Positions 1-64,000 of a DNA stretch of 64,000 nt are shown in pieces. The position numbers and the translations under genes were made by a program. Within the stretch, counting starts at the first letter, position 1. The number at the start of each line of letters is the position of its first letter. Under the pieces are notes generated by a model, which worked only from the letters and a program-made list of their open reading frames with translations, was not told the origin of the DNA and did not search any database. Where the stretch lies: the NCBI RefSeq assembly GCF_012985205.1, contig NZ_JABEKS010000002.1, positions 434,001 through 498,000 on the forward strand, read 5' to 3'. This DNA is from Planctomonas sp. JC2975. Lineage in GTDB: Bacteria; Actinomycetota; Actinomycetes; Actinomycetales; Microbacteriaceae.

Positions 1-1
1 T

Positions 2-244
2 GTGTGGGGTTGGGCGAGCGCCGCAATGGGTCTGGCGATTGTGGTGCTGACTTATATGTACGGCGCCAAGTTGGGAGATTGGTCGGACCGCTACGCCGGC
101 ACGCCCGCGGAATATGCCGCACCGACAGTAACGCTGCTGTTCGGTGTGGCCGGCCTTGGCCTTCTGCTGCTGATCGGTGGGGTGCTCTCGGCCGTGATGC
201 GGCCAACCAAGGCCAGCACGTCGTCGGTCGACGGGCCCAACTGA
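2..244 (+). CDS. C-terminal end of a small membrane protein (cut by window edge)
   Basis: About 80 residues are visible. Two hydrophobic segments (near residues 5-22 and 42-66) flank a short polar loop containing a Lys-Leu-Gly-Asp-Trp stretch. The tail after the second segment is hydrophilic and Ser/Thr-rich. The reading frame is open right to the left edge, so a GTG at position 2 could be the start or simply a Val codon. I do not recognise the family. It would be an integral membrane protein with at least two helices. No operon partner is visible downstream on the same strand. Confidence 0.5.
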   Translation: MWGWASAAMGLAIVVLTYMYGAKLGDWSDRYAGTPAEYAAPTVTLLFGVAGLGLLLLIGGVLSAVMRPTKASTSSVDGPN

Positions 245-341
245 ACACATGACGACAAGCGACACCCGCCTCCAACCGCATCCCGCCACCCGTGGGCACT
301 GAACTACCCGTTACCCGATCGGCTTGCGAGCGTCGAGGAAT

Positions 342-434
342 CTACCGTCTGCGCCGAGCGATCAGGAACGCTACGACCAGGACAAAAATGAGTGTTGTGA
401 TGACCGCGACTAAGGCTCCGGTACTGATCGCCAT
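342..434 (-). CDS. 30-residue single-span membrane peptide
   Basis: This gene is shorter than usual prediction cutoffs. An ATG at 434-432 is preceded by a near-perfect Shine-Dalgarno (AAGGAGG, six bases upstream). It encodes 30 residues: MAISTGALVA, then an uninterrupted hydrophobic stretch rich in Val, Leu, Ile and Phe, then ARRRR at the C-terminus and a TAG stop. The layout (short polar N-terminus, one helix of about 20 residues, four terminal arginines) fits a small inner-membrane peptide with its C-terminus in the cytoplasm by the positive-inside rule. A 10-bp palindrome TCTCGCGAGA (452-461) lies just upstream. Function is unknown. The strong ribosome-binding site is the main argument that it is translated. 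Confidence 0.55.
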   Translation of the reverse strand: MAISTGALVAVITTLIFVLVVAFLIARRRR

Positions 435-562
435 TCGTCCTCCTTGCGAATTCTCGCGAGACGACAGTATCGGCGATTATCGGTCGAACCTCCGGCGCGC
501 TAGTGGATCGCTGATTGCAGTGTCCGGAGTGCTGGCGATGGTTTCGGGGATGCTGCAGTGTT

Positions 563-848
563 TTAGAGGTCGACGACTTCGAATTCGAGGAGGTCGGCGC
601 CGGTTGCGACGGGGTTGGTGCCGCCGTGGGTCATGCCGGCTTGGCCTTCCCGCCATGCCTGGTAGTCGGCTTCGCTTGCCCAGGTGCTGACGACGAAGTA
701 GCGGTCTTCTCCCTTGACGGGGCGCAGCAGTTGGAAGCTTTCGAAGCCGATGTGCTGGTCGACGTCGTGTGCGACCAGCGAATCGGGCTTCCAGGTCAGC
801 GCCGCGACCTTCGGGGACGTTGATGGCGTTGATCTTCACAACAGACAT
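563..848 (-). pseudogene. Antibiotic-biosynthesis-monooxygenase (ABM) family protein, frameshifted
   Basis: The first 24 or so codons read MSVVKINAINVPEG... in one frame. The rest (DVDQHIGFESFQLLRPVKG, a FVVSTW stretch, and a C-terminal VATGADLLEFEVV) continues in a second frame to TAA at 565-563. Both halves match one ABM/heme-degrading-type ferredoxin-like fold protein of about 94 residues. The span is 286 bases, one more than a multiple of three, which fits a single-base insertion near 765-775. Either the gene is inactivated or there is a sequencing error. If intact it would be a small dimeric monooxygenase or MhuD-like heme-degrading protein. The next gene on the same strand is the efflux pump at 889-1911. 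Confidence 0.7.
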
Positions 849-888
849 GGGTCGTTCCTTTGCTTTCTGGTTGGTGATCGGTGGGTAG

Positions 889-1911
889 TCAGTTGTTGGC
901 GTTCACGGGGGTGACGCGGAAGTCGTCGAGGTTGCGGAGCTCGCTACGGACGTGCGCGGAAGCGTGCTCGGCCACATGGGTCGCATCGTGCAGGGCAAGC
1001 GCATCGGTGGTGACGACGGCGGACCCCAGCAGTCGATGTCCTGACCACCGCAGTTTCACGTTCTGCACCCCGGTGACACCGGTGGTGTGCTGCAATGTGT
1101 GCTCGACCCGCTCGATCAGGTGCGGGTCGACCGCGTCCATCAGGCGGGCGCCGACGGACTTCACGGTCCCCCACAGCAGGACCAGGATCGAGATCGCGAT
1201 GAGCAGACCGATGATCGGATCTGCCAGCGGGAATCCGAGCAACACACCGATCGCTCCGAGCACAACGGAAAGCGAGGTGATGCCATCCAGCCGGGCGTGC
1301 ACACCGTCAGCGATCAGGGCGGCGGATCCGATCTTCCGGCCGACGCGGATGCGGTAGATCGCGACGATCTCGTTGCCGGCGAACCCGATCAGGCCGGCCG
1401 CGATCAACCACCACGCGTTCTCCACCGGGCGCGGATGGATGAACCGGTCGATCGCTTCCCATCCCGCGATCACCGCGGACAGCGCCACCACGAAGATGAT
1501 GAACAACCCGGCCAGGTCCTCCGCACGACCGTACCCATACGTGTAGCGGCGAGTCGCGAGACGACGGCCGAGGACGAACGCGATCCACAACGGAACCGCG
1601 GTCAGCGCATCCGCGAAGTTGTGGATCGTGTCCGCCAACAGCGCCACGGACCCGGTGAAGAGCACAAAGACGAACTGCAGAAGAGTCGTCCCCAGCAGCA
1701 CGAACATCGACACCTTGACCGCCGTCACCCCGGCTTTGCTCGCCTCCAGCGCATCATCCACAGAGTCCGCGGCGTCATGGGTGTGTGGCACGAACAGGTC
1801 GTACAAGAACCCCTTCACACCACCATGCGGATGCGAGTGCCCGTGCTCATGCTCATGCTCATATGTGTGTCCGTGCTCATGCTCATGCTCATGTGTGTGC
1901 TGGTGCGTCAC
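889..1911 (-). CDS. Cation diffusion facilitator (zinc/cobalt/cadmium efflux) with His-rich N-terminus
   Basis: This 340-residue protein starts at GTG 1911. Residues 3-29 are a His-Glu repeat (HEHEHEHGH twice), a likely metal-buffering tail. Six transmembrane helices follow from about residue 66. Helix 2 carries ADTIHNFAD and helix 5 carries ADGVHARLD, giving the His-Asp/His-Asp tetrad usual in zinc-selective CDF pumps. A cytoplasmic C-terminal domain of about 80 residues follows. The protein should exchange protons for cytosolic divalent metal. The gene starts four bases after the ArsR stop codon, so the two form an operon in which the metal would relieve repression of its own exporter. The His repeats come from a repeated DNA tract near 1840-1900. 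Confidence 0.93.
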   Translation of the reverse strand: MTHQHTHEHEHEHGHTYEHEHEHGHSHPHGGVKGFLYDLFVPHTHDAADSVDDALEASKAGVTAVKVSMFVLLGTTLLQFVFVLFTGSVALLADTIHNFADALTAVPLWIAFVLGRRLATRRYTYGYGRAEDLAGLFIIFVVALSAVIAGWEAIDRFIHPRPVENAWWLIAAGLIGFAGNEIVAIYRIRVGRKIGSAALIADGVHARLDGITSLSVVLGAIGVLLGFPLADPIIGLLIAISILVLLWGTVKSVGARLMDAVDPHLIERVEHTLQHTTGVTGVQNVKLRWSGHRLLGSAVVTTDALALHDATHVAEHASAHVRSELRNLDDFRVTPVNANN

Positions 1912-1914
1912 GAT

Positions 1915-2277
1915 CTACGCCTCGGTTTGTGCGTGGTGGTGGCGGGGCGTACCGCCGAGAGAGTGTTCGGCCTGGAAGATCGCGTCGGTCACCAGCTGCT
2001 TCGCGTGCTCGTTCTCCAACCGGTAGAACACCCGCTGACCGTCCTGCCGGGTCGCCACGATCCGTGCCAGACGCAACTTCGCCAAATGCTGCGACACCGC
2101 AGACGGCTGCTTGTCCAGGATGTCCGCCAAATGGTTCACCGACAGCTCCTCGACATCCCGCAACGCGAGAATGATCCGCACCCGTGTCGCATCCGCGAGC
2201 ATCGAGAACACCTCGACAGCCAGCTCCACGTACTGGCTGTCCGGCTCACGCCCACAAATCGGCTTATCTGCATCCAT
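1915..2277 (-). CDS. ArsR/SmtB-family metal-responsive repressor
   Basis: This 120-residue protein has a winged helix-turn-helix at about residues 30-88 (LADILDKQPSAVSQHLAKL is the recognition region). After the wing comes an alpha-5 helix with ENEHAKQLVTDAIFQAEH. This aligns with the alpha-5 metal site of CzrA/SmtB/NmtR, but only two of its usual ligands are obvious (the two His), and a C-terminal RHHHAQ tail could add ligands as in NmtR. It is transcribed with the downstream CDF pump, so zinc, nickel or cobalt sensing is likely, and zinc is favoured by the pump's HD/HD site. The start ATG lies inside an inverted repeat that probably serves as its own operator. Confidence 0.92.
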   Translation of the reverse strand: MDADKPICGREPDSQYVELAVEVFSMLADATRVRIILALRDVEELSVNHLADILDKQPSAVSQHLAKLRLARIVATRQDGQRVFYRLENEHAKQLVTDAIFQAEHSLGGTPRHHHAQTEA

Positions 2278-2286
2278 ACGCAGATA
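2265..2286. promoter_or_regulatory. Inverted repeat, probable ArsR operator
   Basis: TATCTGC (2265-2271) and GCAGATA (2280-2286) form a perfect 7-bp inverted repeat with an 8-base spacer containing the arsR start codon. ArsR/SmtB sites are typically imperfect AT-ended palindromes of this size close to the promoter. A TAGTAT hexamer lies just upstream on the minus strand. Binding here would block both transcription start and translation start. Confidence 0.55.
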
Positions 2287-2402
2287 CTAACGGAAGAGCC
2301 TCGAAGCCTCGAGTCAATGCCAACCCTGGGTCGTGAGCGGCTCCACGCGCCCGCAGGCGGATCGTCAAGTGGGCGGGATCTCTTTCCAGCGATAATGCTC
2401 CG

Positions 2403-2840
2403 ATGGAGATTGAGCTGCGGAAGGCTGTTGCGGACGATGAGGGTTGGCTCTTTGAGCTTCACGAAGCTGCCCATCGCGAACTCGTTGAGGCAGCTTACGG
2501 GCCTTGGGTCGTCGAGCAGCAGGAGGAGTTCTTTCGCCCGCTTGTCGATGACCACGAGGTGTTCGTGGTGGTCGCGGAGGGTCACGACGTCGGTGCTGTC
2601 TATTTGGGTGAGCGCGACGGTGATACCTGGCTTGAGCTGATCGAGGTTGAGCCCGCGCATCAGGGCGAGGGCATCGGGGCGGCAGCGTTGCGCTGGGTCG
2701 TGAGCGGATCGGCGGACCGCGGTCGTGGAACCTTGCTGCAGGTGCACCGGATTAATGACGGCGCGAAGCAACTCTATGAGCGCGAGGGCTTCGCGAGCGT
2801 CGGTGAGACGCCGACTCATCACTTGCTTCGCCGTCCCTGA
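2403..2840 (+). CDS. GNAT-family N-acetyltransferase
   Basis: This 145-residue protein has a standard GNAT fold. The acetyl-CoA pyrophosphate loop is seen as EPAHQGEGIGAAALRW (about residues 83-99), the Q/R-x-x-G-x-G/A signature. The terminal beta-strand region (AKQLYEREGF) is also typical. The substrate is not predictable; small-molecule amines or protein N-termini are possible. A GATAAT hexamer (2391-2396) ends exactly six bases before the ATG and there is no Shine-Dalgarno, so the mRNA is probably leaderless. It is a single-gene unit read towards the decayed IS110 end. Confidence 0.88.
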   Translation: MEIELRKAVADDEGWLFELHEAAHRELVEAAYGPWVVEQQEEFFRPLVDDHEVFVVVAEGHDVGAVYLGERDGDTWLELIEVEPAHQGEGIGAAALRWVVSGSADRGRGTLLQVHRINDGAKQLYEREGFASVGETPTHHLLRRP

Positions 2841-2846
2841 GATCGA

Positions 2847-3030
2847 CTATGCGGCTGCCGGTTCGGTCGCCTTTGGTTGGTAGAGGTGCCGTCGCGGATC
2901 ATTGCGTAGAGGACGTCGGAGCGGCGTCGGGCGAGGGCGATGAGGGCTTGGTTGTGGCGTTTGCCTTGGGCGATCTTGCGGTCGTCGTGGGCGCGCGATT
3001 CCGGGTCCCCCTGCGTGCCGTGTGTTCGCC
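2847..3030 (-). mobile_element. Decayed C-terminal end of an IS110-family transposase
   Basis: The minus strand reads DPESRAHDDRKIAQGKRHNQ, then ALIALARRRSDVLYAMIRDG, which is the conserved C-terminal motif of IS110-family DEDD transposases. After RDGT the frame shifts by one missing base into YQPKATEPAAA and a TAG at 2849-2847. Nothing upstream of about 3030 matches the catalytic domain, so only roughly 60 codons survive. The remnant lies between the metal-resistance/acetyltransferase block and ylxR and may mark the junction of an old insertion. Confidence 0.6.
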
Positions 3031-3336
3031 GTCGCCGATCGGCTGCCCAGTGGATGAGCGGGATGCCCGTTTAGCCCGCGCGATGAGATGCCCGATCGGG
3101 GTGCGTCAACTGCAGCACCGCCGGAAGCACGATTCCGAGCCATTTGGCGGATCTGCCAAGTCCCGGCCATATGTCGCGGAAGCCGCCATCTCCGCTCGGA
3201 ACCTCCGAGAACATACCCGATCGGCATGTTCCGAGCCGAATGTCCTGTCGAGATCCGGAACCGGTGAGACCGGGCGTCGTCGGTGCCGTTGCAGGACCTC
3301 GTCCGAAATACAGTCTCGGCTGCGTGGGGTAAGCTT
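3031..3336. other. Non-coding stretch upstream of ylxR with competing inverted repeats
   Basis: No convincing gene is seen in these 306 bases. They hold a 9-bp inverted repeat, GCTCGGAAC (3194-3202) with GTTCCGAGC (3228-3236). A shorter overlapping pair, GAACAT (3209-3214) with ATGTTC (3226-3231), uses the same right-hand bases, so only one hairpin can form at a time. A promoter for ylxR-infB should lie here. TAAGCT at 3330-3335 is the best -10-like hexamer, but it is one base from the ATG and seven bases from an in-frame GTG (3343). Confidence 0.35.
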
Positions 3337-3579
3337 ATGTCCGTGAGAACGTGCGTCGGATGCCGTTCCCGCGCCCCCCGATCCTCTCTTCTGAGGGTCG
3401 TCGCCCGGAATTCGCACCTCGTGGTGGATGAGTCCGCCCGGATGCCCGGTCGAGGAGCGTGGTTGCATCCGACTTCCGAGTGTCTCGACAAAGCAATCCG
3501 GCGCAGGGCCTTCGGGCGTGCGCTCCGGGTTGAAGGACCTCTGGACACCCGGCCACTAGAGAACAGGCTGAACGGCTAA
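3337..3579 (+). CDS. ylxR: YlxR/RnpM-type RNA-binding protein
   Basis: This 80-residue protein carries the DUF448 signature: RTCVGCRSRAPRSSLLRVV at the start, then a GRGAWLHP loop and the C-terminal ECLDKAIRRRAFGRAL helix. In Bacillus the homologue (RnpM) binds the RNase P RNA and tunes its activity. In actinobacteria ylxR normally lies between nusA and infB. Here infB follows after 84 bases but nusA is absent upstream. The start is either ATG 3337 or GTG 3343. A TAAGCT hexamer seven bases before the GTG would suit a leaderless start there. Confidence 0.93.
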   Translation: MSVRTCVGCRSRAPRSSLLRVVARNSHLVVDESARMPGRGAWLHPTSECLDKAIRRRAFGRALRVEGPLDTRPLENRLNG

Positions 3580-3624
3580 TGGACAACTGATGAGCGGCTC
3601 GAAATGAGACCCGTCCACCACTAA

Positions 3625-3648
3625 GGCTTGCCCCTGCTCGGGCAAGCC
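3625..3648 (+). promoter_or_regulatory. Intercistronic hairpin before infB
   Basis: GGCTTGCCC (3625-3633) and GGGCAAGCC (3640-3648) form a perfect 9-bp stem with a 6-base loop. The infB Shine-Dalgarno (AGGAGA, 3655-3660) begins six bases after the stem and the GTG start is at 3664. No T-run follows, so it is not an ordinary intrinsic terminator. Its position suggests mRNA processing, stability, or control of ribosome access to infB. Confidence 0.5.
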
Positions 3649-3663
3649 CCGAACAGGAGAATT

Positions 3664-6405
3664 GTGGCTGCAAAACCACGTGTACATGAGATCGCGAGCG
3701 AGCTCGGCGTCGACAGCAAGGTCGCCCTCGCGAAGCTCAAGGAACTCGGCGAATTCGTCAAGGGACCGTCGTCGAGCATCGAGCCCCCCGTGGCTCGCAA
3801 GCTGAGGGCTGCCCTCCAGGCAGAGGGCGCCAGTTCTGCTGCGCCCGCTGAGGCGTCCAAGCCCGTTGCGACCCCGGCGTCGAGGCAGTCCGGCACGCCC
3901 GCGACGGTGCCCGCCGGTGCTGCCGCGCCGCGCCCCGCAGCGCCCAAGCCGCCGGCCGCAACGCCGGCCCCGGCTCCGGCGCCCGCCGCTGCCGAGGCGA
4001 AGCCCGCTGCTGCGAAGTCGGCGGATGCGAAGCCCGCGAGCCCGAAGCCGGCCGATTCCGCGCCGCGTCCCGGTGGTCCGCGTCCCGGTGGTCCGCGTCC
4101 GGGTAACAACCCGTTCTCGAGCTCGCAGGGCATGGGTCAGCGCCCGGCAGGCACGCCGCGTCCGGGTAACAACCCGTTCTCGAGCTCGCAGGGCATGGGT
4201 CAGCGCCCGACGCCGGGCAACATCCCGCGTCCGCAGGCTCCTCGTCCCGGTTCGCCGCGGCCCGGCGGCCCGCGTCCGGCAGGCGCCGGGCAGCGCGGGC
4301 CGCGTCCGGGTGGCGCAGGCGGCGGTCGTCCAGGTGGCTTCCAGCGTCCCGGCGGTGCCGGCGCAGGAGCCGGTGCGGGCGCCGGCGCAGGCGGCTTCAA
4401 CCGTCCGGGTGGCGGCTTCGGCGGCCCTCGTCCCGCAGGTGGCGGCGGCCGTGGTCGTGGCCCAGGCGGCGGCACGGCCGGTGCGTTCGGCCGTGGTGGC
4501 AGCAAGAGCAAGTCGCGCAAGTCGAAGCGGACGAAGAGAGCCGAATTCGAGATGCGGGAGGCCCCGTCGCTCGGTGGCGTCAGCGTTCCCCGCGGCGACG
4601 GCAGCACGGTCATCCGTCTGCGTCGCGGCGCATCCATCAGCGACTTCGCCGACAAGATCGACGCGAGCCCCGGCAACCTCGTGACCGTTCTGTTCCACCT
4701 CGGTGAGATGGCGACGGCCACGGAGTCGCTCGACGAGGCGACGTTCGAGGTGCTCGGTGCAGAGCTGGGCTACAAGATCCAGGTCGTGTCGCCCGAGGAC
4801 GAAGACAGGGAACTGCTCGAGGGCTTCGACATCGACCTCGATGCCGAACTCGAAGACGAGTCCGACGAGGACCTGAAGGCGCGCCCGCCCGTGGTCACCG
4901 TCGTCGGCCACGTCGACCACGGAAAGACGCGCCTGCTGGACGCGATCCGTCAGACCAACGTCATCGCAGGCGAGGCCGGCGGCATCACGCAGCACATCGG
5001 TGCGTACCAGGTGTCGACGGAGCACGACGGCTCCGAGCGTGCCATCACCTTCATCGACACCCCTGGCCACGAGGCGTTCACCGCCATGCGTGCCCGCGGT
5101 GCGCAGGTGTCCGACATCGCGATCCTCGTGGTCGCGGCGGATGACGGCATCATGCCCCAGACGATCGAGGCACTGAACCACATGCAGGCGGCCGACGTGC
5201 CGATCGTGGTCGCGGTGAACAAGATCGACAAGCCGGATGCCAACCCCGCCAAGGTGCGCCAGCAGCTCACCGAGTTCGGTCTGGTCGCCGAGGAGTACGG
5301 CGGCGACACGATGTTCGTCGACGTCTCCGCACGCGAGAACATCGGCATCACCGACCTGCTCGACGCAGTCCTGCTCACCGCCGACGCCGGTCTCGACCTG
5401 CGGGCGAACCCGGACAAGGATGCCCGTGGCGTGGCCATCGAGGCCAAGCTCGACAAGGGCCGTGGTGCGGTTGCCACCGTGCTCATCCAGTCCGGAACGC
5501 TGCGCGTCGGCGACTCGATCGTCGCCGGAACCGCTTACGGCCGCGTGCGTGCCATGCAGGACGAGAACGGCGACGCCGTCATCGAGGCGCTTCCGTCGCG
5601 TCCGGTCCAGGTGCAGGGTCTGTCGAGCGTTCCGCGTGCAGGTGACACCTTCCTCGTCACCGAGGAGGACCGCACCGCACGCCAGATCGCCGAGAAGCGC
5701 GAGGCAGCCGAGCGTAACGCCCAGCTGGCGAAGGCGCGCAAGCGCATCAGCCTCGAGGACTTCACCCGTGCTCTCGAAGAGGGCAAGGTCGAGTCGCTCA
5801 ACCTCATCATCAAGGGTGACGTCTCCGGTGCCGTCGAGGCTCTGGAGGAGTCGCTGCTCAAGATCGAGGTGGACGACAGCGTTCAGCTGCGCATCCTGCA
5901 CCGCGGTGTGGGTGCGATCACCGAGAGCGACATCGATCTCGCGACGATCGACAACGCGATCGTCATCGGGTTCAACGTGCGCCCCGATGTCAAGGCCCGC
6001 GAGCGTGCAGCCCGCGAGGGCATCGACGTGCGGTTCTACTCCGTCATCTACAACGCCATCGACGACATCGAGAACTCGCTCAAGGGCATGCTCAAGCCCG
6101 AGTTCGAAGAGGTGCAGTCCGGTGTGGCCGAGATCCGCGAGGTGTTCCGCTCCTCGAAGTTCGGCAACATCGCCGGTGTGTACGTGCGCAGCGGAACCAT
6201 CACGCGCAACGCCAAGGCGCGGGTCATCCGCGATGGCGTGGTCGTGGGGGACAACCTCGCGATCGAGTCGCTGCGTCGGTTCAAGGACGACGTCACCGAG
6301 GTCCGCACGGACTTCGAAGCCGGTATCGGCCTCGGCAAGTTCAACGACATCCAGGTCGGCGACGAGATCGAGACGATCGAGATGCGCGAAAAGCCGCGGG
6401 TCTGA
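3664..6405 (+). CDS. infB: Translation initiation factor IF-2
   Basis: This protein of about 913 residues places initiator fMet-tRNA on the 30S subunit and is a GTPase. The GTG start at 3664 follows AGGAGA and gives the expected N-terminal [19 protein letters not shown] (IF2N domain). Residues 60-280 are a long low-complexity Ala/Pro/Gly/Arg linker. The G domain has GHVDHGKT (residue 415), DTPGHEAF (about 465) and NKID (about 519). Domains II-IV follow to the C-terminus. The linker contains a 63-bp tandem duplication. infB is followed by rbfA after 168 bases of structured sequence. Confidence 0.98.
4093..4209 (+). repeat. 63-bp tandem duplication in the IF-2 linker
   Basis: Two essentially identical copies (4093-4146 and 4156-4209, period 63 bases) encode the same 21-residue unit, containing [16 protein letters not shown]. 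They lie in the flexible N-terminal linker, where length variation between strains is tolerated. Near-identity at third positions suggests a recent duplication. Confidence 0.85.
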
Positions 6406-6424
6406 CGGCAGACCAAACGGGAAC

Positions 6425-6503
6425 GGGGTTCCCGCTCGGCATTCCCTTCGGGAAGCGAGCGGGGACCCCTACCCGGATTCCCCTGAAGGGAATGCCGAAC
6501 CCC
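6425..6503 (+). promoter_or_regulatory. Mutually exclusive hairpins between infB and rbfA
   Basis: Two strong stems share sequence. Stem A pairs GGGGTTCCCGCTCG (6425-6438) with CGAGCGGGGACCCC (6456-6469), 14 positions with one G-T wobble. Stem B pairs TCGGCATTCCCTTC (6436-6449) with GAAGGGAATGCCGA (6485-6498), 14 perfect pairs, and GGGGTT can also pair with AACCCC (6498-6503). Because the left arm of B starts in A and continues through A's loop, only one can form. This resembles an attenuator or a processing element that sets rbfA expression relative to infB. No T-run follows either stem. Confidence 0.55.
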
Positions 6504-6573
6504 GAGAATCACGTCGGTGGACGTGTTCAGCTGGGCGATCGCACGTGAGGGAAAGAAGAGTAAGGGGAGAAGG

Positions 6574-7011
6574 ATGGCGGACGAAGCACGGGCACGCAAG
6601 CTCGCAGACCGCATCAAGGAGGTCGTCGCCAAGAGGCTGGACAAGGGTCTTCGCGACCCCCGGCTGGGCTTCGTGACCATCACGGATGTGCGCGTCACCG
6701 GCGATCTTCAGCACGCCAGCATCTTCTACACCGTGTACGGCACAGAGCAGGAGCGCACCGATTCTGCAGCGGCTCTGAAAGCCGCGACGGGAATGCTCCG
6801 CACGGAAGTGGGCAGGAACATCACGACCCGCCTGACCCCGTCGCTCGAGTTCATCCTCGACGCGATCCCGGAGAACGCAGAGCACATCGAGGGCCTGCTG
6901 CGGGAGGCTCATGAGCGCGACGCGCAGGTGGCAGGGCTGGCGGCATCCGCTCAGTATGCGGGCGACGAGGATCCCTACGTCAAGCCGCGGGAGCTCGACG
7001 AGGACGAGTAG
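6574..7011 (+). CDS. rbfA: 30S ribosome-binding factor A
   Basis: This 145-residue protein is a KH-like domain maturation factor for the 30S subunit that acts on the 16S rRNA 5' helix. ADRIKEVVAKRL, the DPRLGFVTITDVRVT stretch and the later LEFILD region are family hallmarks. The ATG at 6574 follows a good GGGGAGAAGG ribosome-binding site; an upstream in-frame extension lacks one. Residues after about 120 are an acidic tail. In relatives truB follows closely. Here about 8 kb of other genes lie between. Confidence 0.97.
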   Translation: MADEARARKLADRIKEVVAKRLDKGLRDPRLGFVTITDVRVTGDLQHASIFYTVYGTEQERTDSAAALKAATGMLRTEVGRNITTRLTPSLEFILDAIPENAEHIEGLLREAHERDAQVAGLAASAQYAGDEDPYVKPRELDEDE

Positions 7012-7068
7012 GCCGCGTCCAGGCGCGTCGGTCCCCGAGGCTCCGACGGCCTCGATGCCGTACGAGTC

Positions 7069-7545
7069 TCACTCGCTCGAGGCGTTTCCTTGACGGCGCT
7101 GAGCGCCGTACAGGTCCCGTAAGAGCGCCGCCTCGGCGCCGTGATGAATCAGCTCGTCGGCGACGTGGAATACGAACGATCGACGCGACGCCGATCCGTA
7201 CGGTCCGGCGGGTTCGCCGATCGGTTCGGCGAGTGACTGCTCCCCGGCGGTGACGAGAACGCCGCGCCACCAGCGGAATGCGGCAGTCAGACGGGCGAGT
7301 GCCTCGTCGGCGCCGCGCGCATGACCGCCATTCGGACGGGTGCCGGTCGCGACACCGAGCCAGCCCGCGTTCCGTTCCTCGGCGAGCATGTCGGCAATGT
7401 GGTCGAGCCTCCACCGCAGTCCCACCCGGTCATCCGAGGTGGGCAGCCACGCCCATTCGTCGTCGGTGAGGCCGTCCATGCGAGTGGCGAGCCTATCGAA
7501 GACGTGGTCGAACACTTCGGTGAGGTCATCGCGTTCGGGCGTCAT
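7069..7545 (-). CDS. DinB-like (DUF664/DinB_2) protein
   Basis: This 158-residue protein is predicted to be a four-helix bundle. Spaced histidines in LDHIADML, FVFHVADELIHHGAEAALLRD are consistent with the three-His metal site of the DinB/YfiT superfamily. This superfamily includes thiol-dependent transferases (bacillithiol or mycothiol enzymes), but many members are uncharacterised. A GAGGGAGA ribosome-binding site precedes the ATG. It lies just downstream of the J-domain gene (11-base gap), so both may share a transcript. Confidence 0.75.
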   Translation of the reverse strand: MTPERDDLTEVFDHVFDRLATRMDGLTDDEWAWLPTSDDRVGLRWRLDHIADMLAEERNAGWLGVATGTRPNGGHARGADEALARLTAAFRWWRGVLVTAGEQSLAEPIGEPAGPYGSASRRSFVFHVADELIHHGAEAALLRDLYGAQRRQGNASSE

Positions 7546-7556
7546 CGTTGTCTCCC

Positions 7557-8501
7557 TCAGACGAAGCGGATGCCCTGCTGCAGCCGCGTGCGCAACTCGA
7601 AGAGGGTCGTGCCGTCGGGCCGCGGGGTGTCGGCGACGCCGGTGCGAAGCAGATGGGCCACGACGGATGCCTGCACCGCGACGAGCGTGATCCCTCGCGA
7701 CCGACCCACGACAGTGATCGCCTGCTCGAGGTCGGAATCCGGCAGGACGACGGCCGCGATCGTGAACTTGACACCCGCCGCCCTGCCGAGCGTGCGAGCG
7801 CGTCCGGCGAGCTCGTGAAGCGGCTGCCGCTGGAATCCGGATGCCTCGCCCTGCGGCACGAGATCCCCCCGCCGCACGATCGCCGGGGTCGCCCAGTCCT
7901 CCGACTGCACGGCGAACAGGCCGGTCGGACCGAGCACGACGTGGTCGATCTTCTCAACACGGCCTTCGGAGGCGGCGAGCCTGCCCGTGGCATCCACGTC
8001 GTGCCACACCGTGTAACCGATGCCGAGCGAGGTGAGGGCGCGCGCCGTGTTCTCCTCGGCGATGGCGTCCGCTAGTGCGTGGCGGATCTCGCGCGGCGCC
8101 GTACGGACCAGTGCCGGGTCGTACGGATCCGCAAGCTGCTGCCCGCGTCCGACCCACTCTCGGATGAGCGTCAGGTAGCGCTCCCGGGAGAATCCGCCTG
8201 GATGCCCGTACGCGCGGGTCTGCGGTCGCGACGGCTGCTGCGGTGGGCGCGGCGGTTGCGGTGCCCACGTGTGCTGCGGCTCGCGAACCACGTGTCCGCG
8301 GTCGTATTCGGCGCGGCCCTCCGGCGTTCCGATGACCGCCCACGCGCGCTGGACCGCGACGAACAGCGCGTCGGATCCACCGGTGTCGGGGTGAGCCTGA
8401 CGGAGCATGCGGCGGTAGGCCTTGCGCAGCTCGTCCTGGCTCGCCGATGTCGGCACTCCGAGCACGTCGTACGGCGAGGCGGAAAGCGGGCTGTCAGGCA
8501 T
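7557..8501 (-). CDS. J-domain protein fused to a NERD-like domain
   Basis: This 314-residue protein has an N-terminal J domain (residues 8-70) with YDVLGV, the HPD tripeptide in RQAHPDTGGSD and AYRRM. J domains stimulate DnaK ATPase. A Pro/Gln/Arg-rich linker (75-100) follows. The C-terminal half (about 140-240) resembles a NERD nuclease-related domain, with KIDHVVLGPTGLFAVQS. The usual acidic-x-Lys catalytic pair after this strand is replaced by Gln-Ser-Glu, so nuclease activity is doubtful. There are no Cys-rich or substrate-binding DnaJ domains. It is probably co-transcribed with the DinB-like gene downstream. Confidence 0.8.
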   Translation of the reverse strand: MPDSPLSASPYDVLGVPTSASQDELRKAYRRMLRQAHPDTGGSDALFVAVQRAWAVIGTPEGRAEYDRGHVVREPQHTWAPQPPRPPQQPSRPQTRAYGHPGGFSRERYLTLIREWVGRGQQLADPYDPALVRTAPREIRHALADAIAEENTARALTSLGIGYTVWHDVDATGRLAASEGRVEKIDHVVLGPTGLFAVQSEDWATPAIVRRGDLVPQGEASGFQRQPLHELAGRARTLGRAAGVKFTIAAVVLPDSDLEQAITVVGRSRGITLVAVQASVVAHLLRTGVADTPRPDGTTLFELRTRLQQGIRFV

Positions 8502-8520
8502 CGAGGATTTAGCCTAAGGC

Positions 8521-9591
8521 TTACCGTCCGCCCGACGCTGTGACCGGGGCGGGTCTCATTCGGGTGTCGGATGAGAATCGGTCCGTCGAGGATCGGCCGG
8601 ATGACCGGTGCGTCGTCTCGCCGACGCGGGTCCCCTCGCCGGCGAACGAGCGCCGGTAGGCGGTGGGCGCCACGCCCACCTCACGGGCGAAGTGATGCCG
8701 GAACAGAGTGCCGCTGCCGAAACCGCACGCGGCGGCGATCTCGTCGATCGGGGCATCCGTCGTCTCCAGCAGGAGGCGTGCGTGCAGCACGCGCTGACCG
8801 GTGAGCCACTGCATCGGGGTGACGCCGGTCTCGGCCACGAATCGGCGGGCGAACGTACGTGTTGACATGTGGGCGCGCTGGGCCAGCACGGCGACAGAGT
8901 GCTGCTGGTCGAGGTGGTCGTTCATGTAGGCGAGCACGTCGACGAGCTCATCGCAGTCGGCCTCCGGCACGGGACGGGGAATGTACTGCCGCTGTCCGCC
9001 GTCGCGCTGCGGGGGGACGACCATGTTGCGGGCGATGACGTTCGCGACCTCGCTGCCGAGCTCGCGACGTACCAGGTGCAGGCTCGCGTCGATGCCCGCC
9101 GCGGTGCCGGCCGACGTCACGATGTCGCCGTCGTCGACGAAGAGCACGTCTTCGTCGACCCGCGCGGTGGGATGCCGTCGCTGCAGCTCGTCCGCGTAGC
9201 GCCAGTGCGTGGTGCACGGGCGTCCGTCGAGCAGGCCGGCGGCACCGAGCACGAAGGCGCCTGAGCAGGCGCTGAGCATGATCGCACCCCGTGCCGATGC
9301 CCGTCGCAACGCGTCGAGCAGCTCTGGAGGATACGCATCGTCGGGACGGATGGTCGCCGCCGGCACGGCGATCACGTCGGCGTCGTCCAAGGCGGTGAGG
9401 TCGAACGCCGGTGTCACCGGCACGCCGATCTGCGTCGTGACCGGCCGGCCGGCCTCGACCCCGCAAACCCGGAAATCGATCGGCGGGATGTCGGTGTACC
9501 AGCTGCGATCCAGGCCGAAGACCTCGCCGAAGAGGCCGAACTCGAAGATGGCGAGGTCGTCGATGACGGGCACTGCCACGCTGCGCAACAT
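8521..9591 (-). CDS. GlxA-family transcriptional regulator (DJ-1/PfpI domain plus AraC HTH)
   Basis: This 356-residue protein has an N-terminal class I glutamine-amidotransferase-like domain (residues 1-185), with the nucleophile elbow in LSACSGAFVLGAAGLL. The C-terminal AraC-type double helix-turn-helix (about 225-320) includes AHMSTRTFARRF and IDEIAAACGFGSGTLFRHHF. Such regulators often respond to small metabolites or stress. A TAGACT hexamer lies seven bases before the ATG. It is divergent from the small gene at 9678, with a 10-bp palindrome between them, so that gene is a candidate target. Confidence 0.9.
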   Translation of the reverse strand: MLRSVAVPVIDDLAIFEFGLFGEVFGLDRSWYTDIPPIDFRVCGVEAGRPVTTQIGVPVTPAFDLTALDDADVIAVPAATIRPDDAYPPELLDALRRASARGAIMLSACSGAFVLGAAGLLDGRPCTTHWRYADELQRRHPTARVDEDVLFVDDGDIVTSAGTAAGIDASLHLVRRELGSEVANVIARNMVVPPQRDGGQRQYIPRPVPEADCDELVDVLAYMNDHLDQQHSVAVLAQRAHMSTRTFARRFVAETGVTPMQWLTGQRVLHARLLLETTDAPIDEIAAACGFGSGTLFRHHFAREVGVAPTAYRRSFAGEGTRVGETTHRSSGRSSTDRFSSDTRMRPAPVTASGGR

Positions 9592-9649
9592 GGCAGACAG
9601 TCTAGTGGCGGAATCTTTGCGAGGAGCGTCTCTCTGCCATATAGTGGCT

Positions 9650-9659
9650 GTATATATAC
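9650..9659. promoter_or_regulatory. AT-rich palindrome in a divergent promoter region
   Basis: GTATATATAC is a perfect 10-bp palindrome in otherwise GC-rich DNA, between the GlxA-type regulator and the small gene at 9678. It could be a -10 element, a regulator site, or both. Confidence 0.3.
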
Positions 9660-9677
9660 GAACGTAACGTGAGAGTC

Positions 9678-9908
9678 ATGACAGAGCACACGGCATCCAT
9701 CCCGACCTTCGGTGGACCTTCATCCCGCACCCGCCGCCCGCTGCAGGGCATCGAGCACGGCTACATCCAGCGGCCCGCCCGGCACGAGACGTTCTCGTTG
9801 TGGAAATGGTTCTCGGCCGAGCTCGAGCACAACGGGCGCAGGGCATCCCGCGACAGCGATCGTGCCTACCGCGACCTGCAGGCCGTCCGCGACCGCTCGG
9901 AGTGGTGA
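9678..9908 (+). CDS. Small hypothetical protein, 76 residues
   Basis: I do not recognise a domain. The protein is soluble, basic-to-acidic mixed, with an aromatic cluster IEHGYIQRP followed by FSLWKWFSAELEHNGRR and a charged C-terminus (SDRAYRDLQAVRDRSEW). The ATG at 9678 follows a weak AGAG; a GTG at 9669 is an alternative start. It is divergent from the GlxA-type regulator and tail-to-tail with mutY. Codon use is normal for the window, and an AT-rich promoter region lies directly upstream, so it is probably a real gene. Confidence 0.6.
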   Translation: MTEHTASIPTFGGPSSRTRRPLQGIEHGYIQRPARHETFSLWKWFSAELEHNGRRASRDSDRAYRDLQAVRDRSEW

Positions 9909-9957
9909 GAACCCGGCCGCTCGCTCGAGCAGCTGGTCCGACGGCCCGATCGTCCGC

Positions 9958-10854
9958 TCAGTCAGGCAGGGAGAGCCCGTCCGGCCCGGACGCCACGAGT
10001 CCGTCGGAGAGCAGTCCGGAGAGCGCACGGTCCCGCTGCGTCGCCTCCGGCCAGAGCGGCTCGAGCTCCTCGGTCGACAGGGGTCTTCGAGCCGACCCGA
10101 GCGCCCGCAGAAGGATGCCGCGCGCCTGCCTGTCGCTTCCCTCGTACCGCTTCTGCACGGCCCGTCTCGCGCCCAGGTAAGCGGGTGCACCCGCCCCGCG
10201 CCACGCGCACAGGTCGGCGACCGGGCACGCGTCGCAACGCGGTGAACGCGCCGTGCACACGACGGCCCCGAGTTCCATCGCCGCGGCGTTGAACACACGC
10301 GCCTCGGACGGATCGGCCGGGAGCACGGCATCCATCGCCGCCAGGTCGCGCCGCGCGTTCGGCGGTGCGGGCTCGCCCTGACCGTCGACGCAGCGGGCCA
10401 GCACGCGGCGCACATTCGTGTCGACCACGGGGTGCCGCTCGCCGTACGCGAAGGCCGCGACCGCTCTCGCCGTGTAGTCGCCGATGCCAGGAAGCGCCAG
10501 CAGCGCGTCGACGTCCCTGGGCACGACGCCCCCGTGGCTCTCCGTGATCGCCGTCGCGCAGGCGTGCAAGCGGAGCGCGCGACGCGGATATCCGAGCCCC
10601 GCCCAGGCGCGGATCGCCTCGGACTGCGGCGTCGCGGCGAGGTCCGCCGGGGTCGGCCAGCGATCCAGCCATTCCCTCAACCGAGGGATCACGCGCACCA
10701 CGGGCGTCTGCTGCAGCATCACCTCGCTGACGAGGATGCCCCATGCACCGAACCCGGGCCGCCGCCACGGCAGATCGCGCGCTTCGAGCCGGAACCAGGC
10801 ATTGAGAGAGCGCGTCAGCTCCGCTGCGGATGCCGCCTCGCTCACCGTCTGCAT
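9958..10854 (-). CDS. mutY: A/G-specific adenine DNA glycosylase
   Basis: This 298-residue protein removes adenine mispaired with 8-oxoguanine. LVSEVMLQQTPV holds the catalytic Glu, LPGIGDYTARAV is the helix-hairpin-helix, VDTNVRRV supplies the catalytic Asp, and CTARSPRCDACPVADLC is the 4Fe-4S cluster loop with spacing C-x6-C-x2-C-x5-C. The start chosen (10854) has GGAG upstream; a longer frame to 10902 has no ribosome-binding site. The C-terminal region is short, about 80 residues, compared with the NUDIX-like domain of Escherichia coli MutY, which is common in actinobacteria. Confidence 0.96.
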   Translation of the reverse strand: MQTVSEAASAAELTRSLNAWFRLEARDLPWRRPGFGAWGILVSEVMLQQTPVVRVIPRLREWLDRWPTPADLAATPQSEAIRAWAGLGYPRRALRLHACATAITESHGGVVPRDVDALLALPGIGDYTARAVAAFAYGERHPVVDTNVRRVLARCVDGQGEPAPPNARRDLAAMDAVLPADPSEARVFNAAAMELGAVVCTARSPRCDACPVADLCAWRGAGAPAYLGARRAVQKRYEGSDRQARGILLRALGSARRPLSTEELEPLWPEATQRDRALSGLLSDGLVASGPDGLSLPD

Positions 10855-10918
10855 CGCTCCAGCGTACGGAGCTGTGCGGGCTCGCGCCGACCCGGGCCGC
10901 ACACTTTAGGCTTGCGGC

Positions 10919-11605
10919 ATGCAACTGGCGACCACTCCGCGCACCGCGTTCCTGCGCGACCTCCGTGCCGAGATCGTGCACAACTATCCGGCCGGGCGGG
11001 TCGTCATCGCCATCGACGGCGCAGAGGGGTCGGGAACCGCGGAGTTCGGCGACGACCTGGCAGCCGTCTACCGCGAAGCAGGTACGGACACGGCGCGTGC
11101 ATCGATGCGCGACTTCCACCTGCCGAGGGCCACCAGGCACGAGCACGGTCGGGCGGATCCAGGTGACTACTACGAGCGGTCCTTCGACTATGCGACGCTG
11201 CGTCGCGTGCTGATCGATCCGTTCCGTCTCGGCGGATCGACCGGCTTCCAGACGCGTGCGTTCGACGTGACGCGGGACGCACCCGTCGTCTCCGAGTGGC
11301 AGACCGGTCCCGCGGACATCGCGCTCATCATCGACGGGCCGTTCCTGCTGCGTCCGGAAATCAGCGGCGCCTGGAACTTCTCGGTGCTCCTCGACGTTCC
11401 GCTCGCGGAGGCGTACGCGCGACTCGCGGCGAGTCAGGGCAGGGATCCGGACCCCGAGGCACAGTCCAACGCCCGCTATGTCGGCGGTTGGCGGCGCTAC
11501 GGCGCTGAGGTCGAGCCGCAGTACCTCGCGTCGGCGGTGGTGGATGCCGTCGACCCGGCGCATCCGCTCAGGGAGTACCCGGACACGGGGTGCGCCTGCT
11601 TCTGA
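10919..11605 (+). CDS. Uridine-kinase-like P-loop protein with altered Walker A
   Basis: This 228-residue protein has the layout of actinobacterial uridine kinase-like proteins: VVIAIDGAEGSGT at residues 28-40, a DFHLPR substrate loop (about 63), a long DYYERSFDYATLRR region and IALIIDGPFLLRPE (Walker B-like). The P-loop reads G-A-E-G-S-G-T-A where G-x-x-G-x-G-K-S/T is expected, so the phosphate-binding lysine is missing. Phosphotransfer is therefore unlikely or needs a substitute lysine. The C-terminus ends GCACF. TAGGCT (10907-10912) sits six bases before the ATG, indicating a leaderless mRNA. Confidence 0.75.
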   Translation: MQLATTPRTAFLRDLRAEIVHNYPAGRVVIAIDGAEGSGTAEFGDDLAAVYREAGTDTARASMRDFHLPRATRHEHGRADPGDYYERSFDYATLRRVLIDPFRLGGSTGFQTRAFDVTRDAPVVSEWQTGPADIALIIDGPFLLRPEISGAWNFSVLLDVPLAEAYARLAASQGRDPDPEAQSNARYVGGWRRYGAEVEPQYLASAVVDAVDPAHPLREYPDTGCACF

Positions 11606-11686
11606 GTGCCGAACGGCACCGTGCCCGCCACGACGACCTCGAGCCCGACACGACCAGCATGACCGCGACGTGACGTCGTCGCAGGC

Positions 11687-12682
11687 TCAGCGCAACGGGA
11701 GAACTGATGCCTCTTCCCGGCTCAGATACCCCTCGGTCGATTCGAGCCGGTGCATGGCATCGACGATCGCGGCGTTCACGGGAGCGCTGCGTCCGATCGC
11801 CTGTGCCGCTCGCACGACGGCGCCGTTGAGGTAGTCGATCTCGGTGGTGCGTCCACGTCGGCGACTCTGCAGCGTCGACCCGAGGTTCGGCACCGGACCC
11901 ATGCGGCGCGCCATGAGCGCGGGCAGCGCATGTGCGGCCCCGAGGGGGAGTGACGAGAAGACCCGCAGCAGCGGGTCGCTCAACCCCTGAACGTTCGCGT
12001 AGCGCACGCCTGAGGCGAGCCCGATCCGCACGGTCTCGCGCATCGACGCGGTCACCACGCGCCCGAGCTCTCTATCGCGAATGGTCTCCTGCACGCTGAG
12101 GCCGGTGAGCGCAGGTATGGCGTTCACCATGTTGACAACGAGCTTCGACCACTGGGCGCCGAGGAAGTTGCTGGTCGCGACGGTCGGCATGACCGTGCCG
12201 AGAAGGGAGGCCGCGGCGCGGGCGGCATCCGTCGGCTCACCCGGTCCGTCGCCGAGGTAGGTGCTGCCTGTCGCCGTGACCGTGACGTGGCCCGGCTCCA
12301 CGTACTGCGAGGCGTAGAGGGCGAGCCCGCCGACGAGCTCCGAGTCCGGCAGGAAGCCGGTCGCCACCTCGAGCGCGTCGAGTCCGTTCTGCACGACCAC
12401 GACCGTGATGCCGCGCAACAGCTCGGCGTTCTCGTCCAGAGCGGATGCCGCGTCCTGCGCCTTCGTGCACACGAACGCGAGCTGGGGTGCGGCCTCGAGC
12501 CGCTCCGACGCCTCGATGCGGGCGAGGTGATCGCCCCACGCGCCGTCGAACCTGAGGCCGTTCTCGCGGATGGCGGCCAGGCCATCGCCCCGTGCGGTCA
12601 CGGCGACCTCGTGCCCTGCCCGATCCAGGAGAGCGGCGATCGTGCCGCCGATGGCCCCTGCCCCGATGATGCCGATCCGCAT
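11687..12682 (-). CDS. Ketopantoate reductase-like 2-dehydropantoate reductase family protein
   Basis: This 331-residue protein has an N-terminal Rossmann fold (GAGAIGGTIAALL, residues 7-19) and the PanE/ApbA C-terminal helical domain. KAQDAASAL and VVVVQNGLDALE are the conserved substrate-side segments, and WSKLVVNMVNAIPALTGL carries the family Lys and Asn. Members reduce 2-dehydropantoate in coenzyme A synthesis, but many paralogues act on other 2-ketoacids. No panB or panC is nearby, so the substrate is uncertain. TAAGCT lies six bases before the ATG on the minus strand (12694-12689). Confidence 0.85.
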   Translation of the reverse strand: MRIGIIGAGAIGGTIAALLDRAGHEVAVTARGDGLAAIRENGLRFDGAWGDHLARIEASERLEAAPQLAFVCTKAQDAASALDENAELLRGITVVVVQNGLDALEVATGFLPDSELVGGLALYASQYVEPGHVTVTATGSTYLGDGPGEPTDAARAAASLLGTVMPTVATSNFLGAQWSKLVVNMVNAIPALTGLSVQETIRDRELGRVVTASMRETVRIGLASGVRYANVQGLSDPLLRVFSSLPLGAAHALPALMARRMGPVPNLGSTLQSRRRGRTTEIDYLNGAVVRAAQAIGRSAPVNAAIVDAMHRLESTEGYLSREEASVLPLR

Positions 12683-12815
12683 CCGGTCAGCTTAGGGCTC
12701 GCGAGAGGCGTGCCTGCGCGGAGGCAGAGGAAGCGCATCCGCTGGAGGTGGCCGAGGCGGACCCGGTGCCCGTGCCGGCCGTGCGAGGCGGTGGGCACGG
12801 GCACCTGTGCCGCGA

Positions 12816-14300
12816 TCAACCGATGGACGCGCCGGCGGTGACTTCGTCGAGATCCTCGGCCTCGGCGGCGAGCTCGCTGGTCTGCGCAGTGCGCTCGACC
12901 TTCCGTTCCGGTCGTCCGACAGGGAGGAACAGGGCGATGACGGCGGCTCCCGCAAGCACCGACGCTCCCACGATGACGGCGGGGATCGCTGCGCTCACGT
13001 AGCCGGTCGGCGTCAGAGTTCCGCCCGCGCCCATGAACACCGCGGTGAGCACTGCGACGCCGAGGGAGACGCCGATCTCTCGCAGGGTGGCGTTCGTGCC
13101 GGAGGCCTTCGCGTGGTCCTTCTCGCCGAACCCGGCGAGCACGGCCGTCGAACTCGGCGCGAAGACGAGTCCCATGCCGATGCCGGCCAGCAGGAACGGG
13201 GCCACCATCGCGGAGTACGGCTCGTCGGGAGCGATGACCGCTGCCAGCCAGAACATCGCGACCGCCTGGAAGACGAGTCCGACGACGATGGGCAGGCGGG
13301 TGCCGAAGCGCGGAACGATGACAGCGCCGGTCAACGGTGCGATGACCATCGGCGCGAGGGTCCACGGCATGGTCATGAGTCCCGCCTCCAGCGCGGTGTG
13401 GCCCTGCACCACCTGCAGGAACTGGATCAGGATGAAGACGGCTCCGAAGATCCCGAAGCTGAAGGTCACGCCAACCAGATTCGCGACCGAGAAGCTCCGG
13501 TTGCGGAACAGTCCGAGCGGAAGCAGCGGAGCGGTCGCCCTGGATTCCCACCAGACGAATCCGAGCAGAAGGACACCGCCGCCGATCAGCGCGGCCAGCA
13601 CCTCGCCGCTGTCCCAGCCCGCGTCGTTGCCGCGGACGATGCCGAACACGACGGCGAAGACCCCGACACCGACGAGCACCACGCCGAGCACGTCGGCCCG
13701 CAGCCTGGCACCGAACGAGTTGGGCAGTGCGAGGAGTGCGAGCGGCAGGGCGATGATCCCCACCGGCACGTTGATCCAGAAGATGGCCTGCCAGTTCCAG
13801 CCCTGCACGATCGCGCCGCCGATCAGCGGTCCGAGAGCGACGCCGAGGCCGGAGATCCCGCCCCAGATGCCGATCGCTGCGGGACGGATGCGCTCGCTCA
13901 CCGATCCGGCGAGGAGCGTGAGCGACAGCGGCATGACGGCTGCCGCTCCCGCTCCCTGGATGGCGCGGAACATGATCAGCTCGCCGGGGGAGGTGGCCAA
14001 CGCCGCCGCGGCGCTAGCGAGGGTGAAGACGCCGAGTCCGACGACGAAGACGGTGCGCCTGCCGAGCCGATCGCCGAGGGCGACGGCGAGCAGGATGAAC
14101 GTCGCGAACGAGAGGCTGTAGGCGTTCACGACCCACTGCAGCTCCTCGATCGAGGCCTTCAGATCCATGGCGATCCTCGGCAGCGCGTTCGTGACGACCA
14201 AGTTGTCGAGCGTCGCCATGAACATGGGCAAGGATGCCGCCAGGATGGCGAGCCAGGTGGGCACCCGCCTGCGTGGTGCCGCCGCGATCTCTGCGGTCAT
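12816..14300 (-). CDS. DHA2-type MFS multidrug efflux transporter
   Basis: This 494-residue protein has about 14 predicted transmembrane helices. The N-terminal segment LPMFMATLDNLVVTNALPRI matches the DHA2 motif (LDxTVVNVALP), LGDRLGRRTVFVVGL is motif A, and GAGAAAVMPLSLTLL follows in helices 4-5. It should export drugs or metabolites by proton antiport. The ATG at 14300 follows GAGAGGG. It is divergently transcribed from a TetR regulator with two near-identical operators between them, a classic efflux pump/repressor pair. Confidence 0.93.
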   Translation of the reverse strand: MTAEIAAAPRRRVPTWLAILAASLPMFMATLDNLVVTNALPRIAMDLKASIEELQWVVNAYSLSFATFILLAVALGDRLGRRTVFVVGLGVFTLASAAAALATSPGELIMFRAIQGAGAAAVMPLSLTLLAGSVSERIRPAAIGIWGGISGLGVALGPLIGGAIVQGWNWQAIFWINVPVGIIALPLALLALPNSFGARLRADVLGVVLVGVGVFAVVFGIVRGNDAGWDSGEVLAALIGGGVLLLGFVWWESRATAPLLPLGLFRNRSFSVANLVGVTFSFGIFGAVFILIQFLQVVQGHTALEAGLMTMPWTLAPMVIAPLTGAVIVPRFGTRLPIVVGLVFQAVAMFWLAAVIAPDEPYSAMVAPFLLAGIGMGLVFAPSSTAVLAGFGEKDHAKASGTNATLREIGVSLGVAVLTAVFMGAGGTLTPTGYVSAAIPAVIVGASVLAGAAVIALFLPVGRPERKVERTAQTSELAAEAEDLDEVTAGASIG

Positions 14301-14340
14301 GATGCAGTCCCTCTCGTTAGGGTGAAGACTGAGTGGGTGA

Positions 14341-14387
14341 TGTAATCGAATGATTACAAGATGGACAGTAGTAATCGACTGATAACA
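14341..14387. promoter_or_regulatory. Twin TetR-type operators between efflux pump and regulator
   Basis: TGTAATCGAATGATTACA (14341-14358) is a 7-bp inverted repeat with a 4-base spacer. AGTAATCGACTGATAACA (14370-14387) is a second copy with one arm mismatch. The centres are 29 bp apart and the second copy ends on the A of the TetR start codon. This arrangement would repress both divergent genes and block the TetR start. Confidence 0.75.
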
Positions 14388-15115
14388 TGTCAAGCATGAC
14401 CAGCGAATCCGACCGCGTCGCCGATGCCGCGCTCGAGTCCGAGCAGGCGACCGACGTGCCGACCAAGCAGGAGCGCGTGCCGGCCGCGGTGCGGCGGGAG
14501 CAGATCCTGGAGGCCGCGAGCCACGTCTTCGGCGAACGCGGCTACGTCGGCGCCACCACCGATCAGGTCGCACGGGCGGCGGGCATCAGCCAGCCGTACG
14601 TGGTGCGCATGTTCGGATCGAAGGAGAACCTGTTCGCAGCGGTGCTGGATCGCGCGCTCGACAAGCTCATGGAGGCCTTCCACGGCGCCCTTGCGGAGAC
14701 CGACGACATCGACGACCGCACTGTGGTGACCACACGCCTCGGTGCCGCGTACGCCGACCTCATCAGCGACCGCGGCATCCTGCTCTCCCTCATGCAGGGG
14801 TTCATCTCCGGGCACGATGCCGTGATCGGGGCGAAGGCGCGAAGCGGATTCCTCGCCATCTACCAGTTGCTGCGCGACGAGGCAGGCATGGAGCCGGACG
14901 AGATCGTGGACTTCCTCGCGCACGGCATGCTGTTCAACACCCTGATCGCCATGCACATGGTCGACGAGTTCGGCTCGGACGACCCGTGCATCCGCGAGTT
15001 GCTCACGCACACGTTCCGCACCAAGCTGGACATCGTGGTGAACACGGTGACCGGTATCTCCGCTTCGGAAGCGCACGCTGCTGCGATGGCGTCGCACGCG
15101 CGGGCGACCGCGTGA
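14387..15115 (+). CDS. TetR-family transcriptional repressor
   Basis: This 242-residue protein has a TetR DNA-binding domain at residues 35-85 (REQILEAASHVFGERGYVGA, TTDQVARAAGISQPYVVRMF). A mostly helical ligand-binding domain follows. Its N-terminus has a 30-residue acidic extension; an alternative ATG is four codons in. It probably represses the divergent DHA2 transporter. Its stop overlaps the truB GTG (GTGA), so truB is translationally coupled to a drug-responsive regulator, which is unusual for a tRNA-modification gene. Confidence 0.92.
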   Translation: MSSMTSESDRVADAALESEQATDVPTKQERVPAAVRREQILEAASHVFGERGYVGATTDQVARAAGISQPYVVRMFGSKENLFAAVLDRALDKLMEAFHGALAETDDIDDRTVVTTRLGAAYADLISDRGILLSLMQGFISGHDAVIGAKARSGFLAIYQLLRDEAGMEPDEIVDFLAHGMLFNTLIAMHMVDEFGSDDPCIRELLTHTFRTKLDIVVNTVTGISASEAHAAAMASHARATA

Positions 15116-16035
15116 GCGCACCGAACGGCATCCTCGTAGTCGACAAACCGGGGGAGTGGACCAGCCACGACGTCGTCGCGCGCGTGCGCCGTCTCGCCGG
15201 AACCCGCAAGGTCGGCCACGCGGGAACGCTCGACCCGATGGCCACTGGGGTGCTGATCCTCGGACTGGGACCGTCGACTCGTCTGCTCACGTACATCGTG
15301 GGGGCCGACAAGGAGTATCTGGCGACCGTGCGCCTCGGGGCTTCCACGACGACGGACGACGCGGAGGGCGAGAACCTCGGCTGGGCTCCGGCGGCCCGGG
15401 TGCGGGCGATCACGCCCGACCGACTCGCGGCGGCCGTCGCCCATCTCACCGGCGAGATCGACCAGGTGCCGTCGAGCGTGTCCGCCATCAAGGTCGACGG
15501 CAAGCGCGCGTACGCGAAGGTCCGCGTGGGCGAACAGGTCGAGTTGAAGGCCCGGCCCGTCACCGTTTCGGAGTTCGAGGTGCTCGACACGCGCGAGGCG
15601 TCCGTCGGTGACGCCCTCGCTCTCGACGTCGATGTGCGGGTCGTGTGCTCGTCGGGCACCTACGTGCGTGCCCTCGCGCGCGACCTGGGTGTCGCGCTGC
15701 TCACCGGCGGCCACCTGACCGCACTGCGGCGCACGCGCGTCGGACCGTTCGCCGTGACGGATGCTCGCCCCCTCGAGAACCTCGACGTCGCCCAGACACT
15801 CATCGCGCCGGCCGATGCGGCATCCGCACTCTTCCCCGTGCTCGCGCTCTCTGCAGAGCAGGCCACCGACCTCGGTCACGGCAAGCGGATCGGGGTCGAC
15901 GCACCGGATGCGGACACCGCAGCGGCCGTCGCTCCTGACGGCCGACTGGTCGGGCTGGCCGCGGTACGCACGGGATCCGCCCGCACGATCGTGAACTTCC
16001 CCGACGCGGGACAGCAGGAACAGGAGTCCCGTTGA
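15112..16035 (+). CDS. truB: tRNA pseudouridine(55) synthase
   Basis: This 307-residue enzyme makes pseudouridine 55 in the T-loop of tRNAs. The catalytic Asp is residue 41 in KVGHAGTLDPMATGVL. Other family blocks are the VDKPGEWTSHDVV start, QVPSSVSAIKVDGKRAYA and SSGTYVRALARDLG. The GTG start overlaps the TetR stop. The next gene's TTG overlaps the truB stop (TTGA), so there is tight coupling on both sides. Confidence 0.97.
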   Translation: MSAPNGILVVDKPGEWTSHDVVARVRRLAGTRKVGHAGTLDPMATGVLILGLGPSTRLLTYIVGADKEYLATVRLGASTTTDDAEGENLGWAPAARVRAITPDRLAAAVAHLTGEIDQVPSSVSAIKVDGKRAYAKVRVGEQVELKARPVTVSEFEVLDTREASVGDALALDVDVRVVCSSGTYVRALARDLGVALLTGGHLTALRRTRVGPFAVTDARPLENLDVAQTLIAPADAASALFPVLALSAEQATDLGHGKRIGVDAPDADTAAAVAPDGRLVGLAAVRTGSARTIVNFPDAGQQEQESR

Positions 16036-16403
16036 TCGAATGGTTCACGGCAGTGCAGGTCGTCGTGGCTGTGCTGGCGGGTCTGCTGTGCCTCGTCGTC
16101 GGCTTCATCGGAAAGCCGCCGAACGACCTCACGCTCGGCGCGATCGTGCTGGTCGAGCTGCTGCTCATCGTGCAGTTGGTGGTCACGATCGTGGCGCCGC
16201 TGGTCGGCAACCCTCCGACCGGGTCGCTCGCCGAGTTCTACATCTATCTGGTCTCCGCCCTGCTGCTCCCACTTGCCGGGGGCTTCTGGGCGCTCATCGA
16301 GCGAACCCGCTGGAGCACCGTCGTGCTCGGCGTCGTCGGGCTCGCGATCGCGGTGATGCTTTACAGGATGGGCCAGATCTGGTTCGTGCAGGGCACGCCC
16401 TGA
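16032..16403 (+). CDS. Conserved four-helix membrane protein
   Basis: This 123-residue protein starts at TTG 16032 and overlaps the truB stop. Four hydrophobic helices are seen (about residues 5-24, 36-56, 70-88, 93-112), joined by short loops with FIGKPPNDLTLG and NPPTGSLAEFYIYL. Small membrane proteins of this kind recur between truB and ribF in related actinomycetes, but their function is not known to me. The almost complete overlap with truB suggests obligatory co-translation. Confidence 0.8.
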   Translation: MIEWFTAVQVVVAVLAGLLCLVVGFIGKPPNDLTLGAIVLVELLLIVQLVVTIVAPLVGNPPTGSLAEFYIYLVSALLLPLAGGFWALIERTRWSTVVLGVVGLAIAVMLYRMGQIWFVQGTP

Positions 16404-16517
16404 GCGAGGGCCGGAGGATGTCTCGGCCGTCGTCCGCATCCGCCGGTCATCGTGCCCTCGGCTGGAAGCTCCTTCGTGGAGCGGACGCCCGGCGTCCAGC
16501 CTGGATAATGGAAGGCG

Positions 16518-17063
16518 ATGTCTGAGAATCCCCCCGCACGCTCCGCCGCCACTGCCCCCGGTTCGTCGGCGGCCCGTCCCGTTCGGCGAATGACCGGCGT
16601 GGGCCGCGTTCTGGTTGTCGTGTACGGCATCCTCGCACTCGCCGCCACAGGACGCAGCGTGTTCCAGATCATCGACCACTTCCAGGCCGCACCCGTGGCG
16701 TTCACGCTCTCCGCCTTCTCCGCAGTGGTCTACATCGTCGCGACGATCGCGCTTATCGCACCCGGCCGCGCGTGGTACCGCGTCGCGTGGATCACGATCT
16801 CCATCGAGCTGGCCGGAGTGCTCATCATCGGCACCCTGAGCACGTTCGTTCCCGCCGCGATCGGCATGAGCGCGATCGATCCGTTCGGCCAGGATTCAAC
16901 AGTGTGGTCCGCCTACGGTGCCGGCTACTTGTTCATCCCGCTCGTGCTGCCGGTGCTCGGGATGCTCTGGCTGGCGAAGCACAGACCGGCTCCGGCATCC
17001 GCCGACTCCGTCGCGCCGGCGCCGGCGGACTCCGCCTCTGCAGATTCCACACCCCTGGCATGA
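16518..17063 (+). CDS. Conserved membrane protein preceding ribF
   Basis: This 181-residue protein has a Ser/Ala/Pro-rich N-terminus (1-24), four predicted helices (about 28-50, 58-82, 90-110, 130-152) and a low-complexity Ala/Asp/Ser tail. No known domain is recognised. A GATAAT hexamer (16504-16509) lies eight bases before the ATG, and GGAAGG lies between, so it may have its own promoter. Its stop overlaps the ribF ATG (ATGA), so it is translationally coupled to riboflavin kinase/FAD synthetase. Confidence 0.8.
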   Translation: MSENPPARSAATAPGSSAARPVRRMTGVGRVLVVVYGILALAATGRSVFQIIDHFQAAPVAFTLSAFSAVVYIVATIALIAPGRAWYRVAWITISIELAGVLIIGTLSTFVPAAIGMSAIDPFGQDSTVWSAYGAGYLFIPLVLPVLGMLWLAKHRPAPASADSVAPAPADSASADSTPLA

Positions 17064-18007
17064 GCGCCGGCATGCAGGTCTTCCGCTCGATCGAGGACAT
17101 CCCGGACGACTTCGGCCCGAGTGCGGTCACCGTCGGCAAGTTCGACGGCGTGCACCTCGGCCATCGTGCGGTGATCGGCAGGCTCCTCGCCGTCGCGCAT
17201 GCACAGCGGCTGGCATCCGTCGTCGTCACGTTCGACCGCAATCCGATGTCGATCGTGGCGCCTGAGCGGTGCCCGGAAGACCTGGTCAGCGTGGAGCAGA
17301 AGCTCGAACTGCTCGAGCACACCGGCATCGACGCGGTGCTGGTGCTGACCTTCGACCTCGAACTCTCGCATGTTCCCGCCGAGGACTTCGTGCAGCGCTT
17401 CCTCGTCTCGAAGCTGCACACGAAGACCATGCTCGTCGGCAGCGACTTCCGCTACGGCGCCAAGGCCGCCGGTGACGTCGCCCTTCTGCGCGAACTCGGG
17501 GCACGGGACGGCTACGAGGTGCAGCTCATCGACGATGTCCGGCCCGACGGGCACGACCGGGTCTCGTCGACATGGATCAGGAGCCTTCTCGCGGAGGGCG
17601 ACGTGGCGTACGCGGGAATGCTGCTCGGACATCCGCCGACAGTGCGAGGCGTCGTGGTGCACGGCGCGCAGCGTGGGCGTGAGCTCGGGTTCCCGACCGC
17701 CAACCTGTCGCCGCAGTGCGAGGGCCTGATCCCTGCTGACGGCGTGTACGCGGGATGGCTGGTCGACGGCGGAGTGCGGCATCCGGCTGCCATCTCGGTG
17801 GGCAACAACCCGACGTTCGAGGGTGTGCCGCAACGGCAGGTCGAAGCGTACGTGATCGGCGAGGAGATCGACCTCTACGACCACATCGTCGGCGTCGAGT
17901 TCGCCGAGCGCATCCGAGGCATGGTGGCGTTCTCCGGCATCGAGCCGCTCATCAGGCAGATGCGCACCGACGTCGACGAGGCATCGCGGCTGCTGGCAGA
18001 GCAATAG
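17060..18007 (+). CDS. ribF: Bifunctional riboflavin kinase / FAD synthetase
   Basis: This 315-residue enzyme converts riboflavin to FMN and FAD. The N-terminal nucleotidyltransferase domain has VTVGKFDGVHLGHRAV (about residues 27-42) and the DVRPDGHDRVSSTWIRSLL region. The C-terminal kinase has RGRELGFPTANLS and GVYAGWL. The ATG at 17060 overlaps the upstream stop; ATG 17072 is an alternative. It is the last gene of the truB-ribF unit and faces the convergent arr gene across a hairpin. Confidence 0.97.
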   Translation: MSAGMQVFRSIEDIPDDFGPSAVTVGKFDGVHLGHRAVIGRLLAVAHAQRLASVVVTFDRNPMSIVAPERCPEDLVSVEQKLELLEHTGIDAVLVLTFDLELSHVPAEDFVQRFLVSKLHTKTMLVGSDFRYGAKAAGDVALLRELGARDGYEVQLIDDVRPDGHDRVSSTWIRSLLAEGDVAYAGMLLGHPPTVRGVVVHGAQRGRELGFPTANLSPQCEGLIPADGVYAGWLVDGGVRHPAAISVGNNPTFEGVPQRQVEAYVIGEEIDLYDHIVGVEFAERIRGMVAFSGIEPLIRQMRTDVDEASRLLAEQ

Positions 18008-18009
18008 AG

Positions 18010-18045
18010 CGGATCGGATGGCACTCGCGGCCATGGTCCGGTCCG
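18010..18045. terminator. Hairpin between convergent ribF and arr
   Basis: CGGATCGGATGGC (18010-18022) can pair with GCCATGGTCCGGTCCG (18030-18045), forming an imperfect stem of about 13 pairs with a small bulge. It lies immediately after the ribF stop and before the end of arr, as expected for a bidirectional terminator. No strong T-run is seen. Confidence 0.45.
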
Positions 18046-18058
18046 CATTCCGTCGCCG

Positions 18059-18469
18059 TCAGTTGATGATCTCGCCCCGCTCGTCTTCGCGGAGTGCCGC
18101 CAGCCGCTCCCGCCATCCCTGCAGCGCCTCGGAGGTCAATCGCGTCCAGTCGGTGACCTCGGCGAGAATCCTCAGCGGATCACTGCTGCGATAGGAACGG
18201 GTCGGATTGCCCGGGAACTTCTTGTCCGTGACGTTCGGGTCGTCTTCGAACGGACCCGTCGGCTCGACGGAGTACACGCGCGGTACGCCGTCGCCTGCCG
18301 CGAGTTCGGCGGCGAGACCGGCACCGTCGCGCAACGCGGTGAAGTAGATGTGATTCATGATCACCTCCGGTCGATAGTTCGACCGGAATCCAGCCGTGAG
18401 GAGATCGCCCACCTGCAGGTCGGCTTTGGTGCCGTGGAAGAAGGGGCCCTCGTCGCGAGGTGTGCTCAT
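18059..18469 (-). CDS. arr: Rifamycin mono-ADP-ribosyltransferase
   Basis: This 136-residue protein matches the Arr family. FFHGTKADLQVGDLLTAG provides the NAD-binding His near the start, HIYFTAL supplies the Tyr, and VEPTGPFEDDPNVTDKK followed by FPGNPTRSYRS is the strongly conserved block with the acidic residue. Arr inactivates rifampicin by ADP-ribosylating its C21 hydroxyl. Length equals that of the Mycobacterium smegmatis enzyme. The gene stands alone with no mobile-element features, so it is probably intrinsic to the chromosome. Confidence 0.93.
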   Translation of the reverse strand: MSTPRDEGPFFHGTKADLQVGDLLTAGFRSNYRPEVIMNHIYFTALRDGAGLAAELAAGDGVPRVYSVEPTGPFEDDPNVTDKKFPGNPTRSYRSSDPLRILAEVTDWTRLTSEALQGWRERLAALREDERGEIIN

Positions 18470-18622
18470 CGCGACAGCCTACGGGGCTGGCCCGCCGCCC
18501 GATGTGCCGCCATCGGTTGGCCCAAGCGGTGAAGGAGTCAGTGGAGGGCCGCACGGATTCCTGCCTGGCCTCGAGCATCGCACGGGCGGCCTACGCTGCT
18601 CATGGAGCGGAAGGGGGAGGCC

Positions 18623-19456
18623 GTGTTGAAACAGGTCGCAGCCGGCGTGCACATCCACGAGAGCGGATGGGTGCAGAGCAACACTGTCGTCATCGACGGA
18701 ACGGACGGCGTACTGCTCGTCGACCCTGGACTGCTCGGCGATGAACTCGACTGCCTCGCGAAGGATCTCTCGGCGTCCGGCCGAGTCGTCCTCGCAGGAT
18801 TCTCGACGCATCCGCACTGGGATCATCTGGTGTGGCACGACCGGCTAGGAAGCGCCCCTCGCTACGGAACGGCACTCTGCGCCGCCACCGCTCGCGAGCG
18901 GCTCTCCGGTGATGTCGCGGCTGTGGCCAAGGCCGTCGGCATCCCCGATCGCGTGCCGCTCGATCGGCTCGGCGACATCCAAGGGCTGCCGGACGGCAGT
19001 GCAGAGGTCCCCTGGAACGGACCTTCTGCGATGGTCATCGAGCACGCAGCGTACGCACCGGGGCACGCGGCGCTCCTCGTCGAGGATCGGTACGTGCTCG
19101 CGGTGGGCGACATGCTCTCCGACGTCCTGATCCCGATGCTCAGTCCGATGGCGGATGATCCGATCGAGGACTACCTCGTCGCGCTGGAGCTTCTCGAAGC
19201 GGTCACGGCGAACGTCAAGGTCGTCGTTCCTGGACACGGCTCCATCGCAGAGGCCGGCGAGATCCAGGCGCGGATCGACAGGGATCGGGCGTATGTCAAC
19301 GCACTGCGCGATGGCATGCCGACCGCTGACCCGAGAATCCATCGGCCGGCAGACGATCCGTGGGCGTGGGTGGCCGACGTGCATGCGCGGCAGGTCGAGA
19401 TGATCGCCGCGAAGCGTCATGCCTACGAGATCGACGACGCTGACGACAGCGACTGA
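18623..19456 (+). CDS. Metallo-beta-lactamase-fold hydrolase
   Basis: This protein of about 277 residues has the zinc-binding HxHxDH motif as THPHWDHL (about residue 61). A second His follows in EHAAYAPGHAALL, an Asp in LAVGDML and a late His in VVPGHGS. The fold covers glyoxalase II-like, lactonase and other hydrolases, so the substrate is open. The start is placed at GTG 18623 because AGGGGGAGG lies just before it and relatives begin VLKQVAxGV. An ATG at 18602 would add seven residues but would overlap a TACGCT -10-like element. Confidence 0.88.
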   Translation: MLKQVAAGVHIHESGWVQSNTVVIDGTDGVLLVDPGLLGDELDCLAKDLSASGRVVLAGFSTHPHWDHLVWHDRLGSAPRYGTALCAATARERLSGDVAAVAKAVGIPDRVPLDRLGDIQGLPDGSAEVPWNGPSAMVIEHAAYAPGHAALLVEDRYVLAVGDMLSDVLIPMLSPMADDPIEDYLVALELLEAVTANVKVVVPGHGSIAEAGEIQARIDRDRAYVNALRDGMPTADPRIHRPADDPWAWVADVHARQVEMIAAKRHAYEIDDADDSD

Positions 19457-19481
19457 GGCGCCGGCTCCAGGCGTCCCGGCG

Positions 19482-20090
19482 TCAGATGCCGGCGCGCGCC
19501 GGAAGCGGGTCGCGCCCGAAGAGGAACAGCACGATCCCCCTGGCCGTGCCCTCGATGATGGGACCGCGCCCGACGGCCCATCCGGCGTCGGCTGCGTACA
19601 GCGTGTGCCTGCCGGCGACAGCACGGCGGACCCCAGAGCCGAGCAGCATGCCGCGCAGGGCGATGAGTCGCGTCGCTTCCGGATCCACGTCGATCGGGAC
19701 GCCGAGCGGCTGCACGATGTCGTAGCTGTGCACGACGGCCTCGACCAGGTCGTTCAGCCCGGTGCGCCCGATCCCCGCCAGGCGGAGTGCCGCGATGTGT
19801 CGAAGTCGACGCACGAGTTCCTCAGGACTGGACGCTTCGCCCTCCTGCCGGCTGACCGCCTCGGTGAGTGCACTCGGGCTGGGGCCCGACAATGTCAGCA
19901 GCGGCAGCGCCGTGCGCACCATCTCTGAATAGGAACTGCCGAGGCGCCAGACGATGTGGCCTGCGGCGTCTCGAACGGTCCAGCGTTCGCAGAGCGTTGC
20001 TGCGCCCCATTCGTCGGGTTCCAGACCCTCCAGCACGGCGGCCAGCTGAACCAGGGTCTGCGCGATCTGCTCTCCGAAGTCTCGTTGCAT
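19482..20090 (-). CDS. Maleylpyruvate isomerase-family mycothiol-dependent enzyme
   Basis: This 202-residue protein resembles the MDMPI N-terminal domain (DinB superfamily). WTVRDAAGHIVWRLG supplies the first metal His, and DLVEAVVHSYDIVQPLG the Glu and second His. An N-terminal bundle starts at QIAQTLVQLAAVLEGL. Such proteins use mycothiol, the actinobacterial thiol, in isomerase or transferase reactions; the true substrate is not evident and no aromatic-degradation genes are nearby. The start at 20090 has GGAGGG upstream. Confidence 0.85.
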   Translation of the reverse strand: MQRDFGEQIAQTLVQLAAVLEGLEPDEWGAATLCERWTVRDAAGHIVWRLGSSYSEMVRTALPLLTLSGPSPSALTEAVSRQEGEASSPEELVRRLRHIAALRLAGIGRTGLNDLVEAVVHSYDIVQPLGVPIDVDPEATRLIALRGMLLGSGVRRAVAGRHTLYAADAGWAVGRGPIIEGTARGIVLFLFGRDPLPARAGI

Positions 20091-20206
20091 GGCATCCCTC
20101 CGCCCGCGGTCAATCATGGCACGGTGTGTGCCCGGCGGACCGGAACCGTACGCTGGGTGGGGCGCCGGCGACTGGCGGTGCGACGGGACTCGAGGGGGAG
20201 GTCGGC

Positions 20207-21352
20207 GTGAGCACAGGGCGGCCGGCGGCATCCGACGGCGGATTCGCGGGCGGCGCGGTGCCCTCCGGCGCGGATCGGGGGATCGCGCCGATCGCGCTCG
20301 GCCTCAACCGGCCGGCCGAACGGCCCTATCGCGGCGGCGCCGGCATCCTGCGGTTCCGCGGCATTCGGCCGAGCGACGCATCGGTGGATGACCCCGGTGC
20401 GGATCGGATGCCTGAGGACTTCGTCGCATCGGCGACGGAGGTCTTCGCAGGCGGCGGGGTCGGACTCACGGTGCTGCCGGACGGCACGAGACTGCGCGAC
20501 GCGTTCGACGCGCATCCGATCGACTACTTCGGTGAGGCGCACGTCGCCGCGTTCGGCGCGGATCCCATGCTGCTCGTCAAACTGCTGAACACGGGGGAGC
20601 GGCTTTTCGTGCACTTCCACCCGTCAACGGAGTTCGCGCGGAGCACCCTCGACCGTGTCCGTGGAAAGACGGAGGCGTGGATCGTCGTCGACACCGACGA
20701 AGCGGGGTACGCGTACCTCGGCTTCCGACGGCAGGTGGACGAGGAAGAGCTTCTCGACTGGTTCGAGCGACAAGATGTCGACGCCATGCTGGCCGCGATG
20801 AACCGGATCGAGCTGGCTCCGGGCGACACGCTGTACGTGCCGGCAGGCGTGCCGCACTCGATCGGGCCGGGCATCACGCTTGTGGAGCTGCAGCAGCCCG
20901 TCGATCTGTCGATCTTGGTGGAGTACGACGGATTCCCTGGGCTGGACCGACGCGCTGCGCTGCTCGGGCTCGAGCCCGGCGTCGCGTTCTCCGACCTCGA
21001 CCGCGAGCCGCTGAGTGAGGAGCCGCTTGCCCGATTGGCATCCTGGCGACCGGTGCGCACCGACGGCGACGCCCAGCTGACGGCGTTGTTCCCGCCCGAT
21101 GCGGACGCCCTCTTTCGTGCCGACCGCATCGAGGTGGACGGCGCGTATCTGCTGCCGGCAGATTTCGCCGTGCTCGTGGTGACCGACGGCGAAGGAGAAC
21201 TGGGCTGGGCCGGACAGGCGATTCCGCTCGCGCCCGGCCAGACCATCCTCGTGCCTCACGGTGCCGGCGCGACAGTGCTGCGGGGCGCGCTCGGCGTTCT
21301 GCGGTGCCGGCCACCGCATCCGGAAGCGCATTCGCCGTCGGGCGGGCGCTAA
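20207..21352 (+). CDS. Class I mannose-6-phosphate isomerase-like cupin
   Basis: This 381-residue protein shows the type I phosphomannose isomerase zinc site: LFVHFHPS (His-x-His), GKTEAW (Glu) and VPAGVPHSIGPG (late His), and a DYFGEAH region near the start of the catalytic domain. The C-terminal part is a second jelly-roll ending near ILVPHGAGA. The first 30 residues are disordered Ala/Gly. The GTG at 20207 follows GGGGGAGG. Sugar-phosphate isomerisation is likely, but no sugar transporter or kinase lies next to it. Confidence 0.85.
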   Translation: MSTGRPAASDGGFAGGAVPSGADRGIAPIALGLNRPAERPYRGGAGILRFRGIRPSDASVDDPGADRMPEDFVASATEVFAGGGVGLTVLPDGTRLRDAFDAHPIDYFGEAHVAAFGADPMLLVKLLNTGERLFVHFHPSTEFARSTLDRVRGKTEAWIVVDTDEAGYAYLGFRRQVDEEELLDWFERQDVDAMLAAMNRIELAPGDTLYVPAGVPHSIGPGITLVELQQPVDLSILVEYDGFPGLDRRAALLGLEPGVAFSDLDREPLSEEPLARLASWRPVRTDGDAQLTALFPPDADALFRADRIEVDGAYLLPADFAVLVVTDGEGELGWAGQAIPLAPGQTILVPHGAGATVLRGALGVLRCRPPHPEAHSPSGGR

Positions 21353-21442
21353 GCGTCGGCACGAGCGCGAACATGAGCATCGCGCTCGGCGCCGCTGAGC
21401 GGGTTGAAGCTGCCGCGACGGGCACGACGATTCGCGGATCCG

Positions 21443-22696
21443 TCACCTGAGCGCCGCAAGGTTCGCAGAGTCGGGGTTCAGCCGCTCGGCGATGCGGATC
21501 GCGGATCCGATGCCGCTCTCGTGCGAGTCGACGTCCTCGACGTACGAGCCCGCGAACCACAGGCCGCCCAGTCCCTGCAGCGCCGGCAGCAGGGACTGCG
21601 ATCGATAGTAACCAGGCGTCAACCGGGGGTGATGGAACTCGAACTCGGCGTGTAGGAGCGAAGGTCGCCGGTCGCTGAATGTCGCCCAGCTCTTGAAGTA
21701 GGGGAACTCGCCACTGTGCCGGCACCAGATCGTGGCCTCGCAGTTCGGTCCGTCGTGTCGCGCGTTGTACACCGACCAGTTCGACTTCTTGCGGGGCATC
21801 CAGGACGTGTCGGAGTGCACCAGGATGCGCGTCGACGCGTACGGGAACCCGGCGACCACCTCGCGAAGTCGGTCCGCGTCGGGCAGCGTCGCGAGGAGGG
21901 CGAGCGCTTCGAAGGCAGGCGTGGCCAGTATGACGGAATCGAACTCGTGCTGCGCGCCGGAGGCCTCGGTAAGCTGCCACCGCCCATGGCTTCGCTGCAG
22001 GGGTCGCAGCTCGACACGACGACGAATGGTCGTCGTCTGCAGCCGATTCAGCAGGGGCTGCACGTAGGCGTCGACACCACCGGTGAGTTCCTGCAGGCCG
22101 AACGGCCGCAGCGCGCCTTCCGGCTGCACGTGCACCGGATACCTGAGCGCGGCGCGTGCCGAGAACGCCTTCACCTCGGCGATCGGCACACCGCTGACAG
22201 CGGCCATCCAGGGATAGACGACTTCGTCCTTGACGAACCGGGAGACGGGTTGCGGCTCGAGGAACTCGTCGAGCGTTGTCGTCCAGTCGTCGGCGTCGTC
22301 GAGGGCGCGCGCGGCTCTGGTGACGCTGCGCACGGCGAGCATCCGCTGCAGACCGAGAGGATCGAGCACGGATGAGACGCGCAACGGCGACAGGGTCGGA
22401 GTGACGAAGACGTCGCGGTGGAGGCCGGTCGAACCGACCGTCACCGACGCCGGTGCCGACTCCCGCGTCACGCGCAGCAGTTCCAGCAGACGAATGAAAC
22501 GCGGGTACATGGCAGGAGCGATGTAACCGAACGCAGGGTTCACGAAGGCGTGCCGCCCTTCGTGGCCGAAGCGATGGGTGCGGGCATGGCCGCCCAGGAG
22601 ATCGCGGCGCTCGAAAAGGGTGACCTCATGCGCGGAATCGAGCAGAAGCGCCGAGGCGAGTCCGGCAATACCCGCACCGACGATCGCGATCCTCAT
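21443..22696 (-). CDS. FAD-dependent amine-oxidase-like oxidoreductase
   Basis: This 417-residue protein has an N-terminal dinucleotide-binding motif (MRIAIVGAGIAGLASALLL) and an FERRDLLGGHARTHRF extension, typical of the carotenoid/squalene desaturase and amine-oxidase superfamily. A C-terminal FAD segment reads LWFAGSYVEDVDSHESGIGSA. Relatives are annotated as predicted NAD/FAD-binding proteins, often near cyclopropane-fatty-acid synthase-like genes. No such partner is seen here. The ATG at 22696 is chosen because the protein then begins directly at the Rossmann strand. Confidence 0.85.
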   Translation of the reverse strand: MRIAIVGAGIAGLASALLLDSAHEVTLFERRDLLGGHARTHRFGHEGRHAFVNPAFGYIAPAMYPRFIRLLELLRVTRESAPASVTVGSTGLHRDVFVTPTLSPLRVSSVLDPLGLQRMLAVRSVTRAARALDDADDWTTTLDEFLEPQPVSRFVKDEVVYPWMAAVSGVPIAEVKAFSARAALRYPVHVQPEGALRPFGLQELTGGVDAYVQPLLNRLQTTTIRRRVELRPLQRSHGRWQLTEASGAQHEFDSVILATPAFEALALLATLPDADRLREVVAGFPYASTRILVHSDTSWMPRKKSNWSVYNARHDGPNCEATIWCRHSGEFPYFKSWATFSDRRPSLLHAEFEFHHPRLTPGYYRSQSLLPALQGLGGLWFAGSYVEDVDSHESGIGSAIRIAERLNPDSANLAALR

Positions 22697-22883
22697 GATG
22701 GAACATCTATTCCGTTCCCCTCGCCGATGCCAGCCCCCGTCCGCGGGCGACGTCGCACGGGCATCCCCTTTCGAAGGGCCCATGCGTCGAGGCCGGCTCC
22801 GGCTCGAGCGACGGCGTCACGTTCCGGATGAGCGTCAGGGCCGACGCCCGAACACAGGGGGGTGCCGTCTGAAAGACTGGGGT

Positions 22884-24140
22884 GTGATCCTCCCGAACAC
22901 TGCGCAGCCGCAACGCCCCGGTCCGCTCTGGGCAGGGCGGACCCTCGCGCTCCTCGGCATCCTGCTCGTCGCCGCGAATCTCCGGGCAGCCGTCACCGCG
23001 CTGTCGCCGATCTTCGACGAGATCACCCACGACGTGCCGTTCGGAGCGGCCGGGATCGGCCTGCTCGGTGCGCTGCCGCCGATCTGCTTCGCCGTGTTCG
23101 GGCTGGTCGCTCCGCTCTTCACGCGGAAGACGAGCCTCGAGGTCATCATCACGGCCGCACTTGCTGCCATCGTCGTCGGCGACGTCACCCGCGGCCTCTC
23201 GGTCTCCTTCTGGATGCTCGTGGCCGGAAGCGTGCTCACATTCGCCGGCATGGCGGTCGGCAACGTGCTCCTTCCGCCGCTGGTCAAGCGTTACTTCCCG
23301 GACCGGATCGGTCTGATGACCTCCCTGTACGCGACCGTCCTGGCAGTCAGCACGCTTGTTCCGCCTCTGCTCGCCGTCCCGGTCGCCGACTCGGTCGGCT
23401 GGCGGTACTCGGTCGGAATGTGGGCTCTGCTCGGCGTGCTTGCGGTCCTTCCGTGGCTGGCTATCCTCCTGCGCCGACCGGACGCCCGACACGTCGACGC
23501 CGACGTCGAGGAGCCGGGCAAGGCAGAGATGGGGAGAGTGTGGCATGCACCATTGGCGTGGGCGATGGCGGTCACGTTCGCGACATCGTCGCTGAACGCG
23601 TACGCCCTGTTCGCGTGGCTTCCCGAACTTCTGCGCGACACGGCCGGTACGGACGCCGCACAGTCCGGCGCACTCCTGTCGTTGTATGCCGGAATCGGCA
23701 TACCCGCGAGTCTGCTGATTCCGGCGTTGGCGAGCCGTCTGAGAAACGTCGCGTGGCTGATCTACCTGGGAGCGGCGTTCTTCATCGTCGGATATCTCGG
23801 TCTCATCCTGCTGCCGAGTACCGCGACCTGGCTCTGGGTGGTCTTCGCGGGGCTCGGTCCGCTGCTGTTTCCACTTTGCCTCGTCCTCATCAACCTGCGC
23901 ACCCGCACCCACGAGGGCGCCGTCGCCCTGAGCGGATTCGTGCAGGGGCTCGGATACGTGCTCGGCGCGCTCGGGCCGCTGCTCGTCGGAGTGCTGCACG
24001 ACTTGACGGGTGGATGGCTGTGGCCACTCCTCTTCCTGCTCCTCACCGCGGTCGCCGTGGTCTTCGCGGGTGCTGTCATCGCGCGGCCAGGCATGCTCGA
24101 GGACCACGTCGCAGCCAGGGCGCCCCGCGTCTCACGGTGA
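22884..24140 (+). CDS. CynX/NimT-type MFS transporter
   Basis: This 418-residue protein has about 12 predicted helices. The N-terminal segment LLVAANLRAAVTALSPI matches the CynX/NimT/YeaN subgroup (LRxxxTxxxP). A central loop of acidic residues separates two halves, and PLCLVLINLRTRTHEGAVAL is conserved in the second. Members export or import small solutes such as cyanate or nitroimidazole; the substrate is unknown here. The GTG start is preceded by AAGACTGGGG. A hairpin follows the stop. Confidence 0.88.
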   Translation: MILPNTAQPQRPGPLWAGRTLALLGILLVAANLRAAVTALSPIFDEITHDVPFGAAGIGLLGALPPICFAVFGLVAPLFTRKTSLEVIITAALAAIVVGDVTRGLSVSFWMLVAGSVLTFAGMAVGNVLLPPLVKRYFPDRIGLMTSLYATVLAVSTLVPPLLAVPVADSVGWRYSVGMWALLGVLAVLPWLAILLRRPDARHVDADVEEPGKAEMGRVWHAPLAWAMAVTFATSSLNAYALFAWLPELLRDTAGTDAAQSGALLSLYAGIGIPASLLIPALASRLRNVAWLIYLGAAFFIVGYLGLILLPSTATWLWVVFAGLGPLLFPLCLVLINLRTRTHEGAVALSGFVQGLGYVLGALGPLLVGVLHDLTGGWLWPLLFLLLTAVAVVFAGAVIARPGMLEDHVAARAPRVSR

Positions 24141-24147
24141 ATGTTGG

Positions 24148-24187
24148 GTGACGGCTCGGTTCGCCGGGCGCCGCCGAGCATCGTCAC
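24148..24187 (+). terminator. Probable terminator after the CynX-type transporter
   Basis: GTGACGGCTCGG (24148-24159) can pair with CCGAGC-AT-CGTCAC (24174-24187), giving about 12 pairs with a 2-base bulge. It lies seven bases after the transporter stop and before the next gene's ribosome-binding site. There is no T-run. Confidence 0.45.
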
Positions 24188-24228
24188 GCCAGCACCGCGT
24201 GTTTGACTGAACCGGTGAGGACTGTCGT

Positions 24229-25323
24229 GTGAGCGCTGCCGAACCGGAGAAGGCCGATGCACTCCGACTCGTGCGGGGCCGTGGCGGTGCGACCCGTCTG
24301 CTCGTCATCCGGCACGGCCGTCAATACCTCGACGAGCGGATCGGCTGCTCGCCCGATGCCCTCTTCTGGATGTTCTCCGCCGGCAAGCCGTTCATCGCCG
24401 TGCTCGTGCACAAGTTGGCCGAGTCCGGAGTCATCGAACTCGATGCCCCCGTTGCGCGCTACTGGCCCGAGTTCGCGCAGTACGGCAAGGGATCCGTCAC
24501 GACCCGCAGGGTGCTTCAGCACCGTTCCGGCATGGCCGTCGCGACGTCGAGCGTCGGCGACGCCCTCGCCATGACGAACTGGGAGCGCAGCGTTCGGCAC
24601 GTCGCCCATGCCAGGCTGCGCTGGCCGGTCGGTGCGGTTCCGGCATACCAGTACCTCGCGTTCGGCTTCATCCTCGGCGAGATCGTGCAGCGCGTCACCC
24701 GGCTGCCCGTGGCCGACGCGCTGCGGATGCACCTCCTCGAGCCGCTCGGCCTGCACAACACCTACCTCGGGGTCCCGTCGCGCGAGCTGTACCGCTGCGT
24801 GCCCATCAGGGGCACGACGACGGTCGGACGCGTCGCCGCGATCGACCTCAACCGGCGCAGCTTGCGTCAGGCCGTCATCCCGGCGGCCGGCATCTCCACC
24901 ACGGCGGAGGATGTCGCCCGGTTCTACAGCATGCTGCTGGCGGGGGGCGAGCTCGACGGCGTGCGCATCCTCTCCCAGAGCACGATCACGCGGATGCTGC
25001 GCCCATCGAGCAACGGCGAGCTCGACCGCTACGCCAAGGCGCCCGTGCGCTGGTCGGAGGGACTCCAGCTCGGCGGGGCGCGCCACGAGGCCGGATTCAT
25101 CAGCCCGCTCGGCGAGCTGAGCAGCAAGCAGGCGTTCGGACACAACGGCAGCAATTGCTGCGTCGCGTGGGCGGATCCCACCCGTGGCCTCGTGTTCGTG
25201 CACCTCACCAACCGTCTCGGCGAAGGCCTGGACGCGATCGGGCACCACTCGGCTGTCGCCGACGCCGTGATCGCCTCGTGCGACGCGACGGATGTGGCTG
25301 CCGACATCGGCGCCGACGGCTGA
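24229..25323 (+). CDS. Serine beta-lactamase / EstB-like hydrolase
   Basis: This 364-residue protein is a beta-lactamase-family serine hydrolase. FSAGKPF contains the SxxK nucleophile-Lys pair (Ser about residue 50), PAYQYLAFG occupies the YxN position as Tyr-Gln-Tyr, and AFGHNGSNCC fills the KTG/HxG position. No signal peptide is seen, so it is cytoplasmic. This pattern is closer to EstB-like esterases or D-aminopeptidases than to secreted penicillin-hydrolysing enzymes. The GTG start has GGTGAGGA upstream. Confidence 0.87.
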   Translation: MSAAEPEKADALRLVRGRGGATRLLVIRHGRQYLDERIGCSPDALFWMFSAGKPFIAVLVHKLAESGVIELDAPVARYWPEFAQYGKGSVTTRRVLQHRSGMAVATSSVGDALAMTNWERSVRHVAHARLRWPVGAVPAYQYLAFGFILGEIVQRVTRLPVADALRMHLLEPLGLHNTYLGVPSRELYRCVPIRGTTTVGRVAAIDLNRRSLRQAVIPAAGISTTAEDVARFYSMLLAGGELDGVRILSQSTITRMLRPSSNGELDRYAKAPVRWSEGLQLGGARHEAGFISPLGELSSKQAFGHNGSNCCVAWADPTRGLVFVHLTNRLGEGLDAIGHHSAVADAVIASCDATDVAADIGADG

Positions 25324-25425
25324 CGGATCGCACAGCGCGCGGACCCGGCCGTGCGAACCCGCCAGCGCCGAGCCGAAAGCCCGAAGCGTCGGCTCGAGGG
25401 CGACTCAACGGGATCCAGCTCGACC

Positions 25426-25453
25426 GTGGCGGCTCAGTGGTGGCGGCTCAGTG
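25426..25453 (+). repeat. 14-bp perfect tandem repeat
   Basis: GTGGCGGCTCAGTG occurs twice head to tail (25426-25439, 25440-25453) in the gap between the convergent serine hydrolase and ROK genes. A partial third copy (GCGTGGGCTC) follows. It may be slippage-generated and has no clear function. Confidence 0.7.
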
Positions 25454-25503
25454 GCGTGGGCTCGACAGCGTCGGCGCGCCGGCGTCGACACGGCTGCGTC
25501 GGT

Positions 25504-26448
25504 TCAGAGCGGCGGGAGCAACTCCGCACGGTGCACGAGCGCGGCCGCGCCGATGAGCGGACCCTCCCCGGAGAGTCCGGACGGCACGACCCGCACCTTG
25601 CGCACGAAGCCGAAGTAGTGCGACGCGATCGTCGCGTTGATCACGTCGAAGAGGTCGGGCGTCGCCTGCGAGAACCCGCCGCCGATGGCCACCAGCTCCA
25701 GGTCGAGGAGCGCGGTGGCGCTGGCGATGGCCTGTCCGACCGCGTGACCGGTGCGCTCGATGGCCTCACGCGCGATCGGATCGCCGGCCGCGTAGGCCGC
25801 AGCCAGGGTCTCGCCGGTCTCTCCGGCGAACCCGCGTCGGCGTGCCCAGGCGACGGTGTGCGGACCGCTGGCGATGGCCTCGAGCGACGTCGCCTTGCCG
25901 AACGTGTCCTCGCCTTGGAAGTCGGCGACCTCGACGTGTCCGATGTGGCCCGCGTTGCCGGTGGGCCCGGTGATGACCCGTCCGCCGACGATGAGGCCGC
26001 CGCCGATGCCTGTGGAGATCACCATGCCCATCACGTTGTCGACGCCCTGGGCCGCCCCCACCCAGTGCTCGGCCATCGTGATGGCGACGCCGTCCATCTC
26101 CAGCGTCACCGGTGCGTCCACGCCCGCGTCGGCGAGCACTGATGCGGCGAAGGAGCGGAGGTCGTAGTCGCGCCAGTTCGGCACGTTCAGGGGCGAGACC
26201 AGCCCGCGGGCGCGATCGATCGGCCCGGCGCATCCGATTCCGACGCCGACGATCGACCGCCCGTCGAGCGCCCCGAGCGCGGAGGTCATGACCTCGCGCA
26301 CAGAGGTCTCCAGCTCCGAGACGGTCGCGTGGCGTCCGGTGGGTGCGCGGTGCCGCGAACCCTCGATCACCTCGCCGTCCGACGCGACGAGGGCTGACTC
26401 GACTTTGGTGCCGCCGAAGTCGACGGCGAGAGCGAGGGGCGTGGTCAT
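25504..26448 (-). CDS. ROK-family sugar kinase-like protein lacking the zinc motif
   Basis: This 314-residue protein has the N-terminal phosphate motif LAVDFGGTKVESALV and the later VMGMVISTGIGGGLIVGG, both ROK hallmarks. The ROK zinc motif (CxCGxxGCxE), which should follow GHIGHVEV, is absent and reads ADFQGEDTFGKATSLE instead. The catalytic Asp region is TLEMDGVAITMAEHW. No helix-turn-helix is present, so it is kinase-like, not a repressor. Glucose or N-acetylmannosamine kinases are family examples. TAGCCT sits six bases before the ATG. Confidence 0.88.
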   Translation of the reverse strand: MTTPLALAVDFGGTKVESALVASDGEVIEGSRHRAPTGRHATVSELETSVREVMTSALGALDGRSIVGVGIGCAGPIDRARGLVSPLNVPNWRDYDLRSFAASVLADAGVDAPVTLEMDGVAITMAEHWVGAAQGVDNVMGMVISTGIGGGLIVGGRVITGPTGNAGHIGHVEVADFQGEDTFGKATSLEAIASGPHTVAWARRRGFAGETGETLAAAYAAGDPIAREAIERTGHAVGQAIASATALLDLELVAIGGGFSQATPDLFDVINATIASHYFGFVRKVRVVPSGLSGEGPLIGAAALVHRAELLPPL

Positions 26449-26581
26449 GCATCAAGGCTATTGGAGCGACGGGCGTGTTCTGAGCGCGCACCGGACCGAT
26501 GCGTGCTGTGCAGTCCCGACGCGTGGTCACCCTCGCCACGACGTGGGCGCAACAGCTGGAAGCAGAGCAGACCTCAGCGAC

Positions 26582-27913
26582 TCAGTCGCGCGCGACGAGG
26601 GCGAGCGACGGAATGCGTCCGCGTCGCTTCAACGCGAGTCGCAGGCGCGACCGCTGCATCATCAGCGCTCCGACGACGATCGCCGTCGTCAGCGGCACGA
26701 GACCGGAGACCGCGAGCCCCCAGTCGGGTCCGTACCGTTCGACGATCCATCCCATCACCGGGCCGCCGAGCGCCTGTCCGCCCAGCTGCACGAGGATGTA
26801 CAGCGCCATCACACGCCCGCGGATGCCGAGGTTCGTCGACATCTGCACCAGCGAGTTCGCGCTCGTGAGGAACAGCAGGCTCGCCGCACCACTGGCCATC
26901 ATGAGCACCGCGAACACGATCATGTCGGGGGAGAGGGCAGCGGATGCCTGCACCACCCCGAGCACAGCGGCCCCGCCGATCACGAGCCGCAGGCTCACCC
27001 CCATGCGTCGTGTCGACAGCACGGCCCCGGTGAGGGCGCCAACGGCGACCAGGGCGTTGAAGAAGCCGTAGCCGGCGGACCCCACCTTGTAGACATCGTT
27101 CGCAAAGGCGGCGAGGAGCACGGGCATCGTGTACGCGAACATCGCCACGGCGCCCAGGATGATGATCGTGAACAGGATCGACGGTTTCTGAGCCGCGTAC
27201 CGCAGGCCTTCGGCGAGCTGCCCTTTGCCTCGCGCGGCGACGGGTGTGTGCAGCAGTTCCTTCGTGTTCATCATGCCGAGTGCGCCGACCACGACGAGGC
27301 AGGCGAACGAGTTGATGACGAAGGCCCATCCGCTTCCGACCGCCGAGATGGCGATGCCGCCGACGGCCGGTCCGATCAGCGCACCGAGCTGGAACGTCGA
27401 TGAGTTGAGGCTGATCGCGTTGCGAAGCAGGCGCGGCCCGACGATCTCGTTGACGAAGACCTGGCGGGCCGGGTTGTCCACGACGGTGACGAACCCGCCG
27501 ACGAACGCGAGCGCCCAGATGTGCCACACCTGCACCGTTCCGGTCAGGATGAGCACGGCGAGGATCGCCGCGAGCAGGGCCGCGGTGGACTGCGTCAGCA
27601 TGAGCAGCATCCGCTTCGAGTAGCGGTCGGCGATGACGCCGCCCAGCAGGCCGAAGATCAGCATCGGCGCGAACTGCATCGCGACGGTCACCCCGACCGC
27701 CGTCACGCTGCCGGAGAGCTGCAGCACGAGCCAGTCCTGGGCGACGCGCTGCATGCCGAGCGCCGTCGTGGCGACCACCTGAGCGCCGGCGTACAGCCGG
27801 TAGTTCGGAACGGCCAGCGAGGAAAACGTCTCGCGCCACGGAGGGCGGTGCTGGGGTACGGGTACGGGTGCGGTGAGGAGCGTGTCGACGGATGAGTGCG
27901 CAGGAGCGGTCAC
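26582..27913 (-). CDS. MFS transporter, EntS/MFS_3-like
   Basis: This protein of about 443 residues has roughly 12 helices. Motifs include LAVPNYRLYAGAQVVATTAL at the first helix, VIADRYSKRMLLMLTQS (motif A) and DNPARQVFVNEIVG, all typical of the enterobactin-exporter-like MFS_3 family. An ATG at 27976 would add 21 residues rich in rare TTA/TTG/AAA codons, so the GTG at 27913 is preferred. It is divergent from a LysR regulator that probably controls it. Confidence 0.88.
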   Translation of the reverse strand: MTAPAHSSVDTLLTAPVPVPQHRPPWRETFSSLAVPNYRLYAGAQVVATTALGMQRVAQDWLVLQLSGSVTAVGVTVAMQFAPMLIFGLLGGVIADRYSKRMLLMLTQSTAALLAAILAVLILTGTVQVWHIWALAFVGGFVTVVDNPARQVFVNEIVGPRLLRNAISLNSSTFQLGALIGPAVGGIAISAVGSGWAFVINSFACLVVVGALGMMNTKELLHTPVAARGKGQLAEGLRYAAQKPSILFTIIILGAVAMFAYTMPVLLAAFANDVYKVGSAGYGFFNALVAVGALTGAVLSTRRMGVSLRLVIGGAAVLGVVQASAALSPDMIVFAVLMMASGAASLLFLTSANSLVQMSTNLGIRGRVMALYILVQLGGQALGGPVMGWIVERYGPDWGLAVSGLVPLTTAIVVGALMMQRSRLRLALKRRGRIPSLALVARD

Positions 27914-28006
27914 GATGGCTTTTCGAGTAAGTGGCTGATCGAACGTGTATTTCAACGCTAAGGTTCGAGCGACCATTCCGCGAACTAATCGGAGCTATAA
28001 CTACTA

Positions 28007-28033
28007 TTGCGTTCGCGAATATATAATCCGAAC
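28007..28033 (+). promoter_or_regulatory. Leaderless LysR promoter with palindrome
   Basis: A consensus TATAAT (28022-28027) ends six bases before the ATG of the LysR gene, so transcription should start at the start codon. The 8-bp palindrome TTCGCGAA (28011-28018) lies just upstream and could be the autoregulatory LysR site shared with the divergent transporter. Confidence 0.6.
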
Positions 28034-28879
28034 ATGTTCGATCCGGATCTCCTCGCCACGTTCCTCGCCGTCGCCGAAACCGGCAGTTTCACCAGGGCCG
28101 CCGAACGGCTCGGGCTGAGCCAACCGACCGTGAGCCAGCACGTCGCGCGTCTTGAACGGGCAGCGGGCCGTACGCTCGTCGACCGCGACACCCGACAGGT
28201 GCGACTGACCGACAACGGGGATGCCATGGCAGGGTTCGCGCGCAGCATCCTCGCCGCGCACGCGGCGGCCGACAGCTACTTCACGGGAACCGCGATGCGG
28301 GGACGTCTGCGTTTCGGTGCTGCGGACGACCTGGCCATCACGCAGCTGCCGAGCATCCTCCGCGACTTCCGGCAGGCGTATCCGCAGATCAACCTCGAGC
28401 TCACGGTCAGCCAGTCCACGCCGCTCTATCGGCGGCTGAAGGCCGGGCAGCTCGACCTCATCTTCATCAAGCAGATGGCCGGATCGCCTGACGGGGATCG
28501 GGTGAGCACCGACGACCTGGTCTGGATGGGGCTCGACAAGACGGAGCTGGGGCCAGGCGATCCCGTGCCGCTCATCGCGTACCAGGATCCGAGCATCAGC
28601 AAGCAGATGGCCATCGACGCGCTCGAGGCCGCGGGCCGTGTCTGGCGCATCACGTGCAACACGCGAGAGGTCAACGGCGTGCTCGCAGCGGTCCGCGCCG
28701 GACTGGGCGTCGCGCCCTTCCCTCGCACGATCATCCCGAACGACCTCGTCAAAGTGACGAACCGTCTCGGGCTGCCGGAGCTTGGCCAGGTCGAATTCAG
28801 CCTGCTGTCGAATCCGCGTGCGGCAGCTGAGCCGGTCGCAGCGCTCACCCGAGCGATCATGGGCCGAACGCTGCACTGA
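28034..28879 (+). CDS. LysR-family transcriptional regulator
   Basis: This 281-residue protein has an N-terminal winged helix (MFDPDLLATFLAVAETGSFT, then AAERLGLSQPTVSQHVARLE) and a periplasmic-binding-protein-like effector domain from about residue 90. The effector domain is slightly short but complete. It is divergent from the EntS-like MFS gene, the normal LysR arrangement for a regulated transporter. Translation is probably leaderless. Confidence 0.93.
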   Translation: MFDPDLLATFLAVAETGSFTRAAERLGLSQPTVSQHVARLERAAGRTLVDRDTRQVRLTDNGDAMAGFARSILAAHAAADSYFTGTAMRGRLRFGAADDLAITQLPSILRDFRQAYPQINLELTVSQSTPLYRRLKAGQLDLIFIKQMAGSPDGDRVSTDDLVWMGLDKTELGPGDPVPLIAYQDPSISKQMAIDALEAAGRVWRITCNTREVNGVLAAVRAGLGVAPFPRTIIPNDLVKVTNRLGLPELGQVEFSLLSNPRAAAEPVAALTRAIMGRTLH

Positions 28880-29049
28880 GCGCCGGACCCGTCCGCTCAT
28901 CCCTTCACCGGTTCCTCGGCGCCTTCGCTCGAACCGTTGCCCGGTCCGGATGCTCACCCCGCTCGAGTGTGCAGATAATGCTCTTCGGGAGACGGGTGCG
29001 AGCGTTTTCTGCACGCTCAACGGGAGCCTGGTCTCATGCCAGCGCTCAG

Positions 29050-29080
29050 ATGAGCACAGGATGCCGCACGCGTTGCTCAT
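29050..29080. promoter_or_regulatory. Inverted repeat, probable DeoR operator
   Basis: ATGAGCA (29050-29056) and TGCTCAT (29074-29080) form a perfect 7-bp inverted repeat with a 17-base spacer, 32 bases before the deoR start. A second inverted pair, GAGCGT (29000-29005) and ACGCTC (29013-29018), lies upstream. Widely spaced palindromes suit tetrameric SorC/DeoR-type repressors. Confidence 0.5.
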
Positions 29081-29112
29081 AAGTGGAGCCGGTTCGTATT
29101 CTGGAAAGCGCT

Positions 29113-30096
29113 ATGAACTCCTCAGACGAACTGCTCGCCGTGCGGGCCGCAGAGCTGTATTACGACGAGGGACGCACGCAGGACGAGATCGGAGCCGCGC
29201 TGCACATCACGCGCTGGAAGGTCGGTCGCCTGCTGGCGCAGGCGCGGGCCGCCGGCATCGTGCGCATCGAGATCGTGCATCCGCGCGCCCGCCGCGTGCT
29301 CGCCGAGCAGGCGGTGAAGAAGCGGTACGGACTGAACGACATCGTCGTCGCCTCGTCGGCCGGCGTCTCCTCGCCCGACGAGCTGCAACGCCGTGTCGCC
29401 CAGGCCGCCGCCGACTACCTCGCTGCGATGCGCCCTGCACCCCAGACGCTCGGCGTGAGCTGGGGCCGCACGATGCACGACGTCGCGGCATGCCTTCCGC
29501 GAGGATGGGCGCACGGCGTCGGCGTCGTGCAGATCAACGGCGGGCTCAGCCTCACGAAGTACGGGGACACCGCGTCGGCGACGGCGCTCGTGATCGCGCA
29601 GAAGGCGGCGGGATCCGCTCACGTGCTGCCGATCCCCGCCATCCTCGAGCACACCGCCACCAAGCGCAGCATCGAGCGGGACCGCGCCATCGCCGGCGTG
29701 CTCGACCGGGCGGCGCACGCAGAGGCGTACCTGTTCAGCGCCGGCGTCGCCGGTGCGGACTCCGCGCTCGTGCACAGCGGATACCTGACGGCCGCGGAGG
29801 TTGACGCGCTCGTCTGCAAGGGAGCGGTCGGCGACGTCATCGGCCGCTTCGTCGGTGCGGACGGCAAGCCCGTCGACGCGGAACTGGACTCGCGAACGGT
29901 CGGCCTCTCGCTCGACCGCATCAAGGCCGCCAAGACGGCGATCGCGGTCGTCGCAGGCGATGGCAAGCACGAGGTCGCGAGAGCGTTGGTCACCAACGGC
30001 CTCTGCACGGTGCTCATCACCGACGACCAGACGGCCGCCGCCCTGCTCGAAGAGCCGGCCGTCGCGGACCAGACCCTCGGAAAGCAGGCGTCATGA
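29113..30096 (+). CDS. deoR: SorC-family DeoR-like repressor of deoxyribonucleoside catabolism
   Basis: This 327-residue protein has an N-terminal helix-turn-helix (LLAVRAAELYYDEGRTQDEI, ITRWKVGRLLAQAR, residues 5-50) and a SorC/DeoR sugar-phosphate-binding domain (about 60-320). This is the Bacillus DeoR architecture, not the Escherichia coli type. Deoxyribose-5-phosphate is the expected inducer. The stop overlaps the deoC ATG (ATGA), so it is co-expressed with the pathway it controls. GGAAAG precedes the ATG at 29113. Confidence 0.92.
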   Translation: MNSSDELLAVRAAELYYDEGRTQDEIGAALHITRWKVGRLLAQARAAGIVRIEIVHPRARRVLAEQAVKKRYGLNDIVVASSAGVSSPDELQRRVAQAAADYLAAMRPAPQTLGVSWGRTMHDVAACLPRGWAHGVGVVQINGGLSLTKYGDTASATALVIAQKAAGSAHVLPIPAILEHTATKRSIERDRAIAGVLDRAAHAEAYLFSAGVAGADSALVHSGYLTAAEVDALVCKGAVGDVIGRFVGADGKPVDAELDSRTVGLSLDRIKAAKTAIAVVAGDGKHEVARALVTNGLCTVLITDDQTAAALLEEPAVADQTLGKQAS

Positions 30097-31076
30097 CCCT
30101 CGACCTCGCCCGCACCGTCGTCGGCACCGAGCTCAGCGAGCGCAGCCTGCGCGGATTCGTGCTCGGGCTGCCGGGAGTGGACGCCGTCGGCCTCGAGCAG
30201 CGCGCCGCATCTCTCGCGACGCGGTCCATCAAGACGACGTCGAAGAAGCAGGCGCTGGACACGATCGTGTCCCTCATCGACCTGACTACGCTCGAGGGCG
30301 CCGACACCCCCGGCAAGGTGCGATCCCTCGCCGCCAAGGCCGTGCTGCCGGATCCGTCGGACCCGACCTGTCCGCGCGTCGCGGCCGTGTGCGTGTACGG
30401 GGACCTCGTGCCCGTCGCCGTCGAGGCGCTCGGTGCCGCGCACGTCGCCTCAGGCGGCACGGTGTCCGTCGCCGCCGTCGCGACGGCGTTCCCGAGCGGG
30501 CGTGCCTCGCTGAACGTGAAGCTTGCGGACACCGCCGACGCGGTGGCCGGCGGTGCCGATGAGATCGACATGGTCATCGACCGTGGCGCCTTCCTCTCTG
30601 GCCGCTACACCGAGGTGTTCGACGAGATCGTGGCCGTCAAGGAGGCCTGCCGCCGTCCCGACGGCTCGAGCGCCCACCTCAAGGTCATCCTGGAGACCGG
30701 CGAACTCGCCACCTACGACAACGTTCGGCGAGCGTCTTGGCTGGCGATCCTGGCCGGCGCGGACTTCATCAAGACGTCCACCGGAAAGGTGTCGCCGGCG
30801 GCGACGCTCCCGGTGACGCTGCTGATGCTCGAGGTGGTGCGGGACTGGCATCGCCTCACCGGCGAACTCGTCGGGGTCAAGCCGGCCGGCGGCATCCGCA
30901 CGTCGAAGGATGCCGTTCGCTACCTCGTCACGGTCGCGGAGACCGCGGGCGAACGCTGGCTCGACCCTCACCTGTTCCGCTTCGGCGCGTCCAGCCTGCT
31001 CAACGACGTGCTGCTGCAACGACAGAAGCTGACGACCGGTCATTACTCCGGCGCCGACTACGTGACCATCGACTAG
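30093..31076 (+). CDS. deoC: Deoxyribose-phosphate aldolase
   Basis: This 327-residue enzyme cleaves 2-deoxyribose-5-phosphate to acetaldehyde and glyceraldehyde-3-phosphate. FIKTSTGKVSPAAT contains the Schiff-base Lys, GADEIDMVIDRGAFLSG and LKVILETGEL are conserved active-site strands, and GVKPAGGIRTSKDA holds the second Lys. It is longer than the roughly 220-260-residue bacterial form, with an N-terminal extension as in eukaryotic-like DERA. It is followed by aldehyde dehydrogenase genes that would consume the acetaldehyde. Confidence 0.97.
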   Translation: MTLDLARTVVGTELSERSLRGFVLGLPGVDAVGLEQRAASLATRSIKTTSKKQALDTIVSLIDLTTLEGADTPGKVRSLAAKAVLPDPSDPTCPRVAAVCVYGDLVPVAVEALGAAHVASGGTVSVAAVATAFPSGRASLNVKLADTADAVAGGADEIDMVIDRGAFLSGRYTEVFDEIVAVKEACRRPDGSSAHLKVILETGELATYDNVRRASWLAILAGADFIKTSTGKVSPAATLPVTLLMLEVVRDWHRLTGELVGVKPAGGIRTSKDAVRYLVTVAETAGERWLDPHLFRFGASSLLNDVLLQRQKLTTGHYSGADYVTID

Positions 31077-31139
31077 CGGGCTTCCACGCGTGCGAACCCG
31101 ACTAGCGGATGCCATCCCCTGAGCCCGACTGGAGCCTCG

Positions 31140-32765
31140 ATGACCTTCCTCGATTACGCGCCGGCTCCCGAGTCGCGCGCCATCCTCCACCTCAAGCCCT
31201 CGTACGGGCTCTTCATCGACGGAGAGTTCGTCGACGGACACGGTGAAGCCTTCCGCACGATCTCCCCGGCCTCCGAGGAGACCATCGCGGAGATCTCCAC
31301 CGCCGACGACCACGACGTCGACCTCGCCGTGCAGGCGGCACGGCGTGCGTTCGATCGGGTCTGGTCGAAGCTGAGCGGCGCGGACCGCGGCAAATACCTG
31401 TTCCGCATCGCGCGTCTCGTGCAGGAGCGAGCGCGCGAGCTCGCTGTGGCGGAGAGCCTCGACAACGGCAAGCCGATCAAGGAGAGCCGCGACGTCGACG
31501 TCCCCCTCGTCGCAGCCTGGTTCTTCTACTACGCGGGATGGGCCGACAAGCTGGACTACGCCGGCCTCGGGCCGTCGCCGCGAGCGCTCGGGGTCGCCGG
31601 GCAGGTCATCCCGTGGAACTTCCCGCTGCTCATGCTGGCCTGGAAGATCGCGCCTGCGCTCGCCGCGGGCAACACCGTCGTGTTGAAGCCGGCGGAGACC
31701 ACGCCCCTGACGGCGCTGCTCTTCGCGGAGATCGTGCAGCAGGCCGGTCTTCCTGCAGGCGTCGTCAACATCGTGACGGGTGCGGGGGAGACGGGCCGCG
31801 CGGTCGTGAACCATCCGGATGTCGACAAGGTCGCCTTCACCGGATCGACGGCCGTCGGCCGCGAGATCGCCCGGTCCATCGCGGGCACGAGCAAGAAGGT
31901 GACCCTCGAGCTCGGCGGCAAGGCTGCGAACATCGTGTTCGACGACGCACCGATCGACCAGGCCATCGAGGGCATCGTCAACGGCATCTTCTTCAACCAG
32001 GGACACGTCTGCTGCGCCGGATCCCGCCTTCTCGTTCAGGAGAGCGTGCACGACGAGGTCGTCGACCGGCTGAAGACGCGACTCGGCACGTTGCGGCTCG
32101 GCGATCCGTTGGACAAGAACACCGATATCGGCGCCATCAACTCGGCTGAGCAGCTCCAGCGCATCCGTGAGCTGAGCGACATCGGCGAGGCGGAGGGCGC
32201 CCAGCGCTGGACGGCGGACTGCGCCATCCCCGACAACGGCTTCTGGTTCGCGCCCACCATCTTCGACAACGTGTCCACGTCCAGTCGCATCGCCCGCGAG
32301 GAGATCTTCGGACCCGTGCTGTCCGTGCTCACGTTCCGCACGCCGGACGAGGCCATCGCCAAGGCGAACAACACCCCGTACGGGCTCTCCGCCGGCATCT
32401 GGACCGACAAGGGCAGCCGCATCCTCGCCGTCGCCGACAGGTTGCGTGCCGGCGTGGTGTGGGCGAACACGTTCAACAGGTTCGACCCCGCCTCGCCGTT
32501 CGGCGGGTACAAGGAGTCCGGATACGGCCGCGAGGGTGGTCGCCACGGGCTTGCCGCCTACTTGAAGCAGTCGACATCCGTCGTGCGAGTGACGGCCACT
32601 TCGAAGGCCCTGATCCCGTCGGCTGCGAAGGCTGTTGCCGGGTCGGCCGCGGACACCGGCAAGACGCAGAGTCGCACGACGTCGGCCACAACCGCCCGGA
32701 GGGCGACCGGCGCGAAGGCTTCCGGCGCGAAGACTTCCAGCACGAAGAAGGGATCCGCACAGTGA
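31140..32765 (+). CDS. Aldehyde dehydrogenase with Lys/Ala-rich tail
   Basis: This 541-residue protein is an NAD-dependent ALDH. The general-base Glu is near residue 257 (VTLELGGKAANIVFDD) and the nucleophilic Cys is at 291/292 (NQGHVCCAGSRLLV). IPWNFPLLM and EIFGPVLSV are also present. A low-complexity tail of about 55 residues, rich in Lys, Ala, Ser and Thr, follows the fold and is not usual for ALDHs. Acetaldehyde from DeoC is the likely substrate. GGAG precedes the ATG. The stop overlaps the next gene's GTG (GTGA), so it is translated with its half-length partner. Confidence 0.93.
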   Translation: MTFLDYAPAPESRAILHLKPSYGLFIDGEFVDGHGEAFRTISPASEETIAEISTADDHDVDLAVQAARRAFDRVWSKLSGADRGKYLFRIARLVQERARELAVAESLDNGKPIKESRDVDVPLVAAWFFYYAGWADKLDYAGLGPSPRALGVAGQVIPWNFPLLMLAWKIAPALAAGNTVVLKPAETTPLTALLFAEIVQQAGLPAGVVNIVTGAGETGRAVVNHPDVDKVAFTGSTAVGREIARSIAGTSKKVTLELGGKAANIVFDDAPIDQAIEGIVNGIFFNQGHVCCAGSRLLVQESVHDEVVDRLKTRLGTLRLGDPLDKNTDIGAINSAEQLQRIRELSDIGEAEGAQRWTADCAIPDNGFWFAPTIFDNVSTSSRIAREEIFGPVLSVLTFRTPDEAIAKANNTPYGLSAGIWTDKGSRILAVADRLRAGVVWANTFNRFDPASPFGGYKESGYGREGGRHGLAAYLKQSTSVVRVTATSKALIPSAAKAVAGSAADTGKTQSRTTSATTARRATGAKASGAKTSSTKKGSAQ

Positions 32766-33622
32766 CCCGCCTCGCCGTCCCCAAGACGTACAAGCTGTTC
32801 ATCGGCGGCGCGTTCCCGCGCAGCGAATCCGGCCGCACCTACGAGGTCCTCGGTGCAGACGGGTCGTTCCTCGCCAACGCCGCACTGGCATCCCGCAAGG
32901 ACGCCAGGGATGCTGTCGTCGCCGCCCGCAAGGCCGTGTCCGGTTGGGCGGGCGCGTCCGCGTACAACCGCGGTCAGGTGCTCTACCGGGTGGCCGAGCT
33001 GCTCGAGGGCAGACGCGAGCAGTTCGTCGAGGAGGTGCGGGCATCCGAGGGTCTTTCCCGGCAGGATGCCGCTGCGCAGGTCGACGAGGCGATCGACACA
33101 TGGGTCTGGTATGCGGGCTGGGCGGACAAGTTCGCGCAGGTGACAGGCAACGCGAATCCGGTGGCAGGGGCCTTCTTCAACATCTCCGTGCCGGAGCCGA
33201 CGGGCGTCGTCGCAGTCATCGCGCCTCAGGGCGGGCTGTCGCTGCTCGGGCTCGTCGCCGTCGTCGCGCCGGCGCTCGTCACAGGCAACTCCGTCGTCGT
33301 GGTCGCGGACCAGGAGCACCCGCTCTCGGCGATCTCGCTCGCCGAAGTGCTGGCGACGAGCGACGTGCCGGGCGGCGTCGTCAACGTGCTCACCGGATCC
33401 GCGGCCGAGCTCGCACCGTGGCTGGCCTCGCACGCCGACGTCAACGCCCTCGACCTGACCGGTGCCGCGGCGTTGGACTGGGTCGAACTGCAGATCGCCG
33501 CGGCCGACACGCTCAAGCGCGTGCTCCCGCCGGACGGCGGCTCCGTCGATCTTCGCTCGCTGGAGCGCATTGCCGCCTTCACCGAGACAAAGACGGTCTG
33601 GCACACCAAGAGCATGCGCTGA
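32762..33622 (+). CDS. Truncated ALDH-like protein without catalytic residues
   Basis: This 286-residue protein matches only the first half of an aldehyde dehydrogenase: KTYKLFIGGAFPRSESG at the start, then the Rossmann-like region with PTGVVAVIAPQGGLSLLG and GNSVVVVADQEHPLSAISLA. It ends before the position of the catalytic Cys, and no GQxC motif is present. The frame is open and uses normal codons, so it looks maintained, not decayed. It overlaps the full-length ALDH gene by four bases. A regulatory or structural partner role is inferred. ACCTCC-GCC-GGAGGT at 33634-33648 may be a terminator. Confidence 0.85.
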   Translation: MTRLAVPKTYKLFIGGAFPRSESGRTYEVLGADGSFLANAALASRKDARDAVVAARKAVSGWAGASAYNRGQVLYRVAELLEGRREQFVEEVRASEGLSRQDAAAQVDEAIDTWVWYAGWADKFAQVTGNANPVAGAFFNISVPEPTGVVAVIAPQGGLSLLGLVAVVAPALVTGNSVVVVADQEHPLSAISLAEVLATSDVPGGVVNVLTGSAAELAPWLASHADVNALDLTGAAALDWVELQIAAADTLKRVLPPDGGSVDLRSLERIAAFTETKTVWHTKSMR

Positions 33623-33825
33623 CTGAGCGTTCCACCTCCGCCGGAGGTCCGGCCACGCGAGACCGGCCGACCACGAGGAACGCGCGCGGCTGTGACCGGT
33701 GGGTGCGAACGCTCGGGGTGGCTGCGTTCCGCCGATCGGGTCGCGTCGAGCGCAACCTGTGACATCAACCGGTGGCGTGTTGCGGCCTTCCCGGGTCAAG
33801 ATGGATGTCGGGCAGAAGGAGCGAC

Positions 33826-34410
33826 ATGTCGGAAACGGCGGGGACGGTTTTCGTCGGAGACAGCATCACTGCGAGCGGACGCTGGGACGAGTGGTTTCCA
33901 GAGGACCGCACCCGCAACCTCGGGGTGGGCGGCGACACGACGGATGCGGTGATCGCGCGCCTCGACGAGGTGGTCGCCCTGCAGCCGGACACGATCGTGC
34001 TGCTCATCGGAACGAACGATCTGGCGTGGCGCCGATCGGCCGAGCACATCGTGCGCAACATCGAGACCATTCTCGTGACGTTGCGCAAGGCGCTGCCCGG
34101 CGCACAGCTGCTCGTGCAGTCGGTGATGCCACGCGAGGCGGCGTACGCGGACACGATCAAGGACGTGAACCGCCATCTGTGGCAGTTCGCCTCCACGGTG
34201 CGGGCGCAGTACCTCGACCTCTGGCCGGTGCTCGCAGGACCGGACGGCGCGATCGACCCGGACTGCTCAGACGACTCGCTGCATCTCACAGACCGCGGAT
34301 ACGAGGCATGGCTGTCGGAGCTGCGCGGAGCGCTCGAGACGCTGCACGACGTTCCGCCGACGAGCCGGCCGATCTTGCTGCCGAAGGAGCACATGCGGCA
34401 CCGCCACTAG
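33826..34410 (+). CDS. SGNH/GDSL hydrolase
   Basis: This 194-residue protein has the four SGNH blocks: FVGDSITASG (Ser13), GVGGDTT (Gly), IGTNDLAWR (Asn) and DDSLHLTDRGYEAW (Asp and His). It has no signal peptide, so is probably a cytoplasmic esterase or deacetylase. The ATG at 33826 follows AGAAGGAGCGAC. It stands alone between the deo operon and the macrodomain gene. Confidence 0.9.
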   Translation: MSETAGTVFVGDSITASGRWDEWFPEDRTRNLGVGGDTTDAVIARLDEVVALQPDTIVLLIGTNDLAWRRSAEHIVRNIETILVTLRKALPGAQLLVQSVMPREAAYADTIKDVNRHLWQFASTVRAQYLDLWPVLAGPDGAIDPDCSDDSLHLTDRGYEAWLSELRGALETLHDVPPTSRPILLPKEHMRHRH

Positions 34411-34482
34411 GTGCCGATAGATGGGCATCGATCCAGAGGCCACGCGTGGCGGTCCAGACGTCCGGAATGGTCTGTTGGTTTC

Positions 34483-34995
34483 TCAACCGCTTGACATCGT
34501 CAGCTCGCGGTCGAACGCGCTGAGCGCCCGCTCGGAGAAGAGCACGAAGCGCACGAGGGCGAGGCCGGGCACGGCATCCGCTCGCCCGCGTACGGTGCGA
34601 ACGGCGACCCTGGCGGCGTCGTCCATCGGCCATCCGTAGATTCCCGCCGAGATGGCCGGGAACGCCACGGATGCCGCGCCCAGCTCCCCGGCGACCGCCA
34701 GCGACCGCGCGTACGCGCTGACGAGCAGTCGGGTCCTGTCCTCGTGGGTGGAGTACACCGGACCGACGGCGTGGATCACAAAGCGTGCCGGCAGGCGGCC
34801 CGCCGTCGTGGCGACGGCGTCACCGGTCGGCAGGCCGTCGGGGAAACGCGTCTCGCGCAGCATCCTGCACTCGGCGAGGATCTCGGGACCGCCGACTCGA
34901 TGGATGGCGCCGTCCACGCCCCCTCCGCCCATGAGCGCCGAATCGGCAGCGTTGACGACGGCGTCCACGTGCTGCTCGGTGATGTCGCCCGGCAC
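34483..34995 (-). CDS. Macrodomain protein (O-acetyl-ADP-ribose deacetylase type)
   Basis: The protein (at least 170 residues) has the MacroD signatures: PGDITEQ, VDAVVNAADSALMGGGGVDG with AIHRVGG, and a FPAISAGIYGWP loop. Such enzymes remove ADP-ribose or its O-acetyl form. The start is a problem. The family normally has about five more residues (here VRIEA) before PGDIT, but no ATG, GTG or TTG in frame precedes them within a plausible distance. The given GTG (34995) truncates the first strand; an ATC at 35007-35005 would restore it. The gene follows csoR closely on the same strand. Confidence 0.75.
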   Translation of the reverse strand: MPGDITEQHVDAVVNAADSALMGGGGVDGAIHRVGGPEILAECRMLRETRFPDGLPTGDAVATTAGRLPARFVIHAVGPVYSTHEDRTRLLVSAYARSLAVAGELGAASVAFPAISAGIYGWPMDDAARVAVRTVRGRADAVPGLALVRFVLFSERALSAFDRELTMSSG

Positions 34996-35035
34996 GGCTT
35001 CGATGCGAACCGAACCGACGACGGTGGCGCCCGTT

Positions 35036-35332
35036 TCAGCCTCTGTTGTTCGAGAGCTCGAAGACGCGCAGCAGCTCTTCGATCGCTCGCTCGCGCTCGT
35101 CGCCGCCGGCCTCGAACTGCGCCGCAACGTGGGTGCGCAGATGATTCTCGACGAGAAGCTTGTTGAGCGATCCGAGCGACTTCTGGATGGCGAGCGACTG
35201 CGTCAGGATGTCGACGCAGTAGTCCTCGTTCTCGATCATCTTCTCGAGCCCGCGGAGCTGGCCCGAGAGAATGCGCGTGCGGTGCAGCGCCCGCTTCTTG
35301 ATGTCCTCGATCACGGTCTCAGGGTAGGCCAC
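35036..35332 (-). CDS. CsoR/RcnR-family metal-sensing repressor
   Basis: This 98-residue all-helical protein has no separate DNA-binding domain, as is typical for DUF156. Cys39 (EDYCVDILTQ), His64 and His68 (VENHLRTH) match the C-H-H ligand triad of RcnR-like nickel/cobalt sensors better than the C-H-C copper triad of CsoR. It starts at GTG 35332. It ends just before the macrodomain frame, suggesting an operon. No cognate efflux gene lies next to it in the window. Confidence 0.88.
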   Translation of the reverse strand: MAYPETVIEDIKKRALHRTRILSGQLRGLEKMIENEDYCVDILTQSLAIQKSLGSLNKLLVENHLRTHVAAQFEAGGDERERAIEELLRVFELSNNRG

Positions 35333-35661
35333 GTGCCGCCTGGCGCCAGCGGAGTTCGAACGACGCGGGGACGGTTCCGGATGCCTGCCGACCCGCGAAT
35401 CCGAGCCGAATGCGCAGATGAGCGCGATCGACCGATCCGGAGAACGCTTACCCGCGTCTTGACGGGCCTGGAGAACGTTTGCTCGTGCCTCGAAGAGGGG
35501 CGCACCGACTAGTGCGCTCCCAAAGGGGGACTGCCTCGAGACCAGAGGCTTGCATACCCTCGGCTCAGGTGCTATCCGGATGCAGCTTCCGACCCGAAGA
35601 ACGAGGTTGCGTTGTCCGGCCTGCGGAATGTTCCGACCCGAGGGGAAAGTGGGGTGCCCGG
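35333..35661. other. 329-base intergenic region, with a promoter for the FucU-like gene
   Basis: Divergent region between csoR and the FucU/RbsD-like gene. No coding frame is convincing. Apart from the -35/-10 pair at 35550-35578, I see only scattered short repeats. Confidence 0.4.
35550..35578 (+). promoter_or_regulatory. Sigma-70-like promoter for the FucU/RbsD-like gene
   Basis: TTGCAT (35550-35555) and TATCCG (35573-35578) are separated by exactly 17 bases. Transcription would begin near 35585, giving a leader of about 75 bases before GTG 35662. Confidence 0.4.
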
Positions 35662-36054
35662 GTGCTCAAGAATCTCTCACCGATAGTGTCCGGTGCGCTC
35701 CTTCGTGCACTCGACGAGACCCCGAGTTCGGCATGGATCGCGATCGTGAGCCCCGAGCACGACGCGCCCCACGGCATCCGGGTGGCACACGACTCCGTCG
35801 AGGAGGTCGTGACGGCGCTTCTGACCGTGACCCCGCTCGATGACGACGCACCCATCGTGATCGAGGGGGAGCACGATCTCGAGGACATCGCCTTCGCCGT
35901 CGCCGGTCTGGCAGCGGATGCCGAGGGCCACCGTGTCGAGACGCTTGCCGTCTCCGAGGCGGCGTTCGGTGCCCTTCTCACGGTGAGCAAGGTGACGGTG
36001 GTCGTGGACACCATCGACTCCTTCGGATTCCTGCTCTGCAAGGGACGTTGCTGA
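35662..36054 (+). CDS. RbsD/FucU-like sugar-anomer mutarotase
   Basis: This 130-residue protein begins VLKNLSPIVSGALLRALDE, the FucU start pattern, and ends with VVVDTIDSFGFLLCKGRC, resembling the terminal strand of RbsD/FucU. These enzymes interconvert pyranose and furanose or anomers of ribose and fucose. Several active-site positions differ (there is no clear His nucleophile near residue 20), so activity is uncertain. No sugar transporter or kinase is nearby. The GTG has only a weak upstream purine run. Confidence 0.6.
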   Translation: MLKNLSPIVSGALLRALDETPSSAWIAIVSPEHDAPHGIRVAHDSVEEVVTALLTVTPLDDDAPIVIEGEHDLEDIAFAVAGLAADAEGHRVETLAVSEAAFGALLTVSKVTVVVDTIDSFGFLLCKGRC

Positions 36055-36165
36055 GCCGACCGGATGTCGTCGGCGAGGCGTTCCTCGGCCGGCACCGTCG
36101 CGGCCACTCATCCGGGCGCACCTCTGGGAATGGGCTCGCGCCGTGCGACCTAGACTTCTTGTGAC

Positions 36166-36600
36166 ATGTCGCGCCCTGCCCAAGAAACCTCGTACGCCCG
36201 ACTCGCCCTGCTGCCGGGGCTGCTGGGTGCCATCATCCTCATCGCCGCGCTGGCACTGATCGGCGGCGCCTGGTACGTCTGGGTGCAGTTCGCCGTCGCG
36301 ATCCTGGCTCTGATCATGTGCGTCTTCGCCGTGCAGGGCAAGGCGTACTGGTGGCTGATCGGCCTCGTGCCGATCGCCGTGGTGTTCAATCCGGTGTGGC
36401 CGTTGCCGATCGACGATCTCTGGTTGCGGATCCTGCACCTGGCGGGTGCCGTCGTCTTCATCGCCGTCGGGGTCTCCATCAAGGTCCCGGTCGAGGCGAA
36501 GACCGCCGGCCCGGCCGGCCGGTACGACGGCAAGGCGACGTCCAAGCAGAACACGCGCGGGGGAAGCGCGCCACGAGGAAGCGGCACGAAGGGGAAGTGA
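36166..36600 (+). CDS. DUF6804-like four-helix membrane protein
   Basis: This 144-residue protein has four hydrophobic segments (about residues 10-32, 36-56, 60-76, 86-106). A motif FNPVWPLPIDDLWLRILH lies between helices 3 and 4, a pattern seen in DUF6804 proteins. The C-terminal 35 residues are basic, Lys/Gly/Ser-rich and cytoplasmic. TAGACT (36151-36156) lies nine bases before the ATG, so the leader is very short. It is followed two bases after its stop by a DUF488 gene, probably in one operon. Confidence 0.8.
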   Translation: MSRPAQETSYARLALLPGLLGAIILIAALALIGGAWYVWVQFAVAILALIMCVFAVQGKAYWWLIGLVPIAVVFNPVWPLPIDDLWLRILHLAGAVVFIAVGVSIKVPVEAKTAGPAGRYDGKATSKQNTRGGSAPRGSGTKGK

Positions 36601-36601
36601 C

Positions 36602-36949
36602 GTGTCGTTCGTCATCAAACGTGCATACGATCCTGCATCGCCTGAGGACGGGCACCGCGTGCTCGTGGACCGGCTCTGGCCGCGGGGCGTGAGCAAGGAG
36701 CGAGCGGATCTCGCGGAGTGGGACAAGGACGTCGCCCCCAGTACCGCCCTCCGCGAGTGGTTCGACCACGACCCGGCGAAGTTCGACGAATTCCGGGTTC
36801 GGTATCTGGCCGAGCTGCACGGCAGCCCGGAGCTGGAGCGGCTGCGTGAGCTCGGCGAGTCCGAGCCGGTCACACTCGTGTACGCGGCGCGCGACCCGAA
36901 GATCAACCACGCCGTCGTCTTGAAGGACGCGCTCGAAGGCGCCGCCTGA
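36602..36949 (+). CDS. DUF488 family protein
   Basis: This 115-residue protein has the DUF488 signature: IKRAYDPASPEDGHRVLVDR, then LWPRGVSKERADL and WFDHDPAKFDEFR. A VTLVYAARDPKINHAVVL block follows. The family is of unknown function, sometimes linked to stress or uric-acid-related contexts. Its GTG starts two bases after the membrane gene stop. No metal-binding Cys are present. Confidence 0.9.
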   Translation: MSFVIKRAYDPASPEDGHRVLVDRLWPRGVSKERADLAEWDKDVAPSTALREWFDHDPAKFDEFRVRYLAELHGSPELERLRELGESEPVTLVYAARDPKINHAVVLKDALEGAA

Positions 36950-37283
36950 CATCATCCGACGCACGGCCGGAGCACGTGTGATGCGATCCGTTGCCGCGCG
37001 AGAGTGGCGGCGCGCCGCGCCGAGGTGACGAGCGGGCGCCGCGTGCCGTAAAATGGTTGCTCGTCGGGGTCCTGGCATCCGCCGGACACGTCTCGTCGGC
37101 TGCATCGCAGACGACCTTCGGGCCTGGTTCACGCATTCGCAGCGGTCCGAACACCCGCATCGGTCTCGTCGCTCACGGCCTTTCACGGCCCGAGAAGGAC
37201 GCATGCGGGTGATCACTTCCGGGCGCCCCGACGGCACACCCACGAGTGCCCGTGAAGCACGGGCCCTCACGCACAGGAGGATC
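36950..37283 (+). promoter_or_regulatory. Promoter and long leader of the SNF2-family helicase gene
   Basis: GTGACG (37025-37030) and TAAAAT (37049-37054) are 18 bases apart and would start transcription near 37061. That gives a leader of about 220 bases before the ATG. The leader contains a hairpin, GCCCGTG (37248-37254) with CACGGGC (37258-37264), 20 bases before the start and just ahead of the AGGAGG ribosome-binding site. No short ORF with a good ribosome-binding site is evident within it. Confidence 0.45.
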
Positions 37284-39440
37284 ATGCCGCACACCGGCGA
37301 TCGCACCGCTCAGGTTTCCCGTCGTTCCGGCTCTCGCCACTCGAACAACGACGGTCTCATTCCCGTCCTCGCGCGCCGCGTGCGCGAGGTCGAGGCGAAA
37401 GCGACAACGGGCAAGAAGCTCGGGCCGACCAACCGCACGAAGTTCCAGGTCATCGCGTTGTTGATGCGCGAAGAGCGGGCACGCGCCAAGTCCGATCCGA
37501 CGCTCGGAGACGCGGCTCGCGCCGAGCAGCTGAAGCGTCTCGACGGCATCGCCACGATTCTGGCGAAGACGGCCGCGCGCGACACCTCGCTCATCTCGTT
37601 GCTGGAATCGACGGCCCCGCCGAGCGCCGCAGCGCAGAAGATGCGCAGGGACTGGCTGCTCGAGTCGGGAGCCGAGCTCGAGCCGGACGACCTCATCATC
37701 ACCACTGAAGCACCGAAGCCGAAGCAGGAGGTGCTGCTGTCACCGGAACTGGCCCAGAAGCAGGTCGTTCCGCAGTCGGTCCGTGCCCGTCAGCTTTCGA
37801 ACCCGTTCCTGGCCCCGGACTTTGCGCTGGCGCAGCATTCGACGCCCGCACCGCGTCGACGGCTCGACTCGTGGGAGCTGCTGGGTCCGCTGTTCAAGTC
37901 GTTCGAATACGGGTCCGGCAAGGCGGCGAGCATGGAGCTGCCACCGGCGCCCAAGCTCGACCGCTACTCGCCTTCCGGTCTCGAGCTCATGAAGCACCAG
38001 GCCAGATTCATCGAATCCGTGCGGCTCGGGCACCGCTCGTTCCTGCTCGCAGACGAGCCCGGGCTCGGCAAGACCGCGCAGTCGGTGCTGGCGGCGTCCG
38101 TCGCCGGCGCGTATCCGCTGCTCGCCGTCGTGCCGAACGTCGTGAAGATGAACTGGGCCCGCGAGGTGGAGAGGTGGACGCCGCACCGCCGTGCAACGGT
38201 CATCCACGGCGACGGCGAGGGGCTCGACGCCTTCGCCGACATCGTGATCGTCAATTACGAGGTGCTCGATCGGCACCTGTCGTGGCTCTCCGAACTCGGA
38301 TTCCGTGGCATGGTCGTCGACGAGGCGCATTTCATCAAGAACCTGCACTCCCAGCGCTCCCGGTACGTGCTCGGACTCGCGGATGCCATCCGGCGCTCCG
38401 TCTCCGACCCACTGATGATCGCGCTCACCGGTACGCCGCTGATCAACGACATCGACGACTTCCGCGCCATCTGGCAGTTCCTCGGCTGGATCGACGGATC
38501 CAAGCCGACGTCCGAACTCATGGAGCGCCTCGACGAGAGCGACCTCACCCCGGCCGACCCCGGCTTCTACACGTCGGCGCGTGAGTCCGTGATCGACATG
38601 GGCATCGTGCGCCGCAAGAAGATCGACGTCGCGGCCGATCTCCCGTCTCGAAGGGTGGTCGACCTGCCGGTCGAGCTCGACGACGAGTTGGGACGCTCGA
38701 TCAAGGCGGCGGAGCGCGAACTCGCCGCGCGACTCGTGCAGCGATTCCGTCGCGCTCAGGAGGCCGGTGTCGGTGACTCCCATTCCGGCGACGACGATGA
38801 GCGGCGAGAGCATCTCATCCGCATGGTGGCGCACGCGGAACTAGAAGAGTCCAAGGGCCAGAAGTCGGGCGAGAACGTCTTCACGATGGTGCGCAAGATC
38901 GGCCAGGCCAAGGCCGGGCTCGCCGCCGACTATGCGGCCCAGCTGGCGCGCTCGGTGGGCAAGGTCGTGTTCTTCGCCAAGCACATCGACGTCATGGATC
39001 AGGCGGAGGAGGCGTTCGCGTCGCGCGAGCTGCGCTCCGTGTCCATCCGAGGCGACCAGACGGCGCTGGCCAGGCAGCGGGAGATCGACGCGTTCAACAA
39101 CGATCCGGGTGTCGCCGTCGCTGTGTGCTCCCTGACAGCTGCGGGGGTCGGGCTCAACCTGCAGGCGGCATCGAACGTGGTGCTCGCCGAGCTCAGTTGG
39201 ACGGCGGCGGAGCAGACGCAGGCGATCGACCGCGTGCACCGCATCGGTCAGGAGGAGCCGGTGACGGCGTGGCGTATCATCGCGGCGCAGACCATCGACT
39301 CCAAGATCGCTGAGCTCATCGACGCGAAGCAGTCACTGGCGCTGCGCGCGCTGGACGGCGTGGACATCGAGCCGGGCTCGGCGGACTCCGTGCAGCTCGA
39401 CGCGCTCATCTCGCTGCTGCGCGACGCACTCGACGCGTAG
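37284..39440 (+). CDS. SNF2-family DEAD/DEAH ATPase (SMARCAL1-like)
   Basis: This 718-residue protein has a basic N-terminal region of about 230 residues with no recognised domain, then a two-lobed SNF2 motor. Walker A is ADEPGLGKTAQ (Lys263), motif II is VVDEAHFIKN (about 346), motif III is LTGTPLINDIDDF, and the second lobe ends with AIDRVHRIGQEEPV (about 652). SNF2 ATPases of this compact type remodel nucleoprotein or anneal DNA; bacterial roles include transcription recycling and defence. The ATG at 37284 follows AGGAGG. Codon use is ordinary and no restriction or defence genes are adjacent. Confidence 0.92.
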   Translation: MPHTGDRTAQVSRRSGSRHSNNDGLIPVLARRVREVEAKATTGKKLGPTNRTKFQVIALLMREERARAKSDPTLGDAARAEQLKRLDGIATILAKTAARDTSLISLLESTAPPSAAAQKMRRDWLLESGAELEPDDLIITTEAPKPKQEVLLSPELAQKQVVPQSVRARQLSNPFLAPDFALAQHSTPAPRRRLDSWELLGPLFKSFEYGSGKAASMELPPAPKLDRYSPSGLELMKHQARFIESVRLGHRSFLLADEPGLGKTAQSVLAASVAGAYPLLAVVPNVVKMNWAREVERWTPHRRATVIHGDGEGLDAFADIVIVNYEVLDRHLSWLSELGFRGMVVDEAHFIKNLHSQRSRYVLGLADAIRRSVSDPLMIALTGTPLINDIDDFRAIWQFLGWIDGSKPTSELMERLDESDLTPADPGFYTSARESVIDMGIVRRKKIDVAADLPSRRVVDLPVELDDELGRSIKAAERELAARLVQRFRRAQEAGVGDSHSGDDDERREHLIRMVAHAELEESKGQKSGENVFTMVRKIGQAKAGLAADYAAQLARSVGKVVFFAKHIDVMDQAEEAFASRELRSVSIRGDQTALARQREIDAFNNDPGVAVAVCSLTAAGVGLNLQAASNVVLAELSWTAAEQTQAIDRVHRIGQEEPVTAWRIIAAQTIDSKIAELIDAKQSLALRALDGVDIEPGSADSVQLDALISLLRDALDA

Positions 39441-39443
39441 GCC

Positions 39444-39764
39444 TCAGGCGTCGTCCGCGTCCGGCTCGTCGTCGAAGACGACGATGCGGTCCTCATCGGG
39501 GAAGCCGTCGTCATCCAGATCGTCGACGGGTCGCTCGTCCTCGTCGGCAAGGCCCTCTGCCTCGTCGACGTCCGGCTCGTAGTCGCCGTCCTGAGCGGCG
39601 GCGAACTCGTCGAAGTCCGCATCGGAATCTTCGTGCCGTGCCTCGCTGTGCTCGGTCATGCTGCCAGGGTAGCCCTGCACCGAGACGCTGCCCAGGGTCT
39701 CGTCGAAAGGCGGTCGTCGCACGGACCCGTAGGCGCCGCCCGGCTCGTCCGGCAGCATGGTCAT
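39444..39764 (-). CDS. Small highly acidic protein
   Basis: This 106-residue protein consists largely of Asp and Glu from residue 36 onward (for example DEDERPVDDLDDDGFPDED). It is probably disordered and has no recognised domain. ATG 39764 gives the full length. An internal ATG at 39659 would yield a 71-residue acidic protein. Strong third-position GC bias in the first 35 codons favours the longer form. It is convergent with the SNF2 gene, ending three bases after it, and divergent from the CYTH gene. Confidence 0.6.
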   Translation of the reverse strand: MTMLPDEPGGAYGSVRRPPFDETLGSVSVQGYPGSMTEHSEARHEDSDADFDEFAAAQDGDYEPDVDEAEGLADEDERPVDDLDDDGFPDEDRIVVFDDEPDADDA

Positions 39765-39796
39765 CGGGTCCGCGGTACCTGCGCAAGACTGGGGCG

Positions 39797-40438
39797 ATGA
39801 CGAAGCACGGAACCTCCACGATCGAGATCGAGCGCAAGTACGACGTGACCGAGACGGCCGAGGAGCCGCGTTTCGTCGGCGTCGGCCCGATCGCGGTCGT
39901 CGAGGCGCCCGAGATCCGCGAGCTGGATGCCGTGTACTACGACACCGCGGATCTCGCGCTCGCCCACGCGCGCGTCGCGCTGCGCCGCCGCGAGGGCGGT
40001 CCGGACGCGGGATGGCACGTCAAGCGCGATGCCGGAGAGGGCCGGCTCGAGCAGCACTGGGCGTTCGGCGAGGGGGAGGACGAGCAGGGGAAGGCATCTG
40101 TTCCGGATCCGTTGCGCGAGGCCGTGCGCGAGCTCGTCGGCGATGCAGAACTCGCTCCCGTCGCCCGCGTCCGCAACCATCGGGTGGTGTCGCGATTGCT
40201 GGACGCGGCGGGATATCCGGTCGCGGAGTACTGCGACGATCACGTCACGGGGGAGAACCTCGTGACGGGCGGCAGCGAGACGTGGCGCGAGTGGGAGGTC
40301 GAGCTGTCTGCGGCTGCGCCCGACAGCCGAAAGGCCAGAGGCGAGTTGCTTGACGGACTCGAAGCGGTGGTCGTCGCGGCTGGCGGACATCCGTCGGCCA
40401 GCTCGTCCAAGCTGGAACGTGCGCTGAGCGCGAGCTGA
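39797..40438 (+). CDS. CYTH-domain protein
   Basis: This 213-residue protein begins with STIEIERKYDV, the ExExK motif of CYTH triphosphate tunnel metalloenzymes. YYDTADLALAHARVALRRRE follows, supplying the basic tunnel residues, and the C-terminus has VELS and SSKLERAL. Possible activities include inorganic triphosphatase or thiamine-triphosphatase. AAGACT lies six bases before the ATG, as in the leaderless pattern. A good intrinsic terminator follows. Confidence 0.9.
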   Translation: MTKHGTSTIEIERKYDVTETAEEPRFVGVGPIAVVEAPEIRELDAVYYDTADLALAHARVALRRREGGPDAGWHVKRDAGEGRLEQHWAFGEGEDEQGKASVPDPLREAVRELVGDAELAPVARVRNHRVVSRLLDAAGYPVAEYCDDHVTGENLVTGGSETWREWEVELSAAAPDSRKARGELLDGLEAVVVAAGGHPSASSSKLERALSAS

Positions 40439-40455
40439 CGTTCGCCTTGAAACGA

Positions 40456-40479
40456 CGGCGACCATCGGGTGGCCGTTTT
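40456..40479 (+). terminator. Intrinsic terminator after the CYTH gene
   Basis: CGGCGACC (40456-40463), loop ATCG, and GGTGGCCG (40468-40475) form an 8-position stem with one mismatch, followed by TTTT (40476-40479). It is 18 bases past the stop and insulates the pfkA promoter. Confidence 0.7.
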
Positions 40480-40509
40480 GGAGCGGACCCGCGGCATCCG
40501 GCATGATCA

Positions 40510-40540
40510 TTGACGTATCGGCCGATACAGCGGCGTATCG
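40510..40540 (+). promoter_or_regulatory. Palindromic operator in the pfkA promoter
   Basis: GTATCGGCCGATAC (40515-40528) is a perfect 14-bp palindrome that abuts a TTGACG -35-like hexamer (40510-40515). A further CGTATCG (40534-40540) repeats the left half exactly 20 bp downstream, about two helical turns. This looks like a repressor or activator site controlling glycolytic flux; the regulator is not in the window. Confidence 0.6.
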
Positions 40541-40585
40541 ACGTGCAAACAGACGTCATTCCTGTATGTGCGAAAGAGGCGCGTA

Positions 40586-41617
40586 ATGAAGATCGGTATT
40601 CTCACCTCCGGCGGTGACTGCCCAGGCCTGAACGCTGTCATCCGGGGGGCGGTCCTCAAGGGCGATCGCGTCTTCGGTGACGAGTTCGTCGGATTCCGCT
40701 ACGGATGGCGCGGCGTCGTCAACGCGGACATGGTCACTCTCGACCGCCACAGCGTGCGCGGACTCTCGCGTCAGGGCGGAACCATCCTCGGCTCCAGCCG
40801 TACGAACCCGTTCGAGGGCGATGGCGGAGGACCGGAAAACATCCAGCGGATGATGGACGAGAACGGCATCGACGCCATGATCGCCATCGGCGGCGAAGGC
40901 ACGCTCACCGCGGCTCGCCGGCTGGTGGACGAGGGCGGCATCAACGTCATCGGAGTTCCGAAGACCATCGACAACGACCTGGCCGCAACGGACTACTCGT
41001 TCGGATTCGACACCGCCGTCGAGATCGCCACCGAGGCCATCGACCGGCTGCGCACGACGGCGGAATCGCACCAGCGTTGCATGATCGTGGAGGTCATGGG
41101 ACGCCATGTGGGATGGATCGCCCTGCACTCCGGCATGGCTGCTGGTGCGCACGCCATTCTCATTCCTGAGCATCCGCAGTCGATCGATCAGATCTGCGCC
41201 TGGGTCGAGCACGTGCGCGATCGGGGACGCGCGCCCGTTGTCGTCGTGTCGGAGGGATTCCACCTCGACACCATGGAGGAGGCGCACTCCCACAAGGGCT
41301 TGGACGCGTTCAACCGCCCGCGCCTCGGCGGCATCGGCGAGCTCCTCGCGCCGATGATCGAGGAGCGCACCGGCATCGAGTCGCGCGCGACGGTGATCGG
41401 CCACATCCAGCGTGGAGGAGTGCCCAGCGCGTATGACAGGGTGCTCGCCACGCGTCTCGGTATGGCAGCGGTGGATGCCGTGCAGACGCAGCAGTGGGGC
41501 TCGATGGTCTCGCTGAAGGGCACTGACGTGGAGATCGTGTCGATCGCGGAGGCGACGGTCGGCCTGAACATCGTGCCCGATTATCGCTACGAGGAAGCCG
41601 CACTGCTCTTCGGGTGA
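40586..41617 (+). CDS. pfkA: 6-phosphofructokinase, ATP-type with actinobacterial Lys
   Basis: This 343-residue enzyme phosphorylates fructose-6-phosphate. GILTSGGDCPGLN binds the nucleotide. IGGEGTLTAARRL (Glu104, Gly105) retains the Gly that favours ATP, whereas PPi-dependent enzymes have Asp there. GVPKTIDNDL has Lys126, the position that is Gly in classic ATP enzymes and Lys in PPi and actinobacterial group III enzymes. MGRHVGWIALHSG is also conserved. ATP use is therefore likely but not certain. A palindromic operator lies upstream. Confidence 0.93.
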   Translation: MKIGILTSGGDCPGLNAVIRGAVLKGDRVFGDEFVGFRYGWRGVVNADMVTLDRHSVRGLSRQGGTILGSSRTNPFEGDGGGPENIQRMMDENGIDAMIAIGGEGTLTAARRLVDEGGINVIGVPKTIDNDLAATDYSFGFDTAVEIATEAIDRLRTTAESHQRCMIVEVMGRHVGWIALHSGMAAGAHAILIPEHPQSIDQICAWVEHVRDRGRAPVVVVSEGFHLDTMEEAHSHKGLDAFNRPRLGGIGELLAPMIEERTGIESRATVIGHIQRGGVPSAYDRVLATRLGMAAVDAVQTQQWGSMVSLKGTDVEIVSIAEATVGLNIVPDYRYEEAALLFG

Positions 41618-41746
41618 GCCGGCCGGGCCCACGAGTACACACCGCTCGAGGGCACGCGCCACCAAGCACACGCACCACCAGGAACACGCGCCACCACCAA
41701 CACGGCCGCCGGATCACTGCCGGAACATCGACCCGGAAATCGAAAC

Positions 41747-42277
41747 ATGACTGACGACACTCGAAGCCCAGGGACGTGGCGAGCGCCCGTCGCCGCTCTC
41801 GCGAACGACGACGCCCGAACGGTCTACGCACGACTGGCCGCCGGAATGACGGGATCGGACGTCCAGGGCGGCCTGTCGACCTCGAAGTGGGAGCGAGCAC
41901 TGCAGACGCTCGCCCGTGGTGGGCTGCTCGCCTTCGACGAGGCGTCGGGCGAGCCCGTTCCGCTTGCTCCGTTCGCCGCGATCCTGGCGGCGAACCCTGT
42001 CGAGTCCGCCGCCGGGATCGACAAGTTCCTGCGCGGCGGCCGGATCGACCGGTATCCGATGTCGGCGGGGGAGCGTCACGCGCTGCTCCTGCACGTGGCG
42101 GAGCGTGCGTTCCGTCCGGCCGAGGAACTGACGGAAGCGCAGGTGAACGAGCGGCTGCGGGTCTTCACCGACGACCACGTGACGCTGCGCCGGTATCTCG
42201 TCGATGCCGGCATCCTTGAGCGGTCTCGGTCCGGCGGGTCCTACGCGCTCAGCGCTCAGCGCGACCAGCCGCTCTGA
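41747..42277 (+). CDS. DUF2087 (helix-turn-helix-like) protein
   Basis: This 176-residue protein has an N-terminal winged-helix-like part (DVQGGLSTSKWERALQTLAR, residues 35-60) and a C-terminal DUF2087 module (FLRGGRIDRYPMSAGERHAL, then LTEAQVNERLRVFTDDHVTL and RRYLVDAGILERS). It is a probable transcription regulator of unknown target. It is convergent with the oligopeptidase gene. Upstream of it is a 130-base gap rich in CACGC repeats after pfkA. Confidence 0.8.
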   Translation: MTDDTRSPGTWRAPVAALANDDARTVYARLAAGMTGSDVQGGLSTSKWERALQTLARGGLLAFDEASGEPVPLAPFAAILAANPVESAAGIDKFLRGGRIDRYPMSAGERHALLLHVAERAFRPAEELTEAQVNERLRVFTDDHVTLRRYLVDAGILERSRSGGSYALSAQRDQPL

Positions 42278-42316
42278 GCCGCACGGCCCGGAAAGCGAGC
42301 CCCGGCGCCTTCTGCG

Positions 42317-44464
42317 TCAGACCGCCAGAACGTCGAGCAGCCACGCGAGCTCGAACGCGCGCTCGCGCCACGCGTTGTAGCGTCCGCTGACCCCACCGTG
42401 CCCGGCCGACATCTCCGTCTTCAGCAGCACGGGTGCGCCGGCCGCGCGCAGCCGTGCCGTCCACTTGGCGGGCTCCACGTACAGCACGCGCGTGTCGTTG
42501 AGGCTCGTGACCGCGAGGATGCGCGGGTAGGAAGTGGCATCCGTCGCGACGTTCTCGTACGGCGTGTACGACTTCATGTAGTCGTAGACCGCCTTCTCGT
42601 GCAGCGGGTCGCCCCATTCGTCCCACTCGATCACCGTCAGCGGCAGATCGGGATCCAGGATGCTCGTCAGCGCGTCCACGAACGGCACGTCGGCCAGGAT
42701 GCCGGCGAAGAGCTCCGGCGCGAGGTTCGTGACAGCACCCATGAGCAGGCCTCCAGCGCTCCCGCCCTCGGCGACGAGCCGGTCTGGGGAGGTCCACCCG
42801 GTGTCGACGAGGTGCTCGGCGCACGAGACGAAATCGGTGAACGTGTTGCGCTTGTTCGTCAGCTTGCCGTCTTCGTACCAGTGCCGGCCGAGTTCACCTC
42901 CGCCGCGCACGTGGGCGATGGCGAAGACGACGCCGCGGTCCAGCAACGACAGCCGGGCGATGGAGACGGCCGGATCGATGCTGTGCTCGTACGATCCGTA
43001 TCCGTAGAGCTCCAGCGGAGCGGGAGTTCCCGGCGTGACGAGGTCGCGCCGGAACACCAGCGAGATCGGCACCAGCGTGCCGTCGCCGGCCGTCGCCCAC
43101 TCGCGGCGCTGCTCGTAAGCATCCGGGTCGTAGCCGCCGAGGATGGGCTGCCGCTTCAGGAGGCGAAGCTCGTCTGCGCCGGGCTCGGCGTCGGGGAGCC
43201 AGTCGTACACGGTCGAAGGGGTGACGAGGGATCCGTATCCCAGTCGAACGGTCGGCTGCGTCCACTCGGGGTTGCCCGCTGTGCCCACCGTGAAGATCGG
43301 CTCGTCGAACCCGAGCTCGCGCAGGTCGCCGTATCCGTCGTTCGTCAGCGGCAGCACGGCCACCCGGGTGAGACCCTCGCGGCGGTACTCGACGACGATC
43401 CTGGAGGCGAATGCGTCGACGGATTCGAGGCGGCGGCCGGGGAGGTGCGGCAGCACGATGCGCCTGGTGCCCTGCGGATCGGATGCCGCGACATCCGAGA
43501 GCTCGAAATCCTCGGCGTGGTCGTTGTGCACGATGAGCAAGCGGTCCTCGCCCGAGACGATCGCATGCTCCACGTCGTACTCGACGCCTTCGCGTCTCGG
43601 CCAGACGAGCGCCGGCTCCGCCGTCGGATCGGATGCGGGGATCAGCCGCGACTCGCTCGTGATCGAGGAGCCGATGCCGATCTCGATGAAGCCCCTGCTG
43701 CGCATGACGCCGACGCCCACCCAGTACCGCTCGTCGGGCTCGTGGTGCACCACGACGTCGTCGGCAGCGGTGGTGCCCAGTTCGTGGCGCCAGATCGTGT
43801 CGGGTCGCCACGCATCATCGACCGTCGCGTAGAACGCGTATCGGCCATCGGGGGAGAGCACCGCGCCCGCCGAGGTGTTCGGCACTTCATCGTCGAGGTC
43901 GGCGCCGGTCGCGAGCTCGCGTACCCGGAGCGTGTACCGTTCGTCGCCGACAGTGTCCGTTGCATAGAGAAGCCTGCGCCCGTCGGCGCTGACGTCGAAG
44001 GTGCCGAGCCGGAAGAACTCGTGGCCTTCCGCCTCCGCGTTCGCGTCGAACAGCACCTCCTCGCCGGGCAGCGCCGGCGTGCTCGCGTCGACCTCGGCGA
44101 TGGTCGGCGGCGTCCAGTCCTCGTCGGAGGAGATCGGGGCGCGGCACTGCACGCCGTACTGCCTGCCCTCGAAGGACCGCGAGTAGTACCACCATCCGCC
44201 TTCCCGCATCGGCACGGAGAGATCGGTCTCCTGTGTTCGGGAGCGGATCTCCTCGAAGATCCGTTCGCGCAGCGGCGCCAGATGGGCCGTCTGCTCGTCG
44301 GTGTAGGCGTTCTCAGCGCTCAGGTGGGCGATCACCTCGGGATCGTCCTTGTCGCGCAGCCACTCGTAAGGATCCTCGACGCTGTCGCCGTGGTGGGTGC
44401 GCGTGAACGGCACCTGCTTCGCGACCGGCGGAACGGTGGAGGACGCTGCGGAGAACTCTGGCAT
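42317..44464 (-). CDS. ptrB: S9-family oligopeptidase B (prolyl oligopeptidase fold)
   Basis: This 715-residue protein has an N-terminal seven-bladed propeller (residues about 75-430) and a C-terminal alpha/beta-hydrolase domain. The nucleophile is Ser569 in AEGGSAGGLLMGAV, the Asp follows in SLNDTRVLYVEPAKW and the His in MSAGHGGVSGRY. DPYEWLRDKDDPEVIAHL near the start is the S9A signature. It cleaves short peptides after basic residues and is cytoplasmic (no signal peptide). TAGCGT ends six bases before the ATG (44476-44471), so it is leaderless. Confidence 0.93.
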   Translation of the reverse strand: MPEFSAASSTVPPVAKQVPFTRTHHGDSVEDPYEWLRDKDDPEVIAHLSAENAYTDEQTAHLAPLRERIFEEIRSRTQETDLSVPMREGGWWYYSRSFEGRQYGVQCRAPISSDEDWTPPTIAEVDASTPALPGEEVLFDANAEAEGHEFFRLGTFDVSADGRRLLYATDTVGDERYTLRVRELATGADLDDEVPNTSAGAVLSPDGRYAFYATVDDAWRPDTIWRHELGTTAADDVVVHHEPDERYWVGVGVMRSRGFIEIGIGSSITSESRLIPASDPTAEPALVWPRREGVEYDVEHAIVSGEDRLLIVHNDHAEDFELSDVAASDPQGTRRIVLPHLPGRRLESVDAFASRIVVEYRREGLTRVAVLPLTNDGYGDLRELGFDEPIFTVGTAGNPEWTQPTVRLGYGSLVTPSTVYDWLPDAEPGADELRLLKRQPILGGYDPDAYEQRREWATAGDGTLVPISLVFRRDLVTPGTPAPLELYGYGSYEHSIDPAVSIARLSLLDRGVVFAIAHVRGGGELGRHWYEDGKLTNKRNTFTDFVSCAEHLVDTGWTSPDRLVAEGGSAGGLLMGAVTNLAPELFAGILADVPFVDALTSILDPDLPLTVIEWDEWGDPLHEKAVYDYMKSYTPYENVATDATSYPRILAVTSLNDTRVLYVEPAKWTARLRAAGAPVLLKTEMSAGHGGVSGRYNAWRERAFELAWLLDVLAV

Positions 44465-44470
44465 GGGTCA

Positions 44471-44548
44471 ACGCTACCGACCCGGACGCGCTGTCCTGGC
44501 ACGGTTTCGAGTCGGTGCGACTCGCCGACGCGCCGTGGTCGGTAGCGT
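44471..44548. promoter_or_regulatory. Divergent leaderless promoters with the same -10 hexamer
   Basis: TAGCGT occurs on each strand: 44476-44471 for the oligopeptidase and 44543-44548 for the aldo/keto reductase. In both cases six bases separate it from the ATG. The flanking bases are also similar (GGTAGCGTTGA), making the pair near mirror images 90 bases apart. Confidence 0.6.
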
Positions 44549-44554
44549 TGAGGC

Positions 44555-45391
44555 ATGAGCATTCCGCAGTACGAACTGAACGACGGAACCTTCATCCCCG
44601 CCACTGGATTCGGCACGTATCCGCTGCGTGGCGACGAGGGTGCGAAGGCCGTCGCCGACGCGATCGCGGTCGGGTACCGTCTTCTCGACACGGCCGTCAA
44701 CTACCGCAACGAGGATGCCGTCGGCCGCGGCATGAGGGCATCCGGCGTCGACCGCTCGGAGCTCATCGTGCAGACGAAGATCCCCGGTCGCCACCACGGA
44801 TACGACGAGACCCTGAAGTCGTTCGAGGAGTCTCGCAGCGCGCTCGGCGTCGACATCATCGACGTGTACCTGATCCACTGGCCCAACCCGAGCGTCGACA
44901 AGTACGTCGACACGTTCAAGGCGATGATCGACCTGAGGGATCGCGGGCTCGTCCGCACCATCGGCGTCTCGAACTTCACCGAGGAGTTCCTCACGCGCCT
45001 GCAGCGGGAGACCGGTGAGCTGCCTTCCGTGAACCAGGTGGAGCTGCATCCGTACTTTCCTCAGGAACGGTTGCGCGCGTTCCACGCCGAGCACGGCATC
45101 GTCACCGAGGCGTGGAGCCCGCTCGGCAAGAACTCGCCGGTGCTGTCCGAGAAGGCGATCACCGATGCTGCGGCTGCCCACGGCGTCACACCCGCCCAGG
45201 TCGTTCTCCGCTGGCACGTGCAGCTCGGCTCCGTCGCCCTGCCGAAGTCGAGTTCCGTCGAACGGCAGCGCGAGAACTTCGGCATCTTCGGCTTCGCGCT
45301 CAGCGACGACGAGGTGGCCGCGATCACTGCACTCGGCAAGCGCGACGGCCGCCTGTTCGACGGCGACCCGAACCACCACGAGGAGCAATAG
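44555..45391 (+). CDS. Aldo/keto reductase
   Basis: This 278-residue TIM-barrel NADPH oxidoreductase has the catalytic tetrad: Asp and Tyr in RLLDTAVNYRNE, Lys in IVQTKIPG, and His in YLIHWPNPS. IGVSNFTEEFL and LPKSSSVERQRENFGIFGF near the C-terminus are the cofactor-binding signatures. Length is that of prokaryotic 2,5-diketo-gluconate reductase-like AKR5 members. The start is leaderless (TAGCGT six bases upstream). It is not in an operon with the oligopeptidase (divergent). Confidence 0.95.
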   Translation: MSIPQYELNDGTFIPATGFGTYPLRGDEGAKAVADAIAVGYRLLDTAVNYRNEDAVGRGMRASGVDRSELIVQTKIPGRHHGYDETLKSFEESRSALGVDIIDVYLIHWPNPSVDKYVDTFKAMIDLRDRGLVRTIGVSNFTEEFLTRLQRETGELPSVNQVELHPYFPQERLRAFHAEHGIVTEAWSPLGKNSPVLSEKAITDAAAAHGVTPAQVVLRWHVQLGSVALPKSSSVERQRENFGIFGFALSDDEVAAITALGKRDGRLFDGDPNHHEEQ

Positions 45392-45473
45392 TCTCGCGAG
45401 CGGGCGTCCGCATCCGCATCGGTCGGGCATGGCGGCGGGATCGCGCGCCCGGTAGGCAGACGAGGAGTCGACC

Positions 45474-46211
45474 ATGACGGATCACGGCCACCCGAGCACC
45501 GAGGGCACGCCGGAGGCCGCGCCGCCGGAAGCCGTGGCACGGGAGACCGTTGAGGACATCGCGCGCATGTTCGACGGGCGTGCAGCCACGTACGACGAGT
45601 CGGCTTTCCATCGCGCCCTCGCAGCCGAGACGGTGCGCTTCGCACTGGCGGATGACGCGCCCGACGCGCAAGGCACGCCCGAGGTGCACCGCGTGCTCGA
45701 CATCGCGACGGGCACGGGCCTGGTGCTCAGGGCGCTTCCGTCGACCGTCACGCGTCGCTGCGGCGTCGACGTCTCCGCTGGGATGCTCGCCGTGGCCCGC
45801 GCCGAGCTCCCGGAGGCGGAACTGGTGCAGACGGATGCGTCGGGTGAGCTGCCGTTCCCCGCCGGATCCTTCGACCTGATCACGTGCGTGACGGCGTTCC
45901 ACCTCATAGCGGGCCCGCCGGAAGCCCTCCGCAGCTGGCGCGGTCTCCTCGCGCCCGGCGGACGCGTCGTGGTGGCGGTGTTCCGTACCGATGCCGCCGA
46001 CGAGGTCCCAGAGGTCGCAGCTGCCCTTGCGCGCGGTGCTGAGCGCCACGCGCACGGCGCGCACGACCATCTGCACCGCCGGACGGGGACCCCGGCCGCC
46101 CTCGCAGGGATCGCCGAGACCGCCGGTTTCCGGCTGACGCGCTCGGAGACCTGGATGATGCCGGATCCGTTCCAGGTGTGCCTCGTCGCGGAGCTCGTGC
46201 CGGCGGACTGA
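45474..46211 (+). CDS. SAM-dependent class I methyltransferase
   Basis: This 245-residue protein has motif I in VLDIATGTGLVLRAL (residues about 74-88), motif II around GVDVSAGMLAVAR and motif III near FDLITCVTAFHLI. The UbiE/BioC-like layout with a GRAATYDES region suggests a small-molecule C- or O-methyltransferase. GAGGAG precedes the ATG. It lies downstream of the AKR with an 82-base gap. Confidence 0.88.
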   Translation: MTDHGHPSTEGTPEAAPPEAVARETVEDIARMFDGRAATYDESAFHRALAAETVRFALADDAPDAQGTPEVHRVLDIATGTGLVLRALPSTVTRRCGVDVSAGMLAVARAELPEAELVQTDASGELPFPAGSFDLITCVTAFHLIAGPPEALRSWRGLLAPGGRVVVAVFRTDAADEVPEVAAALARGAERHAHGAHDHLHRRTGTPAALAGIAETAGFRLTRSETWMMPDPFQVCLVAELVPAD

Positions 46212-46330
46212 CCGGCCTTCGGATGCCGCACGCGAGGCATCCGTGCGTCCATGCCCGTTCCGTGCGACTCCCGCACCGATTCCGCCGGATCGACCGTTCC
46301 CGGCGCGGGCCGCTGGCGCATAATGGCGGG

Positions 46331-46750
46331 ATGATCACGACCCAGCTGGCACGCGAGCTCAAGGATCACGGCCTGGTGTGGCATCCGTCGTCGGGCGATG
46401 TGTTCGCGATCGATTCCGGCGAGTTCGACGGCGAGACCTTCACCGTCAGCGACATGACCATCGAGGCGCACGAGTTCGACACCGGCACCATCCTCGGCTT
46501 CAACGGGACCACGGAGTGGGCCCTGGATTCCGTCGCGCTGGACAACGCGCTCTGGCTGCCGCGCGAAGACCAGCTGCGCGGCCTGCTCGGTGGTACGTTC
46601 GCGTCGCTGAGCCGCGCCGAGAGCGGCGGATTCGTCGTCGAGACCGCGCGCGACGGCATCCGCGCCAGGTTCGAGGCGACGGAGGCCGAAACCGCATACG
46701 CCCAGGCCGTGCTCGCGCTGATCGGGCAGGCGACCGAAGCCACGGCCTGA
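46331..46750 (+). CDS. Conserved hypothetical protein
   Basis: This 139-residue soluble protein has no domain I recognise. Conserved-looking segments are LVWHPSSGDVFAIDSGEFDG, EFDTGTILGFNGTTEWALDS and LPREDQLRGLLGG. Proteins like this are sometimes labelled CpaE-like, but no ATPase motif is present here. CATAAT ends six bases before the ATG, consistent with leaderless transcription. A terminator-like hairpin follows. Confidence 0.75.
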   Translation: MITTQLARELKDHGLVWHPSSGDVFAIDSGEFDGETFTVSDMTIEAHEFDTGTILGFNGTTEWALDSVALDNALWLPREDQLRGLLGGTFASLSRAESGGFVVETARDGIRARFEATEAETAYAQAVLALIGQATEATA

Positions 46751-46752
46751 GC

Positions 46753-46770
46753 CGGACGGCACCCCGTCCG
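46753..46770. terminator. Hairpin between convergent genes
   Basis: CGGACGG (46753-46759), loop CACC, and CCGTCCG (46764-46770) form a perfect 7-bp stem three bases after the stop at 46750, in the gap to the flavoprotein ending at 46824. It may terminate both directions. Confidence 0.5.
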
Positions 46771-46823
46771 ATGACCGGGCCGTAGGGTGGGCCGGCCCCG
46801 AGAGGCGTCGGTCGTGCAGGGGG

Positions 46824-48095
46824 TCAGCCGGGAGCGAGCGTGTCGCGGGTGATCTCGGCGATGGTCGTGCATCCCGCCAGCGCCATGGTGATGTCGAACT
46901 CGGCGAGGATGTTGCGTAGCACGTCCCTGGCACCCGCCTCGCCGCCGGCGGCCAGCCCGTAGACGTATGGGCGGCCGATCCCGACCGCGGATGCTCCGAG
47001 GGCGAGCGCCACGAACACGTCGGCTCCCGAACGCACCCCGCTGTCGAACAGCACCGGGATGCGTCCGGAGACGACGTCGACGATGTTCGGCAGGGCATCC
47101 AGCGCGGCGACTGCGCCGTCGACCTGGCGTCCGCCGTGATTCGACACGATGATGCCGTCCACGCCGGAGTCCAGGGCGCCCCTCGCGTCGTCCGGATGCA
47201 GCACGCCCTTGAGCACGATCGGCAGGTTCGTGATGGAGCGGAGCCACGTCAGGTCCGGCCAGGTGAGGGTCGGATCCGCGAACAGGTCGAGGAACGTCTC
47301 GACCGCCGCGCGCGGCACGGGTGATCGGAGGTTGTGGGCGAGTGACCCGGGCGTGCGCGAGGACATCTCGACGAGCGTGCGCACTGCCTGCGGCGTGACC
47401 TTCGGCCGGGGTCGCGCCTGGGTCGCGGCGATCCGCCCGTTCACCAGGCGCATGAAGACCGGATCGCTCGTGTACTGGGCGATGCCGCGGCCGCGCGCGA
47501 ACGGGAGGAATCCGAGGTCGAGATCCCGCGGGCGCCAGCCGAGAAGGTGCGTGTCCAGCGTGACGAGCAGCGCCTCGCATCCGCTCGCCTCCGCTCGTCG
47601 CACGAGGCTCTCGGTGAGCTCGCGCGACGAGCTCCAGTACAGCTGATACCACGCCTCGGCACCGCGGATGGCGGAGGTCACCCGCTCCATCGGCGTCGAC
47701 GCCTGGGTGGAAAGTGCGACGGGGATGCCCAGGCCGGCGCCGGCTCGAGCGGCCCCCGTGTCGGCATCCGCATGCGCCAGGTCGAGCACGCCGATCGGTG
47801 CGAGGTACAACGGCGTCGACCTGCGCGTGCCGAAGAGCTCGACGGTCGGATCGCGGGTCCCGACATCCTTGAGCACGCGGGGCACGATCCTGTGCCTTCC
47901 GAACGCGCGACGGTTGGCGCTCGCCGTGGTCTCGAGGCCGGCGGATCCGGCCACGTACGCGAACGCCTCCTTCGACATGGCGCGCTTCGCCGCCTTGACC
48001 AGGCGCGGATACGAGACGGGTACCCGCGGAATCCGTCCGAGAACGCCGTCGAGGTAGATCTCGGACTGTCGCGCGCGGCCGGCTGACTCCGTCAT
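46824..48095 (-). CDS. FMN-dependent alpha-hydroxy acid dehydrogenase, lactate 2-monooxygenase-like
   Basis: This 423-residue protein has a TIM barrel with FMN. WYQLYWSSSRELTES, LDTHLLGWRPRDLDLGFLPF and VSNHGGRQVDGAVAALDA (the catalytic His and the FMN-phosphate loop) are clear. The long insert with GIAQYTSDPVF matches lactate 2-monooxygenase-type members more than classic LldD. It oxidises L-lactate or another 2-hydroxy acid. TAAGTT (48107-48102) is six bases before the ATG. It sits next to an APC permease on the same strand (4-base gap) but the pairing may be coincidental. Confidence 0.88.
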   Translation of the reverse strand: MTESAGRARQSEIYLDGVLGRIPRVPVSYPRLVKAAKRAMSKEAFAYVAGSAGLETTASANRRAFGRHRIVPRVLKDVGTRDPTVELFGTRRSTPLYLAPIGVLDLAHADADTGAARAGAGLGIPVALSTQASTPMERVTSAIRGAEAWYQLYWSSSRELTESLVRRAEASGCEALLVTLDTHLLGWRPRDLDLGFLPFARGRGIAQYTSDPVFMRLVNGRIAATQARPRPKVTPQAVRTLVEMSSRTPGSLAHNLRSPVPRAAVETFLDLFADPTLTWPDLTWLRSITNLPIVLKGVLHPDDARGALDSGVDGIIVSNHGGRQVDGAVAALDALPNIVDVVSGRIPVLFDSGVRSGADVFVALALGASAVGIGRPYVYGLAAGGEAGARDVLRNILAEFDITMALAGCTTIAEITRDTLAPG

Positions 48096-48099
48096 GTCA

Positions 48100-50034
48100 T
48101 CAACTTACGTGCACGTGCGGGCGTCTCTTCGTGTCGGGCTCGGTCTCGCGCAGCACCTCACGGGTGACCGGCGCCACCTCGCCCGTGCCGGTGACGAGGA
48201 AGCGCAGCATGTTCGAGACCGGATTGCCCTCAGTCCACTCGAAGTAGATCTCGGGCACGACCCCCGTCTCGTCGCGGATCTGCAGCAGAACGGCAGCGAT
48301 GGTGTTCGGCACGTTCGCGCTCGTGACCTGCAGCACGCGATAGCCGTGCTTGGCCACGCCGACGACCTCGAGGTCTTCCTCGAAGTCCGAGGAATCGCGG
48401 GGCAGCACCTCGAGGAAGATGATGGGCGAGCCCTGCGGAATGTGCGCGAAACGTCGCTCGTCCTTGCTCTTCTGGGCGTACTCCTGCACGGTGTCGACGT
48501 CGGGCTCGTGCGAGACGATCCGGATGGTGCCGAACTCCTCCGCGTCTTCGGAGACGAATCCCGCCGCCGTGAGGCTCAGGCGCACAGAAGTCGCACGAAG
48601 CTGGAACGACCGGCGCACCCGCGACAGGATCGAGACCAGGATGATCCCGAGGATGAACCAGGCCGCGATCCGCACGCCGTCAGGGCGTTCGACGATGTTG
48701 TCGATCGTCGTGTAGACGAACACGGCGGCGATCACGAAGAAGGCGATCAGGCGCCAACGCTGACGCTTGCGCCACGCGGAGAGCGCGACGGCGACGGCGG
48801 CCGACGTGATCAGCACGAGCACGCCCGTTGCGTACGCGCCGCCCTGACGATCGACGTTGGCGTCGAAGATCCACGTGATGAGGAACGCGATCAGCGTGAA
48901 GACGACCACAAGGGGGCGGATGGCGCGTGCCCACTGCGGTGCCATCCCGTAGCGGGGCAGGTAGCGCGGCACGAGGTTGAGCAGCCCGGCCATCGCTGAG
49001 GCTCCGGCGAACCACAGGATCGCGATGGTCGAGATGTCGTACACGGTGCCGAACACCGGACCCAGGTACTCGTGCGCGAGGAAGGCAAGGGCCCGCCCGT
49101 TCGCCGCGCCTCCCGGCTGGAACTCCTTCTGCGGAATGAGGATCGTCGTCACGAAGCTCGACGTGATGAGGAAGCAGCTCATGATGATGGCGGCCGTGGT
49201 GAGGAGACGTCCCGCACCGCGGATCCGTCCGGCCGGCTTGTCAGGGGTGTCCGTCGGATCGCCCTTGATCTGCGGCATGACCGCGACGCCCGTCTCGAAT
49301 CCGGACAGGCCGAGCGCGAGCTTCGGGAAGACCAGCAGTGCTATGCCCACCACGAGCAGCGGATCGCCGTGGGTCGCCGTGAGGGCGGCCCACCAGTCCG
49401 TCACCTCCATCGGACGCTCGGCCACCTGACCGAGCGCGACGGCGACCACCACGACGTTCAGCGCCAGGTACACGCCGACGAGAACGGTGGCCACGCCGAT
49501 CGCCTCGGAGAAGCCCATCAGGAAGACGGCGCCCAGCAGGATGATCAGGATGAGCGTCACCGGCACGTTGCCGCCGTGCATCCAGGCCGGAGCGAGTGGA
49601 TTCTCGATGGCGTGCGCTGCGCCGTCCGCGGCAGACAGCGTGATGGTGATCATGAAGTCGGTTGCCGCGAATCCGAGCAGCACGAGAACGAAGAGCTTGC
49701 CAGCCCACCACGGCAGCAGGCGCTCGAGCATCGCGATCGAGCCGGATCCGCGGAAGCTCTCCTTCGCCACCCGTCGGTACACGGGCAGGGCGCCGAGAAG
49801 TGTCAGGGCGACGAGCACGATCGTGGCCAGCGGCGAGATGAGGCCGGCCGCAAGAGCCGCAATGCCCGGCTGGTATCCGAGGGTCGAGAAGTAGTCGAGA
49901 CCGGTCAGGCACATAACTCGCCACCACGAGTGGGTCTTCTCGACAGACTCGGCGTGCGGTCCCTGGCTGGGTGCGGCCATGCCTTGCAGGAACCACGACC
50001 GGAAACGGCCGCGCGGCTGTGCAGTTGTGGTCAC
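48100..50034 (-). CDS. KimA-like APC-family permease with C-terminal cytoplasmic domain
   Basis: This 644-residue protein has about 12 helices and then a C-terminal soluble region (about 490-640). [18 protein letters not shown] in helix 1 and [20 protein letters not shown] resemble KimA/YdaO-type potassium importers. The C-terminal part is long and contains [18 protein letters not shown]. Potassium or amino-acid uptake is likely. TAGTCT (50046-50041) is exactly six bases before the GTG, so the mRNA lacks a leader and cannot carry the ydaO riboswitch known upstream of kimA elsewhere. Confidence 0.85.
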
Positions 50035-50105
50035 CCGGTCAGACTAAGCGCCCATCACCTGTGCGGATGCCCGGCCGAAGCCGAGTCGACATCGTCACGT
50101 CTCAG

Positions 50106-50137
50106 GGTTCGCAAAGGTTCACCCAAGGGTCGACGTA
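50106..50137. promoter_or_regulatory. PHO-box-like direct repeats
   Basis: GGTTC (50106-50110), GGTTC (50116-50120) and GGGTC (50127-50131) recur at 10-11-base spacing. The middle unit GGTTCACCC matches the actinobacterial PhoP half-site (GTTCACC). It lies 179 bases before the phosphate transporter start, and also 72 bases from the permease start. Phosphate-responsive control of the PiT gene is inferred. Confidence 0.4.
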
Positions 50138-50175
50138 GATGACCGGCATCCGCCGTCGAACCCAGCCGCGTCGAG

Positions 50176-50293
50176 TTGACCCGCTCACCGCCACATGTGA
50201 CCATCGACTGAGGTCTTAACGCACGGTGTCAGACGGGTGAACTCCCGGATGCGCCGCCCGGTGCATTCCGGAGCGGGCTGACCGCAACCGTGC
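50176..50293 (+). promoter_or_regulatory. Promoter and nested-hairpin leader of the phosphate transporter
   Basis: TTGACC (50176-50181) and GACCAT (50199-50204) are 17 bases apart; transcription would start near 50211. The leader then folds as three nested stems: GCACGGT (50221-50227) with ACCGTGC (50287-50293), GTCAG (50228-50232) with CTGAC (50278-50282), and CTCCCGGATGC (50242-50252) with GCATTCCGGAG (50263-50273). ACGGG (50233-50237) could alternatively pair with CCCGT (50293-50297). It resembles a switchable leader RNA; no known riboswitch class fits. Confidence 0.45.
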
Positions 50294-50315
50294 CCGTTCC
50301 TCGAGAAAGACGTCG

Positions 50316-51506
50316 GTGGAGTTCACCCTGATCGTCGTGCTGGTGATCGTGCTGGCGCTCTTCTTCGATTTCACCAACGGCTTTCACGACACCGCCAACG
50401 CGATGGCGACGCCGATCGCCACCGGCGCGATGAAGCCGAAGATCGCCGTCGCACTCGCCGCGGTGCTCAATCTGGTCGGCGCGTTCCTGTCCACCGAGGT
50501 GGCGAAGACCATCTCGAGCGGCCTCATCAAGGAGGGCGACGGCGGCGTGCAGATCACGCCGACGATGATCTTCGCCGGACTGGTCGGCGCAATCATCTGG
50601 AATCTCGTCACGTGGCTGTACGGACTGCCATCGTCCTCCAGTCATGCGCTGTTCGGCGGACTGATCGGCGCCGCCATCGTCGGCGCCGGATTCGCGTCGG
50701 TGGACTACGTCGTGCTGCTCGACAAGGTGATCCTGCCCGCTCTGCTCTCACCTGCGATCGCCGGCCTGGTCGCCTTCGGCGCCACCCGCCTCGCCTACGC
50801 GATCACGAGGCGGTACGACAATCTTCCCGACGGCCGCGCCGGATTCCGCTTCGCCCAGATCTTCTCGTCGTCACTGGTGGCGCTGGCGCACGGAACGAAC
50901 GACGCGCAGAAGACCATGGGCGTCATCACGCTCGTGCTCATCTCGGCCGGGGTGCTCGCTCCCGGGTCGAATCCGCCGGTCGCCGTCATCGCGGCGTGCG
51001 CCCTGGCCATCGCGATCGGCACCTACACGGGCGGATGGCGCATCATCCGCACGCTCGGCAAGGGCCTGACCGATGTGAAGCCCGCTCAGGGCTTCGCGGC
51101 AGAGACGAGCACGGCGGCGACCATCCTTGCCTCATCGCACCTCGGATTCGCGCTGTCGACCACGCAGGTGGCATCCGGTTCCGTGATCGGATCCGGCCTC
51201 GGGCGCCGCGGCTCCAGCGTGCGCTGGGGCACGGCAGGCCGCATCGGTCTCGGCTGGCTCATGACCCTTCCAGCAGCCGCGATCGTCGGTGCCATCACCG
51301 CCTTCATCGGACTTCTCGGCCCTGTCGGCGTCGCGATCGACCTCGTGGTGGCGGTGGCTGTCATCGTGCTGATCTTCGCCCTCTCGCGGCGCAACAACGT
51401 GCACGCCCACAACGCCTTCGAGGGCGTCAGCGAGGTCGCGGAGTCCGGCCGCGTCGTCAAGATCCGCAAGGTCAAGCCGAAGGACGCGAGACGGAGCGCA
51501 GCATGA
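50316..51506 (+). CDS. pit: PiT-family inorganic phosphate transporter
   Basis: This 396-residue protein has about ten helices and the duplicated PiT motifs: TNGFHDTANAMATPIATGAM near the N-terminus and LVALAHGTNDAQKTMGVI in the second half. It imports phosphate with protons or metals. The GTG at 50316 has only a weak GAGAAAGA upstream. The stop overlaps the next gene (ATGA). The preceding leader and PHO-like repeats suggest phosphate control. Confidence 0.95.
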   Translation: MEFTLIVVLVIVLALFFDFTNGFHDTANAMATPIATGAMKPKIAVALAAVLNLVGAFLSTEVAKTISSGLIKEGDGGVQITPTMIFAGLVGAIIWNLVTWLYGLPSSSSHALFGGLIGAAIVGAGFASVDYVVLLDKVILPALLSPAIAGLVAFGATRLAYAITRRYDNLPDGRAGFRFAQIFSSSLVALAHGTNDAQKTMGVITLVLISAGVLAPGSNPPVAVIAACALAIAIGTYTGGWRIIRTLGKGLTDVKPAQGFAAETSTAATILASSHLGFALSTTQVASGSVIGSGLGRRGSSVRWGTAGRIGLGWLMTLPAAAIVGAITAFIGLLGPVGVAIDLVVAVAVIVLIFALSRRNNVHAHNAFEGVSEVAESGRVVKIRKVKPKDARRSAA

Positions 51507-51835
51507 TCGACTGGATCGCCTTCCTCCTCGTCGCCGCTGCGGCGCTGCTGTCTGCGTGCATCGTCGTCTCGCTCTACGCGCTCGGGCTGCGGATGCTCTC
51601 TACGGCCGGCAAGGCGCCGAACGTCACCCCCGCCGAGTTCACCGACGCGATCACCATCGTCACTCCGACCGAGGCTGCGGCGGAGGCCAAGCGCATCAAG
51701 AAGGCGGCGAAGCGCAACCCGCTGACGCCGTTGCAGAAGCGTCTTGCGCTGATCGTCGCCTACGTGTGCTTCGTGCTGTGCGGTGCCGTCGTGCTCTTCG
51801 GTATCTACCTCATCGTCCCGGCGCTGCACCAGTAG
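51503..51835 (+). CDS. Small membrane protein coupled to the PiT transporter
   Basis: This 110-residue protein has two hydrophobic segments (about 5-28 and 84-106) separated by a charged region containing PAEFTDAITIVTPTEAAAEA and KRIKKAAKRNPLTPLQKR. It is not a DUF47 (Pit accessory) domain, although it occupies that position. Four-base overlap with pit implies translational coupling and a probable role in the transporter's assembly or regulation. Confidence 0.8.
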   Translation: MIDWIAFLLVAAAALLSACIVVSLYALGLRMLSTAGKAPNVTPAEFTDAITIVTPTEAAAEAKRIKKAAKRNPLTPLQKRLALIVAYVCFVLCGAVVLFGIYLIVPALHQ

Positions 51836-51854
51836 CCCCAGCGCCCCTCCTCGC

Positions 51855-51915
51855 GAGGGTGCGCGTCTTCTCCTCCTGAGGGTGCGCGTTTCTCCTCCCG
51901 AGGGTGCGCGTTTCT
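51855..51915. repeat. Three tandem copies of a 22-23-bp unit
   Basis: GAGGGTGCGCG begins at 51855, 51878 and 51900, each followed by T/C and TTCTCCTCC-type sequence. The array lies between the convergent phosphate-accessory and nucleobase-permease genes. Each unit lacks an internal stem, so it is not a simple terminator. It could be a slippage array or a binding site. Confidence 0.8.
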
Positions 51916-51920
51916 GCCGG

Positions 51921-53207
51921 TCAGTCCGTGCCGCGCCAGCGTCCGATCGCGTTCATCAGGTGGTAGATCACGATGGCGGCGACGGTTCCGAGCACGATTC
52001 CGCCGAGCAGGATGCCGCTCTTCGGGTTGCCGATGACCCAGGTCAGGTTGCCAACGCCGATGACGAGCGCGACGGCGGCGGTGAACTGGTTCTTCGGCTT
52101 CGAGAAATCCACGTGGTTGTCGAGCCAGATCTTGATGCCGACGACGCCGATGAGCCCGTACAGCGCGAGTGTCGCACCGCCCAGCACCCCGGCGGGGATG
52201 GTGTTCAGCACGGCGCCGACCTTGGGGGAGAGGCCGAGCAACACGGCGACGATTCCGGCCACCCAGTACGCCGCAGTGGAATACACCTTGGTGGCCGCCA
52301 TCACGCCGATGTTCTCGCCGTAGGTGGTCGTTCCGGAACCTCCGAAGAACCCGGCGAGAGTGGTGGCGAGGCCGTCGGCGAAGAGCGCGCGTCCGGTGAG
52401 CACGTTGACATCCTTGCCGGTCATCTGAGCCACGGCGCGGATGTGTCCGACGTTCTCGGCGATGAGCACGAGTACGACGGGGAGGAAGACGGGCAGGAGG
52501 CCCCAGAGTGCGGCATTCGCGAAGGGGTTCGCCGGAAGAGAGAACGTGGGCAGACCGATCCAGGCGGCCTTCGCCACCGGCGTGAAGTCGACCTGACCGA
52601 GCAGGACGGCCGCGACGTACCCGACGACCACGCCGACGAAGATCGACATGCGCCCGAGCATCCCGCGGAAGATCACCGTGCACAGGATGATCACGGCGAG
52701 GGTGATGATCGCCACCAGCGGTGACGTGCTGAAGTTCGCGACGGCGGTCGGAGCCAGGTTGAAACCGATGAGCGCCACGATCGCGCCGGCGACGATGGGT
52801 GGCATCAGCGCGTCGATCCATCCCGTACCGGTGAGCATCACGATGGCGCCGACGATGGCGAGGAGGACGCCGACGGCCAGGATCCCGAAGAGCGCCCCGC
52901 CCATTCCGTGGCTCGCGGTCGCGGCCGTGATCGGCGCGATGAATGCGAACGAGGATCCGAGATAGCTGGGGAGCCTGTTGCGGGTGATCAGGAGGAACCC
53001 GATGGTTCCGATGCCCGAGAACAGCAGAGTGGTGGACGGCGGGAAGTGCGTCAGCAACGGCACGAGGAAGGTCGCACCGAACATGGCGACGACATGCTGC
53101 GCGCCGATGCCGATCGTGCGCGGCCAGGTGAGCCGTTCGTCCGGCGCCACGACGGTCTCCGGCCTGATCGTCTTGCCGTCGCCGTGCAGAGTCCACAGGG
53201 TCGCCAT
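51921..53207 (-). CDS. NCS2-family nucleobase permease, UraA-like
   Basis: This 428-residue protein has about 14 helices. IGAQHVVAMFGATFLVPLL is the first-helix QH motif of NCS2, and the central AENVGHIRAVAQMTGK holds the conserved Glu. GGSGTTTYGENIGVMAATKV is the UraA-type second-half motif. Uracil or xanthine uptake by proton symport is expected. The ATG at 53207 has GAGGGCC upstream. It is divergent from a second NCS2 permease of the AzgA type. Confidence 0.93.
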   Translation of the reverse strand: MATLWTLHGDGKTIRPETVVAPDERLTWPRTIGIGAQHVVAMFGATFLVPLLTHFPPSTTLLFSGIGTIGFLLITRNRLPSYLGSSFAFIAPITAATASHGMGGALFGILAVGVLLAIVGAIVMLTGTGWIDALMPPIVAGAIVALIGFNLAPTAVANFSTSPLVAIITLAVIILCTVIFRGMLGRMSIFVGVVVGYVAAVLLGQVDFTPVAKAAWIGLPTFSLPANPFANAALWGLLPVFLPVVLVLIAENVGHIRAVAQMTGKDVNVLTGRALFADGLATTLAGFFGGSGTTTYGENIGVMAATKVYSTAAYWVAGIVAVLLGLSPKVGAVLNTIPAGVLGGATLALYGLIGVVGIKIWLDNHVDFSKPKNQFTAAVALVIGVGNLTWVIGNPKSGILLGGIVLGTVAAIVIYHLMNAIGRWRGTD

Positions 53208-53366
53208 CAGGCCCTCATTTCGTCGTTCCCGCGTGGGGGAGAATGGAACGCGTCGCCCGCCAGGGATCGGCATCGTCCGCGATGCTAGCGCCGTCTGGCA
53301 GTTGCCTGACAATATCGTCTCGACGCACCGCGTTCACCTTTCCTTCGCCCGATCGGAGAGAGTCCC

Positions 53367-54809
53367 ATGTCCCAATCCGCCACCGAAACGACAACTGAGG
53401 CGCCGCCGGCCGGACGCCTCAACACGTTCTTCGAGATCTCGAAACGCGGATCCTCCTGGTGGCAGGAGGTGCGCGGCGGACTCGTCACCTTCGTGACGAT
53501 GGCGTACATCATCGTGCTGAACCCGATCATCCTGTCCGGCAGCCCCGACGTGGATCACCACAAGCTGCAGTTCACGGCCGTCGCCGCGGTCACCGCGCTG
53601 ACGGCGGGCGTGATGACCATCTTGTTCGGCCTCATCGCGCGACTGCCGTTCGCGTTCGCGGCCGGCCTCGGCATCAACTCGTTCCTCGCGGTGAGCGTCG
53701 TCGGACAGGTCACCTGGCCGGAGGCCATGGGACTCGTGGTGATCGACGGCGTGATCATCGTCATCCTGTCGGCGACCGGTCTGCGACGGCTGATCTTCGA
53801 CGCCGTCCCGTACTCGCTGAAGATCGCGATCACCGTCGGTATCGGTCTTTTCATCGCCTTCATCGGGCTGGTGGATGCGGGATTCGTGACCACCACGAAG
53901 CTCTCGTCCCCGCCGATCGGCCTCGGCCTCGCGGGATCGATCGGGACCATCCCGACAGTCGTCTTCGTGCTCACGCTCCTGATCACGGGCGTGCTGGTGG
54001 CGCGCAAGATCAAGGGCGCCATCCTCATCGGCCTCGTCTCCGGCACCATCCTGGCGGTCGTCGCCCAGCTCATCTGGCACCTCGGTGCGCAGCCGAAGGA
54101 CGCGTCGGGCTGGAACCTGAACATCCCCGAGATCACCAACTGGGTTTCGCTGCCCGACTTCAGCCTGGTCGGACAGGTGAGCTTCGACTTCAGCAAGCTC
54201 GGCGCGCTGACGGCGATCATGCTGATTTTCACCCTGGTGTTCAGCAACTTCTTCGATGCCATGGGCACCATGACCGGTCTGTCGAAGGAGGCGGGCCTCG
54301 CGAACGACGATGGGACGTTCCCGCGTCTGCGCAGCGCCCTGATCGTCGAGGGTGTCGGAGCCGTCGCCGGTGGTTTGACGTCGAGTTCGTCCAACACGGT
54401 CTTCATCGAGTCCGGCGCCGGCATCGGCGAAGGCGCTCGCACGGGCTTCTCGAACGTGGTCACGGGCGGGCTGTTCCTGTTGGCGATGTTCTTCACCCCG
54501 ATCGCCCAGATCGTGCCGTCCGAGGTGGCAGCGGCCGCACTGGTCATCGTCGGTGCGCTGATGATGTCCCAGATCCGCAGCATCGACCTCTCCGACTTCT
54601 CTGTGCTGCTGCCTGTGTTCATGACGGTGATCGTCATGCCGCTGACGTACTCCATCGCCAACGGCATCGGTGCCGGGTTCATTACCTGGGTCATCGTGCA
54701 GGCGTTCTCCGGCAAGGTGCGCTCGATCAGCCCGCTGCTCTGGGTCGTGGCCGCCGGCTTCGCGATCTACTTCGCCCGCGGCCCGATCGAGTCCCTGTTC
54801 CCGCATTGA
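53367..54809 (+). CDS. NCS2-family purine permease, AzgA/PbuG-like
   Basis: This 480-residue protein has about 12-14 helices and the AzgA signatures: RGGLVTFVTMAYIIVLNP at the start, FAFAAGLGINSFLAV, and FFDAMGTMTGLSKEAGL. The segment GGLTSSSSNTVFIESGAGIG is the later substrate loop. It imports adenine, guanine or hypoxanthine. GGAGAGAG precedes the ATG. A very strong hairpin ends the transcript. Confidence 0.95.
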   Translation: MSQSATETTTEAPPAGRLNTFFEISKRGSSWWQEVRGGLVTFVTMAYIIVLNPIILSGSPDVDHHKLQFTAVAAVTALTAGVMTILFGLIARLPFAFAAGLGINSFLAVSVVGQVTWPEAMGLVVIDGVIIVILSATGLRRLIFDAVPYSLKIAITVGIGLFIAFIGLVDAGFVTTTKLSSPPIGLGLAGSIGTIPTVVFVLTLLITGVLVARKIKGAILIGLVSGTILAVVAQLIWHLGAQPKDASGWNLNIPEITNWVSLPDFSLVGQVSFDFSKLGALTAIMLIFTLVFSNFFDAMGTMTGLSKEAGLANDDGTFPRLRSALIVEGVGAVAGGLTSSSSNTVFIESGAGIGEGARTGFSNVVTGGLFLLAMFFTPIAQIVPSEVAAAALVIVGALMMSQIRSIDLSDFSVLLPVFMTVIVMPLTYSIANGIGAGFITWVIVQAFSGKVRSISPLLWVVAAGFAIYFARGPIESLFPH

Positions 54810-54841
54810 TCGGGCACCGACCGTGAGCTGAGCGAAGAAGG

Positions 54842-54874
54842 CGCCCGGCGCGAGAGCGGCTCTCGCGCCGGGCG
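54842..54874 (+). terminator. Strong hairpin terminator after the purine permease
   Basis: CGCCCGGCGCGAGAG (54842-54856), loop CGG, and CTCTCGCGCCGGGCG (54860-54874) form a perfect 15-bp stem. It lies 32 bases after the stop. There is no T-run, as is common in high-GC actinomycetes. Confidence 0.8.
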
Positions 54875-54919
54875 TCGTGCACTCCCGGAGAGGAGCTCGG
54901 GCACGCTCGCGGAAGATGA

Positions 54920-54948
54920 GTTGGTCATTCGACCAACAGCCGTAGTCT
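54920..54948 (+). promoter_or_regulatory. ALDH promoter with GntR-type operator
   Basis: GTTGGTC (54920-54926) and GACCAAC (54931-54937) form a perfect 7-bp inverted repeat with a 4-base spacer. The left arm contains TTGGTC, a -35-like hexamer 16 bases before TAGTCT (54943-54948). TAGTCT ends six bases before the ATG. The TTGGTC/GACCAA core resembles sites of FadR-type GntR repressors; no such regulator is in the window. Confidence 0.6.
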
Positions 54949-54954
54949 GTGCGC

Positions 54955-56346
54955 ATGACTTCTGACGACATCGCAGGCATCGTGGCCGAGCGACGGCGGG
55001 CATTCGACACCGGGATCACCAAGCCGCTGAAGTGGCGGAGGGCACAGCTCGAGGGCATCCGCCGCATGCTCACCGAGCGTTCGGCGGAGTGGGAGGCGGC
55101 GCTCGCCGCCGACCTGCACCGTCCGCCGACCGAGACCCACCTCGCCGACATCAACGTCGTACTGAGCGAGATCGCTCACGCGCTGAAGCACCTGCGCCGC
55201 TGGGCTGCACCGAAACGGGTGGCGCTTCCGATGGCTCTCCAGCCCGGTCGTGGCTACGTGCTGCGCGAGCCGCTCGGCGTCGTGCTGGTGATCTCGCCGT
55301 GGAACTATCCGGTTCAGCTCCTGCTCGGGCCGGTGGTCGCCGCGCTTGCGGCCGGCAACGCCGTGGTCATGAAGCCCAGCGAGCTCGCGCCGGCCACATC
55401 CGCCGCGTTCGCAAAGCTCGTCCCGCAGTATCTGGATGCCCGCGCCGTCGCCGTCGTGGAGGGCGCGGTTCCCGAGACCACGGCGCTGCTTGAACAGCGC
55501 TTCGACCACATCTTCTACACGGGCGGAGCCCGCGTCGGACGGATCGTCGCCCGCGCCGCCGCGGAACACCTCACGCCGATCTCGCTCGAGCTCGGCGGCA
55601 AGTCCCCGTTGTACGTCGACGACTCGGTCGACCTCGCGGCAGCAGCGAAGCGGATCGCCTGGGGCAAGTTCCTGAACGCCGGCCAGACCTGCGTCGCGCC
55701 CGACTATCTCCTGGCGACGAAACCGGTCGCCGCCAAGCTCGTGCCGCTCATCGGTGATGCCGTCGCTGAGCTCTACGGCTCCGACGCGCAGGCATCGGGC
55801 GACTACTCGCGCATCGTGAACCCGGCGAGGTTCCGGGTGCTCGATGCGATGCTGGCCGACGGCACCGTCGCCGTCGGCGGCGGAACGGACGCCGACGACA
55901 AGTACATCGCCCCGACCGTGCTCACCGAGGTGGCCGAAGACGCTCCGGTGATGCAGGAGGAGATCTTCGGGCCGATCCTCCCCGTGATCGAAGTGGACGG
56001 GCACGAGGATGCCGTGCGTCGCATCGCCGCGCGCGAGAAACCGCTCGCGCTGTACGTGTTCTCGAACCGTGATGACGTGCGCAAGGCGTTCCTGCGGGGC
56101 ACGTCCTCCGGTGCTGTCGGCTTCAATGTGGCCGTGGTGCAGCAGACCGTGATCGGCCTGCCGTTCGGCGGCGTCGGCGAGAGCGGAATGGGGCGCTATC
56201 GGGGTGAGGCCGGGTTCACGACGTTCAGCAACGAGAAGGCTGTGCTCAGCAAGCCGCTCGCTCCGGAGTCGCTCACGATGATTTTCCCGCCGTACACGAA
56301 GCGGACCGACGGCTTCGTGCGAGGGATGCTCCGCAAGCTGTCCTGA
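54955..56346 (+). CDS. Aldehyde dehydrogenase, class-3-like
   Basis: This protein of about 463 residues has LISPWNYP-type (VISPWNYPVQL) and FYTGGARVGRIVARAA motifs, Glu in SLELGGKSPLYVDD and the nucleophilic Cys in NAGQTCVAPDYLLA. It lacks the long N-terminal extension of class 1/2 ALDHs and has a hydrophobic C-terminus, as in ALDH3/coniferyl aldehyde dehydrogenases. Fatty or aromatic aldehydes are likely substrates. It appears leaderless. Confidence 0.93.
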   Translation: MTSDDIAGIVAERRRAFDTGITKPLKWRRAQLEGIRRMLTERSAEWEAALAADLHRPPTETHLADINVVLSEIAHALKHLRRWAAPKRVALPMALQPGRGYVLREPLGVVLVISPWNYPVQLLLGPVVAALAAGNAVVMKPSELAPATSAAFAKLVPQYLDARAVAVVEGAVPETTALLEQRFDHIFYTGGARVGRIVARAAAEHLTPISLELGGKSPLYVDDSVDLAAAAKRIAWGKFLNAGQTCVAPDYLLATKPVAAKLVPLIGDAVAELYGSDAQASGDYSRIVNPARFRVLDAMLADGTVAVGGGTDADDKYIAPTVLTEVAEDAPVMQEEIFGPILPVIEVDGHEDAVRRIAAREKPLALYVFSNRDDVRKAFLRGTSSGAVGFNVAVVQQTVIGLPFGGVGESGMGRYRGEAGFTTFSNEKAVLSKPLAPESLTMIFPPYTKRTDGFVRGMLRKLS

Positions 56347-56528
56347 GCGCGATCGGGACGGCGTATGCCGTTCCGGACATGAACGGCGGCCGGCACCGCT
56401 CCGAGGGCGGATAAGCCCGGCCGCCCTGGTGTCCGGTCCGCCGGACACGCGTGCCGGATCGGGGTGCGGCGAGCCGCGTAGAGTCGCGACTGTGGACGCG
56501 CAGATGCGCCCGGAAAGGCTCAGGCCTC

Positions 56529-58058
56529 GTGACAGCCACCCGCGAGATCCCCGTTCAGAAACCCGACTCCGACATGTCGCCGCCGTCCGGATGGGATGCG
56601 AGCGATGGCGAGTACCGGATCGAGACGGACTCGCTCGGCGAGCGGCGCATCCCTGCTGACGCATACTGGGGGATCCACACGTCGCGCGCTCTGGAGAACT
56701 TCCCGATCGCCCACCGGCCCATCTCGGTGTACTCGACGTTCGTCGACGCTCTGGCCATGGTCAAGCTGGCAGCAGTGCGAGCCAACGCGGAGATCGGCGC
56801 GATCGATCCGGGCAAGGCGCGGCTCATCGAGCAGGCCTGCCAAGAGGTGCTGGACGGCAAGCTCCACGACCAATTCGTGGTGGGCATCATCCAGGGCGGC
56901 GCAGGCACGTCGACGAACATGAACGCCAACGAGGTGATCGCCAACCGGGCGCTCGAACTCGGCGGGTGGGAGAAGGGCGACTACGCCCGCATCCATCCCA
57001 TCGACGACGTCAACCGCAGCCAGAGCACCAACGACACGTATCCGACGGCCGTGAAGATCGCGCTGTCGGTGCTGCTGCGGTCGCTGCTCGACGAGCTGTG
57101 GGCGCTGCGCGAGTCGTTCTCGCGCAAGGGCGTCGAGTTCAAGCACGTGCTCAAGGTGGGCCGCACCCAGTTGCAGGATGCCGTGCCGATGACCCTCGGA
57201 CAGGAGTTCCACGGCTTCGCGACAACGCTCGCCGAGGACTACGAACGCCTGAAGGAGACCACCTGGCTGCTGTCCGAGATCAACCTCGGGGCGACGGCGA
57301 TCGGCACGGGCATCACCGCCGACCCGCGCTATGCGGCTGCCGCCGTGGGCCACCTGCGGCAGATCTCCGGTCTCGAGCTCGAGTCTGCGCCCGACCTCAT
57401 CGAGTCGACGAGCGACGCCGGGGCCTTCATGTCGTTCAGCGGCGCGCTCAAACGCAGCGCTGTCAAGCTCTCGAAGATCTGCAACGACCTCCGCCTGCTC
57501 TCCAGCGGCCCGCAGGCGGGCTTCGGCGAGATCACGCTTCCACCGCGCCAGGCGGGCTCCAGCATCATGCCGGGCAAGGTGAACCCGGTGATCCCCGAGG
57601 TCGTGAACCAGGTGGCGTTCAGCATCATCGGAGCGGATGCCACCGTCACGGCCGCCGCGGAAGCCGGCCAGCTTCAGCTCAACGCGTTCGAGCCCGTGAT
57701 CGCCAACTTCCTGCTGCAGTCCATCACCTGGCTGAGGCAGGCGTGCCTCACTCTGCGCATCAACTGCATCGACGGGATCAGTGCCAACCAGGAGCGCCTG
57801 GACGCGATGGTCGGCTCCAGCATCGGCGTGATCACCGCGCTGACGCCGCACATCGGATACGCGGCAGCCGCAGCGCTCGCGAAGACCGCGTTGCTGACCA
57901 ATCGCAACGTGGGGGACCTCGTCGTCGAGGCCGGACTGCTGCCGAGGGAGCAGGTCACCAAGCTGTTGTCCCCTGCCCGTCTCAGCGGCCTGGAGACGAT
58001 CACGACGTCGATCCCGATCGTGCCCGAACATCACGGGAACCCGGACGAGCGTCTCTGA
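56529..58058 (+). CDS. aspA: Aspartate ammonia-lyase
   Basis: This protein of about 509 residues belongs to the fumarase/aspartase superfamily. The signature GSSIMPGKVNPV is present, as are GGAGTSTNMNANEVIANRA, NDTYPTAVKIAL and VGRTQLQDAVPMTLGQEF. The NMNANE and QDAVP forms point to aspartase, not fumarase. It deaminates aspartate to fumarate. GTG 56529 is preferred since GGAAAGG lies upstream; an ATG at 56574 is an alternative. TAGAGT (56479-56484) is a possible -10. Confidence 0.93.
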   Translation: MTATREIPVQKPDSDMSPPSGWDASDGEYRIETDSLGERRIPADAYWGIHTSRALENFPIAHRPISVYSTFVDALAMVKLAAVRANAEIGAIDPGKARLIEQACQEVLDGKLHDQFVVGIIQGGAGTSTNMNANEVIANRALELGGWEKGDYARIHPIDDVNRSQSTNDTYPTAVKIALSVLLRSLLDELWALRESFSRKGVEFKHVLKVGRTQLQDAVPMTLGQEFHGFATTLAEDYERLKETTWLLSEINLGATAIGTGITADPRYAAAAVGHLRQISGLELESAPDLIESTSDAGAFMSFSGALKRSAVKLSKICNDLRLLSSGPQAGFGEITLPPRQAGSSIMPGKVNPVIPEVVNQVAFSIIGADATVTAAAEAGQLQLNAFEPVIANFLLQSITWLRQACLTLRINCIDGISANQERLDAMVGSSIGVITALTPHIGYAAAAALAKTALLTNRNVGDLVVEAGLLPREQVTKLLSPARLSGLETITTSIPIVPEHHGNPDERL

Positions 58059-58177
58059 CCTTCGGCGATCTCCGGATCCGAGCCGAACGGTTCCCGGCGT
58101 CGTCCGTGCCGCGAAGACTCTGAAGCATCGCCCTCACGGGCCGCGATCGTAAGGCGTGGGTTCGCCGCAACCGGGCG

Positions 58178-59053
58178 TCAGACCACTCTGCAGTAGGTCG
58201 TCAGGCTTCCGATGCCGGAACACGACACGGTCACCTTCGATCCGTCCTTCAGGAAGATCGGCGGCGTTCGGGAGTATCCGGCGCCGCCAGGGCTGCCGGT
58301 GGAGATGAGCGTCCCCGGTTGCAGGGTTGTGGAGCGAGAGAGGAAGGCGATCAGTTCGGCAACGGATCGGACCATCCCCGAGGTGGACGCATCCTGCAGG
58401 AGGCGTCCGTCCACCGTCGTCGCGAGCCACAGGTCCTGCGGATCGGGGATCTGGTCAGCTGTGATCACCACAGGACCGGTAGGCGTGAATCCGTCGAACG
58501 ACTTGCACCGCGACCACTGGGCCTCGGAGAACTGCAGGTTGCGGGCCGTGATGTCGTTCACGACGGTGTACCCGAACACGTAGTCGAGAGCGTCGGCGAC
58601 GCGTACGTTGCGGGCAGGACGTCCGATGATCACGCCGAGCTCCGCCTCGTAGTCCACCTCATCGGACAGTTCGGCAGGCCAGGTGGTTGTGGATTCGTGC
58701 GCCGTCAGAGAGTTCGGCCACAGCGCGAAGACCGTCGCGGCCTTCTCCACCTTGAGCGCCAGCTCGGCCGAGTGCGCGGCGTAGTTGGCGCCGATGGCCA
58801 GGATGACCGGCGGACGCAGCACAGCCGACGCGTGCCGCAGCTCGGAGACCGGATGCCAGAGTTCTGGCCGGCCGGCGGAATCCTTCGACGCGTTCTCCAG
58901 CATCGCCGTGAGGCCAGGACCCCGATCGATGAGGTCCTGCAGGTCGCGGGGCGCGTCATCGATCAGGTCGTCGGCGAATACGGCCCTGTCGTCGACGACG
59001 ACCGCCAGGCGCGCGCCGGAGTCGTCCGGGGCTCCGAGGTGCGCGAATCTCAC
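58178..59053 (-). CDS. Fumarylacetoacetate hydrolase-family protein
   Basis: This 291-residue protein has the FAH-fold C-terminal catalytic domain, with metal ligands in VDYEAELGVIIGRPARNV (Glu) and TFAL-like NDITARNLQ, and SRSTTLQPGTLISTGSPGG near the end. Members hydrolyse or decarboxylate C-C bonds in aromatic catabolites or act as oxaloacetate decarboxylases. No aromatic pathway genes are nearby, so the substrate is open. TAGCCT (59065-59060) is six bases before the GTG. Confidence 0.9.
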   Translation of the reverse strand: MRFAHLGAPDDSGARLAVVVDDRAVFADDLIDDAPRDLQDLIDRGPGLTAMLENASKDSAGRPELWHPVSELRHASAVLRPPVILAIGANYAAHSAELALKVEKAATVFALWPNSLTAHESTTTWPAELSDEVDYEAELGVIIGRPARNVRVADALDYVFGYTVVNDITARNLQFSEAQWSRCKSFDGFTPTGPVVITADQIPDPQDLWLATTVDGRLLQDASTSGMVRSVAELIAFLSRSTTLQPGTLISTGSPGGAGYSRTPPIFLKDGSKVTVSCSGIGSLTTYCRVV

Positions 59054-59158
59054 CTCGAAAGGCTATCCCGATGGATGGCCGGGCGTGTCGAACGGTTTCC
59101 GGGCGCGGCGCGTGCTGCCCGAACCGTGCTCGCTGCACAGGGCAATTAGGGTAGACGC

Positions 59159-60094
59159 GTGTCCATCGAGGAAGACCGCGCAGACGCTTCCGCGGCGGGC
59201 GGTGACCGCGGCGAGGCCCGTCGTGCTGCCGTTGCGGCGGACGCGGCGATCGGCGAAATCGACTGGGCTGTCCCGCCGGAGGGTACCGTCGTCGGGTCCT
59301 TCGACGCGCCGAGCGGGGCACTGGCGACGTGGTCGATGGGCGACCCGGCCGATCCGCGCGTCGTGCTCGTTCCCGGGGTGACGGGGTCCAAGGAGGACTT
59401 CGCGCTTCTCGGCCCGATCCTCGTCGCGGCCGGTTACAGCGTCGTCAGCTACGACCTGGCCGGCCAGTACGAGTCGGCGGATGCCGGTCCCGGGCCTGAC
59501 GGCCACTACACGTACGACCTGTTCGTGGACGACCTCACAGCCGTGCTGGAGGCCGGAACGCCCGCCCACCTCCTCGGATACTCGTTCGCCGGCACCGTCG
59601 CGCAGATCGTGGCATCCAGTCGTCCTGATCTCGTGCGCAGTCTCACGCTGCTCACGGCGCCCCCGCTGCCTGGGCAGACGTTCCGCGGCGTGCGCATGAT
59701 CGGCTGGATCAGCCACCTCACGAACGCCCACCAGAACGCGGGACTGATGATCTGGGGTGTCGTCACGAACAAGAACAAGGTGGGGCCGCTTCGACTGGAC
59801 TTCGTACGGTCTCGCTTCGAAACCACCAGGCGCGCGTCCGTCGACGACATCATCCGTCTCATGCGGCACACTCCAGACCTGGCCGAGCCGCTGAGGGCGA
59901 CGCGCATCCCCTCGTTGGTCGTGACAGGTGAGCACGACCTCTGGCCGGTCGAACTGCACGCCGCGTTCGCCGACAGGATCGGGGCCCGCCTCGCCGTCTA
60001 CCGCACCGGTCACAGTCCGTGCGAGACGGCTCCGCACCAGCTCGCCCACGACATGCTCGAGCTGTTCGCGGTCGCCGAAGGCACGGCATCCTGA
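59159..60094 (+). CDS. Alpha/beta-hydrolase
   Basis: This 311-residue protein has the nucleophile elbow GYSFAGT (Ser near residue 144), a VLVPGVTGSKEDF oxyanion region, and the acid and His in VVTGEHDLWPVE and RTGHSPCETAPHQ. It has a 35-residue disordered acidic N-terminus. The substrate is unknown. TAGGGT (59147-59152) lies six bases before the GTG, divergent from the FAH gene, so both are leaderless within a 105-base gap. Confidence 0.9.
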   Translation: MSIEEDRADASAAGGDRGEARRAAVAADAAIGEIDWAVPPEGTVVGSFDAPSGALATWSMGDPADPRVVLVPGVTGSKEDFALLGPILVAAGYSVVSYDLAGQYESADAGPGPDGHYTYDLFVDDLTAVLEAGTPAHLLGYSFAGTVAQIVASSRPDLVRSLTLLTAPPLPGQTFRGVRMIGWISHLTNAHQNAGLMIWGVVTNKNKVGPLRLDFVRSRFETTRRASVDDIIRLMRHTPDLAEPLRATRIPSLVVTGEHDLWPVELHAAFADRIGARLAVYRTGHSPCETAPHQLAHDMLELFAVAEGTAS

Positions 60095-60164
60095 CGGAAC
60101 GTGCGGGCGGGGCCGGCCGGTAGAACGGCCGAGATGCCGGTCGCGCCTGGCTGACTGAACTCCG

Positions 60165-60947
60165 TCAGACGGTGCTCGTCGCGTCGCCGTCGTCGGTGGC
60201 GTGCTCCGCCTGATACGCCTCGCGCGCGTCGCGGATGCGCCACGGCGCCGCCTCCGGCCAGTTCATGCGGAACGTGAGGAACGCCCAGCCGAGGCGCCGG
60301 CCGAAGCCGCGCCAGGTGGCGAACGGACGCGCGGAGATGCCGACGCGCAGCGTGTCGTCGACACGCACTATCGCGTCTGGCGGGAGGTGAAGGCTCAGAT
60401 CGAGGTCGTCGTGCACTCGGCGCAGGTCGCTGTGCACGAGCGTGCGCACCCGTCCCCAGAGTTCCCGCCGCATGGCGAAGTTGGACCCGAAGATCGGCCC
60501 GTTGTCGAGCCAGAGCGCGCCGAACCAGAAGTATCCGCCGATGTACAGGTTCTCGCCGAGCCAGGTGACGAGCGGATTGCCGTCGTAGAACTCGCCGGGG
60601 CCGGTAAGCGCGCCGATCTCCGGGGAAACCGTGAACTCGGCGTCGATGTGCGCCAGCCAGTCGGCGGGCGGTCGGGAGTCGGCATCCAGGCGGGCGATGA
60701 TGTCGCCGGACGCGGCGTCGTAGCCGGCGGACGCCGCGGGGAAGATTCCGCGAATGGGCTGGTGCACGACTGTTGCGCCGAGCGAGCGCGCGACATCCGC
60801 CGTCTCGTCCGTGCTCGCGTTGTCGACGACGATGATCTGGTCGGCCTGGCGGATCTGCTCCTTCAACCGATGGAGGCATTCGCGCAGCATGACCGCGTCG
60901 TTGTAGGCGGGGATCACCACGGAGATCGTGGACACGTTCTGCGGCAC
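60165..60947 (-). CDS. Family 2 glycosyltransferase
   Basis: This 260-residue GT-A fold protein begins VSTISVVIPAYNDAVMLREC and has DQIIVVDNASTDETADVAR and the metal-binding DAD in ARLDADSRPPADWL. NDP-sugar is the donor; the acceptor is unknown. A possible hydrophobic C-terminal segment is weak, so it may be peripheral. The start GTG (60947) has GGTGAGGAG upstream. It is convergent with the alpha/beta hydrolase, with no neighbouring polysaccharide genes. Confidence 0.9.
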   Translation of the reverse strand: MPQNVSTISVVIPAYNDAVMLRECLHRLKEQIRQADQIIVVDNASTDETADVARSLGATVVHQPIRGIFPAASAGYDAASGDIIARLDADSRPPADWLAHIDAEFTVSPEIGALTGPGEFYDGNPLVTWLGENLYIGGYFWFGALWLDNGPIFGSNFAMRRELWGRVRTLVHSDLRRVHDDLDLSLHLPPDAIVRVDDTLRVGISARPFATWRGFGRRLGWAFLTFRMNWPEAAPWRIRDAREAYQAEHATDDGDATSTV

Positions 60948-61086
60948 TCCTCACCGGCAGAGCGATCGGTGATGCCTCGGCTGCCGTCCCCCGATCCTAC
61001 GCGTAAGATTCCCGTGCGCGCGGCGGTCGGCGCGCGAGCCAGCACGACGACCAGGCGACGGCCGATGACGACCCACGAGGAGCCGG

Positions 61087-62469
61087 ATGCCCGATCCGAT
61101 CGAACGACTCACGGCCGAGCTCGGGGACGCGTTCACAGCGGATCCCGCCGCAGTGCAGGGGGCGCGGGCCGACAGATCGGGGTGGGTGTCGGCATCCGCT
61201 CCGCTCGGGATCGTGCGGGCGACGGGCGTCGAGCACGTGCAGGCCGCGATGCGGATCGCGACGGAGCACCGCCTTCCTGTCGTTCCGCGCGGCGCGGGGA
61301 CGGGTCTCGCGGGCGGAGCAGCGGGATCCGGCGGCGAGATCGTCATCGACGTCTCCGGCATGAACCGCGTGCTGGAGATCGCGCCGGGCGATGAGCTGGC
61401 GGTCGTGGAACCCGGCGTGATCAATGCCGACCTGGACGCAGCGCTGGCGCCGCACGGACTCTGGTTCGCACCGGATCCTGCCAGCAAGGCCATCTCGACG
61501 GTCGGCGGCAACATCGCGACGAACGCGGGAGGCCTGCTCTGCGCGAAGTACGGGGTGACGCGCGAAGCGGTGCTCGGTCTGGCGGTCGTGCTCGCCGACG
61601 GACGTCTGCTCACCACGGGCCACCGAACGGTGAAGGGAGTCACCGGCTACGACCTGACGGCGTTGTTCGTGGGGTCGGAGGGCACGCTGGGTGTCATCGT
61701 CGAGGCCACGGTGCGTGCGCTTCCGAGGCCGCCACGAGCCGGATCCACCGTCGTCGGGCTCTTCCCCGGCGTGCGCGAGGCGGCGGCCGCCTCCGCCGCG
61801 ATCACGGCCGCGAGGCTGCGGCCGTCGTTGTGCGAGCTGATCGACGGCACGGCCCTCGGCATCATCCGCGAGCACCTGGCCGACGATGCCGGGCGTGCGG
61901 AGGAGCTGCTCGGCACGGGCGGGGCCGGCGCATCGCTCATCGTTCAGTTCGACGACGCGGATGCCGCGACCCGCGCCGCAGCATCCGTCGCGCTCGTGCA
62001 GAGCGCAGGGGGAACGGCACGGGTGTCGTCCGATCCCGAGGAGTCCGAGCGCCTGCTCGAGCTGCGCAGGGCCTTCCATCCGGCGCTCGTGGCGCACGGT
62101 GAGGTGCTGATCGAGGATGTCGCGGTTCCCCGCACCAGGCTTGCGGACATGTTCGAGGAGATCGGGCGGATCGAGCGCGAGTTCGGGGTGAGCATCCCGA
62201 CAGTGGCGCACGCGGCTGACGGCAATCTGCACCCGAACTTCGTCTACGAAGGGGGAGACGTTCCAGAAGTGATCTGGCGTGCGGCAGACGAACTGTTCAC
62301 CGCGGCGCTGCGACTCGGCGGGACGCTGACCGGCGAGCACGGCGTCGGCGTGTTGAAACGGCGTTGGCTGCGCGATGAGCTCGGTGAGGACTCCTACGAT
62401 CTGCAGCGGGGGATCAAGACCGTCTTCGATCCGCTCGGCATCCTCAATCCCGGAAAGGTCTTCATGTGA
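61087..62469 (+). CDS. FAD-binding GlcD-like oxidoreductase
   Basis: This 460-residue flavoprotein has a PCMH FAD domain (VPRGAGTGLAGGAAGSGGE, about residues 64-82) and GNIATNAGGLLCAKYGVTRE. The C-terminal HAADGNLHPNF and GTLTGEHGVGVLKRRWL motifs match the glycolate/D-lactate dehydrogenase GlcD family. It oxidises a 2-hydroxy acid. No GlcE/GlcF partners are present. Its stop overlaps the next GTG (GTGA). Confidence 0.93.
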   Translation: MPDPIERLTAELGDAFTADPAAVQGARADRSGWVSASAPLGIVRATGVEHVQAAMRIATEHRLPVVPRGAGTGLAGGAAGSGGEIVIDVSGMNRVLEIAPGDELAVVEPGVINADLDAALAPHGLWFAPDPASKAISTVGGNIATNAGGLLCAKYGVTREAVLGLAVVLADGRLLTTGHRTVKGVTGYDLTALFVGSEGTLGVIVEATVRALPRPPRAGSTVVGLFPGVREAAAASAAITAARLRPSLCELIDGTALGIIREHLADDAGRAEELLGTGGAGASLIVQFDDADAATRAAASVALVQSAGGTARVSSDPEESERLLELRRAFHPALVAHGEVLIEDVAVPRTRLADMFEEIGRIEREFGVSIPTVAHAADGNLHPNFVYEGGDVPEVIWRAADELFTAALRLGGTLTGEHGVGVLKRRWLRDELGEDSYDLQRGIKTVFDPLGILNPGKVFM

Positions 62470-63608
62470 CGAACGGCACACCGGCCGGCCGGCCATCAGG
62501 CGCTCCGCCGCTGCCAGCTCCGCCCCTGCGCCCGCGCACGAAGACCAGCACGGTCGTGTGGACGATCATCGGGCTCATCCTGCTCACGCAGCTCCTGGTC
62601 GTCGTCTTCGCGTACCTCGTGCTGGCATTCGGCGCAGGGCTGGTCGCGGTGAGCGCACTGCTGGCGCTCGTGCCTCTGGCCATCGTCGTGCTCACCGCGT
62701 TGTGGATCGATGCGTGGGAGCCGGAGCCGTGGGCCGCGAAGCTGTTCGCGGCGCTCTGGGGTGCGGCGGCGGCGATCACGATCGCGTTGCTGGTGGACAT
62801 CGGACAGCACTTCTTGACGCCGATCCCTGAGGACTCCATGCTGTCGGCCGTCGTCCGTGCGCCGATCGTCGAGGAATCGGCGAAGGGCGCCGCGCTGCTC
62901 ATCCTCGTGTTCGCGGCCAGGCGCACCTTCGACGGACCCATCGACGGCATCGTCTACGCGGCGTTCACCGCAGGCGGATTCGCGTTCGTGGAGAACATCC
63001 AGTACTTCGGGACGGCCATCCACGACGGGGGCGCCGGGCAGGCGGCGACGGTGTTCGTGCTGCGCGCGCTGTTCTCGCCGTTCGCCCACGTGCTGTTCAC
63101 CTCGTGCACCGGCCTGGCCCTCGGGCTGGCGGCACGCAAGAGGGGCGTCGGCAGGATTCTCGCCGCGTTCATCGTCGGGCTGGCAGCCGCGATCGTGCTG
63201 CACGCGGTCTGGAACTTCGCTGGCTACGTCGGATTCTGGGGGGTCTACCTGTTCTTCGAGCTGCCCATCTTCGTCGCGGCGGTCGTCACGGTGGTGCTGC
63301 TTCGAGTGCGCGAGCAGCACCAGACCAGGGAGCGGCTCGAGGATTACGGGCGAGCCGGCTGGTTCACCCCTGACGAGGTGGCGCTGTACGGAACCCGCGC
63401 CGGCCGGCGCCGGGTCCGCGCCTGGGCGAGGGCGAGAGGTGGCGAGGCGCCGGCGATCATCCATTCCATGGTGAGGGAGACGACTCGTCTCGCCATGGAC
63501 CGGCAACGCGTGGTCACCGGTTCGGCGGACGCCGACACCGCGGCCGACGAGGCTGCTCTGCTGGCCGACATCAGCGCCTCCCGCACCAGGCTCTACGCCC
63601 TCGGATGA
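62466..63608 (+). CDS. PrsW-family intramembrane metalloprotease
   Basis: This 380-residue protein has about eight hydrophobic helices. APIVEESAKGAALLIL supplies the EExxK motif, GFAFVENIQYFG the following Glu and HAVWNFAGYVGFW the His. The C-terminal 100 residues are basic and cytoplasmic. PrsW-type enzymes cleave membrane-anchored anti-sigma factors and related substrates. Overlap with the glcD-like gene suggests co-translation, although a functional link is not evident. Confidence 0.93.
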   Translation: MTNGTPAGRPSGAPPLPAPPLRPRTKTSTVVWTIIGLILLTQLLVVVFAYLVLAFGAGLVAVSALLALVPLAIVVLTALWIDAWEPEPWAAKLFAALWGAAAAITIALLVDIGQHFLTPIPEDSMLSAVVRAPIVEESAKGAALLILVFAARRTFDGPIDGIVYAAFTAGGFAFVENIQYFGTAIHDGGAGQAATVFVLRALFSPFAHVLFTSCTGLALGLAARKRGVGRILAAFIVGLAAAIVLHAVWNFAGYVGFWGVYLFFELPIFVAAVVTVVLLRVREQHQTRERLEDYGRAGWFTPDEVALYGTRAGRRRVRAWARARGGEAPAIIHSMVRETTRLAMDRQRVVTGSADADTAADEAALLADISASRTRLYALG

Positions 63609-63797
63609 CGGTCGACGGCCCCGACGCAAAACTCACCGCCCGGTGGTGCGGCAATGCCTGCAGCCGAATCCGGACGGCGAGTTGGTCTTTACCCAGAGTG
63701 CGCCGCTCGGCACAGGATTGCAAGCTCTGCGGGTGCTGCTGTTCGCGCGTGGCGGATCCGCTTTGACCTCGTCGCCCCTGTGCCCTTGGATGGAGTG

Positions 63798-64000
63798 ATG
63801 AGCGATACGCAGAAGTCCAAGCCCGAGATCGAGGCCCCGCAGGGTCCCGCGCCCGAGGCGCTGGAAATCGTCGACATCGTCGAGGGCGACGGCGCAGAGG
63901 CCACAGAAGGCGCCACCGTCGACGTGCACTACCTCGGGGTCGACTACGACTCCGGAGAGGAATTCGACTCCTCCTGGAGCCGCGGCCAGTCCATCCAGTT
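63798..64000 (+). CDS. FKBP-type peptidyl-prolyl isomerase (5' part, cut by window edge)
   Basis: About 67 codons are visible. The start ATG has GGAG (63792-63795) upstream. A 20-residue charged leader is followed by LEIVDIVEGDGAEATEGATV, VHYLGVDYDSGEEFDSS and WSRGQS, the start of the FKBP fold (VHYxGxL, GxxFDSS). It catalyses proline isomerisation during folding and has no signal peptide, so it is cytoplasmic. The gap 63609-63797 contains a short hairpin but no clear gene. Confidence 0.9.
   Translation, partial: MSDTQKSKPEIEAPQGPAPEALEIVDIVEGDGAEATEGATVDVHYLGVDYDSGEEFDSSWSRGQSIQ

Follow-up and report, generated by a model that had tools for sequence, protein, structure and literature searches.

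A tip-conserved hairpin family and a putative two-state RNA between infB and rbfA in Microbacteriaceae

Why should the gap between infB (IF2) and rbfA carry two overlapping hairpins that cannot form together? The question arises in a 64,000-nucleotide stretch of the genome of Planctomonas sp. JC2975 (the window), where a first-pass annotation had described two mutually exclusive 14-pair stems, stronger than chance, in an unusually long gap, and had proposed a new control point. The features of the locus are as follows.

3628-6405, forward strand: infB (IF2) reading frame, defined as an ORF and used as the IF2 query for relatives, one of which (L161) had its IF2 confirmed with Pfam
6424-6429, forward strand: outer 5' strand of hairpin B, mostly also the start of A5; pairs with 6499-6504
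6425-6438, forward strand: 5' arm of stem A (A5, the anti-B strand); none of 300 mononucleotide shuffles of this 5' side gave as strong a duplex with the core
6436-6452, forward strand: 5' arm of stem B, from inverted-repeat pairing
6442-6454, forward strand: small hairpin within the loop of A (TTCCC/GGGAA), from MFE structures, pairs checked
6456-6469, forward strand: 3' arm of stem A, from inverted-repeat pairing; shares bases with the conserved tip of B
6457-6479, forward strand: conserved tip, here GAGCGGGGACCCCTACCCGGATT, which differs from the family consensus at one base; from alignments A1 and A2 and the covariance-model match
6482-6498, forward strand: 3' arm of stem B, from inverted-repeat pairing
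6499-6504, forward strand: outer 3' strand of hairpin B; pairs with 6424-6429
6563-6573, forward strand: purine-rich, RBS-like stretch 5' of rbfA, read directly from the sequence
6574-7011, forward strand: rbfA, an ORF, used as the query with which 80 relatives were kept

The two stems were found exactly as had been claimed. Stem A (6425-6438/6456-6469) has 14 pairs including one G-U (T6430-G6464), and stem B (6436-6449/6485-6498) has 14 pairs, all Watson-Crick. Stem B extends inward to 6452/6482, giving 17 pairs with one G-U, and outward, beyond a 6-nt bulge (6430-6435), through 6424-6429/6499-6504, to about 23 pairs in total. Because bases 6436-6438 are common to both stems and the 5' arm of B lies within the loop of A, the two are mutually exclusive. 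Among the 22 short-range inverted repeats listed for the 64-kb window, stem B stands fourth; stem A is absent from them and was picked up separately. In the window, B is not a canonical terminator hairpin with a U-tract, as GAGAATCACGTC stands directly after 6504, and a scan for sigma-70 promoters and terminators gave no site at the element (6425-6504).

The infB stop at 6405 and the rbfA ATG at 6574 enclose a gap of 168 nt, with an MFE of -77.7 (z = -3.85); none of 200 dinucleotide shuffles was equally stable. Together with the shuffle result for the A duplex, this upholds the claim that the structures are stronger than chance. That the gap is unusually long is true only to a moderate degree: among 78 relatives (the 80 named relatives minus two without an infB match) the median was 106 nt, and 11 of the 78 had at least 168 nt. 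The nearest rbfA among the named genomes kept was that of Humibacter sp. RRB41 (91% identity), and the window's genome is one of the Microbacteriaceae. A z score below -2 was obtained in 70 of the 74 gaps scored, three zero-length gaps and one of 470 nt being left unscored. Some hairpin in the infB-rbfA gap is thus the rule throughout the family, and the A/B switch elaborates on it in one particular way. Further upstream, nusA lies about 5.9 kb from ylxR in the window's genome (window 1-3283 plus upstream sequence; G000:C2 431400-437283), the ORFs between them being, by eye, cation efflux-like (889-1911, minus strand), an ArsR-type regulator (1915-2277, minus strand) and GNAT (2403-2840, plus strand); nusA is directly upstream of ylxR in 54 of the 57 relatives with enough sequence.

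Comparison of the 78 gaps revealed a recurring tip, GAGCGGGGnCCCCTaCCCCGATT, carried on arms that differ between genera yet are complementary. The family consensus of the tip is AAGAGCGGGGACCCCTACCCCGATT, and the long arms vary from site to site while still pairing. The window copy matches the covariance model at 6433-6501 with 49.1 bits and has an altered base in the tip stem (CCCGG). Since the MAFFT alignment (A1) misplaces rows carrying a GAGA spacer, covariation was counted on 14 gapless rows (alignment A2), chosen from the 28 rows of A1 for an exact tip and no indel. In A2, 94.8% of cells were paired, with 93.8% counted for its 24-pair arms, and 21 of the 24 arm pairs had double changes. 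Against shuffles, the covariation of B gave 0/500 on four measures and 3/500 on a fifth; its score of 0.74 dropped to 0.21 or less after a one-column slide. That the tip does not vary in A2 is in part a result of selection, its rows having been found via the tip, and tips outside A2 vary (L056, L080, L128, L140-L142). Wobble pairs made up 46 of 1785 pairs in B versus 32 of 353 in A. A search of Rfam 15 returned five weak matches for the window region, all far below the gathering score, and no match for 10 loci with other copies. Judged from these comparisons, hairpin B belongs to a Microbacteriaceae family of 3'-end hairpins whose tip is conserved and whose arms are free to vary; the family is real and conserved, and the function of the two-state RNA is putative.

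Three observations were made beside these. In the gaps of Cryobacterium L049, L060 and L066, the two arms of B are altered in concert, whole blocks at a time (CTCAGGGG versus CTAAAAAGGG), a pattern more suggestive of template switching than of single compensatory mutations. In L187 (G763:C16:20868-20956) the tip is apparently tandem-duplicated inside one arm pair. Other long hairpins with different shared tips (around TTAGGATTGGGCTTCGCCCAAAGGC and GGCGGAGCTTCGCAAGCTCCGCAAGCC) were seen by eye in the infB-rbfA gaps of Herbiconiux (L036, L048, L061, L079) and of L024, L028, L047 and L075, and these are possibly further tip-conserved families.

The exact tip was found by pattern search in 11 of 398 Microbacteriaceae genomes, the window copy, one base off, not being among them. 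One genome, G040, has 11 exact-tip copies, and all ten of those examined have different arms. With the covariance model, at least 33 of the 398 family genomes were matched at E <= 0.01 under strict filters, and matches fell in the infB-rbfA gap of 12 of the 80 named loci (12 of the 78 with infB matched), with a weaker match inside the gap of L069. The copies analysed comprised 56 from genome searches and 12 named ones, L133 being dropped as a duplicate of L044; weak matches left out include G343, G344, G169, L165 of G003 and rows above E 0.05. A search across the order matched 8 of 396 genomes, six of them in Microbacteriaceae. Spread beyond the family was considered and set aside, as the hits L188 and L189 resemble unrelated palindromes by eye; they were dropped from the counts over 26 copies. 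A BLAST search of the gap against its own genome returned its own reverse, short chance-level matches and no second copy; it missed a second locus that the covariance model found, because the arms differ. This second locus (L145:6300-6620; G000:C1 about 1924300-1924620, minus strand) lies behind a short-chain dehydrogenase gene and has two model-matched copies, in tandem units of about 105 nt with different arms, and by eye a third, decayed one.

Away from infB, the position of B was strongly biased. G040 contributes 14 of the 26 Microbacteriaceae copies outside infB. Of the 26, 22 start -5 to 56 nt from a same-strand stop codon, which is the sense-strand placement just behind a stop expected of a canonical terminator; when L188 and L189 are included, a same-strand stop lies closely upstream in 23 of 28. 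An opposite-strand stop was found at -11 to 60 nt in 8 of the 26 and within 200 nt in 17. All gene calls around copies follow a crude rule based on G+C by codon position. The genes ahead of the dispersed copies are unrelated (SDR, glyoxalase, LeuA, GcvP, amidase, PhoX, PdtaS and others), and a common function of the host genes was rejected on that ground. The sense bias at stop codons argues for a role at the RNA level at transcript ends, where B might act as a terminator without a U-tract, a barrier or a cut site.

Next to B, stem A was assessed through duplex energies and tip swapping, because an alignment of the A hairpin, which covered 24 of the 26 copies without L124 and L190, places L140 and L141 in the wrong register. 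In each of 39 distinct infB copies and 28 others, L188 and L189 included, the strongest duplex that the tip forms with upstream sequence was scored against 300 mononucleotide shuffles of that upstream side. At most one shuffle in 300 was as good in 21 of the 39 infB copies; none of the 28 others reached that level, their best value being 21/300. A duplex of -20 kcal/mol was reached in 26 of the 39 infB copies and not in the other 13; L124 and L190 clear this cut, yet showed no A in the partial transcript. G040 has A at infB and lacks it at its 14 other copies. Stem A is thus specific to infB-rbfA among the copies examined. A dispersed repeat in unrelated gaps, which had been named beforehand as the outcome that would speak against the first-pass reading, describes B, which does occur behind unrelated genes, but not the pair of B and A, which was seen at infB-rbfA alone among these copies.

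When tips were swapped among the 26 A-bearing copies, the native value was -726 kcal/mol versus a permuted mean of -631, with 0 of 5000 permutations as strong (0 of 20000 with the 13 distinct tips); these figures ignore phylogeny and, the sequences being related, are not probabilities. Tips that depart from the consensus are paired with a changed A5 in L128, L129, L134, L140, L141 and L142. However, A5 also pairs with the outer right arm of B, the tip being the better partner in 17 of 26 copies and the outer arm in 9. As L128, L129, L134 and L140 are among those nine, only L141 and L142 support A unambiguously, and the signal for A may in part have arisen as a by-product of B, or through template switching between repeats. 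Conservation in relatives, which the first-pass annotation had made its touchstone, was borne out for B by the double changes; for A the tip swapping points the same way, subject to this outer-arm ambiguity and to the missing correction for phylogeny.

The order in which the stems may form was predicted from partial transcripts. For RNA ending about 8 nt past the tip's A arm, the predicted P(A) was at least 0.79 in 24 of 26 copies; once B was complete, 21 of the 26 copies had a predicted P(B) of at least 0.87, and in the window copy and in L022, L139, L141 and L142 it was low or shared. A is thus predicted to form first and B to win at equilibrium in most copies. Extending the RNA by 60 nt lowered P(B) to 0.59 in L126 and 0.03 in L142. 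Blocking the first 8 nt of A5 brought P(B) to at least 0.78 in 25 of 26 copies, including the window copy, where it rose from 0.01 to 0.87. At equilibrium the window copy has a predicted P(A) of 0.96, and over 140 nt its A-state and B-state differ by about 1 kcal/mol (-75.6 versus -74.7 kcal/mol). Since this copy is predicted to remain in A, B would need a trigger in Planctomonas sp. JC2975. The spacing to the neighbouring genes was short: A5 starts a median of 13 nt past the infB stop (range 6 to 26 apart from one miscalled locus; for L010/L014, where an early tblastn end had led to a later stop, the hand-counted true distance is 40 nt, and the value of -64 for L167 stems from the same miscall), and B ends a median of 67 nt upstream of rbfA. 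A ribosome terminating on infB could crowd A5. Most copies, whether at infB or elsewhere, have such a short spacing from stop to element, so it is no specific evidence for a ribosome mechanism.

We favour, with about even confidence, a reading in which a terminator-like or processing hairpin, B, was recruited to attenuate rbfA, A serving as the anti-B structure. Behind ordinary genes B would stand alone and most likely mark where a transcript ends, either by terminating it with no U-tract or by halting 3' trimming. At infB-rbfA, the extra upstream strand A5 would pair with the tip to form hairpin A and prevent B. During transcription A would form first, to be displaced by B once the 3' arm of B has been made. 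A would let RNA polymerase, or the intact mRNA, continue into rbfA; B would end or cut the message after infB, and the balance between the two would set the output of rbfA relative to infB. That balance might conceivably shift when A5 or the tip is occupied, say by a ribosome at the infB stop or a tip-binding protein, and possible triggers include a tip-binding factor, ribosome position and temperature. On this logic, a true gene end would use B alone, and a site within an operon would combine B with anti-B. The interpretation offered in the first-pass annotation is to that extent partly supported.

The main alternative is that the A/B choice sets processing and not termination. An RNase III site consists of a duplex of about 20 or more pairs. 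B would be such a site, or would block exonucleases, and so split the infB and rbfA mRNAs and give them different stabilities; A would be too short for cutting. The near-perfect duplex of B is consistent with this, having at least 20 pairs (24 in the arms of A2) and far fewer wobbles than A, as is the missing U-tract; U-poor stable hairpins at transcript ends are also common in Streptomyces clavuligerus (PMC8269248). Set against these, a plain RNase III site gives no obvious reason for a conserved tip, and the 17 of 26 non-infB copies that lie between converging genes are placed where ending transcription is the more obvious need. We regard processing as a serious possibility that is nonetheless improbable.

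Alternatively, B might be a plain 3'-end hairpin whose tip binds a protein or an RNA, with A a real pairing of no regulatory use, either a folding intermediate or a by-product of the outer arm of B. In its favour, the tip is conserved also where A is absent, and both the predicted win of B at equilibrium (21/26) and the preference of A5 for the outer arm in nine copies fit. It does not account for the changes of A5 along with departing tips, nor for the failure to find A at non-infB copies examined in genomes that have it at infB, such as the 14 others of G040, and we consider it unlikely.

An explanation at the level of DNA was also weighed. Quasipalindrome correction is a mutation bias that keeps the arms of a palindrome perfect, and a mobile or template-switching repeat maintained in this way would need no RNA function. 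The block-wise arm changes between close Cryobacterium relatives and the scarcity of G-U pairs count in its favour, and the 15 sites in G040 (infB plus 14 others) and the tandem copies at the second locus of the window's genome agree with it. Against it stand the sense orientation behind stops in 22 of 26 copies, the conservation of the tip across genera and the confinement of A to one operon, so that it is very unlikely. Chance formation of two GC-rich hairpins in a GC-rich gap is scarcely credible: hairpins are common at high G+C and the window gap is only 3.85 s.d. below its shuffles, but changes match in A and B across genera, and for B the covariation refutes it.

A bolder form of the favoured co-option reading, which we put forward tentatively and regard as doubtful, is that cells recognise 3'-end hairpins by their tip through a putative factor, and that one such hairpin was co-opted at infB-rbfA as a strand-displacement switch, in which the late strand of B invades A. 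The amount of RbfA would then follow from what state the terminating ribosome or the tip factor is in at the end of the IF2 gene, and Enterobacteria would have arrived independently at the same arrangement with BIME. Apart from this bolder form, the locus offers an explicit and testable two-state RNA at the meeting point of translation initiation (IF2) and 30S maturation (RbfA), and natural variants of it already exist. The hairpin class itself, with a conserved tip and free arms, points to a putative tip-binding partner and bears on how GC-rich actinobacteria may end transcripts without U-tracts.

Several known systems invite comparison. Leader attenuators of the trp and his type consist of two mutually exclusive hairpins, the early one blocking the late one. 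The early A and late B resemble these, but lie between two genes of an operon and not in a leader, and B has no U-tract. In REP and BIME elements the stem sequence is conserved, and REP/BIME have a foot tetranucleotide and a linked RAYT transposase. Hairpin B is the reverse, its stem sequence differing from site to site and its tip being conserved instead. Dispersal in the REP/BIME style was seen in the 15 sites of G040, but the window's genome has 2 loci and most other matching genomes one to three copies.

Stable hairpins with few or no U residues after them, called I-shaped or HS-U-lack, have been described at transcript ends in Streptomyces (PMC8269248, PMC12207403). In S. clavuligerus, 353 transcript-end hairpins had few U residues versus 182 with a U-rich tract, and the authors read the former as I-shaped terminators or as ends of Rho-terminated transcripts (PMC8269248). 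These resemble B in stability and position; unlike B, they are mentioned in the relevant sections of the two papers with no conserved tip and no competing stem. An RNA switch of Mycobacterium tuberculosis acting on cell-wall synthesis and ribosome maturation (PMC6009663) is likewise actinobacterial and tied to ribosome maturation, but apparently concerns different genes.

The closest precedents lie in the same gene gap. In E. coli, transcripts of the nusA-infB operon are thought to end at a terminator, t3, upstream of rbfA, an earlier study cited in the same paper gives about twice as much infB as rbfA mRNA, and cold-induced anti-termination at t3 is argued against (PMC6511841). The likeness is a transcript end between infB and rbfA; the difference is that the account of t3 in that paper describes no two-state RNA. 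In Enterobacteria, a conserved BIME-derived element upstream of rbfA was proposed as a terminator with a possible anti-terminator (Naville and Gautheret 2010, PMC2965389). There too a dispersed extragenic palindrome was apparently co-opted in this gap. The lineage is unrelated, and the passage of that paper on BIME gives no covariation test of both states. No description of the tip sequence or of the RNA element was found in the open-access literature searched. A new control point, as the first-pass annotation had it, is therefore too strong: the control point has precedent in t3 and BIME, and what appears new is the RNA element itself. By analogy, the enterobacterial parallel suggests that infB-rbfA has been repeatedly selected as a control point.
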